A stretch of DNA of 40,429 nucleotides from a virus. The DNA lies in IMG/VR virus record IMGVR_UViG_3300008738_000007, positions 1 to 40,429 of that record. One strand, given 5' to 3'. Positions 1 to 40,429 of this stretch are shown piece by piece. The stretch's first letter is position 1; every line of letters starts with the position of its first letter. The position numbers and the translations under genes were made by a program. The notes under the pieces are model-generated. The model was not told the origin of the DNA. It worked only from the letters and a program-made list of their open reading frames with translations, and ran no database searches.

Positions 1-1
1 C

Positions 2-1303
2 ATCAAGGGCACGGTCACCGTGGGCGTGGACGACGAAGGCCACAACGTGGTCCTCTATGGCGACACGGCGAACAAACTGATGACCTGGGACGCCACCAAC
101 GACATCCTCAAACTCGGAGCATCAGGCGGCTCCGCAGGCGTCGACTTCTTGGCCTACGGGGACACCTCGGGGGCCTACGTCAAGTGGCAACAGGCAGACG
201 ACTACCTGCTGGTGTACGGCGGGAGACTCGGCGTGGGAACGCTCACGCCCGTCACAGCCGTCGAGATCGCCTCGGACGATGACCTCACGGACTTCACCAG
301 CGCCAACCGTGGCATGTTCACCCTGACTAACACGGACCACGCCACCGATGACATCGTGGCGATGGACTTCCGCTACACGACGGGCGCCGAGGAACCCAGT
401 GCCCGCATCGGGGCCAAGATGGGAGGCGGCGGGTCGTCGCTGATCTTCGGGACGAGCAACGACTACGCCGGGATCACCAACGAGGCTCTCGTCATCGACC
501 CGAGCGGCAAGATCGGCATTGGCACGGACAGCCCAACGGATAGCCAGGTTCACATTGTCAGCAGCGGCGAAGCGCTCCGCATGGAGCGCAGCGGGTACGA
601 CACCTACGGGTTCCAGCAGTCGGCGGGGTCGGGTATTGAGTTCCGCAACTTTTCCGACTCCCGAACCGAAATGACTTTCGATGGTGCTGGCAACGTGGTC
701 ATCGGGGCGACCGCAACGACGAACGGGGCCGACTTCATGGTCTACGGATCGACGGGCCGTGACCTCCTCGTCGGTGAGTCGGTGACCGGCAACCGAAACT
801 TCACCTCCGATCTCGTCTGGGACAGGACGACCGCCACCGCGGAGAACGTGAACGTCAACTCGTCGGGGTACATTCGCCAGTCCACCTCGTCCGAACGGTA
901 CAAGACCGACATCGAGGACCTCTGGGAGAGTGAGGCCGACCTCGCCCTGAGCCTGCGCCCCGTCTGGTTCCGCTCCACGGCCGACCTCGACCGCTCCGAC
1001 TGGTCCCACCACGGCTTCATCGCCGAAGAGGTTGCCGAGATCAACCCCCGCTGGGTCCACTACAGCGAGCACTGGCAGACTGAGGAAGTCACCGACGAGG
1101 AGACCGGCGAAACTCGGACGATGACGGTGCTCGACGCCGACGGCAACAAGGTCCCCCACCTTGACGACGACGGGGAGCCGGTGATGCGGCCAGAGGGCGT
1201 CCAGTACGCCCGCATCGTGCCAGCACTCGTCCACCTGGCCCAGCGGCAGGCGGGCCAGATTGCTGAACTGACTGCCCGCATTGAGGCACTGGAGGCACAA
1301 TGA
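2..1303 (+). CDS. Tail fibre / tail spike protein, C-terminal part with peptidase S74 chaperone domain (5' partial)
   Basis: The frame is already open at base 2, so the start lies upstream of the window. The visible part is rich in short Gly/Asp/Thr beta-type repeats (GIGTDSPTDSQVHI, VVIGATATTNGADFMVYG) typical of trimeric fibre shafts. The end carries an intramolecular chaperone of the endosialidase/S74 family: the SSERYKTDI block holds the Ser and Lys expected for self-cleavage, followed by LRPVWFRS, HHGFIAEEVAEI and a helical coiled-coil end (LAQRQAGQIAELTARIEALEAQ is the last segment). In this family the chaperone drives trimer folding and then cuts itself off. The third codon positions are very GC-rich compared with most of the window. 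The stop overlaps the endolysin start (ATGA), so the two are probably co-translated. The family assignment is firm; receptor is unknown. Confidence 0.88.
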   Translation: MKGTVTVGVDDEGHNVVLYGDTANKLMTWDATNDILKLGASGGSAGVDFLAYGDTSGAYVKWQQADDYLLVYGGRLGVGTLTPVTAVEIASDDDLTDFTSANRGMFTLTNTDHATDDIVAMDFRYTTGAEEPSARIGAKMGGGGSSLIFGTSNDYAGITNEALVIDPSGKIGIGTDSPTDSQVHIVSSGEALRMERSGYDTYGFQQSAGSGIEFRNFSDSRTEMTFDGAGNVVIGATATTNGADFMVYGSTGRDLLVGESVTGNRNFTSDLVWDRTTATAENVNVNSSGYIRQSTSSERYKTDIEDLWESEADLALSLRPVWFRSTADLDRSDWSHHGFIAEEVAEINPRWVHYSEHWQTEEVTDEETGETRTMTVLDADGNKVPHLDDDGEPVMRPEGVQYARIVPALVHLAQRQAGQIAELTARIEALEAQ

Positions 1304-2022
1304 GAATCCTAAGCAGGTCCGACTGGGGCGCTAAGCCGCGCAAGCGGAAGTACACCCAGCGCAGAACAGCCACCATGGTGTTCATCCACCACGGAGGCAC
1401 AAAGTTGGCTGGGCACACGCGTGACCACGAGGCCGCGGCTTTGAGGGCGTACCAGCAGTACCACATGGGCACCCGAGGCTGGTCGGACATCGCATACTCG
1501 TTTGCCGTCGCCCCACGGTCAGGTCGTGTGTATGAACTCCGGGGGTGGGGGGCCAAGCCCGGCGCTACCAAGGGGTACAACCACCTCTCCTACGCCATTG
1601 TCATCATCGGTGACACGGGCCAACAGAAGGTGTCCAAGGAGTGCGTGGATTCTGTCCATGCTTTGATCCGGCTGGGCCAGTCCCTGGGCCACATCACTCC
1701 TGACGCCGATGTCCGGGGGCACCGTGATGTCAAGCCCACGGCATGTCCGGGTGATTCGGCGTACACAGCCATTGTTGAGAAGCAGCCGGTTCCGGTTGAG
1801 CACTCGTCCCCGCCACCCCCTTACAGGAAGGCTCTCCGCTTGCGGCGTCCTCGCATGAGAGGCAAGGTCGTCAAGTGGGTGCAGTCGCAGGTTGGAGCCA
1901 AGGCAGACGGAGTGTTTGGTCCGAACACCAAGCGGGCAGTTGTGGCGTGGCAGCGCAAGAACCGCCTCGTCCCTGACGGCATCGTCGGCCCCAAGACCTA
2001 CAAGGCGATGGCTAGCCAGTGA
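1300..2022 (+). CDS. Endolysin: N-acetylmuramoyl-L-alanine amidase with peptidoglycan-binding domain
   Basis: 240 aa. Residues about 1-150 form an amidase_2/PGRP-type domain: SDWGAKP near the N-terminus, zinc-ligand histidine in FIHHGG (about residue 30), WSDIAYSF, and the second His and Cys in GHRDVKPTACPGD. This type cleaves the amide between N-acetylmuramic acid and the stem peptide. After a Pro-rich linker (SSPPPPYRK), residues about 187-238 form a PG_binding_1 repeat (VKWVQSQVGAKADGVFGPNT, DGIVGPKTYKAM). No signal peptide is seen, so release would need a holin; a holin candidate is at 29159. The ATG overlaps the stop of the tail-fibre gene (ATGA). All expected catalytic residues are present. 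Confidence 0.93.
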   Translation: MRILSRSDWGAKPRKRKYTQRRTATMVFIHHGGTKLAGHTRDHEAAALRAYQQYHMGTRGWSDIAYSFAVAPRSGRVYELRGWGAKPGATKGYNHLSYAIVIIGDTGQQKVSKECVDSVHALIRLGQSLGHITPDADVRGHRDVKPTACPGDSAYTAIVEKQPVPVEHSSPPPPYRKALRLRRPRMRGKVVKWVQSQVGAKADGVFGPNTKRAVVAWQRKNRLVPDGIVGPKTYKAMASQ

Positions 2023-2065
2023 TTGCCCGGCTCAAACAAGCGCAAACAAACAGAGGAGAAACACC

Positions 2066-2239
2066 GTGTCCGTATCAGTGACCCCGCTTGAAGTCATGGG
2101 GCAACTCCAGCAGACAGTGGACGGCATGATCCAACTGGAACTGGCTACCCAGCGAGCCATCATTGAGAAGCAGGAGGCTGAGATTGAGCGCCTGCTTCAA
2201 GAGGTAGTGCCTGAGGAAGTGTCCAGAGATGACGAGTAG
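2066..2239 (+). CDS. Small coiled-coil protein, unknown function
   Basis: 57 aa starting at GTG, chosen because GAGGAG lies 7 bases upstream. The sequence is mostly helical with a run IIEKQEAEIERLLQEVV that would form a short coiled coil, and an acidic end. It follows the endolysin by 43 bases and is probably in the same transcript. No family is recognised. In actinophages small proteins of this kind often lie downstream of the lysin, but that is context only. Confidence 0.6.
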   Translation: MSVSVTPLEVMGQLQQTVDGMIQLELATQRAIIEKQEAEIERLLQEVVPEEVSRDDE

Positions 2240-2273
2240 TGAGAGGGCAGCAGGCAAGTAGCCGCTAGGCCCA

Positions 2274-2474
2274 GTGAAGCACACCATCCACGTTCACCAG
2301 CAGAAGATCAGGAGGGGCGAACCGGCGATCATCGACCGGACCTACAAGGGGTCAACTCACTGGAAGAAAGTCAGGATTGACGGCCCCTGCACCATCGTTC
2401 ACTCTGACACCCCTGACCGATGCGGTGCCCGAGTCTGGATCGAAACCGAGGCCGACGTTCAGCACCTTGAGTAG
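2274..2474 (+). CDS. Small basic protein, unknown function
   Basis: 66 aa from a GTG start, HIHVHQQKIRRGE-like beginning, with an alternation of hydrophobic and charged residues that suggests a small beta fold (VRIDGPCTIVHSD, ARVWIETEADVQ). It is the last gene of the rightward group before the terminator at 2561. No strong ribosome binding site is visible. Product not recognised. The DNA-contact look of the KIRRGE segment is not evidence of function. Confidence 0.5.
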   Translation: MKHTIHVHQQKIRRGEPAIIDRTYKGSTHWKKVRIDGPCTIVHSDTPDRCGARVWIETEADVQHLE

Positions 2475-2560
2475 CCGCCCTGCCGCTGGCTATGTGATGG
2501 CCGGGCACACCGTTTGAGGACAACACCACGCTGCCACAGCCAACACTCCTAAACAATCAG

Positions 2561-2591
2561 AAAGGCCAGGGCTGTTGAGGCCCTGGCCTTT
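2561..2591. terminator. Rho-independent terminator between convergent operons
   Basis: A perfect 12-bp stem (2561-2572 with 2580-2591) rich in G and C, closed by a 7-base loop, begins AAA and ends TTT so that it works on either strand. It lies exactly between the rightward lysis genes and the leftward primase operon, where a bidirectional terminator is needed. Confidence 0.85.
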
Positions 2592-2625
2592 CCTTTACCC
2601 AATGAAAGGAGGTTCGTATGAACAC

Positions 2626-3552
2626 TCACTGCCCGTAAGCAGTCTCCAGCATGATACTAGCCACACCAGCCATTTCAAGCCTTTGAGCAGGGGTCAAGTC
2701 AGCCGGGTCTTTGCCAACCCAATGCGCTGGATACTCAGGAACACTCACCCGACTCCCGAACATATCAACTAGTTGTTGGGCGGCGTTTCTCCCCGCCTCG
2801 TCCCGGTCAGTGAATGCCACGATGAAGTTGGGGCCTAAAATCCCGAGCAAATCTGCCTGGTGCTGCGACAACCTTGACCCCAGTAGAGCCACGGCCGGAA
2901 CACCCGCATCCCAACAGGCGATGCAGTCCAGTGACCCTTCAACTACTGCTAGAGAATCATGGTGCTGGGCAACGTGTGCGCCAAACAGGTGGCGGCTGAT
3001 CTTGAACCCCCGCGGGTAGAGGTAGCGCGGGTGGGCACCGTCATCCAACTGACGCCGGATAACCCCCACAACGCCGCCGTGCTGATTCCGCAGTGGGATA
3101 ACCGCATGGTTGCGGAGCGGGTCGTACCCCAGTTGGAACGCCCGCTGAACTTGCTCAGAGAAGCCCCTGGAGGCCCAGTAGTCGGTTTGATGGTCGAACC
3201 TGCCCAGCCACTCGTCCGGGTAGACGAGAGAGGCTCTGGGAGGCTCTGAGGCCAGTTCTGCCACCTCCTTCCTAAGCCGGGAGATGCGGTCGTCTTCTCG
3301 CTCTTTCGTGACGACCACATTCCCGACCTGAAGGTGCGCCGCAATGTCCGACACCGTGCCCTTCGCCCCACAGGCAAAGCAGATGAACACCCCGTCTTTT
3401 ACGTTGACGCTCAGCGATGGTGAGGTGTCGTTGTGAAAGGGGCAGAGGCACTGCCACTCAATACCGCTCCTAGCCCGAACATCAAGGTGCTTGGAAATAA
3501 ACCCCTCAGTCGGCGTTGGCACGGTCTTCGTCCATGAGGTCTTTGGCGTCAT
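2626..3552 (-). CDS. DnaG-type DNA primase (CHC2 zinc finger + Toprim)
   Basis: 308 aa from the ATG at 3552, chosen because GAGGAG precedes it; this overlaps the end of the helicase gene by 47 bases. The zinc-binding CHC2 module is at residues 35-61 (C35, C37, H40, C58, C61; CPFHNDTSPS and FICFACGAKG). A catalytic core follows, with the Toprim acid residues in VVEGSLD (E205) and FTDRDEAG (D249, D251). The length is short against cellular DnaG (about 600 aa) because the C-terminal helicase-interaction domain is absent. It would make RNA primers at the fork together with the DnaB-like helicase encoded just before it in the same leftward operon. A GTG at codon 11 is a possible alternative start. 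Confidence 0.88.
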   Translation of the reverse strand: MTPKTSWTKTVPTPTEGFISKHLDVRARSGIEWQCLCPFHNDTSPSLSVNVKDGVFICFACGAKGTVSDIAAHLQVGNVVVTKEREDDRISRLRKEVAELASEPPRASLVYPDEWLGRFDHQTDYWASRGFSEQVQRAFQLGYDPLRNHAVIPLRNQHGGVVGVIRRQLDDGAHPRYLYPRGFKISRHLFGAHVAQHHDSLAVVEGSLDCIACWDAGVPAVALLGSRLSQHQADLLGILGPNFIVAFTDRDEAGRNAAQQLVDMFGSRVSVPEYPAHWVGKDPADLTPAQRLEMAGVASIMLETAYGQ

Positions 3553-4777
3553 CGCCGTTGATCTCCTCAAACCGCCCGGTGTTCGGGGAGAACTCGTTGA
3601 ACCAAGCCTGCCCGTCCATTCCGTGCCGAAACTTGGCAAGTTTCATTTTGATGACACGCTGGCTCATCTGCCGCATCGTGACCACGGCATCAGCGTCCTG
3701 CCCAATCGCATCCGAAGCCGCCAAGTGCTCAGCCCCAGGAACATCATTGCCTATCGCCATGCGGTTGATTTGAGCCGCTGCAACGATGGGCACCTCGTAC
3801 CGCATGGCAATGCCCTTGATCTCACCTGAGAGTTCGGCCATGGCCCGCCAGTCGTCCCCGCCTGCGTTCATAAGCGTGAGGTAGTCGATGAACACGATGT
3901 CCGGCCGATTGCGCTCAATCTGAGCAGCGATGGATGACGGGCTGACTCGCCCCCTGGAAGTGTCATCAACCACAAGACGACCATCCAGTTTCCCGCTCAA
4001 CTCTTTCAAGAATCGCTTGTATGCCACAAGGTCAAAGTTCTTGCCGTGCATCAGGTCCATGGACTTGAACACTTCAGTTCCGTACTGGCTAGACAGGAAC
4101 GTGTGGCACCTCATGGCAATCTGTGCCCGTGACTGCTCTAAGGCATCGTATTGAACAACGGCTTCGCCGTACAGGGCTGCACAGGCCATACGAATCAGCG
4201 TCCATGTCTTGCCTTGCCCGAGGCGGGCAGCCACAATCCAGTAGTCGCCGGGCTGAGGGCCACCGGTTAGCAGGTCCAGTGTGGCAAAACCCGTAGGCAC
4301 CCCAGCCATACCACGGGCCTGCATCCGTTCGTAACGGCGAGCAACTTCTGAAAATGTCCCTTCCCAGTCGGAGATGATCTCACTTTCGTTTTGCCCGCCA
4401 TGAGCATCTAGTTGAATCGAAGCCAGGCTTTGGTAGGCAGAATCAAGAACCCCAGAAGGGTCTTCACTATCTTTTAGTCTTTCCAGAACGTCGTCAACAG
4501 TGTCGATCAAAGAGAACCTGATATGAGAGGCCCTCAGTTGGTTGATGGTGTATTCAACGTCATCTGATTTGAGAATAGTGAACCCAGGGAACCTGTCTCT
4601 AAAGAGAGTTTTGGAGGGGCACTTACGGTGCCTCTTTACATAAGAGTCAACCCACTCCCACTCATCTTGGTAGGAGTGGAACCAATGCTTTGTAACGCCA
4701 GAGCCTAGAGGGGTTACTACATCTCCTTGTCTGAGGACTGCTGAAAGAAACAGAACTTCATCTTTTCCAGACACCAC
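3506..4777 (-). CDS. Replicative DNA helicase, DnaB-like
   Basis: 423 aa from tandem GTG codons at 4777. A helical N-terminal half is followed by a RecA-type ATPase core: Walker A ARLGQGKT (residues 184-191), Walker B DIVFIDYLTLM (293-303), and DnaB-family elements VPTGFATLDLLTGGPQPGD just before Walker A and IVAAAQINR after Walker B. It would unwind the fork as a hexameric ring and recruit the primase that follows it. The start codon shares one base with the stop of the 98-aa gene upstream (TAGTG), so translation is probably coupled. The assignment is secure; loader is not identified in the window. Confidence 0.9.
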   Translation of the reverse strand: MVSGKDEVLFLSAVLRQGDVVTPLGSGVTKHWFHSYQDEWEWVDSYVKRHRKCPSKTLFRDRFPGFTILKSDDVEYTINQLRASHIRFSLIDTVDDVLERLKDSEDPSGVLDSAYQSLASIQLDAHGGQNESEIISDWEGTFSEVARRYERMQARGMAGVPTGFATLDLLTGGPQPGDYWIVAARLGQGKTWTLIRMACAALYGEAVVQYDALEQSRAQIAMRCHTFLSSQYGTEVFKSMDLMHGKNFDLVAYKRFLKELSGKLDGRLVVDDTSRGRVSPSSIAAQIERNRPDIVFIDYLTLMNAGGDDWRAMAELSGEIKGIAMRYEVPIVAAAQINRMAIGNDVPGAEHLAASDAIGQDADAVVTMRQMSQRVIKMKLAKFRHGMDGQAWFNEFSPNTGRFEEINGDDAKDLMDEDRANAD

Positions 4778-5073
4778 TACTTCTTTTCAGTAGTAGTAAT
4801 AGTAATGCTAAGCGCCCTGGCGCTTTTTGCAGCAGCCGCCCAGAAAGTATCCGGCAATCCAACCCGTTTGGAAGCAGCAGTTTGTTGGTGTCTCATTTCC
4901 CAGAAATGCCTCTGGCAGCCATCGTTCTTTTTGCAGGCAATAGGGCGGCAAAGTGCTGGTACAACGTGCTGCCCTTTCTTCTGATAGCAAGCCTGAACCC
5001 TTCGCTCAAATGAGCGAACAGCCGAGCGGGCATGGCGAGTCGGTCGGTAGCGGGCAACGGTACAGCCGAGCAT
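4777..5073 (-). CDS. 98-aa cysteine-containing protein, unknown function, first gene of the primase-helicase operon
   Basis: The ATG at 5073 is preceded by AGGAGG five bases away, the strongest ribosome binding site of this operon. The protein is basic and has Cys residues in ACYQKKG, ALCRPIACKK and DGCQRHFW that could hold a metal, plus a helical Ala-rich region and a Thr-rich end. No family was recognised. It is co-transcribed and translationally coupled with the helicase, so a replication or regulatory role is plausible. A -10-like TATAGT lies upstream at 5104-5109 on the minus strand but no convincing -35 was found. Confidence 0.6.
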   Translation of the reverse strand: MLGCTVARYRPTRHARSAVRSFERRVQACYQKKGQHVVPALCRPIACKKNDGCQRHFWEMRHQQTAASKRVGLPDTFWAAAAKSARALSITITTTEKK

Positions 5074-5174
5074 CTAGTCCTCCTGTTGAGTTGGGTTGGG
5101 CGACTATACCCGTGGGGCGGGCAGTGCAGGTGGACTCCATGGTGTCTCTGGCCACTGCCCCCTACGCCAATGAT

Positions 5175-5203
5175 TTGATACCCATGACAGAGTGTGCTAG
5201 AAT
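5175..5203 (+). promoter_or_regulatory. Sigma-70-type promoter for the large non-coding RNA
   Basis: TTGATA (5175-5180), a 17-base spacer, then TAGAAT (5198-5203): each hexamer differs from consensus at one position. Transcription should begin near 5209-5211, at the foot of the first RNA hairpin (AGCGCCC/GGGCGCT, 5209-5225). No gene start follows for 900 bases, so this promoter appears to serve an RNA. Confidence 0.75.
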
Positions 5204-5991
5204 GGGTGAGCGCCCAACGGGCGCTTGAAAACCAACAGATGCCTCACCGGGAACACCGGGAGATGCGGCCAGGACATCAAGCCAGGCGAAGCGACTAGGG
5301 CAGCCTCCCCTACGGGGGAGGGTGGGACCGGACCATCAAGGTGCCGACCATAGCGGGAACCAACCCAGCGTCCGAAAGCAGGACCGGGCTTGCGGCCAGC
5401 AGCCAAGGACCAGGGGTGGCATCTGCGCTTCTTTCCAAATCTGAGTTCGTCCAGGGGCCATGGGGCCGGGAGGCTATTGAAACGCCTGCCCATCCATGGA
5501 GTCTGGTCCCGACTCTGCATACCCCCAGTTCGCTGTAGAGGCGCAACGCTCACTGAGCCTGCCGCTAGAGAACTTGGAGCCAGCATTCTGCGTCCCCGCT
5601 CGTTTGAGCGGCGGTTGTCCAACCGTCACCGAGGCACGCTGTCCCCCAAGCCACTCAGCCAGCAGGATGTTTAGGTGAGCGGCAGGGAGTACACACTCCC
5701 TAGCGCCGAGCAAGGATCGCTACCCGTACCCCGTCAGTGGACTGAACTCCTGCAAAGCAGACATCCCTGGTGAGGGAAAGCACGTTGGCATCGTGCTGTT
5801 TGTCTGGCTCGCCAGCAGTGCCAAGGCTTGGCAAAACCCAAGCGGCACCCCGCTGTACTAGCAGGCATCTCAAGCGTAAAAACCCCGACCAGCCAGCAAT
5901 GGCTGGTCACACGGGGGTGGCATTGGCATCGACATTGAGTAAAGCCGTACACGGACCTCAATGGACCGGGGTTCGATTCCCCGCACCTCCA
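5204..5991 (+). ncRNA. Large structured non-coding RNA (GOLLD/ROOL-like candidate) ending in a tmRNA-like domain
   Basis: About 790 nt between the helicase operon and the gene at 6112 hold no convincing protein gene on either strand but many strong stems: 5209-5225 (7 bp), 5304-5321 (7 bp closing a C(UACG)G tetraloop), 5596-5611 (6 bp, GUUU loop), 5612-5625 (5 bp), 5684-5701 (7 bp, ACAC loop), 5779-5797 (AGCACG/CGTGCT), 5819-5833 (TGCCAA/TTGGCA) and 5887-5908 (8 bp). GGTGAG at 5205 can also pair with CTCACC at 5243, giving a branched 5' domain. A near-consensus promoter sits immediately upstream. Known giant phage RNAs of this size (GOLLD, ROOL) tend to lie beside or overlap tRNA genes, as here. 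Which class it belongs to, if any, cannot be settled without a covariance search; the RNA function is unknown. Confidence 0.68.
5913..5991 (+). ncRNA. Miniature tmRNA-like (alanine-type) acceptor domain
   Basis: A 7-bp acceptor (5913-5919 with 5984-5990) has a G.U wobble at the third pair, the main AlaRS identity element, and A at the discriminator position (5991). Between them lie a stemless D-loop-like segment with the tmRNA signature GGCATCGAC (5925-5933), a 7-bp stem CATTGAG/CTCAATG (5933-5939 with 5957-5963) in the place of tmRNA helix P2, and a T arm CGGGG-TTCGATT-CCCCG (5967-5983). The tag reading frame and pseudoknots of normal tmRNA are replaced by 17 bases (5940-5956). CCA is not encoded (ACAA follows). 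No anticodon arm of tRNA type can be drawn. It is the 3' end of the structured RNA region. Alternative: remnant or attachment-site copy of a host tmRNA gene, which would not by itself explain the matching 5' half. Confidence 0.7.
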
Positions 5992-5994
5992 CAA

Positions 5995-6053
5995 GAGAGA
6001 GCAGTGACCAAGTGGTCCCGTTCTTGTGTGTGTCCTCCTGGCACTGCTCTCTC
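5995..6053 (+). repeat. 12-bp inverted repeat downstream of the tmRNA-like domain
   Basis: GAGAGAGCAGTG (5995-6006) pairs perfectly with 6042-6053 across a 35-base interior. There is no U run after it, so it looks more like an RNA 3'-processing or stability stem than a classical intrinsic terminator. It begins three bases after the discriminator A of the tmRNA-like domain. Confidence 0.6.
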
Positions 6054-6111
6054 ACTGACCTACAGGCTCATCGAACAGCCTTCAATGTTCGGACCTGAAA
6101 GGAGTGATGAT

Positions 6112-6453
6112 ATGGCACCAAAGGCTACGGCTACTGCGGCCAAGGCGCTGCGCCAGTGCCATGCCGAACAGCGTGCAGCCAAGGAGGCGGCAGGGTGGAA
6201 GTTCCACGAGGAACTTCGCCTGGACGGTTGCCTCCCGCTGGTTGCCGGTCGGCTATTCCGGGTGAGCGGCAAGAGGGGCTGGTTCAAGTTCCGTTCGGCT
6301 GACACCACACCGGATGGCCGTGTCCAAGTCCATTGCCATGGACCGTACAACGTAGAGGGCACGCCGTCGGCGTCCCGTTGCGTTGCAGCGCACACGTTCT
6401 GGGGAGAGCGAGTCACCAAGGTGGCTAGGAAGGTCACCCCAGCACGCTGCTAG
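6112..6453 (+). CDS. 113-aa protein of unknown function
   Basis: Start ATG 6112 is chosen because AAAGGAG lies 8 bases upstream; the frame is open further upstream but that part lies inside the structured RNA. The protein is basic, begins MAPKATATAAKALRQCH, and has a central beta-like part (LPLVAGRLFRVSGKRGWFKF) followed by a His/Cys-containing region (VQVHCHGPYN, ASRCVAAHTFWG). The Arg/Lys-rich composition would suit a nucleic-acid binder but no family was recognised. It is the first gene of the small-gene group at 6112-8004. Confidence 0.65.
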   Translation: MAPKATATAAKALRQCHAEQRAAKEAAGWKFHEELRLDGCLPLVAGRLFRVSGKRGWFKFRSADTTPDGRVQVHCHGPYNVEGTPSASRCVAAHTFWGERVTKVARKVTPARC

Positions 6454-6456
6454 CGC

Positions 6457-6497
6457 CCCCCGACTAGTCGGCACCCTGGTGCAAGCCCAGGGCGGGG
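6457..6497 (+). repeat. Intergenic RNA fold, copy 1 of 3
   Basis: Closing stem CCCCG/CGGGG (6457-6461 with 6493-6497) around a palindrome CCGACTAGTCGG (6460-6471, so its first two bases are shared with the closing stem) and a hairpin CCCTGG-TGCAAGC-CCAGGG (6474-6492). It lies between a stop codon and the next ribosome binding site, as do copies 2 and 3. Confidence 0.5.
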
Positions 6498-6527
6498 ACG
6501 ACTACCAACCACCAACAAGGAGACACC

Positions 6528-6974
6528 ATGAAGAACTACCTCGTAATCAACGACAACGGCGACGCCTTCCGCGTCGTCCCCACCGACGACACCTACGCGG
6601 ACCTGTCCACTCTGGTGGACGGCTACATCGAAGCAGTCGATCTCCCCGGAGGCGTCGTGGCGTGGGTCAACGAGGAGGGGCTGATGCGTCAGGACTTCAC
6701 CCTGAACCTCGTCGGTTCCATGATCGCTCGCCAGTGGACCGGATACGCCCACAAGTTGGTCGGCCCGGTCGTGTTCGCTGGCGAGAAGGCCACCGACGAC
6801 GGCAACATCACCGTCCCGTGCCCGGAGGGTTTCATCCTCAACGAGATCGGCAACGGTCTGGAGTTGATGCCTGCCGACGGCAGCCCATACCACCACCGCG
6901 TGGAGTGGACCGTCGCTGAGTGCGCCGCCCGGATGGACGAGTCCCGCCGGATCTACATGGAGGCCCGAGCATGA
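6528..6974 (+). CDS. DUF3846-like phage protein
   Basis: 148 aa, ATG preceded by AAGGAG. The N-terminal half follows the DUF3846 pattern: MKNYLVINDNGDAFRVVP, then LVDGYIEAVDLPGGVVAWVNEEGL, then LNLVGSMIA and LVGPVVFAGEKATDDGN. Members are common in actinophage and other phage accessory regions; biochemical role unknown. The gene has strongly C/G-biased third positions, unlike many neighbours. Its end overlaps a 33-aa frame at 6971 (ATGA). Confidence 0.78.
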   Translation: MKNYLVINDNGDAFRVVPTDDTYADLSTLVDGYIEAVDLPGGVVAWVNEEGLMRQDFTLNLVGSMIARQWTGYAHKLVGPVVFAGEKATDDGNITVPCPEGFILNEIGNGLELMPADGSPYHHRVEWTVAECAARMDESRRIYMEARA

Positions 6975-7072
6975 TCAGCGTAATCAGAGGCGACCGTAAG
7001 GTCGAATGGGTAGACATCGACGAAAACCACCATGAAGGAGCAAGACATGCCATACACCGTCGTCACCAATGA
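6971..7072 (+). CDS. 33-aa small protein, unknown
   Basis: Begins at the ATGA overlap with the DUF3846-like gene: MISVIRGDRKVEWVDIDENH and so on. The first 20 residues look coding by codon choice; the last third overlaps the start of the gene at 7047. There is no recognisable family. It could be a coupled leader peptide for the next gene rather than a functional protein. Confidence 0.35.
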   Translation: MISVIRGDRKVEWVDIDENHHEGARHAIHRRHQ

Positions 7073-7262
7073 AGCCGGAGAGCCCCTCGGCACGGAGTAC
7101 GTCCACGAGCCCGGAGAAGCCTTCTGGGAGGAGTACGAGGAGTACCAGTTGGTCATCGGACACTTCGGCGCACTTAACGCGGAGGACGCCGAATACGAGC
7201 GGCACGAGGACCCGGACCAGCGGTGCGCCGATGACTGCCTCGGGTGCGAGGACGAGCAGTGA
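7047..7262 (+). CDS. 71-aa acidic protein, unknown
   Basis: Start ATG 7047 chosen over the in-frame ATG at 7032 because AAGGAG lies 6 bases before it. Very acidic (EEYEEYQ, NAEDAEYERHEDPDQ) with a terminal CADDCLGCEDEQ that could bind a metal. Third positions are strongly C/G. No family recognised; acidic small phage proteins are often inhibitors of host proteins, which is only a general remark on class. Confidence 0.62.
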   Translation: MPYTVVTNEAGEPLGTEYVHEPGEAFWEEYEEYQLVIGHFGALNAEDAEYERHEDPDQRCADDCLGCEDEQ

Positions 7263-7285
7263 TCTGACCCCTCGCCGAACCAACC

Positions 7286-7331
7286 CCCCTGTCCCGGTCT
7301 GCCGGGCACCCCGCTCACGACGGGGCAGGGG
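7286..7331 (+). repeat. Intergenic RNA fold, copy 2 of 3
   Basis: Closing stem CCCCTG/CAGGGG (7286-7291 with 7326-7331) holding two hairpins, CCCGG-TCTG-CCGGG (7293-7306) and CCCCG-CTCACGA-CGGGG (7309-7325): a clean three-way junction. Same position relative to genes as copies 1 and 3. Confidence 0.6.
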
Positions 7332-7367
7332 ACTAAGTGATGAACGACAAACAGAGAGAGGAACCCA

Positions 7368-7541
7368 ATGAAAACTCCATCCATCAACTCAACATGGACA
7401 CCGCTCCACGCCCTTCGGTTCGTTGATTTTGGCGACCACCATGGTGGCATCTGCGCCTGCGGGTGGCAGACAGCCCGGTGGCACGACACTGACCGTGAGG
7501 TTGTTGCTGAGTTCGACAACCACCGTGGGGAGTGCAAGTGA
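7368..7541 (+). CDS. 57-aa protein with CxC and histidines, unknown
   Basis: ATG 7368 follows GAGAGAGGAA. Contains HHGGICACGWQTARWHDTD and ends EFDNHRGECK, a small possible zinc site (C-A-C, H, C). The stop overlaps the GTG start of the next gene (GTGA). Small proteins with a GxCxCGW core of this kind occur in actinophages, but no function is known to me. Confidence 0.65.
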   Translation: MKTPSINSTWTPLHALRFVDFGDHHGGICACGWQTARWHDTDREVVAEFDNHRGECK

Positions 7542-7747
7542 AGAACACCATCACTCACACGGATCACGGCAGGCCATGCCAAGGAGGCTGGGTGCCCAAG
7601 GCCGACGAGCGGTGCGTGAACGTCGCCACGGTGTACGCCTTCGATGACTTCTACGAGGGGCACGGCGACTACTACTGCGACCGTTGCACCAAGGCACACG
7701 GCCTCATGGTCGTGGACCGACTGACCGACAGAAAGGAGACGGCGTGA
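7538..7747 (+). CDS. 69-aa Cys-containing protein, unknown
   Basis: GTG 7538 is preferred because it makes a GTGA overlap with the upstream stop and follows GGGGAG; a GTG at 7532 is the alternative. It contains GRPCQGGWVPKADERC and YYCDRCTKAHGL, so four cysteines arranged as two pairs could form a zinc ribbon. The end overlaps the next gene by GTGA. No family recognised. Confidence 0.6.
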   Translation: MKNTITHTDHGRPCQGGWVPKADERCVNVATVYAFDDFYEGHGDYYCDRCTKAHGLMVVDRLTDRKETA

Positions 7748-8004
7748 ACACCCACAACGGAGGGCACTACGAGTGCTGGGTCGTCGTGGACGGATCGTTT
7801 GACGACGAGTGGATTGTCGATGCCGACAGCGACCCTGGCGGCATTGCCATGATCGAACAGGAACTGGAGATCAAGGCGGCAACCGACAACCTGCCCACCG
7901 ACCTCTACATCCTCTCCCACAACCATCCGGTGGGAGATGGCTGTGAGTGCGCTCAGTACACCGTGGACCACAAGCCGTTTCGGTCGTGGAACACGGACGG
8001 CTGA
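7744..8004 (+). CDS. 86-aa protein, unknown
   Basis: GTG 7744 with AAAGGAG five to eleven bases upstream. A beta-rich start (HYECWVVVDGSFDDEWIVDADSD) leads into an acidic helix and a His/Cys patch (LSHNHPVGDGCECAQYTVDHK). Coupled to the previous gene by GTGA. No function recognised. Confidence 0.62.
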   Translation: MNTHNGGHYECWVVVDGSFDDEWIVDADSDPGGIAMIEQELEIKAATDNLPTDLYILSHNHPVGDGCECAQYTVDHKPFRSWNTDG

Positions 8005-8017
8005 TTCGCCCTCACTC

Positions 8018-8058
8018 CCCTGACTAGCAGCCACCCCCGGTGCGAGGCCGGGGCAGGG
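8018..8058 (+). repeat. Intergenic RNA fold, copy 3 of 3
   Basis: Closing stem CCCTG/CAGGG (8018-8022 with 8054-8058), a weak first arm (ACTAGCAGCC) and a strong hairpin CCCCGG-TGCGAGG-CCGGGG (8035-8053). The loop resembles that of copy 1 (TGCAAGC). Confidence 0.5.
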
Positions 8059-8083
8059 ACGAAGAAAGTAATGACAACAACCA

Positions 8084-8112
8084 TTGACACAATCTGCTAG
8101 TGTTCATCTAGC
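8084..8112 (+). promoter_or_regulatory. Possible promoter upstream of the AAA-VWA gene pair
   Basis: A perfect TTGACA at 8084-8089 is followed 17 bases later only by TCTAGC, a poor -10. The position, in the gap before a strong ribosome binding site (GAGAAAGGA) and the AAA gene at 8136, supports a promoter; the weak -10 argues for an activated or phage-specific one. Confidence 0.35.
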
Positions 8113-8135
8113 CCAACGGAGAAAGGAAACACTCC

Positions 8136-9023
8136 ATGCCTAACACCGACCATCCCCTGGCACACCTTGTGCCGCAACGCTTCTTCTACGAGGACTACGT
8201 TTCTCGTGAAGTCGATGGTGTCCGTGATTTGGACGCCCTCGCCACGGCACACTCCCTGCGGCACAACGTGCTGATCGAAGGGCCGACCGGTAGCGCCAAG
8301 ACCTCACTGGTCATGGCCTTTGCTGCCGAGGTCGGCCTGCCTGTGGTCAACATCCCGTGCAACGGGGCAGCGGAGCCACGCAACTTCATTGGCGGCTGGA
8401 CCCCCCAGCCCGACGGCACGTTCGACTTCGTGCCGGGCGATCTCCTGAAGGCCGTGGAGCATGGAGGAATCATCTACTTGGACGAGGTGAACATGATGCC
8501 TCCCAAGATTTCCGTCTACCTGCACTCGCTGTTGGATCGCCGTCGTGCCATCAGCATTCCTGAGGCGTCAGGGTCGTCGTTCCCCACAGAACTTCGTGCC
8601 CACCCGAACTGCCAGATCATCGCCACCATGAATCGTGGCTACCACGGCACTCGTCCGCTCAACCAAGCGTTCAGGAACAGGTTTGCCATCAAGTTGGCGT
8701 TCCCATACTCGACAGACGTAGAGGCCGAACTGGTGGCCAGCAACACTTTGCTGACATTGGCAGGCTCGCTGCGTGAGCGCCACGCCGTGGGTGACCTCAC
8801 TACTCCGGTCAGCACCAACATGCTGTTGGAGTTTGAGGAGTTCGCTACCAGCGACAACCTGGGCTTCGACTTTGCCATGGGCAACTTCGTCAACTCTTTC
8901 TCGCCCGACGAGCAGGTGGTGGTGCGTGAGGTTCTCACGCTGGAAGCCACGCTCATCAAGAGCGAACTGTTCGGCGAGGACGACACTCAGAACAACGAGA
9001 ACACCGAGGAGGTGAGCGAGTGA
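8136..9023 (+). CDS. AAA+ ATPase, CbbQ/CobS (MoxR) type
   Basis: 295 aa. Walker A is GPTGSAKT (residues 49-56; Ala in place of the usual Gly before Lys), Walker B GGIIYLDEVNMM, sensor region CQIIATMNRGYHGTRPLNQAFRNRF (second half is the arginine-finger/sensor type region of AAA_5). The family consists of chaperone-like ATPases working with a von Willebrand factor A partner, as in CbbQ-CbbO, NorQ-NorD and CobS-CobT. The next gene, overlapping by GTGA, encodes just such a partner, so a two-component remodelling machine is the natural reading. Target unknown; no cobalamin gene is nearby, so metal chelation is not implied. Confidence 0.85.
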   Translation: MPNTDHPLAHLVPQRFFYEDYVSREVDGVRDLDALATAHSLRHNVLIEGPTGSAKTSLVMAFAAEVGLPVVNIPCNGAAEPRNFIGGWTPQPDGTFDFVPGDLLKAVEHGGIIYLDEVNMMPPKISVYLHSLLDRRRAISIPEASGSSFPTELRAHPNCQIIATMNRGYHGTRPLNQAFRNRFAIKLAFPYSTDVEAELVASNTLLTLAGSLRERHAVGDLTTPVSTNMLLEFEEFATSDNLGFDFAMGNFVNSFSPDEQVVVREVLTLEATLIKSELFGEDDTQNNENTEEVSE

Positions 9024-10975
9024 AGCGGTATAAGAGGCGTCGCTATCGGGACTCCCACGACAGTGATGTGCTGGGCGTGGACTCCACGCTCACGCCAAAG
9101 CAGCGCCTAGCCAACGCAAAGTTGGCGGCTCGCATAGAGTCGTTCGCTGCTGTGTTCACGAAAGTCAACTCCATCGTTGCCGGGCGCACTGTCCCAGTGA
9201 AACTCAGCAATCCAATCACTTGGTCGTTTGATGGTGCTACCCCACCCGGCTGGACAGATGGCGAAACCATCTTTCTGTCCAAGAGCCACCTGCAAACGGT
9301 GCTATCTCCGAATAACGCCAGCGCACTTGTACGTTCGATGTCAGCGTGCAAAGGGCTGAACTACCACGAGTTGGCTCACGTTCTGTATACGCCGCGCCAC
9401 ACTCACAAGCCCCTCCCCGATATTCGGAGGCTGACGAAGGATCATCCAAGTGCATGGCGGTGCTTCAACCTTCTGGAAGACCAGCGGATTGAGCGCCTGT
9501 TCGTGGCTCGTTGGCCGGTGTCAAGCGACTACTTCACCTTGACTGTTGCTCAGTGGGTTCTGGACCACGCGGGAGCGCCGGTTTCTTCCGATCCTGAATA
9601 CGCCAAGGATCACTGGGCCTTGCGGCACCTGCTTCTTCATGGGCGGCGCTACCTTCCGGCAGACATGCGGCAGCGCGCCAGGGCTAAGTCTGTAGCCAGA
9701 TTTGGTGAGGCCGACACCACCATGCTGGAGAAGATCATTGACGAGTACCGTTCATTGTCGTTCCCGTCAGACGGCGACCGTGCAGTAGAACTGGTTCGGG
9801 AGTTGGCCGTCTGGTTTGAGCGTCAGGCCGAAACGCACACCCACAAAAGGTCTGAGGACATGGTTCCGAACGTCACGCACGGCCACGAGCATCAGCGTGC
9901 ATCTAGTGCTGAGTCAGTGAAAGAGCAGCGCCGTATCCAAGAACAGGCTGATGCTGATGATGAGGCCGATGGTGGCAGCCAGAGTGCGCCGTGCCCCATG
10001 GGCGACAAGGAAGAAGATGCTGAGGCAGAGAAAGCCGAGGCGACTACTGCCACCGCAGGAGATGGTTCGGCCACCCCTGACACCTTGGAAGAGCAGGCTG
10101 CTAAAGCAGTGGACGAGGCGCTTGACGCCACTCGCACCGACATTCTGGACACCATCCAGGCTGCCCGAGAGTTGGAGAAAATTGCTCTTACCAATGCGGG
10201 CAGCAAGAAGTACGCTTCTACCTACTCAAAGGCTCCTGCGGCGGCGAGCAAAACTGCTGCCGACCGTTTGACGACTGCAATGGCGCAGTTGCGATATGAC
10301 GCCGAGCCTGCCTGGGTGAAGCGAGTGTCAAGTGGGCGAGTCAACATCGAAGCCATGATGCAAAGCAGAGGTGTGGACCTTGATGTCTTTGACGAGTGGA
10401 AAGATGCAGGGGACGACGCCACTTCGATTGAAGTTGTTGTCTTGCTTGACCAGTCGCAGTCAATGGGTGGCGACATGGTTGCCTCGTCCGAGGCTATGTG
10501 GACGATCAAGAAATCGTGTGACCGGCTGGACATCCCCTGCACCGTGGTTGGCTACAGCAACGAGATGTCTGTGCTGTATAGGGCAGAGTCTCCGGCGGGC
10601 GAGCAGGTGGCTGTCTTCCCCGTAGTTGGCGGCACACTGCCACACGCCGCACTGGAAGCGGCTTACCGTGTGTTTGCGGTTTCCGACAAAAGGCACAAGG
10701 TGATGTTCGCCATCACGGACGGCGACTGGTTCAGGCGGGACAGTGCGACGAGGGCTGTGCGAGACATTCGCAGCCTGGGAGTCAGCACTCACCTCATCTA
10801 TCTTGCATCGACAGATGATCGTAAGTGGAACGCTGCGCGTCACGACGACCTCGCTCGTCAGTCGCCGCCCTGGAACGGCTGTGAGACAGGCGTTGTGGTT
10901 GGGGATGTGCGGGGCATGGTGCGCCATATCGAAAAGGAGTTGGTTGGCCTTGCCGCTGAATCGGCCACCGTGTGA
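9020..10975 (+). CDS. VWA-domain protein, CobT/CbbO-like partner of the AAA ATPase
   Basis: 651 aa. The C-terminal VWA domain has the MIDAS metal site DQSQS (from D477) and a FAITDGDW strand, with a conserved Thr-containing VVGGTLPHAAL loop. The middle is acidic and low in complexity (about residues 290-370), a known trait of CobT. The N-terminal part has NYHELAHVLYTP with a HELAH (116-120) that matches the HExxH zinc-protease pattern and is also frequent in phage CobT-like proteins. Starts at GTG overlapping the AAA stop (GTGA). Together the pair should form an ATP-driven ring plus substrate adaptor. The substrate is not identifiable from sequence. Confidence 0.83.
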   Translation: MKRYKRRRYRDSHDSDVLGVDSTLTPKQRLANAKLAARIESFAAVFTKVNSIVAGRTVPVKLSNPITWSFDGATPPGWTDGETIFLSKSHLQTVLSPNNASALVRSMSACKGLNYHELAHVLYTPRHTHKPLPDIRRLTKDHPSAWRCFNLLEDQRIERLFVARWPVSSDYFTLTVAQWVLDHAGAPVSSDPEYAKDHWALRHLLLHGRRYLPADMRQRARAKSVARFGEADTTMLEKIIDEYRSLSFPSDGDRAVELVRELAVWFERQAETHTHKRSEDMVPNVTHGHEHQRASSAESVKEQRRIQEQADADDEADGGSQSAPCPMGDKEEDAEAEKAEATTATAGDGSATPDTLEEQAAKAVDEALDATRTDILDTIQAARELEKIALTNAGSKKYASTYSKAPAAASKTAADRLTTAMAQLRYDAEPAWVKRVSSGRVNIEAMMQSRGVDLDVFDEWKDAGDDATSIEVVVLLDQSQSMGGDMVASSEAMWTIKKSCDRLDIPCTVVGYSNEMSVLYRAESPAGEQVAVFPVVGGTLPHAALEAAYRVFAVSDKRHKVMFAITDGDWFRRDSATRAVRDIRSLGVSTHLIYLASTDDRKWNAARHDDLARQSPPWNGCETGVVVGDVRGMVRHIEKELVGLAAESATV

Positions 10976-11183
10976 GTGTCATGCTGGGCAGCAAGGAGGC
11001 GTGTGCGAGGCCAGTTGCCCGGCATGGCCAGGGCCGGAAGTGGTGTACCTAGACGAGTACGCCCAATTCTCCCACCCATCGGGTCCAACCAATGGGAATG
11101 TGACCATGGTAAAAATCTATGACCTAGCGTATTACCGCTCCCTGTTGCGACAAGAACAACCATCTCAGGGAAAGGACAGTTGA
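10944..11183 (+). CDS. Small Cys-rich protein, unknown; start uncertain
   Basis: The frame ending at 11183 contains CECHAGQQGGVCEASC, two cysteine pairs that could make a zinc knuckle, then YLDEYAQFSHP and a basic helical end (MVKIYDLAYYRSLLRQEQ). TTG 10944 follows AAGGAG by four bases and is the only good ribosome site that keeps the cysteines; GTG 11001 or ATG 11106 would give shorter proteins. It overlaps the end of the VWA gene by 32 bases. No family recognised. Confidence 0.45.
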   Translation: MALPLNRPPCECHAGQQGGVCEASCPAWPGPEVVYLDEYAQFSHPSGPTNGNVTMVKIYDLAYYRSLLRQEQPSQGKDS

Positions 11184-11345
11184 ATGCCCTACCGCCACCA
11201 CGCGGTTCCACCGACCGATGACACCGACGAGATCGTCTTGTGCGAACACACTGGTTCGCTGAAGGAGTTCTACGCTGACATGGCTGCACTCCGTGAGGAA
11301 GCCAGGAGGGAGCGGGCCGACCGTCTCCGAGAGGAGCCTTCGTGA
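11184..11345 (+). CDS. 53-aa charged protein, unknown
   Basis: ATG 11184 directly follows the previous stop and has AAAGGAC upstream. The second half is one long charged helix (LKEFYADMAALREEARRERA), probably a coiled coil. Its end overlaps the next gene by GTGA. No family recognised. Confidence 0.55.
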   Translation: MPYRHHAVPPTDDTDEIVLCEHTGSLKEFYADMAALREEARRERADRLREEPS

Positions 11346-11575
11346 CGACCATCGACTCATTCGACACCTTCCTGGCCGAGTACGCTCGCACGCTCCCAGC
11401 CGCCAAAAGCAAGGGGCTGCGCGACGGCCAGCACCTGTTCCTCTTGTTGACTGAGCATCGCCGTGATGTTGCCGACAAGATTTGGGGCACGGCCATGGAC
11501 CCGTTCCACAAGACAACCCCCCTCCCATCCATTTTGTGGGACACCATCCAGGCGCACTGGGAGGGCACGCGATGA
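11342..11575 (+). CDS. 77-aa helical protein, unknown
   Basis: GTG start in a GTGA overlap. Mainly helical (SFDTFLAEYARTLPAAKSKG, HLFLLLTEHRRDVADKIWG) with a Trp-containing end. The stop overlaps the next ATG (ATGA). No family recognised. Confidence 0.58.
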   Translation: MTTIDSFDTFLAEYARTLPAAKSKGLRDGQHLFLLLTEHRRDVADKIWGTAMDPFHKTTPLPSILWDTIQAHWEGTR

Positions 11576-11739
11576 CAGGCCAAAGCGACGCTTACTATCA
11601 ACCACCTGATGAGGTGGAGTTCTGCGAGGTTTGTGACGATGAGGGGTGCGTACAGTGCGACTCATCCATCGCTGAAGATTTTGCCGCCGACATACAACTG
11701 TCCGCTATAAGAGACGAGGGGGCCACCACGAGGTGGTAG
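11572..11739 (+). CDS. 55-aa Cys-motif protein, unknown
   Basis: ATG 11572 is selected by the ATGA overlap. A compact metal-site candidate CEVCDDEGCVQC (C-x2-C-x4-C-x2-C) is followed by an acidic helix. The spacing fits a small rubredoxin-like or zinc-knuckle loop. Function unknown. Confidence 0.55.
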   Translation: MTGQSDAYYQPPDEVEFCEVCDDEGCVQCDSSIAEDFAADIQLSAIRDEGATTRW

Positions 11740-11760
11740 CCCTGAACAGGAGGTGTTGTG

Positions 11761-12072
11761 ATGGAAGCCAACTTTTGCGAACAGCCCGCTGCCAGTGAGC
11801 GCACTCGTAGGGCCACTGCGCCGATGGTTGCATGGCAGCGCAGGTTGCTGCGGGCACTGATTCAAGACATTCTCACAGTGAGCGGCCCGGAATCACCAGA
11901 GCGGGCCGCGGCGCTTGAGCGCCAAGACTGGCTCAGCGCCGACAACATCATGTTTGGGCAAGCGGAGCAAGCCATCGACACGCTCAAAGCCATACTTCGG
12001 GACTTCGCTGTTGATGACCCAGGCGACCTACAGGACCAAGACTTGGGGGCGGCATGGCCCAGCACATACTGA
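11761..12072 (+). CDS. 103-aa helical protein, unknown
   Basis: ATG 11761 has AGGAGGT five bases upstream, a near-perfect ribosome site; the GTG immediately before it is less likely. The protein is helical throughout (MVAWQRRLLRALIQDILTVS, QAEQAIDTLKAILRDF) and ends acidic. It overlaps the next gene by 19 bases. No family recognised. Confidence 0.62.
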   Translation: MEANFCEQPAASERTRRATAPMVAWQRRLLRALIQDILTVSGPESPERAAALERQDWLSADNIMFGQAEQAIDTLKAILRDFAVDDPGDLQDQDLGAAWPSTY

Positions 12073-12317
12073 CACTGGCACTGTTCCAAATGACCAACCC
12101 GCTGTGGGAACTGGTTCTAGCGCCTGCTGGCCTTTTGGCTATTGGGTGGCAGGCGCGTGAGATTGTTGGCTGGGCAGCCGCGAAATGTGGCCACCCAGGT
12201 GTCGCATGTAGCCACACTGACCAGGGCCTGCTTGTTATTGACGACCGCCTCAGTGGTTCGGTCCAAGTGCTACACGGTTGCAAGCAGTGCGGCGTGCGCC
12301 TACATCGGCAGCCATGA
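12054..12317 (+). CDS. 87-aa protein with a possible membrane segment and C-terminal Cys pairs
   Basis: Begins MAQHILTLALFQ and has a hydrophobic stretch LWELVLAPAGLLAIGW that may cross or touch the membrane, then CGHPGVACSH and HGCKQCGVRLH, which could form one zinc site. Small membrane proteins of this layout (short hydrophobic N-terminus, zinc-like tail) recur at 12883 in this phage. Function unknown. Confidence 0.52.
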   Translation: MAQHILTLALFQMTNPLWELVLAPAGLLAIGWQAREIVGWAAAKCGHPGVACSHTDQGLLVIDDRLSGSVQVLHGCKQCGVRLHRQP

Positions 12318-12376
12318 CAGGACGTTTTGCCATCACGCCGAGTCAAGTTGAAGAAGAAGTGCCGGAGCGGATGACG

Positions 12377-12467
12377 GGAGAGGTGGCCGAGTCAGGTTGA
12401 AGGCGCTCCCCTGCTAAGGGAGTAAGGGTCCAACAACCCTTCGTGGGTTCGAATCCCACCCTCTCCG
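12377..12467 (+). tRNA. tRNA-Ser(GCT)
   Basis: 91 nt, class II. Acceptor GGAGAGG (12377-12383) pairs perfectly with CCTCTCC (12460-12466); G discriminator at 12467. Anticodon arm CTCCC-CTGCTAA-GGGAG gives anticodon GCT, reading AGC/AGU serine codons. A long variable arm and T arm GTGGG-TTCGAAT-CCCAC follow. CCA is not encoded. It lies alone between small genes. Confidence 0.96.
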
Positions 12468-12493
12468 CTACAACGGAAGGACAGCACAGCACC

Positions 12494-12886
12494 ATGGATC
12501 ACAGCAAAGCACTAGTAGAGGTGTACAGGGCGAAACGCTCCCGAGACGATGCCGTCAGGCGTTATCAAGACGCCCAAGAAGCGTTCTTGGCTCAGTTAGA
12601 CGGTAGCGACAGCGACCAAGACAGACATGAGACTGACTACAACGGCATAAAGATCACTGGCTCTAAGGTGACGAGCAGCACGCTGGACATTGACGAAGAA
12701 GGGCTGCGGGAAGAACTGGGCGAGGAGCGGTGGCGCGCTGTGTCTCGCAGGGTGCTTGATCGTAAGTTGCTAGAGGACGCTATTGTGCGGGATCGGATCG
12801 ACGCATCTGCTCTGGCAAATAACAGCCGTGAAGTTTCCAAGAAGCCGTATGTTCGGCTGACCATCAAGGAGGGGGAGCGCGAGTGA
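12494..12886 (+). CDS. 130-aa charged helical protein, unknown
   Basis: ATG 12494 has GGAAGGA about 12 bases upstream; it starts 26 bases after the tRNA. The first part is a coiled-coil-like helix (VEVYRAKRSRDDAVRRYQDA), the centre has KITGSKVTSSTLDIDEEGL, then a region of the form RWRAVSRRVLDRKLLEDAIV followed by a basic VSKKPYVRLTI end. Similar unassigned proteins exist in actinophages as far as I recall, but I cannot name a function. Coupled to the next gene by a GTGA overlap. Confidence 0.68.
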   Translation: MDHSKALVEVYRAKRSRDDAVRRYQDAQEAFLAQLDGSDSDQDRHETDYNGIKITGSKVTSSTLDIDEEGLREELGEERWRAVSRRVLDRKLLEDAIVRDRIDASALANNSREVSKKPYVRLTIKEGERE

Positions 12887-13167
12887 CTTTTGCACTGTTC
12901 AACCTTGCTGACTGGGTGTGGGAGTGGGTGGGCGCCCCTGCTTGCTTGATCCTTCTGGGCTACACCATTCGCTGGATTGTGGATGCTACGACCGACAACG
13001 ATCCAGCCTCACAAGATGAGTTGTGGGGCGAGAACCTCAGCCGCAACACGGCCGAAGTTGACCGAGCGTGGCGCACGGCCCTATTCCGTATGGAGGTGGC
13101 CGTCCAGCGACATTCAGACGCGTGCGAGCGCATCATCCGTCGCAACCAAAAAAGGAGCCAGCCATGA
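12883..13167 (+). CDS. 94-aa single-span membrane protein, unknown
   Basis: GTG start in a GTGA overlap. Residues about 5-28 (LADWVWEWVGAPACLILLGY) form one probable membrane helix, followed by an acidic then basic cytoplasmic helix (DRAWRTALFRMEVAVQRHSD). The stop overlaps the next start (ATGA). Function unknown. Confidence 0.6.
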   Translation: MTFALFNLADWVWEWVGAPACLILLGYTIRWIVDATTDNDPASQDELWGENLSRNTAEVDRAWRTALFRMEVAVQRHSDACERIIRRNQKRSQP

Positions 13168-13427
13168 CACCCGAGCCACACACGATTGCCTTGTGGGCCA
13201 AGCGGGCATACGACGGGGAGTACGCCACTGTCTCTGAGGCCGCAAAATCTGTGGGACGTTCTGTCCGTACTTTGAAGCGGTGGCGATCTGAAGGGAAAGT
13301 TTCGGCCCCATCCCACTATGTGAGCCTGGGGCAAGGAACGGTCAACCTCTACAGCAAGTCAGACATCAAAGAGTTGCAAGCGTACAAAGCAACCACCAAG
13401 CCCGGCCGACGTAGAAAGCAAGCGTAA
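13164..13427 (+). CDS. Helix-turn-helix DNA-binding protein (excisionase/MerR-like)
   Basis: 87 aa, ATG 13164 with AAAGGAG seven bases upstream. The centre ATVSEAAKSVGRSVRTLKRW followed by RSEGKVSAPSHY is a winged helix-turn-helix of the excisionase/MerR-N type: a helix, turn, recognition helix and a wing. The end is very basic (TKPGRRRKQA). No integrase is visible, so it is more likely a small transcription factor than a true excisionase. TAATG overlap with the next gene. Confidence 0.72.
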   Translation: MTPEPHTIALWAKRAYDGEYATVSEAAKSVGRSVRTLKRWRSEGKVSAPSHYVSLGQGTVNLYSKSDIKELQAYKATTKPGRRRKQA

Positions 13428-13624
13428 TGGTTCGATACTTGGCGCTGGTCCTAGGCACGGCACTGATGCTGCTCATTGGTTGGCAGTGCGGCGAGCGCCG
13501 CCCAGCCGCCCTACAAACGACAACTGCTCCGCACACAGTGGTGCTGGAACAGGGTGCCCATGCTGGTGCAACTACATATTGGGAAGGTCACCAGCATGGG
13601 CACCAGTCGCCCTCTGGGAACTAA
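13427..13624 (+). CDS. 65-aa small membrane or exported protein
   Basis: Begins MVRYLALVLGTALMLLIGWQ, an N-terminal hydrophobic helix after a basic residue, which would act as signal anchor; the Cys after it lacks a proper lipobox. The remainder is hydrophilic and His-rich (GHQHGHQ within the last 20 residues). TAATG overlap with the HTH gene. Function unknown. Confidence 0.5.
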   Translation: MVRYLALVLGTALMLLIGWQCGERRPAALQTTTAPHTVVLEQGAHAGATTYWEGHQHGHQSPSGN

Positions 13625-13625
13625 C

Positions 13626-14240
13626 ATGGCGACTGTGGCAGATACCGTTCTCACTCAAGGGTTTACGACTGAATACGGAGTGTCGATAAGCACAGAGGTG
13701 GGCGACTGGCTGGATGGCGACAAACAGGTAGACACAGCACTCATCGGGCTGCGCTTTCAGTTGGGCAAGGACGAGTGGACTGACCGATTTGTCATCCCGT
13801 TCTTTGGGGCAGTGTCGCTCATGGCCTCGCTTGTCCATCAGATGATTGAGCAGGGCCACGAAGACTTGGCCCTCCAACTGTTTCGTGAGGCTGCCGACAA
13901 AGGCGAACAGGCATCTGTCTTGACGCTGTTGACGGCTGGCCACACCAACAAGTCTGACCTTCTGCGCGAGAAGGTTTACCCGGAGAACGAGCCAACTGTT
14001 GATCTTGTGCGGGCCGTGGCGGCAGTCATTTCTGCGGTTATGAACGACAACCAAGAGGCGTCGGCGGTAGCCATTGACCAGATGGACACGACCGGAGCAC
14101 TGCCATTGGTAAGCCGGTTCTTGGCGACCATGGCTGGCCGAGCCATTGGCTATATCGCTGTGATGTCCGAGATGTCACCAGACAGCGTGCTGCACATCAT
14201 CGCAGGGTCCAGCCTTGTGGACTTTGACGAGGAAGATTAG
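13626..14240 (+). CDS. 204-aa protein, unknown
   Basis: ATG 13626 lies two bases after the preceding stop with a GGGAA site; an upstream in-frame ATG at 13596 is possible. It contains LIGLRFQLGKDEWTDRFVIP and several amphipathic helices (LVHQMIEQGHEDLALQLFRE, VRAVAAVISAVMNDNQEASA), with an acidic tail VDFDEED. No family recognised. It is the last gene before the ssDNA-binding protein. Confidence 0.68.
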   Translation: MATVADTVLTQGFTTEYGVSISTEVGDWLDGDKQVDTALIGLRFQLGKDEWTDRFVIPFFGAVSLMASLVHQMIEQGHEDLALQLFREAADKGEQASVLTLLTAGHTNKSDLLREKVYPENEPTVDLVRAVAAVISAVMNDNQEASAVAIDQMDTTGALPLVSRFLATMAGRAIGYIAVMSEMSPDSVLHIIAGSSLVDFDEED

Positions 14241-14326
14241 TGCTGGTCCCCACCAGTGCCATCAGTGGCTGCTATGGTGACGAATACCTCAGAACCCCTA
14301 CCCTTATTGAAGGAGGCATGTAGAAC

Positions 14327-15043
14327 ATGACCGACAAAATCGCTGGCCAACGATTGGGCAGCATCGAAGCCGTCAAGGCGTCTCTCAAACGAGGGGCTGC
14401 CAGCGGAGCCTATATCAAGCATGTGGGCGAAGATGGCCTGATCGTCCGTTTCCTCACCAACCCCGAGGAGTGGTTCGGCTATCAGGAGTATTATGACGCC
14501 GAGAACAAGCAGTTCGTCCCCATGGTGGAGGGCGAAGTGCTTCCTGACGGCGTTCGACCCTCATTCCGCTACCTGACCAACGCCCTGGACATTCAGACAG
14601 ATCGCGTCTTGCCTTTGAAGTTGGCTAAGACGCTGGCCAACCTGCTGATGATAAAGTACGAGAAGTTCGACACGTTGCTGGACAGGAACTACGAACTGGA
14701 TCGCCACGGCACTGGCTTGGACACCACTTACGACGCCACGCCTCAGGCACCGAGCCAGATCAACACTCAGAAGTATGAGTTGTTGGACTTGGCAAAGGTT
14801 TTGGAAGACGCCCGCAAGGTGGCTGAAGGGGAAGATCCCTTCGACAACCCGCCCGTCACCATGGGGACCGAAGATGGCGATGATGATGTGGACGAAGATG
14901 ACGAGTTGGTCATCGACGTAGACGAGTTGGACGAGATGCCACTGAAGACACTTCGTGGGATCGCCACGCAACTTGACATCACGGTTGAAGGCGTGAAGAA
15001 GGCCGACTTGATTGACGCCATCATCGAAATCGCTGAGGTCTGA
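14327..15043 (+). CDS. Single-stranded DNA-binding protein, phage gp32-like, with Rho_N/SAP-like tail domain
   Basis: 238 aa; AAGGAGG lies about 11 bases before the ATG. Phage SSB-type features: an OB-like region (YIKHVGEDGLIVRFLTNPEE, FRYLTNALDIQTDRVLPLKL) and YELDRHGTGLDTTYDATP, a block frequent in phage SSBs. A very acidic linker (about residues 180-205) precedes a helical LKTLRGIATQLDITVEG...KKADLIDAI segment like Rho_N or SAP modules. In the SSB family the acidic tail recruits replication partners. It stands first in the replication-recombination block, which fits. Not a bacterial Ssb homologue. Confidence 0.75.
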   Translation: MTDKIAGQRLGSIEAVKASLKRGAASGAYIKHVGEDGLIVRFLTNPEEWFGYQEYYDAENKQFVPMVEGEVLPDGVRPSFRYLTNALDIQTDRVLPLKLAKTLANLLMIKYEKFDTLLDRNYELDRHGTGLDTTYDATPQAPSQINTQKYELLDLAKVLEDARKVAEGEDPFDNPPVTMGTEDGDDDVDEDDELVIDVDELDEMPLKTLRGIATQLDITVEGVKKADLIDAIIEIAEV

Positions 15044-15054
15044 TCCGCTAGGTC

Positions 15055-15170
15055 GTGGTGCCGCCGAGGCGGGCGGGTGAGTGAAGCCCTCTCCCCCCCC
15101 CACCACCTTCACTCACCCGGCGCTGGAACAGTTTCCGTCCGGCAGCCGAGGTCCGTCTTGGCGGCACCAC
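15055..15170 (+). ncRNA. Nested long-stem RNA element with poly(C) loop
   Basis: An outer 11-bp stem (15055-15065 with 15160-15170) encloses an inner perfect 13-bp stem (15074-15086 with 15107-15119) whose 20-base loop is almost all pyrimidine with nine consecutive C. The remaining arm 15120-15159 is less structured. It fills the gap between the SSB gene and the ribosome site of the next gene (AAGGGAG at 15180). It could be a leader regulating the gene at 15194, or a stand-alone RNA. There is no U run. Confidence 0.55.
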
Positions 15171-15193
15171 ATTATTCACAAGGGAGTTGCACT

Positions 15194-15559
15194 ATGGCCG
15201 AGGCCAACAACCCGTTCGACAAGAACCGTGAGCCGAAGCGACACCGTGTAGCAGCCATGCTGCTCAGTACTGAAACAGTGTCGTGGACTGAAATCTGCGA
15301 GCAAGTCGGCAACCTTTCTCCACGCACCATGGGCTTTGTTCTTCGTGCCCTGGAGGACCAAGGAGTTACCGTGCTGAGGATGCGGGACTCAGAATACGGG
15401 ACGCTGTACCGCCATGACCCAGAGTGCCCGTTTGAGGAACGCTATCGGTTGAGCAAGACTGATGGGGCTGATGCTCACCGCCAACGATCAGAGCGTGAAC
15501 CTTATGAGCCGCCGCCCATCCAAGACCACCAAGCCAGCCAAGGTACTGGTGTGCGGTAA
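15194..15559 (+). CDS. 121-aa winged-helix-like protein, unknown
   Basis: ATG 15194 with AAGGGAG eight bases upstream. Residues about 15-60 (KRHRVAAMLLSTETVSWTEI, RTMGFVLRALEDQGVTVLRM) have the layout of a winged helix-turn-helix, then a Pro/Glu-rich tail. It follows the nested RNA element and may be regulated by it. No family named. Confidence 0.62.
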   Translation: MAEANNPFDKNREPKRHRVAAMLLSTETVSWTEICEQVGNLSPRTMGFVLRALEDQGVTVLRMRDSEYGTLYRHDPECPFEERYRLSKTDGADAHRQRSEREPYEPPPIQDHQASQGTGVR

Positions 15560-15809
15560 GTGTGGCCGGAGCGCTCTTTCGACGGAGGAGCGGGCAATGT
15601 GGTGGCTGGAGGGCATTAGCCCGCAGTGGTATTCCGTTGTGCGATGCCCTCGCCACATCACTGATTGGGCCATGCGGCAGGCCGGGTATCGGCGCACCAT
15701 GAAGTCGTATCAGTGGCGACGCTTAGGCCAGGAACATGACCGGCGCAGCAGTGTCCAAGAGTCGCTTTACTCACCGTTTTTCCACCCCGATGATGTTCAG
15801 GAGATTTGA
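15504..15809 (+). CDS. 101-aa zinc-ribbon-like protein, unknown
   Basis: Start ATG 15504 chosen to limit overlap with the previous gene (56 bases) and to keep the Cys pair VLVCGKCGRSALS. A later VVRCPRH may complete the metal site. The rest is basic with aromatic residues (AGYRRTMKSYQWRRLG). It ends 18 bases before the polymerase gene. No family recognised. Confidence 0.55.
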   Translation: MSRRPSKTTKPAKVLVCGKCGRSALSTEERAMWWLEGISPQWYSVVRCPRHITDWAMRQAGYRRTMKSYQWRRLGQEHDRRSSVQESLYSPFFHPDDVQEI

Positions 15810-15827
15810 TGCTCACACCCCCGCAGC

Positions 15828-18491
15828 ATGAGTAGCCAGTTCTTCCACACGCACGTTCACAGTGAGTTCTCCTGCCTAGACGGCATGGCCGACATAGGCA
15901 CCATGGTGGAGAAGGCTGTGAAGTTCAAGCAGCCGGGGCTAGCAATCACCGACCATGGCAACATGAGCGGCTGCTTCCAGTTGTATCAGGCGTGCCGCAG
16001 AGCGAACCTGCTCCCGTTCCCTGGACTAGAGGCGTATGTCGTTGATGACATCACCGACAAGACCGCCAAGCGCCATCACCTGACGCTGCTAGCCCTCAGC
16101 CGTGAGGGTTATTCGGCGCTGGTGCGACTGTGCAGCCAGTCGCATCGCCGTGAGCAGTATCACTACAAACCACGCATCTCACTATCTGACTTAGCCACCA
16201 TGAGCCGTGAAGGCCATGCAGATGGCATCGCTCTGCTGACCGGCTGCTACTTCGGCCTTGTTCAGCAAGCCATCGTCCGTGACGAGGAGCAGGGCAAGCG
16301 AATGGCTCAGATGTTGGCTGGCTGGTTCCCTCACACTTATGTGGAGATCCAACACCATTGCACCGACCATGGTGATGAATGGACCGACGACCTTCTAGCC
16401 GAGGCGCTGTGGCGAGTGGCTGCCGAGATCGGGCGTCCTGTCATCATCACTCAGGACTGCCATTACTGCGACAAGGCTCACAAGCCCCTCCATGATTTTA
16501 TGAAGTCCATCGCCTACTCAGGTGACATTGGAGATGTCTCTTTCCCTGGAGACAGTTACCACTTGGCCAGCACGCCATGGGTGAAGAAGCACTACAAGGC
16601 ACTCCCACACATCTGGTCTGGAGCGGAGGAGTCTTATCGCGACCTGCTGGAGCGGCACAAACTCACGCTCCCCATGCTGGACGACTACCGGTACCACATT
16701 CCCAAGGTGGCGTCTAAGCCACTGGGGAAACTGCGCCAACTGTGCGACCGGGCGATGAACGACCTCATGTTGGACACTGCGGACGAGTACTGCGAGCGGC
16801 TGGACTATGAACTGGGCGTGGTCAAGCAACTAGGCATGGCTGACTACTTCTTGCTAGTCCATGACTATGTGGAGTGGTGCCGCAAAGCGGGCATCTTGGT
16901 CATGGCCCGAGGGTCGGCATCAGGATCGCTGATCTGCTTTCTCCTGGGCATCACCCAAGTGAACCCCCTCCAGTGGGGCCTGACCTTCGACCGGTTCTTG
17001 ACACCTGATCGGATTCGCCCTCCCGACATTGACCTTGACGTAGAAGACACGCGCCGGGATGAGGTGGTCGAATACCTTGCCCACAAGTACGGAGTCGTGC
17101 AGATCGGCACCTACAACCGGCTAGGGCTGGATGCCGAGACAGGGCGGGGCGGGCTGTTTGTGCAGTACATGGCGGGGATGCGTAAGAGGCTGGGGGACGG
17201 ATTTGCCAAGCGTTTGGGCCGAGTCCAGAACGCCCATGATTTGGAAGCCGTGGACATAGAGGCAGCGCACAAACTGATGGCTCTGTCTGACATCCCGATT
17301 AGGCGATCACCCGGTGCCCATGCCGCTGGATTTGTGTTGACCCAGGACGACTACCCGCTGGACGACCTCATTCCGACCATGCTGATTCCCTCGTCTGACA
17401 CGACGGTTACTCAGATGACCATGGACGATGTAGAGGATGCTGGGTTTGTCAAGATTGACCTGTTAGGGCTGCGGTCCCTCACAACCATGCACCGGTGTTT
17501 GGAGTTGCTGGGACGCTCCGACAGATCATTCATTTCTTTGGATGACAAGAAGACCATGGCCTTTCTGAGAAAGGGGCGGCCTGACACGGGCATCTTCCAA
17601 CTTGAAGGGTTTACGGCCGCTCAGGGGTGCCGTGAGGTGAAGGCTAAGACAGTGGCCGACCTCGTGCTTATCAACGCCCTCTACCGGCCAGCCACCCGTG
17701 ACCATGGGTACACGGATCTGTTCCTGCACAATCGGGCACACCCTGAGAATGTCCAGTACCCCCATGAGGTTTTCAAGAAGCACCTTCAGGAGACTCATGG
17801 CGTTCCGGCGTTTCAAGAGCAGGTGCTTGCCATCCTCAAAGACTTGGGGATGCCCGTTGCAGAGATGAACGCCTTTTTGCAGGCCGTCAAAGGGAAGCAC
17901 GCCATAGCGGGCTATGCGGATAAGTCAGTCAAGACGTTCCAGGCCAACCGCGAGAAGTTTGAGGGGCTGTGCCAAACGGTGGGCATGGACCAGAGCGAAA
18001 TCAACGAAGCATGGTCGCTGGTCGAAGGGTTCGCTGCCTATGGGTTCAACCGTGCCCATGCCACGGCGTATGCCTTGTTCGGGTATCAGATGGCCTACTT
18101 GAAAGTTCACCACCCGCTGGAGTTCCATGCAGCGTTGCTGGAAACCACTGCTGGGTCGGACAAAGAGCAGAAGTACATCAAGGAGGCCAGGGCTATGGGC
18201 ATCAGAGTGCTGCCCGTGGACATCAACGAGTCGGGGGTGTCTTGGACCATGCACCCGCCCAAGAACGCATTGAGGCGGGGGCTGAAGTCAGTCAAGGGGG
18301 TTGGACAGGCTGCCGCAGAATGTGTCGCAGACCATGCACCATTCAGTAGTATTGACGACCTAGTATCAAGGTGCCCTGCCCGATCAGTAACAGGAGGCCG
18401 AGAGTGGTCGAAGACCGGCACTCTCAAAGGAACACTCCGGCATCTGCAACAGGCTGGGGCGCTCAAGACACTCGCCGTTTACCCAGAATGA
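15828..18491 (+). CDS. DNA polymerase III alpha-type polymerase (DnaE-like, short form)
   Basis: 887 aa. The N-terminal PHP domain has FFHTHVHSEFS and AITDHGNMSG, metal-binding residues intact, so a PHP phosphoesterase or proofreading activity is possible. The palm holds PDIDLDVED (D403, D405) with the preceding RGSASGSLICFLLGIT, and the third catalytic Asp in VKIDLLGLRSLT (D544). Finger motifs FQEQVLAILKDLGM and AYGFNRAHATAYALFGYQMAYLK follow (both in pieces of this family), then a helix-hairpin-helix GLKSVKGVGQAAAE. The OB and tau-binding regions of cellular DnaE (about 1150 aa) are missing. It is the probable replicase, working with the helicase and primase encoded at 2626-4777. Confidence 0.92.
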   Translation: MSSQFFHTHVHSEFSCLDGMADIGTMVEKAVKFKQPGLAITDHGNMSGCFQLYQACRRANLLPFPGLEAYVVDDITDKTAKRHHLTLLALSREGYSALVRLCSQSHRREQYHYKPRISLSDLATMSREGHADGIALLTGCYFGLVQQAIVRDEEQGKRMAQMLAGWFPHTYVEIQHHCTDHGDEWTDDLLAEALWRVAAEIGRPVIITQDCHYCDKAHKPLHDFMKSIAYSGDIGDVSFPGDSYHLASTPWVKKHYKALPHIWSGAEESYRDLLERHKLTLPMLDDYRYHIPKVASKPLGKLRQLCDRAMNDLMLDTADEYCERLDYELGVVKQLGMADYFLLVHDYVEWCRKAGILVMARGSASGSLICFLLGITQVNPLQWGLTFDRFLTPDRIRPPDIDLDVEDTRRDEVVEYLAHKYGVVQIGTYNRLGLDAETGRGGLFVQYMAGMRKRLGDGFAKRLGRVQNAHDLEAVDIEAAHKLMALSDIPIRRSPGAHAAGFVLTQDDYPLDDLIPTMLIPSSDTTVTQMTMDDVEDAGFVKIDLLGLRSLTTMHRCLELLGRSDRSFISLDDKKTMAFLRKGRPDTGIFQLEGFTAAQGCREVKAKTVADLVLINALYRPATRDHGYTDLFLHNRAHPENVQYPHEVFKKHLQETHGVPAFQEQVLAILKDLGMPVAEMNAFLQAVKGKHAIAGYADKSVKTFQANREKFEGLCQTVGMDQSEINEAWSLVEGFAAYGFNRAHATAYALFGYQMAYLKVHHPLEFHAALLETTAGSDKEQKYIKEARAMGIRVLPVDINESGVSWTMHPPKNALRRGLKSVKGVGQAAAECVADHAPFSSIDDLVSRCPARSVTGGREWSKTGTLKGTLRHLQQAGALKTLAVYPE

Positions 18492-18506
18492 AAAGAAAGG
18501 AAACTT

Positions 18507-19187
18507 ATGACCACCAACCTCGATTACAAGAACTTCTACAAGGGCATCCATCGGGGGAGAAGCCGCCTCCTGATGCTGGCCATACTTCGGTGGAAGTACG
18601 GCCATCGGTTCGTTGACGACAACGGGAAGTGCCGCACTCGCCTTTACCGCACGCTGCACTCTTACTTCCCCGACACGTTCAAGCCCGGCACCACCAAGAT
18701 TGAGAAAGATGCAGTTCTCCGAAAGATGGTGGAAGACGGACTCATCGGCTGGGACACTTCCAGCCATGGCACTTGGAGGATCTCGCTGACACGAGCGGGC
18801 GCACACTTTTTGTCGGTGTGCGAGCATGACCCGCGTTACAGCGAAGAACTGACCTTGGTGCGTGAGTACCACAAGGGGGTTTGGGCCGAGGGAAAGGGTC
18901 CGTTCCCCGGTCATATCGCTGCTGCACAGAAGGCTGCACAGAAGCCGGTGGAAGCGCCTCCGGCAGAAGCAGAAGGGGCTGAGATCACGGTTGCACCGGG
19001 GTGGGACGACACCTCAGACGATGCCCGCATCTCGCATGAGGATGGCACCAACATTGGATGGGCGCTGACGGACGGCACTGGCCGACACCATCTGGCTGCC
19101 AACCAAGACTTGCTTCGCACCATGGCTCGCCTTCGGGACGAAGGCCATCAGTCCATCGTGGTGCGGCCACTGCTGGTGACGGCGTGA
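18507..19187 (+). CDS. 226-aa winged-helix-like protein, unknown
   Basis: ATG 18507 with AAAGGAAA upstream, 15 bases after the polymerase. The first 110 residues contain RLLMLAILRWKYGHRFVDDN and DAVLRKMVEDGLIGWD followed by WRISLTRAGAHFLSV, which resembles a winged-helix DNA-binding fold. A Pro/Ala/Glu linker (KPVEAPPAEAEG) precedes a second small domain of about 70 residues. Context suggests a role in replication or recombination; none is demonstrable. Confidence 0.65.
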   Translation: MTTNLDYKNFYKGIHRGRSRLLMLAILRWKYGHRFVDDNGKCRTRLYRTLHSYFPDTFKPGTTKIEKDAVLRKMVEDGLIGWDTSSHGTWRISLTRAGAHFLSVCEHDPRYSEELTLVREYHKGVWAEGKGPFPGHIAAAQKAAQKPVEAPPAEAEGAEITVAPGWDDTSDDARISHEDGTNIGWALTDGTGRHHLAANQDLLRTMARLRDEGHQSIVVRPLLVTA

Positions 19188-19194
19188 TCGTGGC

Positions 19195-20241
19195 ATGAAG
19201 GCGACGGAGATCGCTGCCGAGATCAACAGCGTGCTAGGCGCTGGGACAGTCCGGCTGGGGTCGGACGACTCGCTGCGAGTCACGACCATCCCAACGGGCG
19301 TGCTGCCCATGGACTACTTGTTAGGTGGCGGCGTCCCGCGTGGGAGGTTCACTGAACTGTTCGGTGCGTACTCCACATTGAAGTCATATGTGGGGCTGTC
19401 AGCCATCGCTCAGTGCCAGGCTCAGGGTGGCACCTGTGCCATCGTGGACACGGAACACGCCTACGACCCTGAGTGGGCCACGAACATCGGCGTGGACACC
19501 AGCAGCCTGATCTATCAAGCGCCATCGTCGGGTGAAGAAGCCATCGACGTATCAGAGGTTCTGATTCGTAACGGCATCGACCTCCTAGTCTGGGACTCTG
19601 TGGCAGCCACGCTTCCACAGACAGAGGCCAACAAGCGGCTGGCGAACGAAACCATCCAACCAGCCCGACTGGCTGCCCTCATGTCTACTGGCCTACGGAA
19701 ACTGACCACGGCCAACTCCAACACAGCCGTCATCTTTATCAACCAGACGCGCCTCAATGTGGGCCAAATGTTTGGTGACCCCGAAACTGTTCCTGGCGGT
19801 AAGGCGCTGCCGTTCTATGCCAGCCATCGGGTGGCGCTGAGGAAAGCGGGCAAGGTCAAAGAGGGGGCCAAGGTCCATGACTCTGAGGGCAAGCAGACAA
19901 ACGTCAGCGTTGTCACGGCCCACAAGATTCGGGCCACATTGGAAAAGAGCAAACTGGCTGCACCATCCAAGGATGTGCTGTTCACTTTCGATCTAGCCCG
20001 TGGCGAGGTTGACAACGTGGGCTTTCTGATGACGCAAGGGGCCATTGACGGCCTAGTGCATAACGAAGGGAGAAAGTGGTGGGCGACAACAGACGAGATG
20101 ACCATGGACCCGGTGGTGGGGCGGGCGAAGTTTCGGGAGGCGTTGGCGAGCAATCCAGCCATGGTGGAGAGTCTGGCCAAATCCCTGGCCAACTTGAGTT
20201 CCCGTGGCAGCCAGGAAGCAGACAGCGGGACGGGAGACTGA
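19195..20241 (+). CDS. RecA/UvsX-like recombinase
   Basis: 348 aa. RecA-core features: GVLPMDYLLGGGVPRGRFTE, Walker A GAYSTLKS (57-64), CAIVDTEHAYDPEWA, Walker B LLVWDSVAATLP, and VIFINQTRLNVGQMFGDPE. The Walker A has Leu where bacterial RecA has Gly before Lys; T4 UvsX has Phe there, so this is closer to the phage branch in that respect. Metal-dependent strand exchange filaments are the family function. It heads a string of recombination nucleases (20253-22124). Residues after 330 are a Ser/Gly-rich tail. Confidence 0.87.
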   Translation: MKATEIAAEINSVLGAGTVRLGSDDSLRVTTIPTGVLPMDYLLGGGVPRGRFTELFGAYSTLKSYVGLSAIAQCQAQGGTCAIVDTEHAYDPEWATNIGVDTSSLIYQAPSSGEEAIDVSEVLIRNGIDLLVWDSVAATLPQTEANKRLANETIQPARLAALMSTGLRKLTTANSNTAVIFINQTRLNVGQMFGDPETVPGGKALPFYASHRVALRKAGKVKEGAKVHDSEGKQTNVSVVTAHKIRATLEKSKLAAPSKDVLFTFDLARGEVDNVGFLMTQGAIDGLVHNEGRKWWATTDEMTMDPVVGRAKFREALASNPAMVESLAKSLANLSSRGSQEADSGTGD

Positions 20242-20252
20242 CTGAGAAGGCC

Positions 20253-20501
20253 ATGGCCAAATCGCTAGGGGCTAAGCCGCACCCTGCATCGGGGGCGCTC
20301 CGAATCAAGCATGATGCGTCGGACCATGAAACTCTCTACGAGATCAAAGATGCCAACAAGACACACACCATCAAGGGCACAGAACTAACTTCGCTGTGGA
20401 AGGAGGCGACCATGGCTGAAAAACGACCGGTGTACGTTGTGCGCTTTAGGGATGCTGACATGGTGCTGTACTGCTCGTTGTCCAAAGGAGGGCGGGCGTG
20501 A
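20253..20501 (+). CDS. Small PD-(D/E)XK protein, probable Holliday-junction resolvase or nuclease
   Basis: 82 aa, ATG 20253 with GAGAAGG five bases upstream. Layout HPASGALRIKHDASDHETLY then EIKDANKTHTIKG, then a helix and PVYVVRFRD: acidic residues D21/D24, the E30-x-K32 pair and the following Lys fit the catalytic core of Hjc/RecU-type PD-(D/E)XK nucleases. It is at the minimum size for such a fold. It lies between the recombinase and a Cas4/RecB-like nuclease and overlaps the latter (GTGA). The fold is inferred from motif spacing only. Confidence 0.62.
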   Translation: MAKSLGAKPHPASGALRIKHDASDHETLYEIKDANKTHTIKGTELTSLWKEATMAEKRPVYVVRFRDADMVLYCSLSKGGRA

Positions 20502-21286
20502 GTGGCCTAAAGAAGATCGCCAAGGTGGCAAAGCAGCAGAGCAAGATCACGCCCAAACTGACCGGCTGGCTAGCCAACCATGACGAGGGGGTAGTCGTTG
20601 CTGATGCTGAGATGCAGAAAACGCTTCTCAGATTGCTAGCCCCTGGCGGCACCAGGGCCGGAGCCTTCCACCCATCACAGTTGTATCAGTGTGAGCGCAG
20701 GCAAGTGTTCGACTACTACGACGTTCCCCGCTTGAAGGAGTACAACCCGCAACTCCAGAACATCTTCAACGATGGGACTTGGAGGCACGCCCGCTGGCAG
20801 ATCATGCTGCTCCAGGCGGGGGTGCTTAGCAGCGTGGAGGTTGGGGTGGCCATGGAGGAGTACCGCCTGACTGGCTCCATGGATGGGGTGAGCGACTTTG
20901 GTGAAGATGTTTGGATGTTTGAGTTGAAAGGGACCAGTCAGTTCAGCACCGTCAAGAACCATGGTGCGCTCCCCGCTCATATCAAACAGGTGCATGGCTA
21001 CCTCCTGGCGTCTGGCTTGGACCAAGCGGTGGTGGTGTACGAGGACAAGTCCACACAAAACTGGTTGGAAGTGGAGGTTCACAGGGATGAGAGCACGATT
21101 GACGAGATCGTTGGCATCCTGGCCAGTCTGAACGTGGCCATCGAACACGACGAACTACCGGAGGTTCTAGATGAGTGCAAAGTCCGTAAGGGTTCGACGT
21201 TCACCAAGTGCCCCTACTCCCATGTCTGTCTCAGCGCCGTCAGCGCCGAAGACGCCATCGACTGGGGTCAGGCACTTTCGGGTTGA
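20498..21286 (+). CDS. Cas4/RecB-like PD-(D/E)XK exonuclease with Fe-S cysteines
   Basis: 262 aa, GTG in a GTGA overlap. A first cysteine in LYQCERRQVFDYY, then GTWRHARWQIML, LTGSMDGVSDFG (catalytic D) and VWMFELKGTSQF (E-x-K), HIKQVHGYLLASGLDQAVVV (QxxxY) and a terminal C-x8-C-x5-C set in DECKVRKGSTFTKCPYSHVC. This is the Cas4/AddB-type arrangement with an iron-sulfur cluster. Cas4-like phage proteins are ssDNA exonucleases that prepare ends for recombination; no CRISPR locus is seen, so a CRISPR role is not implied. Its neighbours are recombination proteins. Confidence 0.8.
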   Translation: MSGLKKIAKVAKQQSKITPKLTGWLANHDEGVVVADAEMQKTLLRLLAPGGTRAGAFHPSQLYQCERRQVFDYYDVPRLKEYNPQLQNIFNDGTWRHARWQIMLLQAGVLSSVEVGVAMEEYRLTGSMDGVSDFGEDVWMFELKGTSQFSTVKNHGALPAHIKQVHGYLLASGLDQAVVVYEDKSTQNWLEVEVHRDESTIDEIVGILASLNVAIEHDELPEVLDECKVRKGSTFTKCPYSHVCLSAVSAEDAIDWGQALSG

Positions 21287-21311
21287 GCAGGGCATCCCGT
21301 CGGTCACAGCC

Positions 21312-21608
21312 ATGAGAGACGAACTAGACGAGTACACCAGTGTGCTGTTGGGGCACTCCGACCCACCGGTTCAACCCGGCCCTATGGCACTGATGGAGTA
21401 CGCCAATGCCGTCTACAGCCGGGCGATGGAACTCACCATGCTGTTGCAACGGGCTGAGGCCGACGGCGTGGTGATGAAAGGCACCAAGACGTACCGTTTC
21501 CGCACAGGAGAACTCCGCACGTTCACTGAGATGGCAGCCAAAGCCATAGACCTGGGGAGCCGACGCATCACCATGGCGAAACTTGAAGCCGATTTGGCGC
21601 ACGGATAG
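21312..21608 (+). CDS. 98-aa helical protein, unknown
   Basis: ATG 21312 chosen because the upstream open frame overlaps the nuclease gene. Helical content is high (MALMEYANAVYSRAMELTML, LRTFTEMAAKAIDLGSRRIT) with a short basic hairpin GTKTYRFRTGE between helices. No family recognised. It sits between two nuclease genes. Confidence 0.58.
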   Translation: MRDELDEYTSVLLGHSDPPVQPGPMALMEYANAVYSRAMELTMLLQRAEADGVVMKGTKTYRFRTGELRTFTEMAAKAIDLGSRRITMAKLEADLAHG

Positions 21609-21614
21609 CGAGAC

Positions 21615-22124
21615 ATGATGATTGGGGTGCCAGAGGCCGTTGTGGTGGGAGTTGATCCTGCTTCTACAAGAGCAGCGTTTGTGGCTATCCATGAAGACGA
21701 GTTTCACCTTGCTGCCTATCCACGCTTGGGGCCAGCCGGTCCAATAGCCTGTGCCGCGGGGTGGGATGCCACACACGACTTTTTGGACTCGTTGCCATGG
21801 GATGCCAATATCCCCAGACATGCGTTTGTAGAGTGGCCGGTGTTGGGCCGAGGCGGGTTCCGTTCCACCATGGTGCAAGCCTTTACCTCCGGGGCCATAC
21901 AGGGTGCCCTCCACAACCGCGGGTGCTTCACGCATAGCGCCAATGTCTCATCATGGAAGAAGTCAGTCACCGGACGAGGCAACGCCACTAAGCCAGAGGT
22001 TGGCGCTGCCGTACAACTACGATGGCCTACTCTCCACGCCCGTGCAGGTGGCGATCAAGACCTCTATGACGCTGCCGCCATTGCCATCTACGGATGCTCT
22101 GTGGTGGGAGAGCAAGTGGCTTGA
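21615..22124 (+). CDS. RuvC-like Holliday-junction resolvase
   Basis: 169 aa with the RNase-H-fold order of RuvC: first Asp in VVVGVDPASTRAAFVAI (D14), Glu in HAFVEWPVLGRGG (E73), a basic region NVSSWKKSVTGRGNATKPEV, and terminal acidic residues in GGDQDLYDAAAIAIYG (D147, D149, D152). Resolves four-way junctions made during recombination and before packaging. The end overlaps the WhiB gene by about 59 bases in another frame. A second possible resolvase is at 20253; having both would be redundant or indicate different substrates. Confidence 0.78.
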   Translation: MMIGVPEAVVVGVDPASTRAAFVAIHEDEFHLAAYPRLGPAGPIACAAGWDATHDFLDSLPWDANIPRHAFVEWPVLGRGGFRSTMVQAFTSGAIQGALHNRGCFTHSANVSSWKKSVTGRGNATKPEVGAAVQLRWPTLHARAGGDQDLYDAAAIAIYGCSVVGEQVA

Positions 22125-22371
22125 CTATGCGGCGTGCAAAGGAAAGACAGACCTGTTTTTCCAGCACCGCTGTAGTACCAGATGCGACCAACACCCTTCT
22201 GGCTGTGATCGGTTACAGTGCGTTTGTGACGCCAAGGAAATCTGCGCCGCCTGCCCGGTTCTTGCCCATTGCCGCATCTGGTCTATTGAGGACAGCCTTC
22301 AGCATGGCATTGCAGGTGCCATGACTGAGCGGGAGCGCCTGCGTTTCAGGCAACAAAGGGAGCAGTTATGA
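22066..22371 (+). CDS. WhiB-family iron-sulfur transcription regulator with a cysteine-rich insertion
   Basis: 101 aa from ATG 22066; the exact start is uncertain. The four cluster cysteines are C24 (YAACKG), C60 and C63 (EICAACPV), C69 (LAHC), with the C-x2-C-x5-C spacing of WhiB, followed by GIAGAMTERERLRFR in the position of the usual G[VI]WGG turn and basic end; the Trp is absent. Between C24 and C60 there are five further cysteines (C36, C40, C47, C52, C54), which is unusual. Phage WhiB proteins such as mycobacteriophage TM4 gp49 act on host WhiB2 targets and affect septation and superinfection. Stop overlaps the ParB gene start (ATGA). The gene is strong evidence of an actinobacterial host. 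Confidence 0.88.
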   Translation: MTLPPLPSTDALWWESKWLDYAACKGKTDLFFQHRCSTRCDQHPSGCDRLQCVCDAKEICAACPVLAHCRIWSIEDSLQHGIAGAMTERERLRFRQQREQL

Positions 22372-23672
22372 CCGACGCCTTGTTCACTGAGACACGGACG
22401 GTGCCGCTGGAAGAACTCCAGCCATACGACAAGAACCCGCGCAAGGGCGATGTGCAAGCCATTGCTGAGTCACTGAAAGCCAACGGCCAGTTCAAGCCGA
22501 TTGTGGTGCAGAAAAGCACAAGCAAGATCCTCGCCGGAAACCACACCTACCAAGCCGCTCAACTGTTGGGGTGGGACACCATCGCCGTAGTCATGGTCGA
22601 TGTTGCTGATGATGAGGCGGCTCGCATTGTCCTGGCTGACAACCGAACCAGTGATTTTGCTGAGTATGACAACACGGTGTTGGCAGAACTCTTGTCAGGC
22701 TTGGACGATGTGGTGGGAACGGGCTACAACGCCAGCGATGTTGACGCACTCATGGCCACGATGGACGACACCTTGGGCGACATTGCGGCTACCTCACACG
22801 TTGTTAGAGAAGGGGCACTCCTGGGAGGCGACTCGTTGGCCGAGTTGCCAAACGCCAACCATGGTGACAATGGCACCGACGAAAGCGACGGTGAGGTTGA
22901 CCTAGAGGGAATCTTGACTCTGAAAGAGGACATGGTGTGGCCGGGGTATGGCGAGTGGGACATCCCGCTGCTACGGACGGACATGATGATTGAAGAACTC
23001 CCCCAGCCTCTGACGACCTGGGCGGGGAGTGCCACAAGAGACATGGAGTGGGACGGATACTGGCTCTACAACTGGGGCATCGACAGCACATCGGGAATGG
23101 ACGACCTCAGCAAAATCATGCTCTCCTTCTACACCTGGGATGAATACTTTGAATGCTGGTGGAACAACCCGAAGAAGTACTTGACCAAAACCATCAACTC
23201 TCAGATTGAGTACGCCATCACGCCCAACTACTCACAGGACGCCATGCCGCGTGCTCTGTCTCTGCACGCCTTGTTCCGTTCGCGGTGGATCGGGCGGTAC
23301 TTGCAAGAGGCCGGAGTCAGAGTCATGCCCGACTTGGAGATGAGAGCCGAGGACGACTTCATGGACATCGCCCTAGGGTCGCTACCTACCCCACTCACCT
23401 GGGCAAGCATTCAGGTTCAAAACATTGTGTCGCGCACTAGGACGAACGCCCATGACGAAGACGAGGCGCGCAAGTCCTGGGTAGAGATGTTGCGGAAGCA
23501 AGTTGCCAGAGCAGAGATCCAAAACCTGCTTGTCTACTGCCGCACTTCACGCTGGGACGAGGTGAGGCAGTGGCTACATGGTGTTGACGTTCACCTAGAG
23601 TTCTTGCCCACGCGCATGGAACTACTAGGAGCCTCATGGGAAGCCAGCCGACGAAACCCCAACCTCCTCTAA
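22368..23672 (+). CDS. ParB/Srx-type N-terminal domain fused to a DUF4417-like domain
   Basis: 434 aa, ATG in an ATGA overlap with AAAGGGAG upstream. Residues about 8-120 form a ParB-like nuclease domain: LQPYDKNPRKGDVQAIAESL, GQFKPIVVQ, GNHTYQAAQLLGW, VMVDVADDEAARIVLADNRT. After an acidic linker, residues about 235-350 match DUF4417: ILSFYTWDEYFECWW-like, NPKKYLTK, AITPNYSQDAMPRALSLHAL, FRSRWIGRYLQEAGVRVMPD. ParB domains of phage are often CTPases or DNA-end nucleases; DUF4417 has no known activity, so the fusion's role is open. Overlaps the ureohydrolase gene by 37 bases. Confidence 0.78.
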   Translation: MTDALFTETRTVPLEELQPYDKNPRKGDVQAIAESLKANGQFKPIVVQKSTSKILAGNHTYQAAQLLGWDTIAVVMVDVADDEAARIVLADNRTSDFAEYDNTVLAELLSGLDDVVGTGYNASDVDALMATMDDTLGDIAATSHVVREGALLGGDSLAELPNANHGDNGTDESDGEVDLEGILTLKEDMVWPGYGEWDIPLLRTDMMIEELPQPLTTWAGSATRDMEWDGYWLYNWGIDSTSGMDDLSKIMLSFYTWDEYFECWWNNPKKYLTKTINSQIEYAITPNYSQDAMPRALSLHALFRSRWIGRYLQEAGVRVMPDLEMRAEDDFMDIALGSLPTPLTWASIQVQNIVSRTRTNAHDEDEARKSWVEMLRKQVARAEIQNLLVYCRTSRWDEVRQWLHGVDVHLEFLPTRMELLGASWEASRRNPNLL

Positions 23673-24379
23673 TCTTGCTCGTCCCCTTCAGCCAGGGGAC
23701 CGGAACCAACCAGGGGCCGCACGCCATTCTGGCGACACGCAACGCCGAGGGTCTTTACCATCCACGAGTTGCTGAGGTGCCAGTGAACCATGCCAGCGCC
23801 ATACGGACGGCGCACCATGTAAGCCGGGCGGTTGGCGACTACGAGAACGTCATGGTGCTTGGAGGAGATCACTCTCTAACGTATGGGGTGCTGGAGGCAC
23901 GGGCGCAGCGTGAGGGGCCAGTCCACCTTGCTCTTTTTGATGCTCACCATGACCGGTACGACATCACCCACAGCCCTAGCCTCATGGACCATGGCAACTG
24001 GTTGAGGTTTGCTGATGGTGCAGGGCTGCTTTCGGGGATCACATGGTTCAACTATCGGGGTGCTCAGACCACCTGGGGGCATGACGCCATCCCTGACAGC
24101 GGGCCAGTCCATGTATCGGTAGACCTTGATGTACTGGCACCTGTTGAGATTGGCTGGGCAACTCCGTGTCCGGTGCTGGGTGGAGGAGCCATGGTGGAAG
24201 AACTGCTAGGTGCCATACGGGCGCTACCCCTCACTGATAGCCACACCGTCACCTCTGACCTTGTGGAGTACGACCCAACCGGTGACACCAACCGAGGCGC
24301 TGCTCGTGTCTGCTCGCTCATCATGGACGCCCTGCTTGCTCACCATGGAGATTTCGCTAGCCCGGAGGGCGTCACATAG
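23636..24379 (+). CDS. Arginase/agmatinase-family ureohydrolase
   Basis: 247 aa from ATG 23636 (TAGGAG upstream), overlapping the ParB fusion. The metal site of the ureohydrolase family is complete: GGDHS (H79), FDAHHDRYD (D102, H104, D106) and VSVDLDVLAP (D163, D165). Known members hydrolyse guanidino compounds (arginine, agmatine, guanidinobutyrate, formiminoglutamate) or, in histone-deacetylase relatives, amides. It is shorter than cellular enzymes (about 300 aa). The specificity loop cannot be read from sequence. A phage copy beside WhiB and ParB-DUF4417 might change host arginine/polyamine pools or act on a modified nucleobase or protein; that is speculation. Confidence 0.85.
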   Translation: MGSQPTKPQPPLILLVPFSQGTGTNQGPHAILATRNAEGLYHPRVAEVPVNHASAIRTAHHVSRAVGDYENVMVLGGDHSLTYGVLEARAQREGPVHLALFDAHHDRYDITHSPSLMDHGNWLRFADGAGLLSGITWFNYRGAQTTWGHDAIPDSGPVHVSVDLDVLAPVEIGWATPCPVLGGGAMVEELLGAIRALPLTDSHTVTSDLVEYDPTGDTNRGAARVCSLIMDALLAHHGDFASPEGVT

Positions 24380-24415
24380 CATGGTGCAGCAGCGTGTAGC
24401 CTCGTGGAGCCATCA

Positions 24416-24646
24416 GTGAACGAGATCGAAGTAGTTGACCTGAGCCATGCAGGCGAAGTTGTCGTGTCTGGGGCCAGAGCAAACGGAGGTGGAGGGTCAC
24501 GGAACAAAGGCCCAAAGAGGCCACGCCGTGCCTCAGGTGAGCGCCGGACCACGAGGACGTTGAGAATCCCCAGGCCGACCTCTGACGACGAGGAGCCTAA
24601 GAAGAAGGGGCGCAAGCCAAAGCGTAAGCGCCCGGCCCGAGCCTAG
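24416..24646 (+). CDS. 76-aa low-complexity basic protein
   Basis: GTG 24416 follows GTGGAG at a good distance. An acidic/hydrophobic start (EIEVVDLSHAGEVVVSG) is followed by Gly, then many Arg/Lys (RRASGERRTTRTLRIPRP, EPKKKGRKPKRKRPARA), a histone-like tail likely to bind nucleic acid. The stop codon shares the bases CTAG with the stop of the opposing JAB gene. No family recognised. Confidence 0.6.
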   Translation: MNEIEVVDLSHAGEVVVSGARANGGGGSRNKGPKRPRRASGERRTTRTLRIPRPTSDDEEPKKKGRKPKRKRPARA

Positions 24647-25011
24647 GAGCCATCACAGCGGGGAACGCCGTACACCTGCTTTACACCGTGGCGGGTGTAC
24701 CAACTCACCTCACCGCTACACCAGACACCGCCAACCATGGCGGCTGGTAGGCCAGCGAGGTCGGCTTCTGTTGCTTCGTGCTCTCCTTCATCGTGGGAGT
24801 GAATGAACCCCACGATGCTGTCTACCCCTACGAGGTCACCCTCACGCACTTCAAAAGTGGTGCGGGGAGCAGGGCTACTGTTTCTCACTGGAACGTAATC
24901 TGTCACTACGACAATGCGATCCCCTAGCCACACTCCCCGTAGTGCTGCCACCTGCTCCGCGCACTTTCCAAGGTACAGGTCGGGAGGAGGAGCGTAGAGG
25001 ACAACGATCAC
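24643..25011 (-). CDS. JAB/MPN (JAMM) metalloprotease-like protein
   Basis: 122 aa from GTG 25011, the only minus-strand gene outside the primase operon. The JAMM zinc motif is visible as VGFIHSHDEGEHEATEADLA: H71-S-H73, seven residues, T81, two residues, D84. JAMM enzymes cut isopeptide or peptide bonds, for example removing ubiquitin-like proteins; phage JAB domains usually occur fused to NlpC/P60 in tail assembly, whereas this one stands alone. The catalytic Glu expected earlier is not certain (E19 or an acidic residue near PPPDLYLG). It has its own promoter region in the 25012-25340 gap. Confidence 0.75.
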   Translation of the reverse strand: MIVVLYAPPPDLYLGKCAEQVAALRGVWLGDRIVVVTDYVPVRNSSPAPRTTFEVREGDLVGVDSIVGFIHSHDEGEHEATEADLAGLPAAMVGGVWCSGEVSWYTRHGVKQVYGVPRCDGS

Positions 25012-25340
25012 CGCTTAGAACGTATCGCAGAGCCACCTCTCTTTTCGTGTCTCCCGTAGGTAACGGCGGGAGAGAAGCCAAAAGTCTTTCCCCTTTGTGC
25101 TTAGAAACAAACTCATACTCAGAGACAGAACTCTCTCGACTAGATAGAGCCAGAACTTAGCGAGTCGAGGAGTACAGGTGGAAAATATCCAGAGCACATC
25201 ACCAGGCGTCACTAGGCCAGCAGCCTGACCCCACAACGATACGTTTACTAATCGTTGCTTTGGCGGGAGAACGTGTGCAAGACTTCCCTAGAAGCCCAGT
25301 CAGCCGTCCTCACGCCTCCCCGAGTTGGAGGGAGAATCCG
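25012..25340. other. Divergent intergenic region between the JAB gene and the rightward late genes
   Basis: 329 bases without a gene. It must hold start signals for both directions, though no consensus promoter was found. Inverted repeats: TCTCCCG/CGGGAGA (25047-25053 with about 25068-25074), CTCGACT/AGTCGAG (25136-25142 with 25160-25166) and CAACGAT/ATCGTTG (25234-25240 with 25251-25257). They could be operator sites. An in-frame TTG at 25260 is an alternative, longer start for the gene at 25341. Confidence 0.4.
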
Positions 25341-25892
25341 GTGGAAGACAAGCAACTACAGGCAGCAGCAGCCGAATCTCTAGCCTCCCAGTGGGAGCGG
25401 GGGAGCAGGGCACTACAACTGCTAGGACACCCCGGTTACCACTTCACGCCCTGGTCGTGCATCAACACATTCACCCTGAGGCTCTGGGAGCGGCTGCTAG
25501 AGGGCAGGGCCGACAGTGAGGCCACCCGGTTCAACTTCGCCCTCCTGTCGTGGCTGGGGGTACAGGGCTTGAACAAGCAGGCAGACAGCCCTGTACCACC
25601 TTCTGCACATGCCCCTGATCTCGTCAACAGCCTGATAGCCCGCTACCACGCCGGGTGGGGGAGATCAGTGGCTACAACCGGACACTCAGGGCTTGCTGTA
25701 CGACTCCTAGACGCCTCCAGTGCCCTAGAGATGCTTGTAGACGGAAACCTGCCCAGGTGCCCAGAGGCCGCTAGAGCGTTCCGTGAGGTCACTATCTGCT
25801 CCCTGGCCGCAGAGATGCTTTACGCCGACACTTGGCCGGAAAGAGAAGACCTGCCCTCACCCCCTCAGGCTCACCTCCAGCCCCAGACGTAA
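25341..25892 (+). CDS. 183-aa helical protein, unknown
   Basis: GTG 25341 has GGAGGGA seven bases upstream. The protein is nearly all helical (AAAAESLASQWERGSRALQL, VNSLIARYHAGW, SSALEMLVDGNLPRC) and ends in a Pro-rich low-complexity tail. It is first in the rightward block that leads to terminase, and could be a packaging accessory, but no family is recognised. Confidence 0.65.
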   Translation: MEDKQLQAAAAESLASQWERGSRALQLLGHPGYHFTPWSCINTFTLRLWERLLEGRADSEATRFNFALLSWLGVQGLNKQADSPVPPSAHAPDLVNSLIARYHAGWGRSVATTGHSGLAVRLLDASSALEMLVDGNLPRCPEAARAFREVTICSLAAEMLYADTWPEREDLPSPPQAHLQPQT

Positions 25893-26226
25893 CAGGCCGC
25901 CTCCCTACCAGCACAAACACAGCCAGGTGGTCAAAACCCCGAGCAACAAGCCCCTGACCAGCACAAACACGAGCCAGGCACGAAGACCCCCCCCCAAGAT
26001 TGTTAGCGGCGAAAGGCAAAAGTGGATCGTTGTCCCTGCCGTGTGTGAGTTCTGGTTTTTCAGATTTTTTTGGGCGGAGATTTTGGGCCGGTGTCCATGG
26101 CGGCCTGCTTTGCTCGGGTTTTTTGCCACCGATGCCACCTCTAAGGGGCGCTACGGACACTTTTGTAAAAAAAAGTTTGGGGCCACCAAAAATGCGGTTT
26201 GACCCCGTGCGATACGTTATTCCTCC
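25893..26226. other. Gene-poor region upstream of terminase with T- and A-tracts; possible packaging site
   Basis: About 330 bases. Two near-identical direct repeats CCAGCACAAACAC (25908-25920 and 25959-25971) are followed by an unusual run of T-tracts and A-tracts (TTTTTTT at 26064, TTTTTT at 26121, AAAAAAAA at 26167) separated by G-rich blocks, and by the palindromic ACTTTT...AAAAGT near 26160. Such bent, repeated DNA next to the terminase small-subunit gene is where cos or pac sites often lie. No protein frame here looks coding. Confidence 0.4.
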
Positions 26227-26400
26227 ATGGCAGGCGAGTTCCGTTTGGCGTTTGAGCGCCTTGACGAGTTGATGTCGAAGCAACCCGCCAAGCCAGTGGG
26301 GGCGCTGGGGCCGGGGCTTCGCCCGAGAGGCAGGCGTGCCCTAGGGTTGGACCGCCGCGAGGCACCGCCATGGTGCCGTGAATCGACCGAGGACGCGTAA
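26227..26400 (+). CDS. 57-aa basic protein, unknown
   Basis: MAGEFRLAFERLDELMSKQP start, then a basic Gly/Arg/Pro-rich tail. There is no clear ribosome site. The stop TAA shares its last base with the next ATG (TAATG). Coding status is moderate: first 20 residues look like a real amphipathic helix. Confidence 0.4.
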   Translation: MAGEFRLAFERLDELMSKQPAKPVGALGPGLRPRGRRALGLDRREAPPWCRESTEDA

Positions 26401-26693
26401 TGCACGAAGATGCCGTTTGCGGCCAGCAGAGTGCCCAAGAAAGCCCCTTAGAGGGTGCTACAAGTCGTTCTAAGGCCATGCGGAGCATTGAGACGGGTGC
26501 CTGCTCAAAAACGGAGCCGGAGGCTCCTACAGGGCCAGAGGGGGCGGGGGAGTCAAGTGGGACAGAGAGGACAGAAGGGGCTGGGGCTAGCGGCGGCGCA
26601 AGCGCCAAACGGCGCAGAAGGGGCGGGGCACGCCAGGATGACGAAATGACGCTGACCCGACATGAAATCATGCGGGCACGAGGGATGTGTTGA
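26400..26693 (+). CDS. 97-aa low-complexity Gly/Ala/Arg-rich protein, unknown
   Basis: ATG in a TAATG overlap with GAGGA upstream. Much of it is low complexity (GPEGAGESSGTERTEGAGAS, then KRRRRGGARQ), ending in a helical TLTRHEIMRARG. The stop overlaps the start of the terminase small subunit (TGATG). A disordered adaptor or DNA-binding tail is possible. No family recognised. Confidence 0.5.
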   Translation: MHEDAVCGQQSAQESPLEGATSRSKAMRSIETGACSKTEPEAPTGPEGAGESSGTERTEGAGASGGASAKRRRRGGARQDDEMTLTRHEIMRARGMC

Positions 26694-27292
26694 TGAGCGA
26701 CATAGCCGACAGGGTTCCTAAAGGTGAGATCATCAACGACGGCTCCGACGGTGAGGAGATCGTGATTAGCGACCCTCAAACTGTGTCCAGGCGCACTTCA
26801 AGCAGAGAAAGAGTACGGCGGGCTACGGCACTCAAACTTGCTGGTGCCTCGTATGAGCAGATTGCCGAGAACCTGGGCTACGCCTCTGCTGACAGTGCCA
26901 GAAAAGCAGTCAACAACGCCATCAAGAAGTCGCTGCAAGAGAACGCCAACGAACTAAGGCGTATCCACTACGGGCGGCTAGAGCACATGCTGATGCTGGT
27001 GTGGCCACAGGTCAACCAGGGAGACAACACAGCGTTTCATTCGGCCCTGGCCGTCATGGACCGGATGGAACGCCTTTACGGCCTGAACGCCGCCGAAAAG
27101 ATTGAAGTCACCACCGGGCCGCACGAAACGGTTATGGTGGCCGACGGCTCCAAAGACGCTTACATTGCCGCGATGCGGGAAGCGATTGAGGCCGAAGATG
27201 TTGTAGAGGCCGAAGTAGTTGAGGAGGCACCATTAGATGAGCCAGAGCCACACACCCGACCCATCCCCGTCCGAGTTCACGACGACGATTGA
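26693..27292 (+). CDS. Terminase small subunit-like protein
   Basis: 199 aa from ATG 26693 (TGATG overlap); GTG 26687 is also possible. An N-terminal DNA-binding helix-turn-helix (ALKLAGASYEQIAENLGYAS followed by DSARKAVNNAIKK) is characteristic of phage terminase small subunits, then a helical oligomerisation region (RIHYGRLEHMLMLVWPQVNQ, ALAVMDRMERLYGL) and an acidic tail. It would recognise the packaging site, perhaps in the gap just upstream, and present it to the large subunit at 27496. Confidence 0.72.
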   Translation: MSDIADRVPKGEIINDGSDGEEIVISDPQTVSRRTSSRERVRRATALKLAGASYEQIAENLGYASADSARKAVNNAIKKSLQENANELRRIHYGRLEHMLMLVWPQVNQGDNTAFHSALAVMDRMERLYGLNAAEKIEVTTGPHETVMVADGSKDAYIAAMREAIEAEDVVEAEVVEEAPLDEPEPHTRPIPVRVHDDD

Positions 27293-27362
27293 CCCGTTTG
27301 AGGACGACACCCCGCTGGAGTGCGGCCTGGAGAACGCCGACATCTGCGAATCGTGTCAATAA
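27237..27362 (+). CDS. 41-aa small Cys protein overlapping the terminase small-subunit end
   Basis: ATG 27237 lies ten bases after GAGGAGG. Reads MSQSHTPDPSPSEFTTTIDP, then EDDTPLECGLENADICESCQ. Two cysteine groups (C; C-x2-C) could bind a metal. It overlaps the terminase gene by 56 bases and the next gene by 10. Small overlapping genes like this are easily missed. No function recognised. Confidence 0.5.
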   Translation: MSQSHTPDPSPSEFTTTIDPFEDDTPLECGLENADICESCQ

Positions 27363-27505
27363 CGAGCAAACCGGCCAACACGGCTCGTCGCCAAAAGCCC
27401 AAGTTGTCTCGTTGCCTGAACTGCGGCTGGTACATCGGGCGCAGATTGCTGAAGCAGCGAGACGGGGTGTGCCCGAACTGTGAGGCAAGCGGGCAATGCC
27501 ACTAG
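27353..27505 (+). CDS. 50-aa zinc-ribbon protein
   Basis: GTG 27353 start; basic N-terminus (KPANTARRQKPKLSR) then CLNCGWYIGRRLLKQRDGVC and PNCEASGQC. The four cysteines C-x2-C...C-x2-C make a clear zinc ribbon of the transcription or DNA-repair type. The end overlaps terminase large-subunit start by 10 bases. Partner unknown. Confidence 0.6.
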   Translation: MSITSKPANTARRQKPKLSRCLNCGWYIGRRLLKQRDGVCPNCEASGQCH

Positions 27506-28866
27506 CCGCACGCGCACCACAAGATGACGACGAGTTGTGGTACTTCGTCCGAGCCGTTTGGGGGATCAACATTCCCCGCGCTGCTAAGTGTCCGGGGCAC
27601 AAAGCACCGTTTGACGCATTTGCAGACGCCTTCTTCGGCAGATCGCCCATCTCTGTCTGGAAGGCTTCGCGTGGCTTCGGCGGCAAGTCCACCCTGCTAG
27701 GCATTTTGACTCTTACTGAAGCCGTGACCCTGGGGGCGCAGGTCACCGTGCTGGGTGGTTCGGCTAGCCAGTCTCAGCGTGTTCACGAAGTCACTCACGA
27801 ACTGTGGGAAAAGCCGCGTGCTCCCGTAGCACTATTGAAAGACGACCCCACTCGCTTCAACACCAAACTGACGAACGGCGCTTGGATCTATGCACTCATG
27901 GCTTCGCAGAAGTCGGTGCGCGGTCCCCACCCGCAACGGCTCCGGCTGGATGAGGTGGACGAGATGGAGATTGAACTGTTTGAGGCGTCGCAGGGGCAGC
28001 CCATGGATGCCAGAGGCTTGCAGGCTCAAACAGTCGTTTCCAGCACGCACCAGTACCCCGACGGCACCATGACGGAGATTCTTCGTCGGGCTAACCAAAA
28101 GGACTGGCCGGTGTACGAGTGGTGCTGGAGAGAGTCACTGGAGCCGGGCGGTTGGCTGAAGCAGTCCATGGTTGACCGCAAGCGCATGGAAGTTTCACAA
28201 GCAATGTGGGACACCGAGTATGACTTGCAAGAGCCGTCGTTTGAGGGGCGGGCCATTGACACGGATCGGGTTGACGCGGCGTTCGACCCCAGCCTGGGCA
28301 TTTTCGCAGGCGATCTCGACGAGGATATTGTGATTGAGGAGCCGCAAGAAGACGGCCGTTATGTCACAGGAGTGGACTGGGCAAAAGAGCGGGACTGGAC
28401 GATCATTCGCACGTTCCGCACAGATGTAGAGCCTTGGACTGAAGTGGCGTTCAAACGGACAGGGAGAAAGCCGTGGCCAGCCATGGTCGCTGACGTTGAA
28501 CTCAGGCTCATGCACTACGGAGGGACGCTGGTCCACGACGCGACTGGCCTGGGCGATGTGGTGGACGATCTCATTGCATACGACCGTCGGTTAGTTGTGG
28601 ATCGGGTTCTCAGAGGCCGGGAGCGGGAAGCCACGTTTACGGAATACATTGCTGGCATTGAACAAGGGAGTCTGCGTGGCCCCAGGATTGAGTTTGCACA
28701 TAACGAGCACAAGTACGCCACTCAAAAAGACTTGTTTGGGTCAGGGCACCCACCGGACACGTTCATTGCTGGAGCACTAGCGTGGTCCACTCGCAGAAAG
28801 TTCTTCGTGCCGGTGCTTAGCCCAGCCAACATTGGAGTTCGTGACAGCCCGTGGAAGTCGCTATAG
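27496..28866 (+). CDS. Terminase large subunit
   Basis: 456 aa. ATPase: Walker A KASRGFGGKST, Walker B RLRLDEVDEME, motif QTVVSSTHQYPDGTM. Nuclease domain: VTGVDWAKERDWTII (first Asp), LVHDATGLGDVVDDLI (second), and a final acidic residue in HPPDTFIAGALAW. It pumps DNA into the head and cuts concatemers. The length and order are normal. The overlap with the zinc-ribbon gene suggests coupling. Confidence 0.92.
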   Translation: MPLAARAPQDDDELWYFVRAVWGINIPRAAKCPGHKAPFDAFADAFFGRSPISVWKASRGFGGKSTLLGILTLTEAVTLGAQVTVLGGSASQSQRVHEVTHELWEKPRAPVALLKDDPTRFNTKLTNGAWIYALMASQKSVRGPHPQRLRLDEVDEMEIELFEASQGQPMDARGLQAQTVVSSTHQYPDGTMTEILRRANQKDWPVYEWCWRESLEPGGWLKQSMVDRKRMEVSQAMWDTEYDLQEPSFEGRAIDTDRVDAAFDPSLGIFAGDLDEDIVIEEPQEDGRYVTGVDWAKERDWTIIRTFRTDVEPWTEVAFKRTGRKPWPAMVADVELRLMHYGGTLVHDATGLGDVVDDLIAYDRRLVVDRVLRGREREATFTEYIAGIEQGSLRGPRIEFAHNEHKYATQKDLFGSGHPPDTFIAGALAWSTRRKFFVPVLSPANIGVRDSPWKSL

Positions 28867-28881
28867 CGAGAGTCCGCACCT

Positions 28882-28911
28882 TTGCTCACCAGTCGCTATG
28901 TGTCGTACAAT
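28882..28911 (+). promoter_or_regulatory. Possible promoter for the holin group (leaderless type)
   Basis: TTGCTC (28882-28887), 18-base spacer, TACAAT (28906-28911). The start point would fall at about 28918-28920, i.e. on the ATG of the next gene, which has no ribosome binding site before it (CCCCTCC). Leaderless transcripts are common in Actinobacteria. Confidence 0.5.
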
Positions 28912-28919
28912 GCCCCTCC

Positions 28920-29153
28920 ATGCGTGGCCTGGATTTACTCACCCCTGTAGCCGTTGCTGTCATCATGGGAGGCCCAGCATGGTTTGGCATTCGGCGGCTT
29001 AGGAGAGAGAATACCGAGCAGCATGACTCAAACTCCTCACTTCTGGGTCATGTGAGCCGCCAAGTAGACAAGATCGACACCGAGGTGGACGGGCTTCATG
29101 TCTGGACCGCCAAGCATGACGAGCATCATCGTCATCTAGAGACAAAGGACTAA
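28920..29153 (+). CDS. 77-aa single-span membrane protein, possible second holin
   Basis: ATG 28920. One membrane helix (LLTPVAVAVIMGGPAWFGI) is followed by a basic stop-transfer RRLRRE and a charged helical tail (GHVSRQVDKIDTEVDGLHVW, HDEHHRHLE). It precedes the holin-like gene and may help it; small single-span proteins of this kind near actinophage holins are often called holin-like. No ribosome site; see the promoter note. Confidence 0.62.
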   Translation: MRGLDLLTPVAVAVIMGGPAWFGIRRLRRENTEQHDSNSSLLGHVSRQVDKIDTEVDGLHVWTAKHDEHHRHLETKD

Positions 29154-29158
29154 CTATT

Positions 29159-29356
29159 ATGAGCAACATCAACTTTCGTGACCTTGCCGAGCGCCTCGTC
29201 TGGACCGCCGTCCAGTCCGCAGGCGGCACACTCATGGCTGCCGGAGCCATTGAAGGGGTGGAGGCGTGGCACGCCGCCGCCATCTCCGGGCTGTCGGCCA
29301 TCGTGACCGTGCTCACGACCTTCGCCCGAACCCGCCTAGGAAAGTTGGAAAACTAA
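29159..29356 (+). CDS. Holin-like protein (r1t-type)
   Basis: 65 aa. Begins MSNINFRDLAERLVWTAVQS, then one to two hydrophobic helices (AGGTLMAAGA and AAAISGLSAIVTVLTTFA) and a basic end ARTRLGKLEN: the size and layout of actinophage r1t-type holins, which time lysis by making membrane lesions for the endolysin. The stop overlaps the next start (TAATG). GC-rich third positions as in the lysis genes at 1-1300. Confidence 0.78.
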   Translation: MSNINFRDLAERLVWTAVQSAGGTLMAAGAIEGVEAWHAAAISGLSAIVTVLTTFARTRLGKLEN

Positions 29357-29664
29357 TGGCACGTTCATACGAGTCTGGCGCAACGCCGACCACTGTCACC
29401 GGGTCGGATCAGGCGGTTCTGACCACGAAGGGCACATACCTGGGGATCTCAGTGCGGGAAACTGGAGGCTCCAACACGGCCACGGCCAAGATTTACGACA
29501 ACGATTCGGCAGCCAGCGGAACGGTCATTGACGAGTTCACAGTGTCGGCAGCAGGCGCTCTTTCGCACTGGTTCGGCCCCGGCGGCATCAGCCTGGCTAA
29601 CGGCATCTACATCGACGTGTCAGGCTCTGGCGCACTGTCCGGTAGCGTGTACCACCTCTCGTAA
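29356..29664 (+). CDS. 102-aa beta-rich protein, possible virion or decoration protein
   Basis: Gly/Ser/Thr-rich with alternating hydrophobic strands (TYLGISVRETGGSNTATAKI, TVIDEFTVSAAGALSHWFGP, GIYIDVSGSGALSGSVYHLS), suggesting a compact beta sandwich. TAATG overlap with the holin gene. Similar small beta proteins in phages are capsid or tail decoration proteins; direct evidence is lacking. Confidence 0.55.
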   Translation: MARSYESGATPTTVTGSDQAVLTTKGTYLGISVRETGGSNTATAKIYDNDSAASGTVIDEFTVSAAGALSHWFGPGGISLANGIYIDVSGSGALSGSVYHLS

Positions 29665-29677
29665 AGGGGCCTGCACC

Positions 29678-29899
29678 ATCAGTAGTTTCTCTGAGGCACT
29701 TGGTGCCCCTACAGGAAGACGCCCTCTGGTGGATGTCGTTCTAGAGGTGTTGGACGAAGACTCACGCCAAGAGTTAGAACACGCCTTAGTGAATCGGCTT
29801 TACACAATCTCAGCGATTGCGGCTGCACTTCAAAACCTGGGGGTCGATGTAAGCGAAAGCACCGTGAGGCGCTGGCGCACCCAGGGAAAAATCACCTAG
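29678..29899 (+). CDS. Small helix-turn-helix protein with no canonical start at its conserved beginning
   Basis: The frame reads SSFSEALGAPTGRRPLVDVV, then LEVLDEDSRQELEHALVNRL and an HTH YTISAIAAALQNLGVDVSES followed by TVRRWRTQGKIT. The natural-looking N-terminus would need to begin at ATC 29678, with AAAGGGG eight bases upstream; the first canonical starts are GTG 29729 (too short to keep the block) or far upstream in the previous gene. It is small enough to be a DNA-binding adaptor. No family named. Confidence 0.55.
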   Translation: MSSFSEALGAPTGRRPLVDVVLEVLDEDSRQELEHALVNRLYTISAIAAALQNLGVDVSESTVRRWRTQGKIT

Positions 29900-29916
29900 C
29901 CTGAGGAGATGGTGGT

Positions 29917-30954
29917 GTGGCTGACTTCCAAGACAGTCTCAATGAAGCGTCCACAGTGGATGATCTACGCAGCACGATTGCGCGACTATCCCGCCAACTT
30001 CAAAAGGCAAAAGATCGGGGGGAGGAACTGGTCGAAGCCGTCTACCGGGCTGCCAGAGATGCCTCCTCAGGACTCACGATTCCCCCAGTAGCCGCACCAA
30101 AGAAAGACAGTCGCAAAAAGGGCGAACAGGTCGCCGTGGCAGTGCTGTCGGACTGGCAGTTGGGCAAGCAAACTCCGGGGTACAGCAGTGAAATCTGCGA
30201 GGAGCGGATTGAACGCTATGCCGACAAACTGGAAACGATTGTGGGGATGCACCGAGAGGCCATCCCGATCAAAACCCTGAAGGTCTACCTGCTGGGGGAC
30301 ATCGTAGAGGGGGAGATGATCTTCCCTGGCCAGGCGCACCTAATCGACTCGTCGCTCTACCAACAGATGACGGTTGACGGCCCACGCATCCTGTGCAACT
30401 TCTTGCGCCGTGCCCTGACGATGTTTGAGTCGGTTCATGTCGTCGGAGTGATCGGCAACCATGGTTCGCTGGGCGGGCGTGCCCGAAAGGATTACAACGG
30501 CGAGAGCAACGCAGACAGGATGCTCTACAACATCTGCCGTCAGATCATGGGTGGCGAGAAGCGGCTGTCTTGGTATGTGCCCTGGGAGAAAGACGAGCGG
30601 GCATGGTACGCGGTGGACCGCATCGGGGACCACGGCTTCCTGCTAGCCCATGGTGACCAGATCAGGGGAGGCGGGTTTGGGGGGTTTCCCTTTTACGGGC
30701 TGGCCAAGAAGACTTGGGGCTGGGCCGTTGGCGGCGTCCCTGAGGAGTTCAACGAGGTCTTGATCGGCCACTGGCACCAGCCGACAAGAGTTACCTTGAA
30801 CACCATTACTGCACGGGTAAACGGCAGCACGGAGAGTCACAACACATACGCTCAGGAGCAGTTGGCCGCAGTGGGACGCCCTTCGCAGTGGCTTCTCATG
30901 GTTCACCCTAAGCACGGGGTATCAGCCGAGTATTGTGTGTACTTGGACCACTAA
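29917..30954 (+). CDS. Calcineurin-like metallophosphoesterase
   Basis: 345 aa; GTG 29917 has GAGGAG eight bases upstream. After a 70-residue coiled coil, the five MPE motifs are: VLSDWQLGK (D79; Gln81 where the family has His), LLGDIVEGE (D128), IGNHG (N181, H182), LAHGD (H245, D247), IGHWHQPT (H285, H287). Substrates of the family range from nucleotides to DNA. It lies between terminase and portal, so a packaging-linked or DNA-end role is plausible; T4-like SbcD or a cyclic-nucleotide enzyme are also possible. Confidence 0.82.
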   Translation: MADFQDSLNEASTVDDLRSTIARLSRQLQKAKDRGEELVEAVYRAARDASSGLTIPPVAAPKKDSRKKGEQVAVAVLSDWQLGKQTPGYSSEICEERIERYADKLETIVGMHREAIPIKTLKVYLLGDIVEGEMIFPGQAHLIDSSLYQQMTVDGPRILCNFLRRALTMFESVHVVGVIGNHGSLGGRARKDYNGESNADRMLYNICRQIMGGEKRLSWYVPWEKDERAWYAVDRIGDHGFLLAHGDQIRGGGFGGFPFYGLAKKTWGWAVGGVPEEFNEVLIGHWHQPTRVTLNTITARVNGSTESHNTYAQEQLAAVGRPSQWLLMVHPKHGVSAEYCVYLDH

Positions 30955-30970
30955 GAAAAGGGCTGTGGAA

Positions 30971-31297
30971 GTGAAAAAGTTTGACTGGTTGAAGCGGCGA
31001 GCCGAACACGTTGCCAAGTTCAACCCCTATCACGATGAGCGTGGGAGGTTTACAACCGCCCGGAATGCGGTCACCACGGCTGGTTTTGAGGGAAGCGGCG
31101 GCCGTGGAGGAGTTGATCTGCCGAGTGACGTGGGCGACGGTCCGCGCCGTCATGGATCACCGCATGAACGACCAGCGCATCCCCCCGCGACAGTTCACCA
31201 CCGTCGCCCAGGTCCGCGCCATCCGAGCGAACCGATGAGGGTTCTCCGATCAGACGACGACGGCGAGGTCAAGGCCAAAGAGTTCTGGAAGGTCTGA
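30971..31297 (+). CDS. Small protein carrying copy 0 of the FNPYHDERGRFT motif, with a composite tail
   Basis: GTG 30971 gives MKKFDWLKRRAEHVA then KFNPYHDERGRFTTA and AGFEGSGGRGG, almost the same 35 residues that follow the MuF domain at 33734. After about residue 47 the frame loses coding character: third-base GC and codon choice move to another frame (31083-31238), where LREAAAVEELICRVTWATVR and RAVMDHRMNDQRI are read, and the original frame resumes in MRVLRSDDDGEVKAKEFWKV. This looks like a recombination junction inside a motif unit or a remnant of one. It lies between the metallophosphoesterase and the portal. Confidence 0.5.
   Translation: MKKFDWLKRRAEHVAKFNPYHDERGRFTTARNAVTTAGFEGSGGRGGVDLPSDVGDGPRRHGSPHERPAHPPATVHHRRPGPRHPSEPMRVLRSDDDGEVKAKEFWKV
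31016..31066 (+). repeat. FNPYHD motif, copy 0 (upstream of portal)
   Basis: KFNPYHDERGRFTTARN in the small protein, followed by AVTTAGFEG, which is also found after copy 1. The only copy outside the giant gene. Confidence 0.85.
31125..31238 (+). CDS. 37-aa frame inside the motif-0 gene, possibly a separate small protein
   Basis: GTG 31125 has GGAGGAG 12 bases upstream. Reads MTWATVRAVMDHRMNDQRIP and PRQFTTVAQVRAIRANR with strongly GC-rich third positions, unlike the overlapping frame. It ends at a TGA that overlaps an in-frame ATG of the first reading frame (ATGA). Either a real small gene or the inserted segment seen in another frame. Confidence 0.3.
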   Translation: MTWATVRAVMDHRMNDQRIPPRQFTTVAQVRAIRANR

Positions 31298-31397
31298 CGC
31301 TGGGGCCACATTGGTGCTGACAGCGGAGCGAGTACCGACGCTCTCATGTGTTATTGTGCTGGCCGTCCGGCCCCATGAGAACCAATCGGAGCAATAG

Positions 31398-32855
31398 GTG
31401 CCTAGCCCAAACACTACCGGTGCCGATGGTGGCACTGGCCCAGCACGGTCTGGGTACGACGGCAAAGAGTTTGATCTAAAGTTCGACCCGTTTGATGAAA
31501 CGGGCCTCACAGGGCTTCGCCGCTCGGCAGGCTTTGTCACCGAGGAGTTCCTCCCCCAACTCGCCGGGTTTAGAGCCAACGAGGTCTACCGCGAGATGCG
31601 GGACAACGACCCCGTGGTAGGAGCCATTCTGTTCGCCATTGACCGGCTGGTGCGCCAGGTGGCGTGGCGAGTGCAGTCCAAGTCCAAGAAGCATGACGAC
31701 GAGATGGCCGCTGTTTTTGTCGATTCGTGTATGCACGACATGAGCCACTCTTGGGAAGACCTCATCTCAGAGGTTCTGTCCATGCTGGTGTTTGGGTGGT
31801 CATACCACGAGATTGTCTACAAGCACCGTAACGGCCCCAGTCAAGAAGACTCCAGCAAGCGCAGTCGGTTTGATGATGGTCGGGTGGGCTGGCGCAAGAT
31901 TCCCGTCCGTGCTCAGGAAACCCGCATTGAGTGGATTTTCGATGAGAAGGGTGGCATTTTGGGGATGCGCCAGTCGCCTCCCCCGCACTATCACCTTGTG
32001 GACATCCCCATGGAGAAGGCGCTTCTATTCCGCACCTCCACCAACAAGAACAACCCAGAGGGCAGGTCCATCCTTAGGACTGCGTACCGGCCGTACTACT
32101 TCAAGAAGCGGATTGAAGAAATCGAGGCCATTGGGATCGAACGTGATCTGGCTGGGTTCCCAGTTATGTACGTTGACCCTCAGATCATGCGGAGTGACGC
32201 TACGGATGGGCAAAAGTCGGTGTTCACCGACTACCAAGACATGGTGTCCAACATTCGCCGGGATCAGCAAGAAGGCGTGATTCTCCCGGCGATCTATGAC
32301 GAGAACGGGCACCAGTTGTACCGGCTGGAGTTGCTTTCGTCTGGCGGGTCCAGAGAGTTTGACACCAACACAGTGATTCAGCGGTACGACCAGCGCATTG
32401 CCACCTCTGTCCTGGCCGACTTCATTCTGCTGGGGCAGCAGCAGCACGGCAGTTTTGCGCTTTCAGTAGACAAGACCGACCTCTTTGCCACATCACTCAG
32501 AACGTGGCTGGAGATCATCAGGACCGTCTTCAACGAGTACGCCATTCCCCGCCTGTTCAAGTTGAACGGGTTCGACATGACCCGGCTCCCTACGCTGGAG
32601 TACGGGGACATTGAGACGCCGCCGCTGGGGGAGTTGGGCAACTACATTCAGGTGCTGGCAGGGGCGGGAGTGCCCCTGTTCCCAGACGACGAACTGGAGA
32701 ACTACCTCCGGCAAGTGGCAAGCCTCCCTGCTCGTCAACAGCGCACAGGCCAGGTTCCGGGTCAAAGTGTGCCAGGGCAGGGCAACGCCCGCTCTGCCGA
32801 AAAGCAACCGGAGCCTGTTGCCCAGCGGCAGCCCACACCCAACACTAAGGAGTAG
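31398..32855 (+). CDS. Portal protein, Mu gp29 / DUF935-like
   Basis: 485 aa, GTG 31398 with GGAG upstream. Conserved blocks: YREMRDNDPVVGAILFAIDR, WEDLISEVLSMLVFGWSYHE, ALLFRTSTNKNNPEGRSILR, YYFKKRIEEIEAIGIERDLA (part), and LEYGDIETPPLGELGNY near the end. This is the Mu-type portal family, which forms the dodecameric DNA gate at the head vertex. The next gene, three bases away, begins as MuF, which is the normal pairing in such phages. The final 40 residues are Gln/Pro-rich and disordered. Confidence 0.88.
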   Translation: MPSPNTTGADGGTGPARSGYDGKEFDLKFDPFDETGLTGLRRSAGFVTEEFLPQLAGFRANEVYREMRDNDPVVGAILFAIDRLVRQVAWRVQSKSKKHDDEMAAVFVDSCMHDMSHSWEDLISEVLSMLVFGWSYHEIVYKHRNGPSQEDSSKRSRFDDGRVGWRKIPVRAQETRIEWIFDEKGGILGMRQSPPPHYHLVDIPMEKALLFRTSTNKNNPEGRSILRTAYRPYYFKKRIEEIEAIGIERDLAGFPVMYVDPQIMRSDATDGQKSVFTDYQDMVSNIRRDQQEGVILPAIYDENGHQLYRLELLSSGGSREFDTNTVIQRYDQRIATSVLADFILLGQQQHGSFALSVDKTDLFATSLRTWLEIIRTVFNEYAIPRLFKLNGFDMTRLPTLEYGDIETPPLGELGNYIQVLAGAGVPLFPDDELENYLRQVASLPARQQRTGQVPGQSVPGQGNARSAEKQPEPVAQRQPTPNTKE

Positions 32856-32857
32856 CC

Positions 32858-35800
32858 ATGCCCCGGCGCTTTAGTGGGGCCGCACTCCTCCAGGCACTGT
32901 CGGCGTACTCCGACACTATGGAGCGGAAGGTGCGGCGCGCCTTCTTTGACGCGATCAAGCAGTTCTCCAGCACCGGAGATTTGCCCACCATGATGCGCCA
33001 ACTCCAGCAGGGCCAAATCGTGCCCGACGATTTGCCTGCTCGTATCGAACAGTTGTCCATGAATACGGACGAGATCGCCCGGCTGGTACAGCAAGCCGTG
33101 AAGGGCGCTGGCTCCATCACTGCCAAAGAAGTCGGGTTTGAGACGGCTTGGGATGTCACTCAGCCATCAGTCATCACTGTGGCACGAGATTTGGCAAACC
33201 GAACTCTTGTAGATGTCCAGTCAAACACGATGCGTACTCTCGCAGACACAGTTGAAGAAGCCATTGTCACAGGGATGCACCGGGATGAACTGGTGCGCCA
33301 GATTCGCCGCAATGTCGGGCTACTTCCACAGCACGCTGTGGCGGTCCAAAGGTATGAGCAAAACCTGCTGAACCAAGGGCAAGCGCCAAGCCAGGCAGCC
33401 AAGTTGTCTAACGGCTATGCCAACCGGCTCTTGTCGTATAGGGCCAAGATGGTTGCGCGCACCGAAGTGGCCAGAGCACGAAGCCACGGCCAGCAGATGT
33501 TCTGGGATCAGGCAGAGAAGCGACGGTTGCTCCCAGCCGATACACAGCGAGTCTGGATCACAGCCCAGGACGAGCGAACGTGTCCAGTGTGTGCTCCCAT
33601 GGACGGCGTGCTGGTCGGGCTACACCAGCCTTGGGCTACTGACACTGGCCCTGTGGATGTACCAACCGACGTTCACCCACAATGCCGGTGCGCTATGGGC
33701 CTGGTATTCCCAGGGATCACCAAGCACATTGTGAAGTTCAACCCCTATCACGATGAACTTGGGCGGTTCACGACCGCAGACAATACTGTGACTACTGCGG
33801 GGTTTGAGGGCAGGGGCGGCCGTGGGGGCGGCAGTGTGAGTGGTGACGCTTTTGCCGCCAACAGAGAGTTGGTTGTTGCTATGGCCATGCTGGGCGTGCA
33901 GATGAGCGGTCGGGAACTAGACCCGCTTGAAGAAAAGATGCTTGAAGAAGCACGCGAGGGCGACATAATCATATTTGATGGCAGCGAGGAGACTGCTGTT
34001 GGCAGCCTGTCCGATGACGGCGACGATGGTGTCGTCGCGCTCAACTTTAGAGTTGAGGACCGCGCAGAGATCAAGGATGGGGGTGCCGAATGGGTGGCTG
34101 GCTTTATGACTGACGCAGAAATAGAGGTGTGTGCGAGTCAGTGGGGTGACACTCTGAACAATGATGCGCTGGCCCTGGCAGAAGTAGTTGTTGCAGAACG
34201 CCACGATATGTGGGCGAAAACAGCAGGAGATAGCGACTCAAAATCGCTGGCCCTCCAGTTGGCCGCAGCGGAGATGCAAGAGTGGGACAGTGAGCAGATC
34301 GCCAACCGAGTGTTTCGTGGTCTAGACCCAGGCGGCATGGAAGTGGCTCGTGCCGCTGCCGATAAGGCAGTGTCACAAGTTGAGAAAGACCCCACGCCGT
34401 GGGCGCTAATGAGTAGCGCTGGGCAGGAAGAAGTTGTCAACCGGCACCTGCCTCCACAGGACAGCCTGGTCATGGCGTCCAACTGGATGCAGCCGGTGAC
34501 GCCACAGATTGCGGCCATGGCTCTGGTGGAGCATCGGTTTGCTGCGGCAGCCAACAAGGCTGTATTGGCAGCAGAACAGCGCGCTACACGCCACGACCTT
34601 CCTTGGGTAGTGGGCGATGCTAAAACAATCACGCTGTACCGCGGGGTGATGGTTGACAAGGAGCGAGTGGTCCACAGTCCGACCCATGTTGAGTACCGGC
34701 TGCCATCGGCCACCAAAGTCCGTAGTGAGTCGGCCCCACTGTCGTCATGGTCAGCGGTTAGGGCTGTTGCTGAAACATTTGCTGGCCTCAAAGGGGTGGT
34801 CCTAGAGGCAGAGGTGCCCATCAGTTCTATCGTGGGGCTAAGCACCAACGGGTTCGGCTGTATTTCAGAAGGCGAAGTCATTGTGAATGGCGACTCGTTT
34901 GATGCCATTGTGATGGGCGACGATCTTGAAAAGAGTGCAAGCCTTGGTGGCCCTGCTCCGGCTGGAGAGGTTCACAAAGCCATTCTGCCCATCAACCTTG
35001 ATGCCACGGATGAAAACCAAGACTGGCCGAAGCGGACACCTGACACTTACGAAGCACTGGGGATTTCGCTCAGGGTTGAAACTACCGGAAGTGGCGAACT
35101 GAACCCTGTGACCGGTATTGCCATGTCAGGGGCCGAGTTCGCTGACACGATGGCAGTCTTGTTCCGGGCGAGAGCGCCACGCATCGTCAAGTTCAAGCAG
35201 ATGTTTGGCAGCGGGCTTGAAGTCACAAAGGCGGGCTTTGCCACCCATGATGGGCCACTAAGCCTGGAGTCGCTGCCTGCCTATTCACGAGATTTGCGGG
35301 TAGTGCTAGGCAAAGAGTGTGCGAGAGCAGTGGCTGTTCAGGTCGCTGACTTTGATTGTGGAGAAGTGGTTCTGTACGGGTTGAGCCGAGGCCACACCCC
35401 AACTACACAGGCCGATCCAATGCAACGGGTGGTCAAGGTAGGCAACGACGCTTACTTGTCGCCGCTTGGCAAGTACAAGTTCACCCGCAAGCAGTGGTAC
35501 GAAGCCCAGCAGCGGACCTCACGCCAAGGTGGCGGGTCGTGGGGTGACTACACACCGCCCGACGCCATGGATAGGCGTGACGACCTTCAGTGGCGAAGCA
35601 AGTTGAGGAAGGGGGCTGCACAAGAAAACAAGTCGCGCCCGGCAGCAGTTCACAAGTTGATGCAACGGTTTGCTGCCCCTGTAACCAACACGGGCACTTG
35701 CCCCAAAGATGGCGAATCCATCTTGCAACTGGTGGAGCGCAATGGCCGCCCCACGCCAGTGGTCTACAGCGCAGTTACCAAGTTCAATCCCTATCACGAC

Positions 35801-38800
35801 GAACTGGGCAGGTTCACTACCGCGGACGCAGCAGTCACCACCAGTGGTAATGCTATGAGGGCCAACCGGGGAGTTGCCATTTCGATGGCTGAAGTATCAC
35901 TGGGCAAACTATCTGGTGCTGACAAGGCGTTGCTTAGAGACGCTCCTGCCGGTGCTGTTGAGTTTATTTCCGGTTGGGAGCCCGTTACTCGGGGCGTACA
36001 AACGCGTGGGGCGCAGGTTGAGGTTGTTGTCACTCGGCGCGAGCGTAGAGAAATCAAGCGGCGGGGCGCTAAGGCCATCGCTGATGAGATGACCGACGAC
36101 GAACGGGCGGCGTGTACGCAGGCCATGGCGGAGTTGTACGGAGAACTAGATCAAGGGACTTACGGCAACAGAAAGACCGGCTTTATTACAACATCAAACG
36201 CTCCTGAAAAGTTCGTGGCCAGGCAGCACAGCCAGTGGGCTGCCACTTCCAGTGGCAATCCACACGCACTTGCAATACAGTTGGCAGCAGCAGAGATGCA
36301 GGGTTGGGACAACGAACAGATTTCCAACCGGGTGTTTCGTGAAACTCCAAACGATGTGGTGGCTGCGGGTCGTGAGATAGCCAAGCAGGTAATCGCGAAC
36401 GCTGGGGGCAACACCGCGGGACTGCTTGACCACGAAACTTCTAGTGCAGCCATAAGAACGGTGGTGCAGGGTGACACACTTAGCCCTTACTTGAGCATTG
36501 CTGTCGCTGGCCCGGTTGTCGGTGCGCCACCAAGAGCGATAGGCACTGTGACTGCCCAAACCTTTATTTATAGTGAGTTGTTGGGGGCCGCTTACAAGGC
36601 GGTGCTAGCAGCCAACCAGCGGGTGAGCCAGAAGCGCCTGAAAGAAGCAGTTGGCGACACCCCCACTATCACCCTGTTCAGGGGTGTGTATACAACTGTC
36701 GCAAGTCTATTTGGTGATGAGTTTTACGGCGGCGGCGAGCAGGCTGTCACAGGGGGAAAGATCCGTAGTAAGTCGTCACCACTGTCGTCGTGGTCGGTGT
36801 CGCGCCCCACGGCACGGAAGTTTGCCGTGGGTTACGACCAAGAAGGAGTTGTATTACGGGCAGAGATACCAGTCAGTTCCATCGTTGGTGTGAGTTCACA
36901 GGGCTTCGGTTGCATTGTTGAAGGTGAGGTGGTTGTCAACGGCGACTCTTTCGTTGCCAAGGTGGACACTCAAGCCAGTGACATCACTAAGGGTGTGGCG
37001 GGGAGGCCAGCACCAGCCGGGAGCCTGAGGAAAGCAATCCCCACCATCAACCTTGATGCCACGGATGAAAACCAAGACTGGCCGAAGCGCACGCCAGACA
37101 CCTATGAGGCGCTGGGACTCCCGTTGCCGATTGTGAAGTTCAACCCATATCACGATGACAGAGGGCGCTTTACGACTGCCGCTAACAACACGACAGGCAG
37201 TCAGCGAGTGCCCGAACAGGGATTTGACGGGACGCCAGAGGGTCTTGTGAACGCGATCAAGCGCACCTTCCAAGACCACGGCTTCAGTCCGAGGCACAGC
37301 AAGTCAGCAGTGTCTGAGGCTGAGTATGTGAGTGTGGGCACTGAGACCCAGGACGTTACGGTCCGAGTGGCTGCCCATAGTCGTGAAATCCCCTATGACT
37401 CCACGATTGACGTGTGGGCCAACATCCCAAGGTACGACCGAATCGGTTTGGGCAAGCCGCGCTTTTCAACACAACACTGGACCATTGGAGTTAGAGATGC
37501 CTTGGGTCGTTTGGGCACCGCACCAAACAATGACCTCCAGCGGCTTGTTCAGGAAGTGGGCACCCCTAATGCCGCGGCTCAGCACGCTGAACTGAAGCAA
37601 AGAGAAGCCCGGTACTGGCAGCGCCGTGAAGACGACCGGCGTGCGGGCATGGCCGAGCATCTTCATAACACTGGCGAGACGTATATCGCAGACGAATGGG
37701 TGTATGACCGAGAACGCAACAAGGTGGTCACTAAGTTCAACCCCTACCATGACGAACTAGGCAGGTTCACCACTGCTCGTTATGCCGTTACGATTTCAGG
37801 GGGAAACCTCCCGCCGGTCGCTGGCTCTGAGGAACTCTGGAGCGCTCAAGGGCGTGAGTTGTTCAGAACGCCGCTAAGGAGCAAAGGCGCTTCGATAACG
37901 CAAGAGTCCGCTGGCGGCGAGGTCCAGTACACCATTCAATATGGTGACCTCCAGTTGGAGACACGGGCCGCTTCAGCCGAGGAGGCGCTTGGCCGGTTTG
38001 ACAACGAGTGGGTTTACTGGGAAGGCAACTATCGGCTGCGCCACGCTTCAGCAGCCATCGTAGGGCTGCCACCGCCAAAGTCTGTTGAGCATGTCACCGA
38101 TGCCCTTAGCGAGACAATTGCTACCGGCGACGCCAGTGCAATGCGTGAACGCGATGCGGCTGATGCTGTGACCCTAGACCGCCTTAGGGCTGGGGAGAAA
38201 AGAGATGACGCATGGCGTTGGTCGAGAAGTTATGGTGCCCAGACGACTGTTGACGAAGCAGTTGGGGGCGTTGTAGCCAGGGCATACGAAGCCATGAGGG
38301 CAGTTGGAGGGGCTGATGAAACCTCACCCTTGCTCCATCGTGGGATGTCTGATGTTGACCGTGCCTCTCCGCTGTTGTCTGCACCCATCGGCACCAAATA
38401 TGGGACTGCACTCACCGCATTTAGCCCTGACCCAAGCATGGCTATGCGGTTTACGCATAACGACAGGGAAAAGGGTGCCCCGGAAGTGCTAGTGGTCCTA
38501 AAGCCTGGGGCCAAGTCTTATGTGGGCGACACCGGTGCCCCACAGGTCCATCCCAACCCAGTGTGGGCACCCAACAAGGGGTGGCGCTTCGACGGTTCTA
38601 TTGAGCACATCACCCAGGGTGTGTTCAAGATCGTTGACCGCTTTCAGCCCAAGGGGGTTGACCCAGAGGTAGTCGGGTGGAAGGACTACCTAGAGCCAGG
38701 GCGAGGCCACAAGACTTATGCACCCGGAGAACAGACTCAGGGTGTTGAGTGGGTTGTTGTTGTCGAGCAGGTGGGGTCGTACTTGCCCAATCCAGACGGC

Positions 38801-40429
38801 ACAGTGATGTATGTAGAGAACGATAAGCCAAGTGGCCCACTGCCGTCCTCAAACTACGGGAACGAAGTGAACACTTTTGACGATGTTGCCAAGTTCAACC
38901 CCTACCATGATGAACTAGGGAGGTTTACGACTGCGGACAAAGACGTAACTGGGGTGGCCAGCGACCTTTACCAAGGTATGCACAAGCCATCCGCTGACAG
39001 CGCACCGCTCTACGACTTGCTGGACGACGACGGCTGGTTCCCTGACGATGTTTACACAAGCCCTAGCCTGTATATGTTTGGCGACCGAGCCATACAGCAG
39101 GAAACGCTGAGTGCTATTCGCCATGCGCGTGGGCGACCAGACGCTCTCGTCACGGTTTATAGGTCAGTCCCGCCGGGGACTACTGCGATCAACTCAGGAG
39201 ATTGGGTTGCGCTTTCACGCTCTTATGCCGAGCAGCACGGCCAGGACCGAGTATATGAATACTTTGACGCTGATGCAGTGTGGCCAGATGATGAAAGCGG
39301 GAAGGGGATGTGGGTGTCTTCCCGAGTGAACTGGGCAGTGCTTTCTGCCGAAGTTCCAGCCCACACTATTCGCAGTGGAGGCAATGACCTGATTGAGTGG
39401 GGATATTGGGGGGGGAAGATTGAGGCTGGGGGCATCAAGAAGTTCAACCCCTACCATGATGAACTGGGCAGGTTTACCACCGCCGACAACAATGTCACTG
39501 GGGCGGCAACAGCGTCATCGGATCAAGCCGGGGGAAGGCTGGCCGCTAGCCAAATCCTTAGCACCGCCCTGGGCTGGGGCCAAAGGGAAGCCGAACTGCT
39601 GGCTGCACATGGCCCTTCGCTGGCAGTGCGCTCATCCGTCACTTACACCGACTGGGTGCGAGAGCCTGGGGATCTCAGTGCGGGACTGACCTATACAGTT
39701 GAGTTGGACCTGAACGAACGTAACTCAAACTCCACTGCTGTTGTGGGCCTGTCAACGCGCACCAGATCAAGAGTCAAGGCCGAGGGCATTGCTAACACTG
39801 CCTTTGAAATGCGCCCGGACGAACTGGCCGCCGTCAACGAGATGTTCCTCGCTTGGGAGCCGGACTACTGGCTCACTGGGATGGAAGCCGCGGAAGCATT
39901 GGTGGAAGAAGTACACGGCCGCTGGTCGCAAACGGCCGGAGATCATTCCGAGGGTGCCATGGCACTCCAACTGGCAGCGGCCCAAGAGGCTGGCTGGTCT
40001 GATGAGGAGATCAGCAGCCGTGTGTTCTACGGCCTCAGCGACAACGACTACCAAAACGGTAAGGAGATAGCGGAGAGCGCGATCCTGCACAACTTGGGCA
40101 GCGTGGCCGATAGCATGTCACGCCCCATCAAGGCTTCTCAGGCTGTGAGGAACGCTTCCACCTTGCTGTTTGCCTCCTCTGACGAAAAGTTTGTTGCTCG
40201 TGTGATGACGTTGGCCCACATGAGCAGTGCTGCCAACAAGGCGTATCTGGCAGCCTCTAAGCGTCTTGCACAGGAAGCGATGAAAGATGTCGGAGGGCCA
40301 CAGCAAACGGTCACTCTCTACCGGGGGGTCCAAATACCCAAGAGCCGCTCGACGCCTTATTCTGAACTTGGCAGCAAGGTTGTCAACGCGTCATCGCCGC
40401 TTAGCAGTTGGTCATGGTCTTTGTCGGCA
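32858..40429 (+). CDS. Giant MuF polyprotein with multiple ADP-ribosyltransferase modules (3' partial)
   Basis: One frame stays open from ATG 32858 through 2524 codons to the window end. Residues 1-292 are a MuF minor head protein: MVARTEVARARSHG, ITAQDERTCPVCAPMDG, VHPQCRCAMG. KFNPYHDELGRFTTAD-type motifs then start at residues 293, 975, 1427, 1626, 2012 and 2195, dividing the protein into modules. Module 1 and 2 end in an ART fold: ITLYRG (R595) / ITLFRG (R1275), PLSSWS (S630-S632 / S1311-S1313), SEGEVIVNG (E671, E673) / VEGEVVVNG (E1355, E1357). Module 6 repeats it (VTLYRGV, PLSSWS) and is cut before ExE. Modules 1, 2 and 6 share a helical block (ALQLAAAEMQ...NRVFRG). Module 5 has VTVYRSVP, GDWVALSRSYAEQHG, EWGYW; module 4 has LLHRGMSD and ALTAFSPDPSMAMRF, a degenerate candidate; module 3 is unknown. 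T4 Alt shows that head-packaged ARTs can be injected; cargo delivery is an inference here. Confidence 0.9.
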   Translation, partial: MPRRFSGAALLQALSAYSDTMERKVRRAFFDAIKQFSSTGDLPTMMRQLQQGQIVPDDLPARIEQLSMNTDEIARLVQQAVKGAGSITAKEVGFETAWDVTQPSVITVARDLANRTLVDVQSNTMRTLADTVEEAIVTGMHRDELVRQIRRNVGLLPQHAVAVQRYEQNLLNQGQAPSQAAKLSNGYANRLLSYRAKMVARTEVARARSHGQQMFWDQAEKRRLLPADTQRVWITAQDERTCPVCAPMDGVLVGLHQPWATDTGPVDVPTDVHPQCRCAMGLVFPGITKHIVKFNPYHDELGRFTTADNTVTTAGFEGRGGRGGGSVSGDAFAANRELVVAMAMLGVQMSGRELDPLEEKMLEEAREGDIIIFDGSEETAVGSLSDDGDDGVVALNFRVEDRAEIKDGGAEWVAGFMTDAEIEVCASQWGDTLNNDALALAEVVVAERHDMWAKTAGDSDSKSLALQLAAAEMQEWDSEQIANRVFRGLDPGGMEVARAAADKAVSQVEKDPTPWALMSSAGQEEVVNRHLPPQDSLVMASNWMQPVTPQIAAMALVEHRFAAAANKAVLAAEQRATRHDLPWVVGDAKTITLYRGVMVDKERVVHSPTHVEYRLPSATKVRSESAPLSSWSAVRAVAETFAGLKGVVLEAEVPISSIVGLSTNGFGCISEGEVIVNGDSFDAIVMGDDLEKSASLGGPAPAGEVHKAILPINLDATDENQDWPKRTPDTYEALGISLRVETTGSGELNPVTGIAMSGAEFADTMAVLFRARAPRIVKFKQMFGSGLEVTKAGFATHDGPLSLESLPAYSRDLRVVLGKECARAVAVQVADFDCGEVVLYGLSRGHTPTTQADPMQRVVKVGNDAYLSPLGKYKFTRKQWYEAQQRTSRQGGGSWGDYTPPDAMDRRDDLQWRSKLRKGAAQENKSRPAAVHKLMQRFAAPVTNTGTCPKDGESILQLVERNGRPTPVVYSAVTKFNPYHDELGRFTTADAAVTTSGNAMRANRGVAISMAEVSLGKLSGADKALLRDAPAGAVEFISGWEPVTRGVQTRGAQVEVVVTRRERREIKRRGAKAIADEMTDDERAACTQAMAELYGELDQGTYGNRKTGFITTSNAPEKFVARQHSQWAATSSGNPHALAIQLAAAEMQGWDNEQISNRVFRETPNDVVAAGREIAKQVIANAGGNTAGLLDHETSSAAIRTVVQGDTLSPYLSIAVAGPVVGAPPRAIGTVTAQTFIYSELLGAAYKAVLAANQRVSQKRLKEAVGDTPTITLFRGVYTTVASLFGDEFYGGGEQAVTGGKIRSKSSPLSSWSVSRPTARKFAVGYDQEGVVLRAEIPVSSIVGVSSQGFGCIVEGEVVVNGDSFVAKVDTQASDITKGVAGRPAPAGSLRKAIPTINLDATDENQDWPKRTPDTYEALGLPLPIVKFNPYHDDRGRFTTAANNTTGSQRVPEQGFDGTPEGLVNAIKRTFQDHGFSPRHSKSAVSEAEYVSVGTETQDVTVRVAAHSREIPYDSTIDVWANIPRYDRIGLGKPRFSTQHWTIGVRDALGRLGTAPNNDLQRLVQEVGTPNAAAQHAELKQREARYWQRREDDRRAGMAEHLHNTGETYIADEWVYDRERNKVVTKFNPYHDELGRFTTARYAVTISGGNLPPVAGSEELWSAQGRELFRTPLRSKGASITQESAGGEVQYTIQYGDLQLETRAASAEEALGRFDNEWVYWEGNYRLRHASAAIVGLPPPKSVEHVTDALSETIATGDASAMRERDAADAVTLDRLRAGEKRDDAWRWSRSYGAQTTVDEAVGGVVARAYEAMRAVGGADETSPLLHRGMSDVDRASPLLSAPIGTKYGTALTAFSPDPSMAMRFTHNDREKGAPEVLVVLKPGAKSYVGDTGAPQVHPNPVWAPNKGWRFDGSIEHITQGVFKIVDRFQPKGVDPEVVGWKDYLEPGRGHKTYAPGEQTQGVEWVVVVEQVGSYLPNPDGTVMYVENDKPSGPLPSSNYGNEVNTFDDVAKFNPYHDELGRFTTADKDVTGVASDLYQGMHKPSADSAPLYDLLDDDGWFPDDVYTSPSLYMFGDRAIQQETLSAIRHARGRPDALVTVYRSVPPGTTAINSGDWVALSRSYAEQHGQDRVYEYFDADAVWPDDESGKGMWVSSRVNWAVLSAEVPAHTIRSGGNDLIEWGYWGGKIEAGGIKKFNPYHDELGRFTTADNNVTGAATASSDQAGGRLAASQILSTALGWGQREAELLAAHGPSLAVRSSVTYTDWVREPGDLSAGLTYTVELDLNERNSNSTAVVGLSTRTRSRVKAEGIANTAFEMRPDELAAVNEMFLAWEPDYWLTGMEAAEALVEEVHGRWSQTAGDHSEGAMALQLAAAQEAGWSDEEISSRVFYGLSDNDYQNGKEIAESAILHNLGSVADSMSRPIKASQAVRNASTLLFASSDEKFVARVMTLAHMSSAANKAYLAASKRLAQEAMKDVGGPQQTVTLYRGVQIPKSRSTPYSELGSKVVNASSPLSSWSWSLSA
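33734..33784 (+). repeat. FNPYHD motif, copy 1
   Basis: KFNPYHDELGRFTTADN directly after the MuF domain. Followed by TVTTAGFEGRGGRGGG, shared with copy 0. Confidence 0.9.
34991..35034 (+). repeat. 44-base identical duplication, first copy
   Basis: Codes for INLDATDENQDWPKR after ART module 1. Bases 34991-35034 are identical to 37046-37089; the translated identity continues to TPDTYEALG in both although the bases then diverge. Confidence 0.85.
35780..35830 (+). repeat. FNPYHD motif, copy 2
   Basis: KFNPYHDELGRFTTADA, opening module 2 (second ART module). AVTT follows as in copies 0 and 1. Confidence 0.9.
37046..37089 (+). repeat. 44-base identical duplication, second copy
   Basis: Same position relative to ART module 2 as the first copy to ART module 1. 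Here FNPYHD copy 3 follows within about 30 residues, while in module 1 another 300 residues intervene. Confidence 0.85.
37136..37186 (+). repeat. FNPYHD motif, copy 3
   Basis: KFNPYHDDRGRFTTAAN, the most divergent copy inside the giant gene; it opens the unknown 199-residue module 3. Confidence 0.9.
37733..37783 (+). repeat. FNPYHD motif, copy 4
   Basis: KFNPYHDELGRFTTARY, opening module 4 with the degenerate ART-like end. Confidence 0.9.
38891..38941 (+). repeat. FNPYHD motif, copy 5
   Basis: KFNPYHDELGRFTTADK, opening the compact module 5 (183 residues), then DVTGVAS. Confidence 0.9.
39440..39490 (+). repeat. FNPYHD motif, copy 6
   Basis: KFNPYHDELGRFTTADN, then NVTGAAT, which resembles the DVTGVAS after copy 5. 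It opens module 6, the third ART module. Confidence 0.9.

Follow-up and report, generated by a model that had tools for sequence, protein, structure and literature searches.

In polymorphic toxins of the CDI and Rhs types, a conserved peptide marks the point at which cassettes are exchanged, and partial gene copies with alternative cassettes are found nearby. Closer to phage heads are the MuF polymorphic toxins (Jamet 2017, PMC5576092; Bxa, PMC11699363), encoded in the head gene cluster, in which an N-terminal MuF domain is followed by C-terminal toxin domains, including ADP-ribosyltransferases (ARTs); fusions of ARTs to MuF are known from another study as well (PMC9503650). Polyvalent proteins carry several effector domains on one virion-linked polypeptide, and Iyer 2017 (PMC5512222) describes a prophage-derived one with 12 ART copies; multi-ART cases and portal, MuF and protease fusions are known among them. 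Another precedent is provided by the internal proteins of T4 and by DarB of P1: a short N-terminal capsid targeting sequence is found on many unrelated cargo proteins and acts independently of the cargo, and in T4 the signal is also processed (PMC9024508). Fusions of MuF, portal and protease domains to effectors are already described, and so are multi-ART proteins; a shared linear tag uniting such fusions was not found in the literature, of which our coverage was partial.

The locus described here lies in a window, i.e. the whole stretch of DNA analysed, which corresponds to an entire virus record of 40.4 kb (40,429 nucleotides). An ORF reading of this window gives 2524 codons with zero stops from position 32858 to position 40429, and AAGGAG stands a little ahead of the initial ATG. 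The preliminary description had noticed this open frame and had proposed to look for its stop in sequence from beyond the window. The frame proved to be complete, at 2594 codons, in a contig of 58 kb from the same phage. Two contigs, L009 (IMGVR 3300009109_000006), which is 99.994% identical to the window over 17.6 kb, and L008, identical at 100% over 11.6 kb, continue the frame beyond the window end and both supply its stop. Since separate contigs agree, a sequencing error is unlikely to be the source of the long frame, and this explanation was rejected. The GC content by codon position is coding-like and similar across all the modules of the chain. The features of the region are the following.

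31010..31150, plus strand: copy of the tag (see below) within a short ORF, 30935-31297, flanked by the phosphoesterase gene and the portal gene
31398..32855, plus strand: Mu-type portal protein, directly upstream of the chain (PF06074, 2.9e-33)
32858 to beyond 40429 (window end), plus strand: the 2594-aa chain frame, with its stop at L009:17785
32858..33736, plus strand: MuF head-morphogenesis domain, aa 1-293 (PF04233, 1.9e-12, over aa 195-280; phrog_3517, 1.8e-32)
33737..35782, plus strand: module 1, aa 294-975; tag, helical block, probable ART, then a second domain
34625-34648, 34730-34753 and 34865-34891, plus strand: Arg, PLSSWS and ExE landmarks of module 1
35015..35068, plus strand: second box, NQDWPKRTPDTYEALG, copy in module 1
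35783..37138, plus strand: module 2, aa 976-1427; tag, helical block, probable ART
36665-36688, 36773-36802 and 36917-36937, plus strand: Arg, PLSSWS and ExE landmarks of module 2
37070..37123, plus strand: second box, NQDWPKRTPDTYEALG, copy ending module 2 directly 5′ of the module 3 tag
37139..37735, plus strand: module 3, aa 1428-1626; tag FNPYHDDRGRFTTA, then a further domain
37736..38893, plus strand: module 4, aa 1627-2012; tag and ART-like landmarks LHRGMS and EHITQG
38894..39442, plus strand: module 5, aa 2013-2195; tag and phrog_2579 C-terminal domain (6.9e-31)
39443..40429, plus strand, ending outside the window at L009:17785: module 6, aa 2196-2594; tag, helical block, probable ART
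40307-40330 and 40391-40420, plus strand: Arg and PLSSWS landmarks of module 6, the ExE lying past the window end

The main point, which the preliminary description missed, is a shared tag: a short peptide, KFNPYHDELGRF, opens each of the six modules. In the chain it reads KFNPYHD[ED][LR]GRFTTA, at aa 294, 976, 1428, 1627, 2013 and 2196, and its consensus is [IVL]xKFNPxHDxxGRF[AST]. The phage has 12 copies, six of them within the chain. One is in the short ORF upstream of the portal gene, which has no recognised domain past the tag and is possibly a remnant; one opens a DUF3626-like protein of 491 aa (PF12294, 1.4e-5, below the cut-off), the gene of which overlaps the 3′ end of the chain by 4 bases; two are behind the XkdF maturation protease (PF14550, 5.4e-21); and two are in the ORF that follows the XkdF gene, the first module of which has a ParB-like stretch, as judged by eye. 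The tag is therefore no peculiarity of MuF; a number of genes of the head region share it. An ORF of 83 aa (L009:19254-19505) has a 4-base overlap with the end of the DUF3626-like gene and may encode an immunity protein, or nothing. Elsewhere in the window, positions 21904-22371 encode a WhiB-family regulator (PF02467, 2.5e-11), which suggests an actinobacterial host, positions 22368-23672 a DUF4417 joined to a ParB_N domain, and positions 23636-24379 an arginase-family protein (PF00491, 1.2e-22).

As to the modules themselves, the MuF domain expected at the N terminus was recognised by both Pfam and PHROG, and modules 1, 2 and 6, previously proposed to be paralogues with Arg, SxS and ExE landmarks, are indeed mutual paralogues (E about 1e-51 to 1e-23) with intact landmarks: TITLYRGV, TITLFRGV and TVTLYRGV, respectively, for the Arg, PLSSWS in all three, and SEGEV, VEGEV and SEGEV for the ExE, that of module 6 being present 3′ of the window. 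The R-S-E order (Arg, S-x-S/T, E-x-E) is found in these three modules and in their relatives, and the R, the SS and the second E are invariant across seven sequences (the three paralogues and four relatives). The AlphaFold2 model of module 2 (pLDDT 73.7, pTM 0.79) has the strand order expected for an ART. A fold search of the PDB with this model gave nothing below 1e-3; in a viral-library fold search its matches include a 1390-aa head morphogenesis protein and, weakly, named ARTs. Profile comparison (hhalign) of the three domains with members of ADPrib_exo_Tox put the landmarks in the right register, at a non-significant score, sequence searches of the PDB, for which the chain and the ART profile served as queries, gave nothing significant, and Pfam has no toxin-domain match for modules 1, 2 and 6 despite the landmarks. 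Taken with their setting, the landmarks make it very probable that these three modules are ARTs. The weaker landmarks of module 4 and of module 5 (VTVYRS and IEWGY in the latter) suggest that these two are probably ARTs as well, with more reserve. Relatives of module 4 are found in L017 (two copies) and in a tagged module of L028; the relative of module 5 is a tagged module in L028. An AlphaFold2 model of modules 4-5 (pLDDT 39.8) was set aside. For module 3, zero Pfam or PHROG matches were obtained. The chain of ART modules put forward in the preliminary description is thus probable as regards modules 1, 2 and 6, less firmly so as regards modules 4 and 5, and on present evidence does not extend to module 3 or to the second half of module 1, both unassigned; landmarks and context together support a head protein with several probable ARTs.

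The view that such a chain is not a standard description was only partly right: the 12-ART polyvalent protein of PMC5512222 and the MuF-ART fusions of PMC9503650 are known. As in polyvalent proteins, three ART-landmark paralogues and other modules are on one polypeptide, encoded between portal and protease genes. The hub domains MPTase, ArdC, SNF2 and HYD-type ART have no Pfam match in any module of the chain, and the chain differs by its shared linear tag at every junction, no such tag having been found in the passages of that source consulted here. Compared with MuF polymorphic toxins, it has six modules instead of one, with a tag before each, and the same tag is also present on portal and protease fusions. 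One could nevertheless regard the chain as an ordinary MuF toxin that tandem duplication has enlarged, in the absence of any general system of tags: modules 1, 2 and 6 are duplicates and MuF-ART fusions have precedents (PMC5576092, PMC9503650, PMC11699363). But the same tag opens modules 3, 4 and 5, for which no relation to modules 1, 2 and 6 was detectable at the sensitivity of our search, it recurs in portal and protease fusions and in separate genes of many phages, and no small immunity ORF directly follows the chain, where the next gene is the overlapping one of 491 aa and the 83-aa ORF comes only after it. We consider this explanation hardly credible. A different mode of growth is suggested by the second box, NQDWPKRTPDTYEALG: since it is found in module 1, at the end of module 2 and again at the start of the next, separate cargo gene, ahead of its tag, the chain seems to have grown by joining genes that had been tagged one by one.

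To see how far the tag extends, IMG/VR was scanned with a degenerate DNA pattern for KFNP[YN]HDxxGRF, the same peptide reversed serving as control. The pattern was found in 108 stretches and the reversed peptide in 0; MuF control loci (0.89 Mb) contained 0 tags. Among 166 copies less than 70% identical over 42 aa, conservation (in %) is K100 F90 N100 P91 H100 D91 G100 R95 F100, the invariance of K, N, H, G and F being in part imposed by the search pattern; a hydrophobic residue is favoured at position -2 and a Gly/Ser/Ala-rich stretch follows the tag, neither of which was required by the search. The segment upstream of the first tag, in 37 non-redundant cases, contains according to Pfam a portal in 15, XkdF in 6, MuF in 5 and S78 in 1. 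Beyond the tag, 147 non-redundant modules were named by Pfam where possible; most have no Pfam match, and the named ones include ADPrib_exo_Tox (8), Zeta (3), ART-PolyVal (3), DUF3626 (3) and ART (2), as well as a glutamine deamidase (listed as Gln amidase), a CdiA-type RNase, a colicin E5 RNase, a 2′-5′ RNA ligase-like domain, a topoisomerase IB, a DNA ligase and others. Most of the genes that adjoin a tagged gene encode portal, MuF, capsid, protease or terminase. Tagged prophage-like stretches come from Alphaproteobacteria, Clostridia, Sphaerochaeta and Chloroflexota; the complete phage MW202897 has the tag in its portal and in its S78 protease, and the thaumarchaeal provirus Nvie-Pro1 (L186:3786-5802) has it in the portal, with an overlapping next gene that contains a Rel/Spo-like domain. 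Since it recurs at comparable junctions in phages that are not related, and in many of them, the peptide looks like a general head-cargo tag. The Kovu ‘capsid maturation protease’, found through a BLAST match extending past MuF, contains no tag. No paper with the peptide string turned up in the literature, within a partial coverage and bearing in mind that such strings are rarely printed whole.

Tags are not confined to junctions. Out of 130 distinct first tags, 71 are at most 75 codons from the start of the frame, and several are at most 10; stand-alone cargo proteins start with MFASVF-KFNPYHDERGRF or MSLFSIL-KFNPYHD, for instance. This recalls the capsid targeting sequences of T4 and P1, which are likewise short peptides near the N terminus of unrelated head-linked cargo; the tag differs from them in sequence and can also be internal and repeated. 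Other chains exist too: at least 1893 codons of L150 encode, in this order, MuF, tag, ART, a variant of the tag (GNPHHNRLGQF), a second ART and a further variant, and G038 has a frame of 1806 aa with four tags, two of them directly before PF03496 ARTs, plus a separate tagged ART gene. The chain of the window thus belongs to a recurring kind.

The tag also behaves as a point of module exchange. In eleven related portals, identity is about 0.75 until some ten residues 5′ of the tag and about 0.25-0.3 after it; the portals of L025, L027, L029 and L040 are 91-94% identical and their modules have no detectable similarity. Overall, 157 of 198 pairs related upstream (pairs that are not independent) have no similarity past the tag. 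A homologous upstream part with an unrelated module beyond is what defines a junction marker. Contig 3300049216_000573 (L049, L110) has, besides a complete portal that carries one module, two portal fragments that are about 90-92% identical to it, each with the tag and a different module; by analogy with polymorphic toxins, such fragments are possible spare cassettes. A portal fragment about 90% identical to the full portal, again with the tag and a different module, is present in contig 3300049216_000582 (L037). The likeness to the CDI and Rhs markers, a conserved peptide at the exchange point and partial copies nearby, goes with a difference: the tag is not in a secreted protein, it is on several head proteins and on stand-alone cargo.

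It could then be argued that the peptide is merely a recombination scar, kept as a homology block for cassette exchange, like the junctions of polymorphic toxins, and of no use to the protein, given that modules swap cleanly, exactly at the tag, and that partial portal copies with other modules occur in the same phage (L049, L074, L110). Comparison of tag copies within one polypeptide (24 polypeptides, 58 copies) gave pS 0.746, pN 0.087 and pN/pS 0.117, values that are blind to lost copies and in which pN is somewhat lowered by the pattern-based selection of sequences; for the tags of the window chain, which was picked without the pattern, pS is 0.76 and pN 0.039. Most synonymous sites differ and the peptide is kept, but a DNA homology block needs the reverse, and the tag is kept also on stand-alone cargo with no upstream part. 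A mere scar is accordingly very unlikely, and the internal copies look conserved by selection, to judge from these sequences, for the peptide and not for the DNA. Still, tagged genes could have been fused into the polyprotein only recently, which would leave its internal tags too young to have decayed.

A further clue is the company kept by the tag. XkdF (PF14550, E ≤ 1e-3) was found in 31 of 49 tag records, 26 of these being over the cut-off, and in two of 41 control records, picked by a MuF pattern, i.e. a different motif, and containing PF04233 in 36 cases; the Fisher test gives p = 3e-9, to be taken as a guide and an optimistic one, since the tag records are fragments and partly related. 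A first control scan, with a terminase pattern, gave 6 contigs and was replaced by the MuF one. Four other tag records have an S78 protease in place of XkdF, and 14 of the 49, many of them fragments, have neither, so that XkdF may not be required. In at least one ORF (L030/G012, of 956 aa), the protease domain is between two tags. In L012 (reverse strand, at about 3146-4019) and in L009 (19527 onwards), the conserved XkdF-type tail, EISLVTRPANQLSKVVLYK, stands at the head of a scaffold-like gene of its own, with tagged cargo between it and the protease domain; a comparable split (LDIERVDAVDKPATGRRFVLIK) is seen in L144.

On balance, the explanation that we regard as rather probable, reading from sequence and context, is that the 2594-aa protein is a head-borne effector chain on a MuF anchor and that the peptide is both a portable head-cargo tag and an effector junction. 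The tag and its Gly/Ser/Ala-rich linker would mark proteins loaded into the procapsid and, at the same time, the site at which a further effector cassette can be attached: near the N terminus in stand-alone cargo, and as an internal junction either after a portal, MuF or protease domain or from one cargo domain to the next. Cargo would be admitted through recognition of the tag, probably by the scaffold or the XkdF-type maturation protease. The protease may also cut the chain at internal tags, releasing single effectors; these would enter the next host along with the DNA, and targets in that host would then be modified by the ARTs. Tagging, protease recognition, cutting, injection and enzymatic activity are all inferred here.

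The main rival is docking without cutting: a short hairpin formed by the tag would bind scaffold, portal or capsid from inside, and the chain would be injected or retained whole, a fate already proposed for other polyvalent proteins. The conserved aromatic and turn residues and the variable length of DxxG in FNPxHDxxGRF suit a hairpin, separate cargo has the tag near its N terminus, and some tag records have no detected protease. Docking poorly explains, however, why a chain that MuF, portal or protease already anchors should keep its internal copies, and why the link with XkdF is so strong; we hold it to be unlikely. It is because of these redundant copies and of the XkdF link that we favour a processing role, and cutting of the chain at the tag would, as we see it, have a nearly even chance of being right. 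Somewhat more doubtful is the broader proposal that tailed viruses, bacterial and archaeal alike, use the tag as a general loading and processing code: any protein with the tag would enter the procapsid and be cut at the tag by the XkdF-type protease, and one polyprotein would so deliver a set of separate effectors together with the DNA.

It is difficult to foresee which proteins of a phage are carried in its head and reach the inside of the host. The tag would allow head cargo to be listed straight from sequence, domains of unknown function included. It links the loading of effectors with one maturation protease in particular, by which the loading and processing of polyvalent proteins becomes testable, and it could serve for loading reporter proteins into phage heads. 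One arrangement may be added: in a Chloroflexota prophage-like stretch (L144:4827-7028), a single frame has an ART-like domain followed by XkdF, and a box in it, INVDADVRNADWTKQSWDLP, resembles INLDATDENQDWPKRT of the window.
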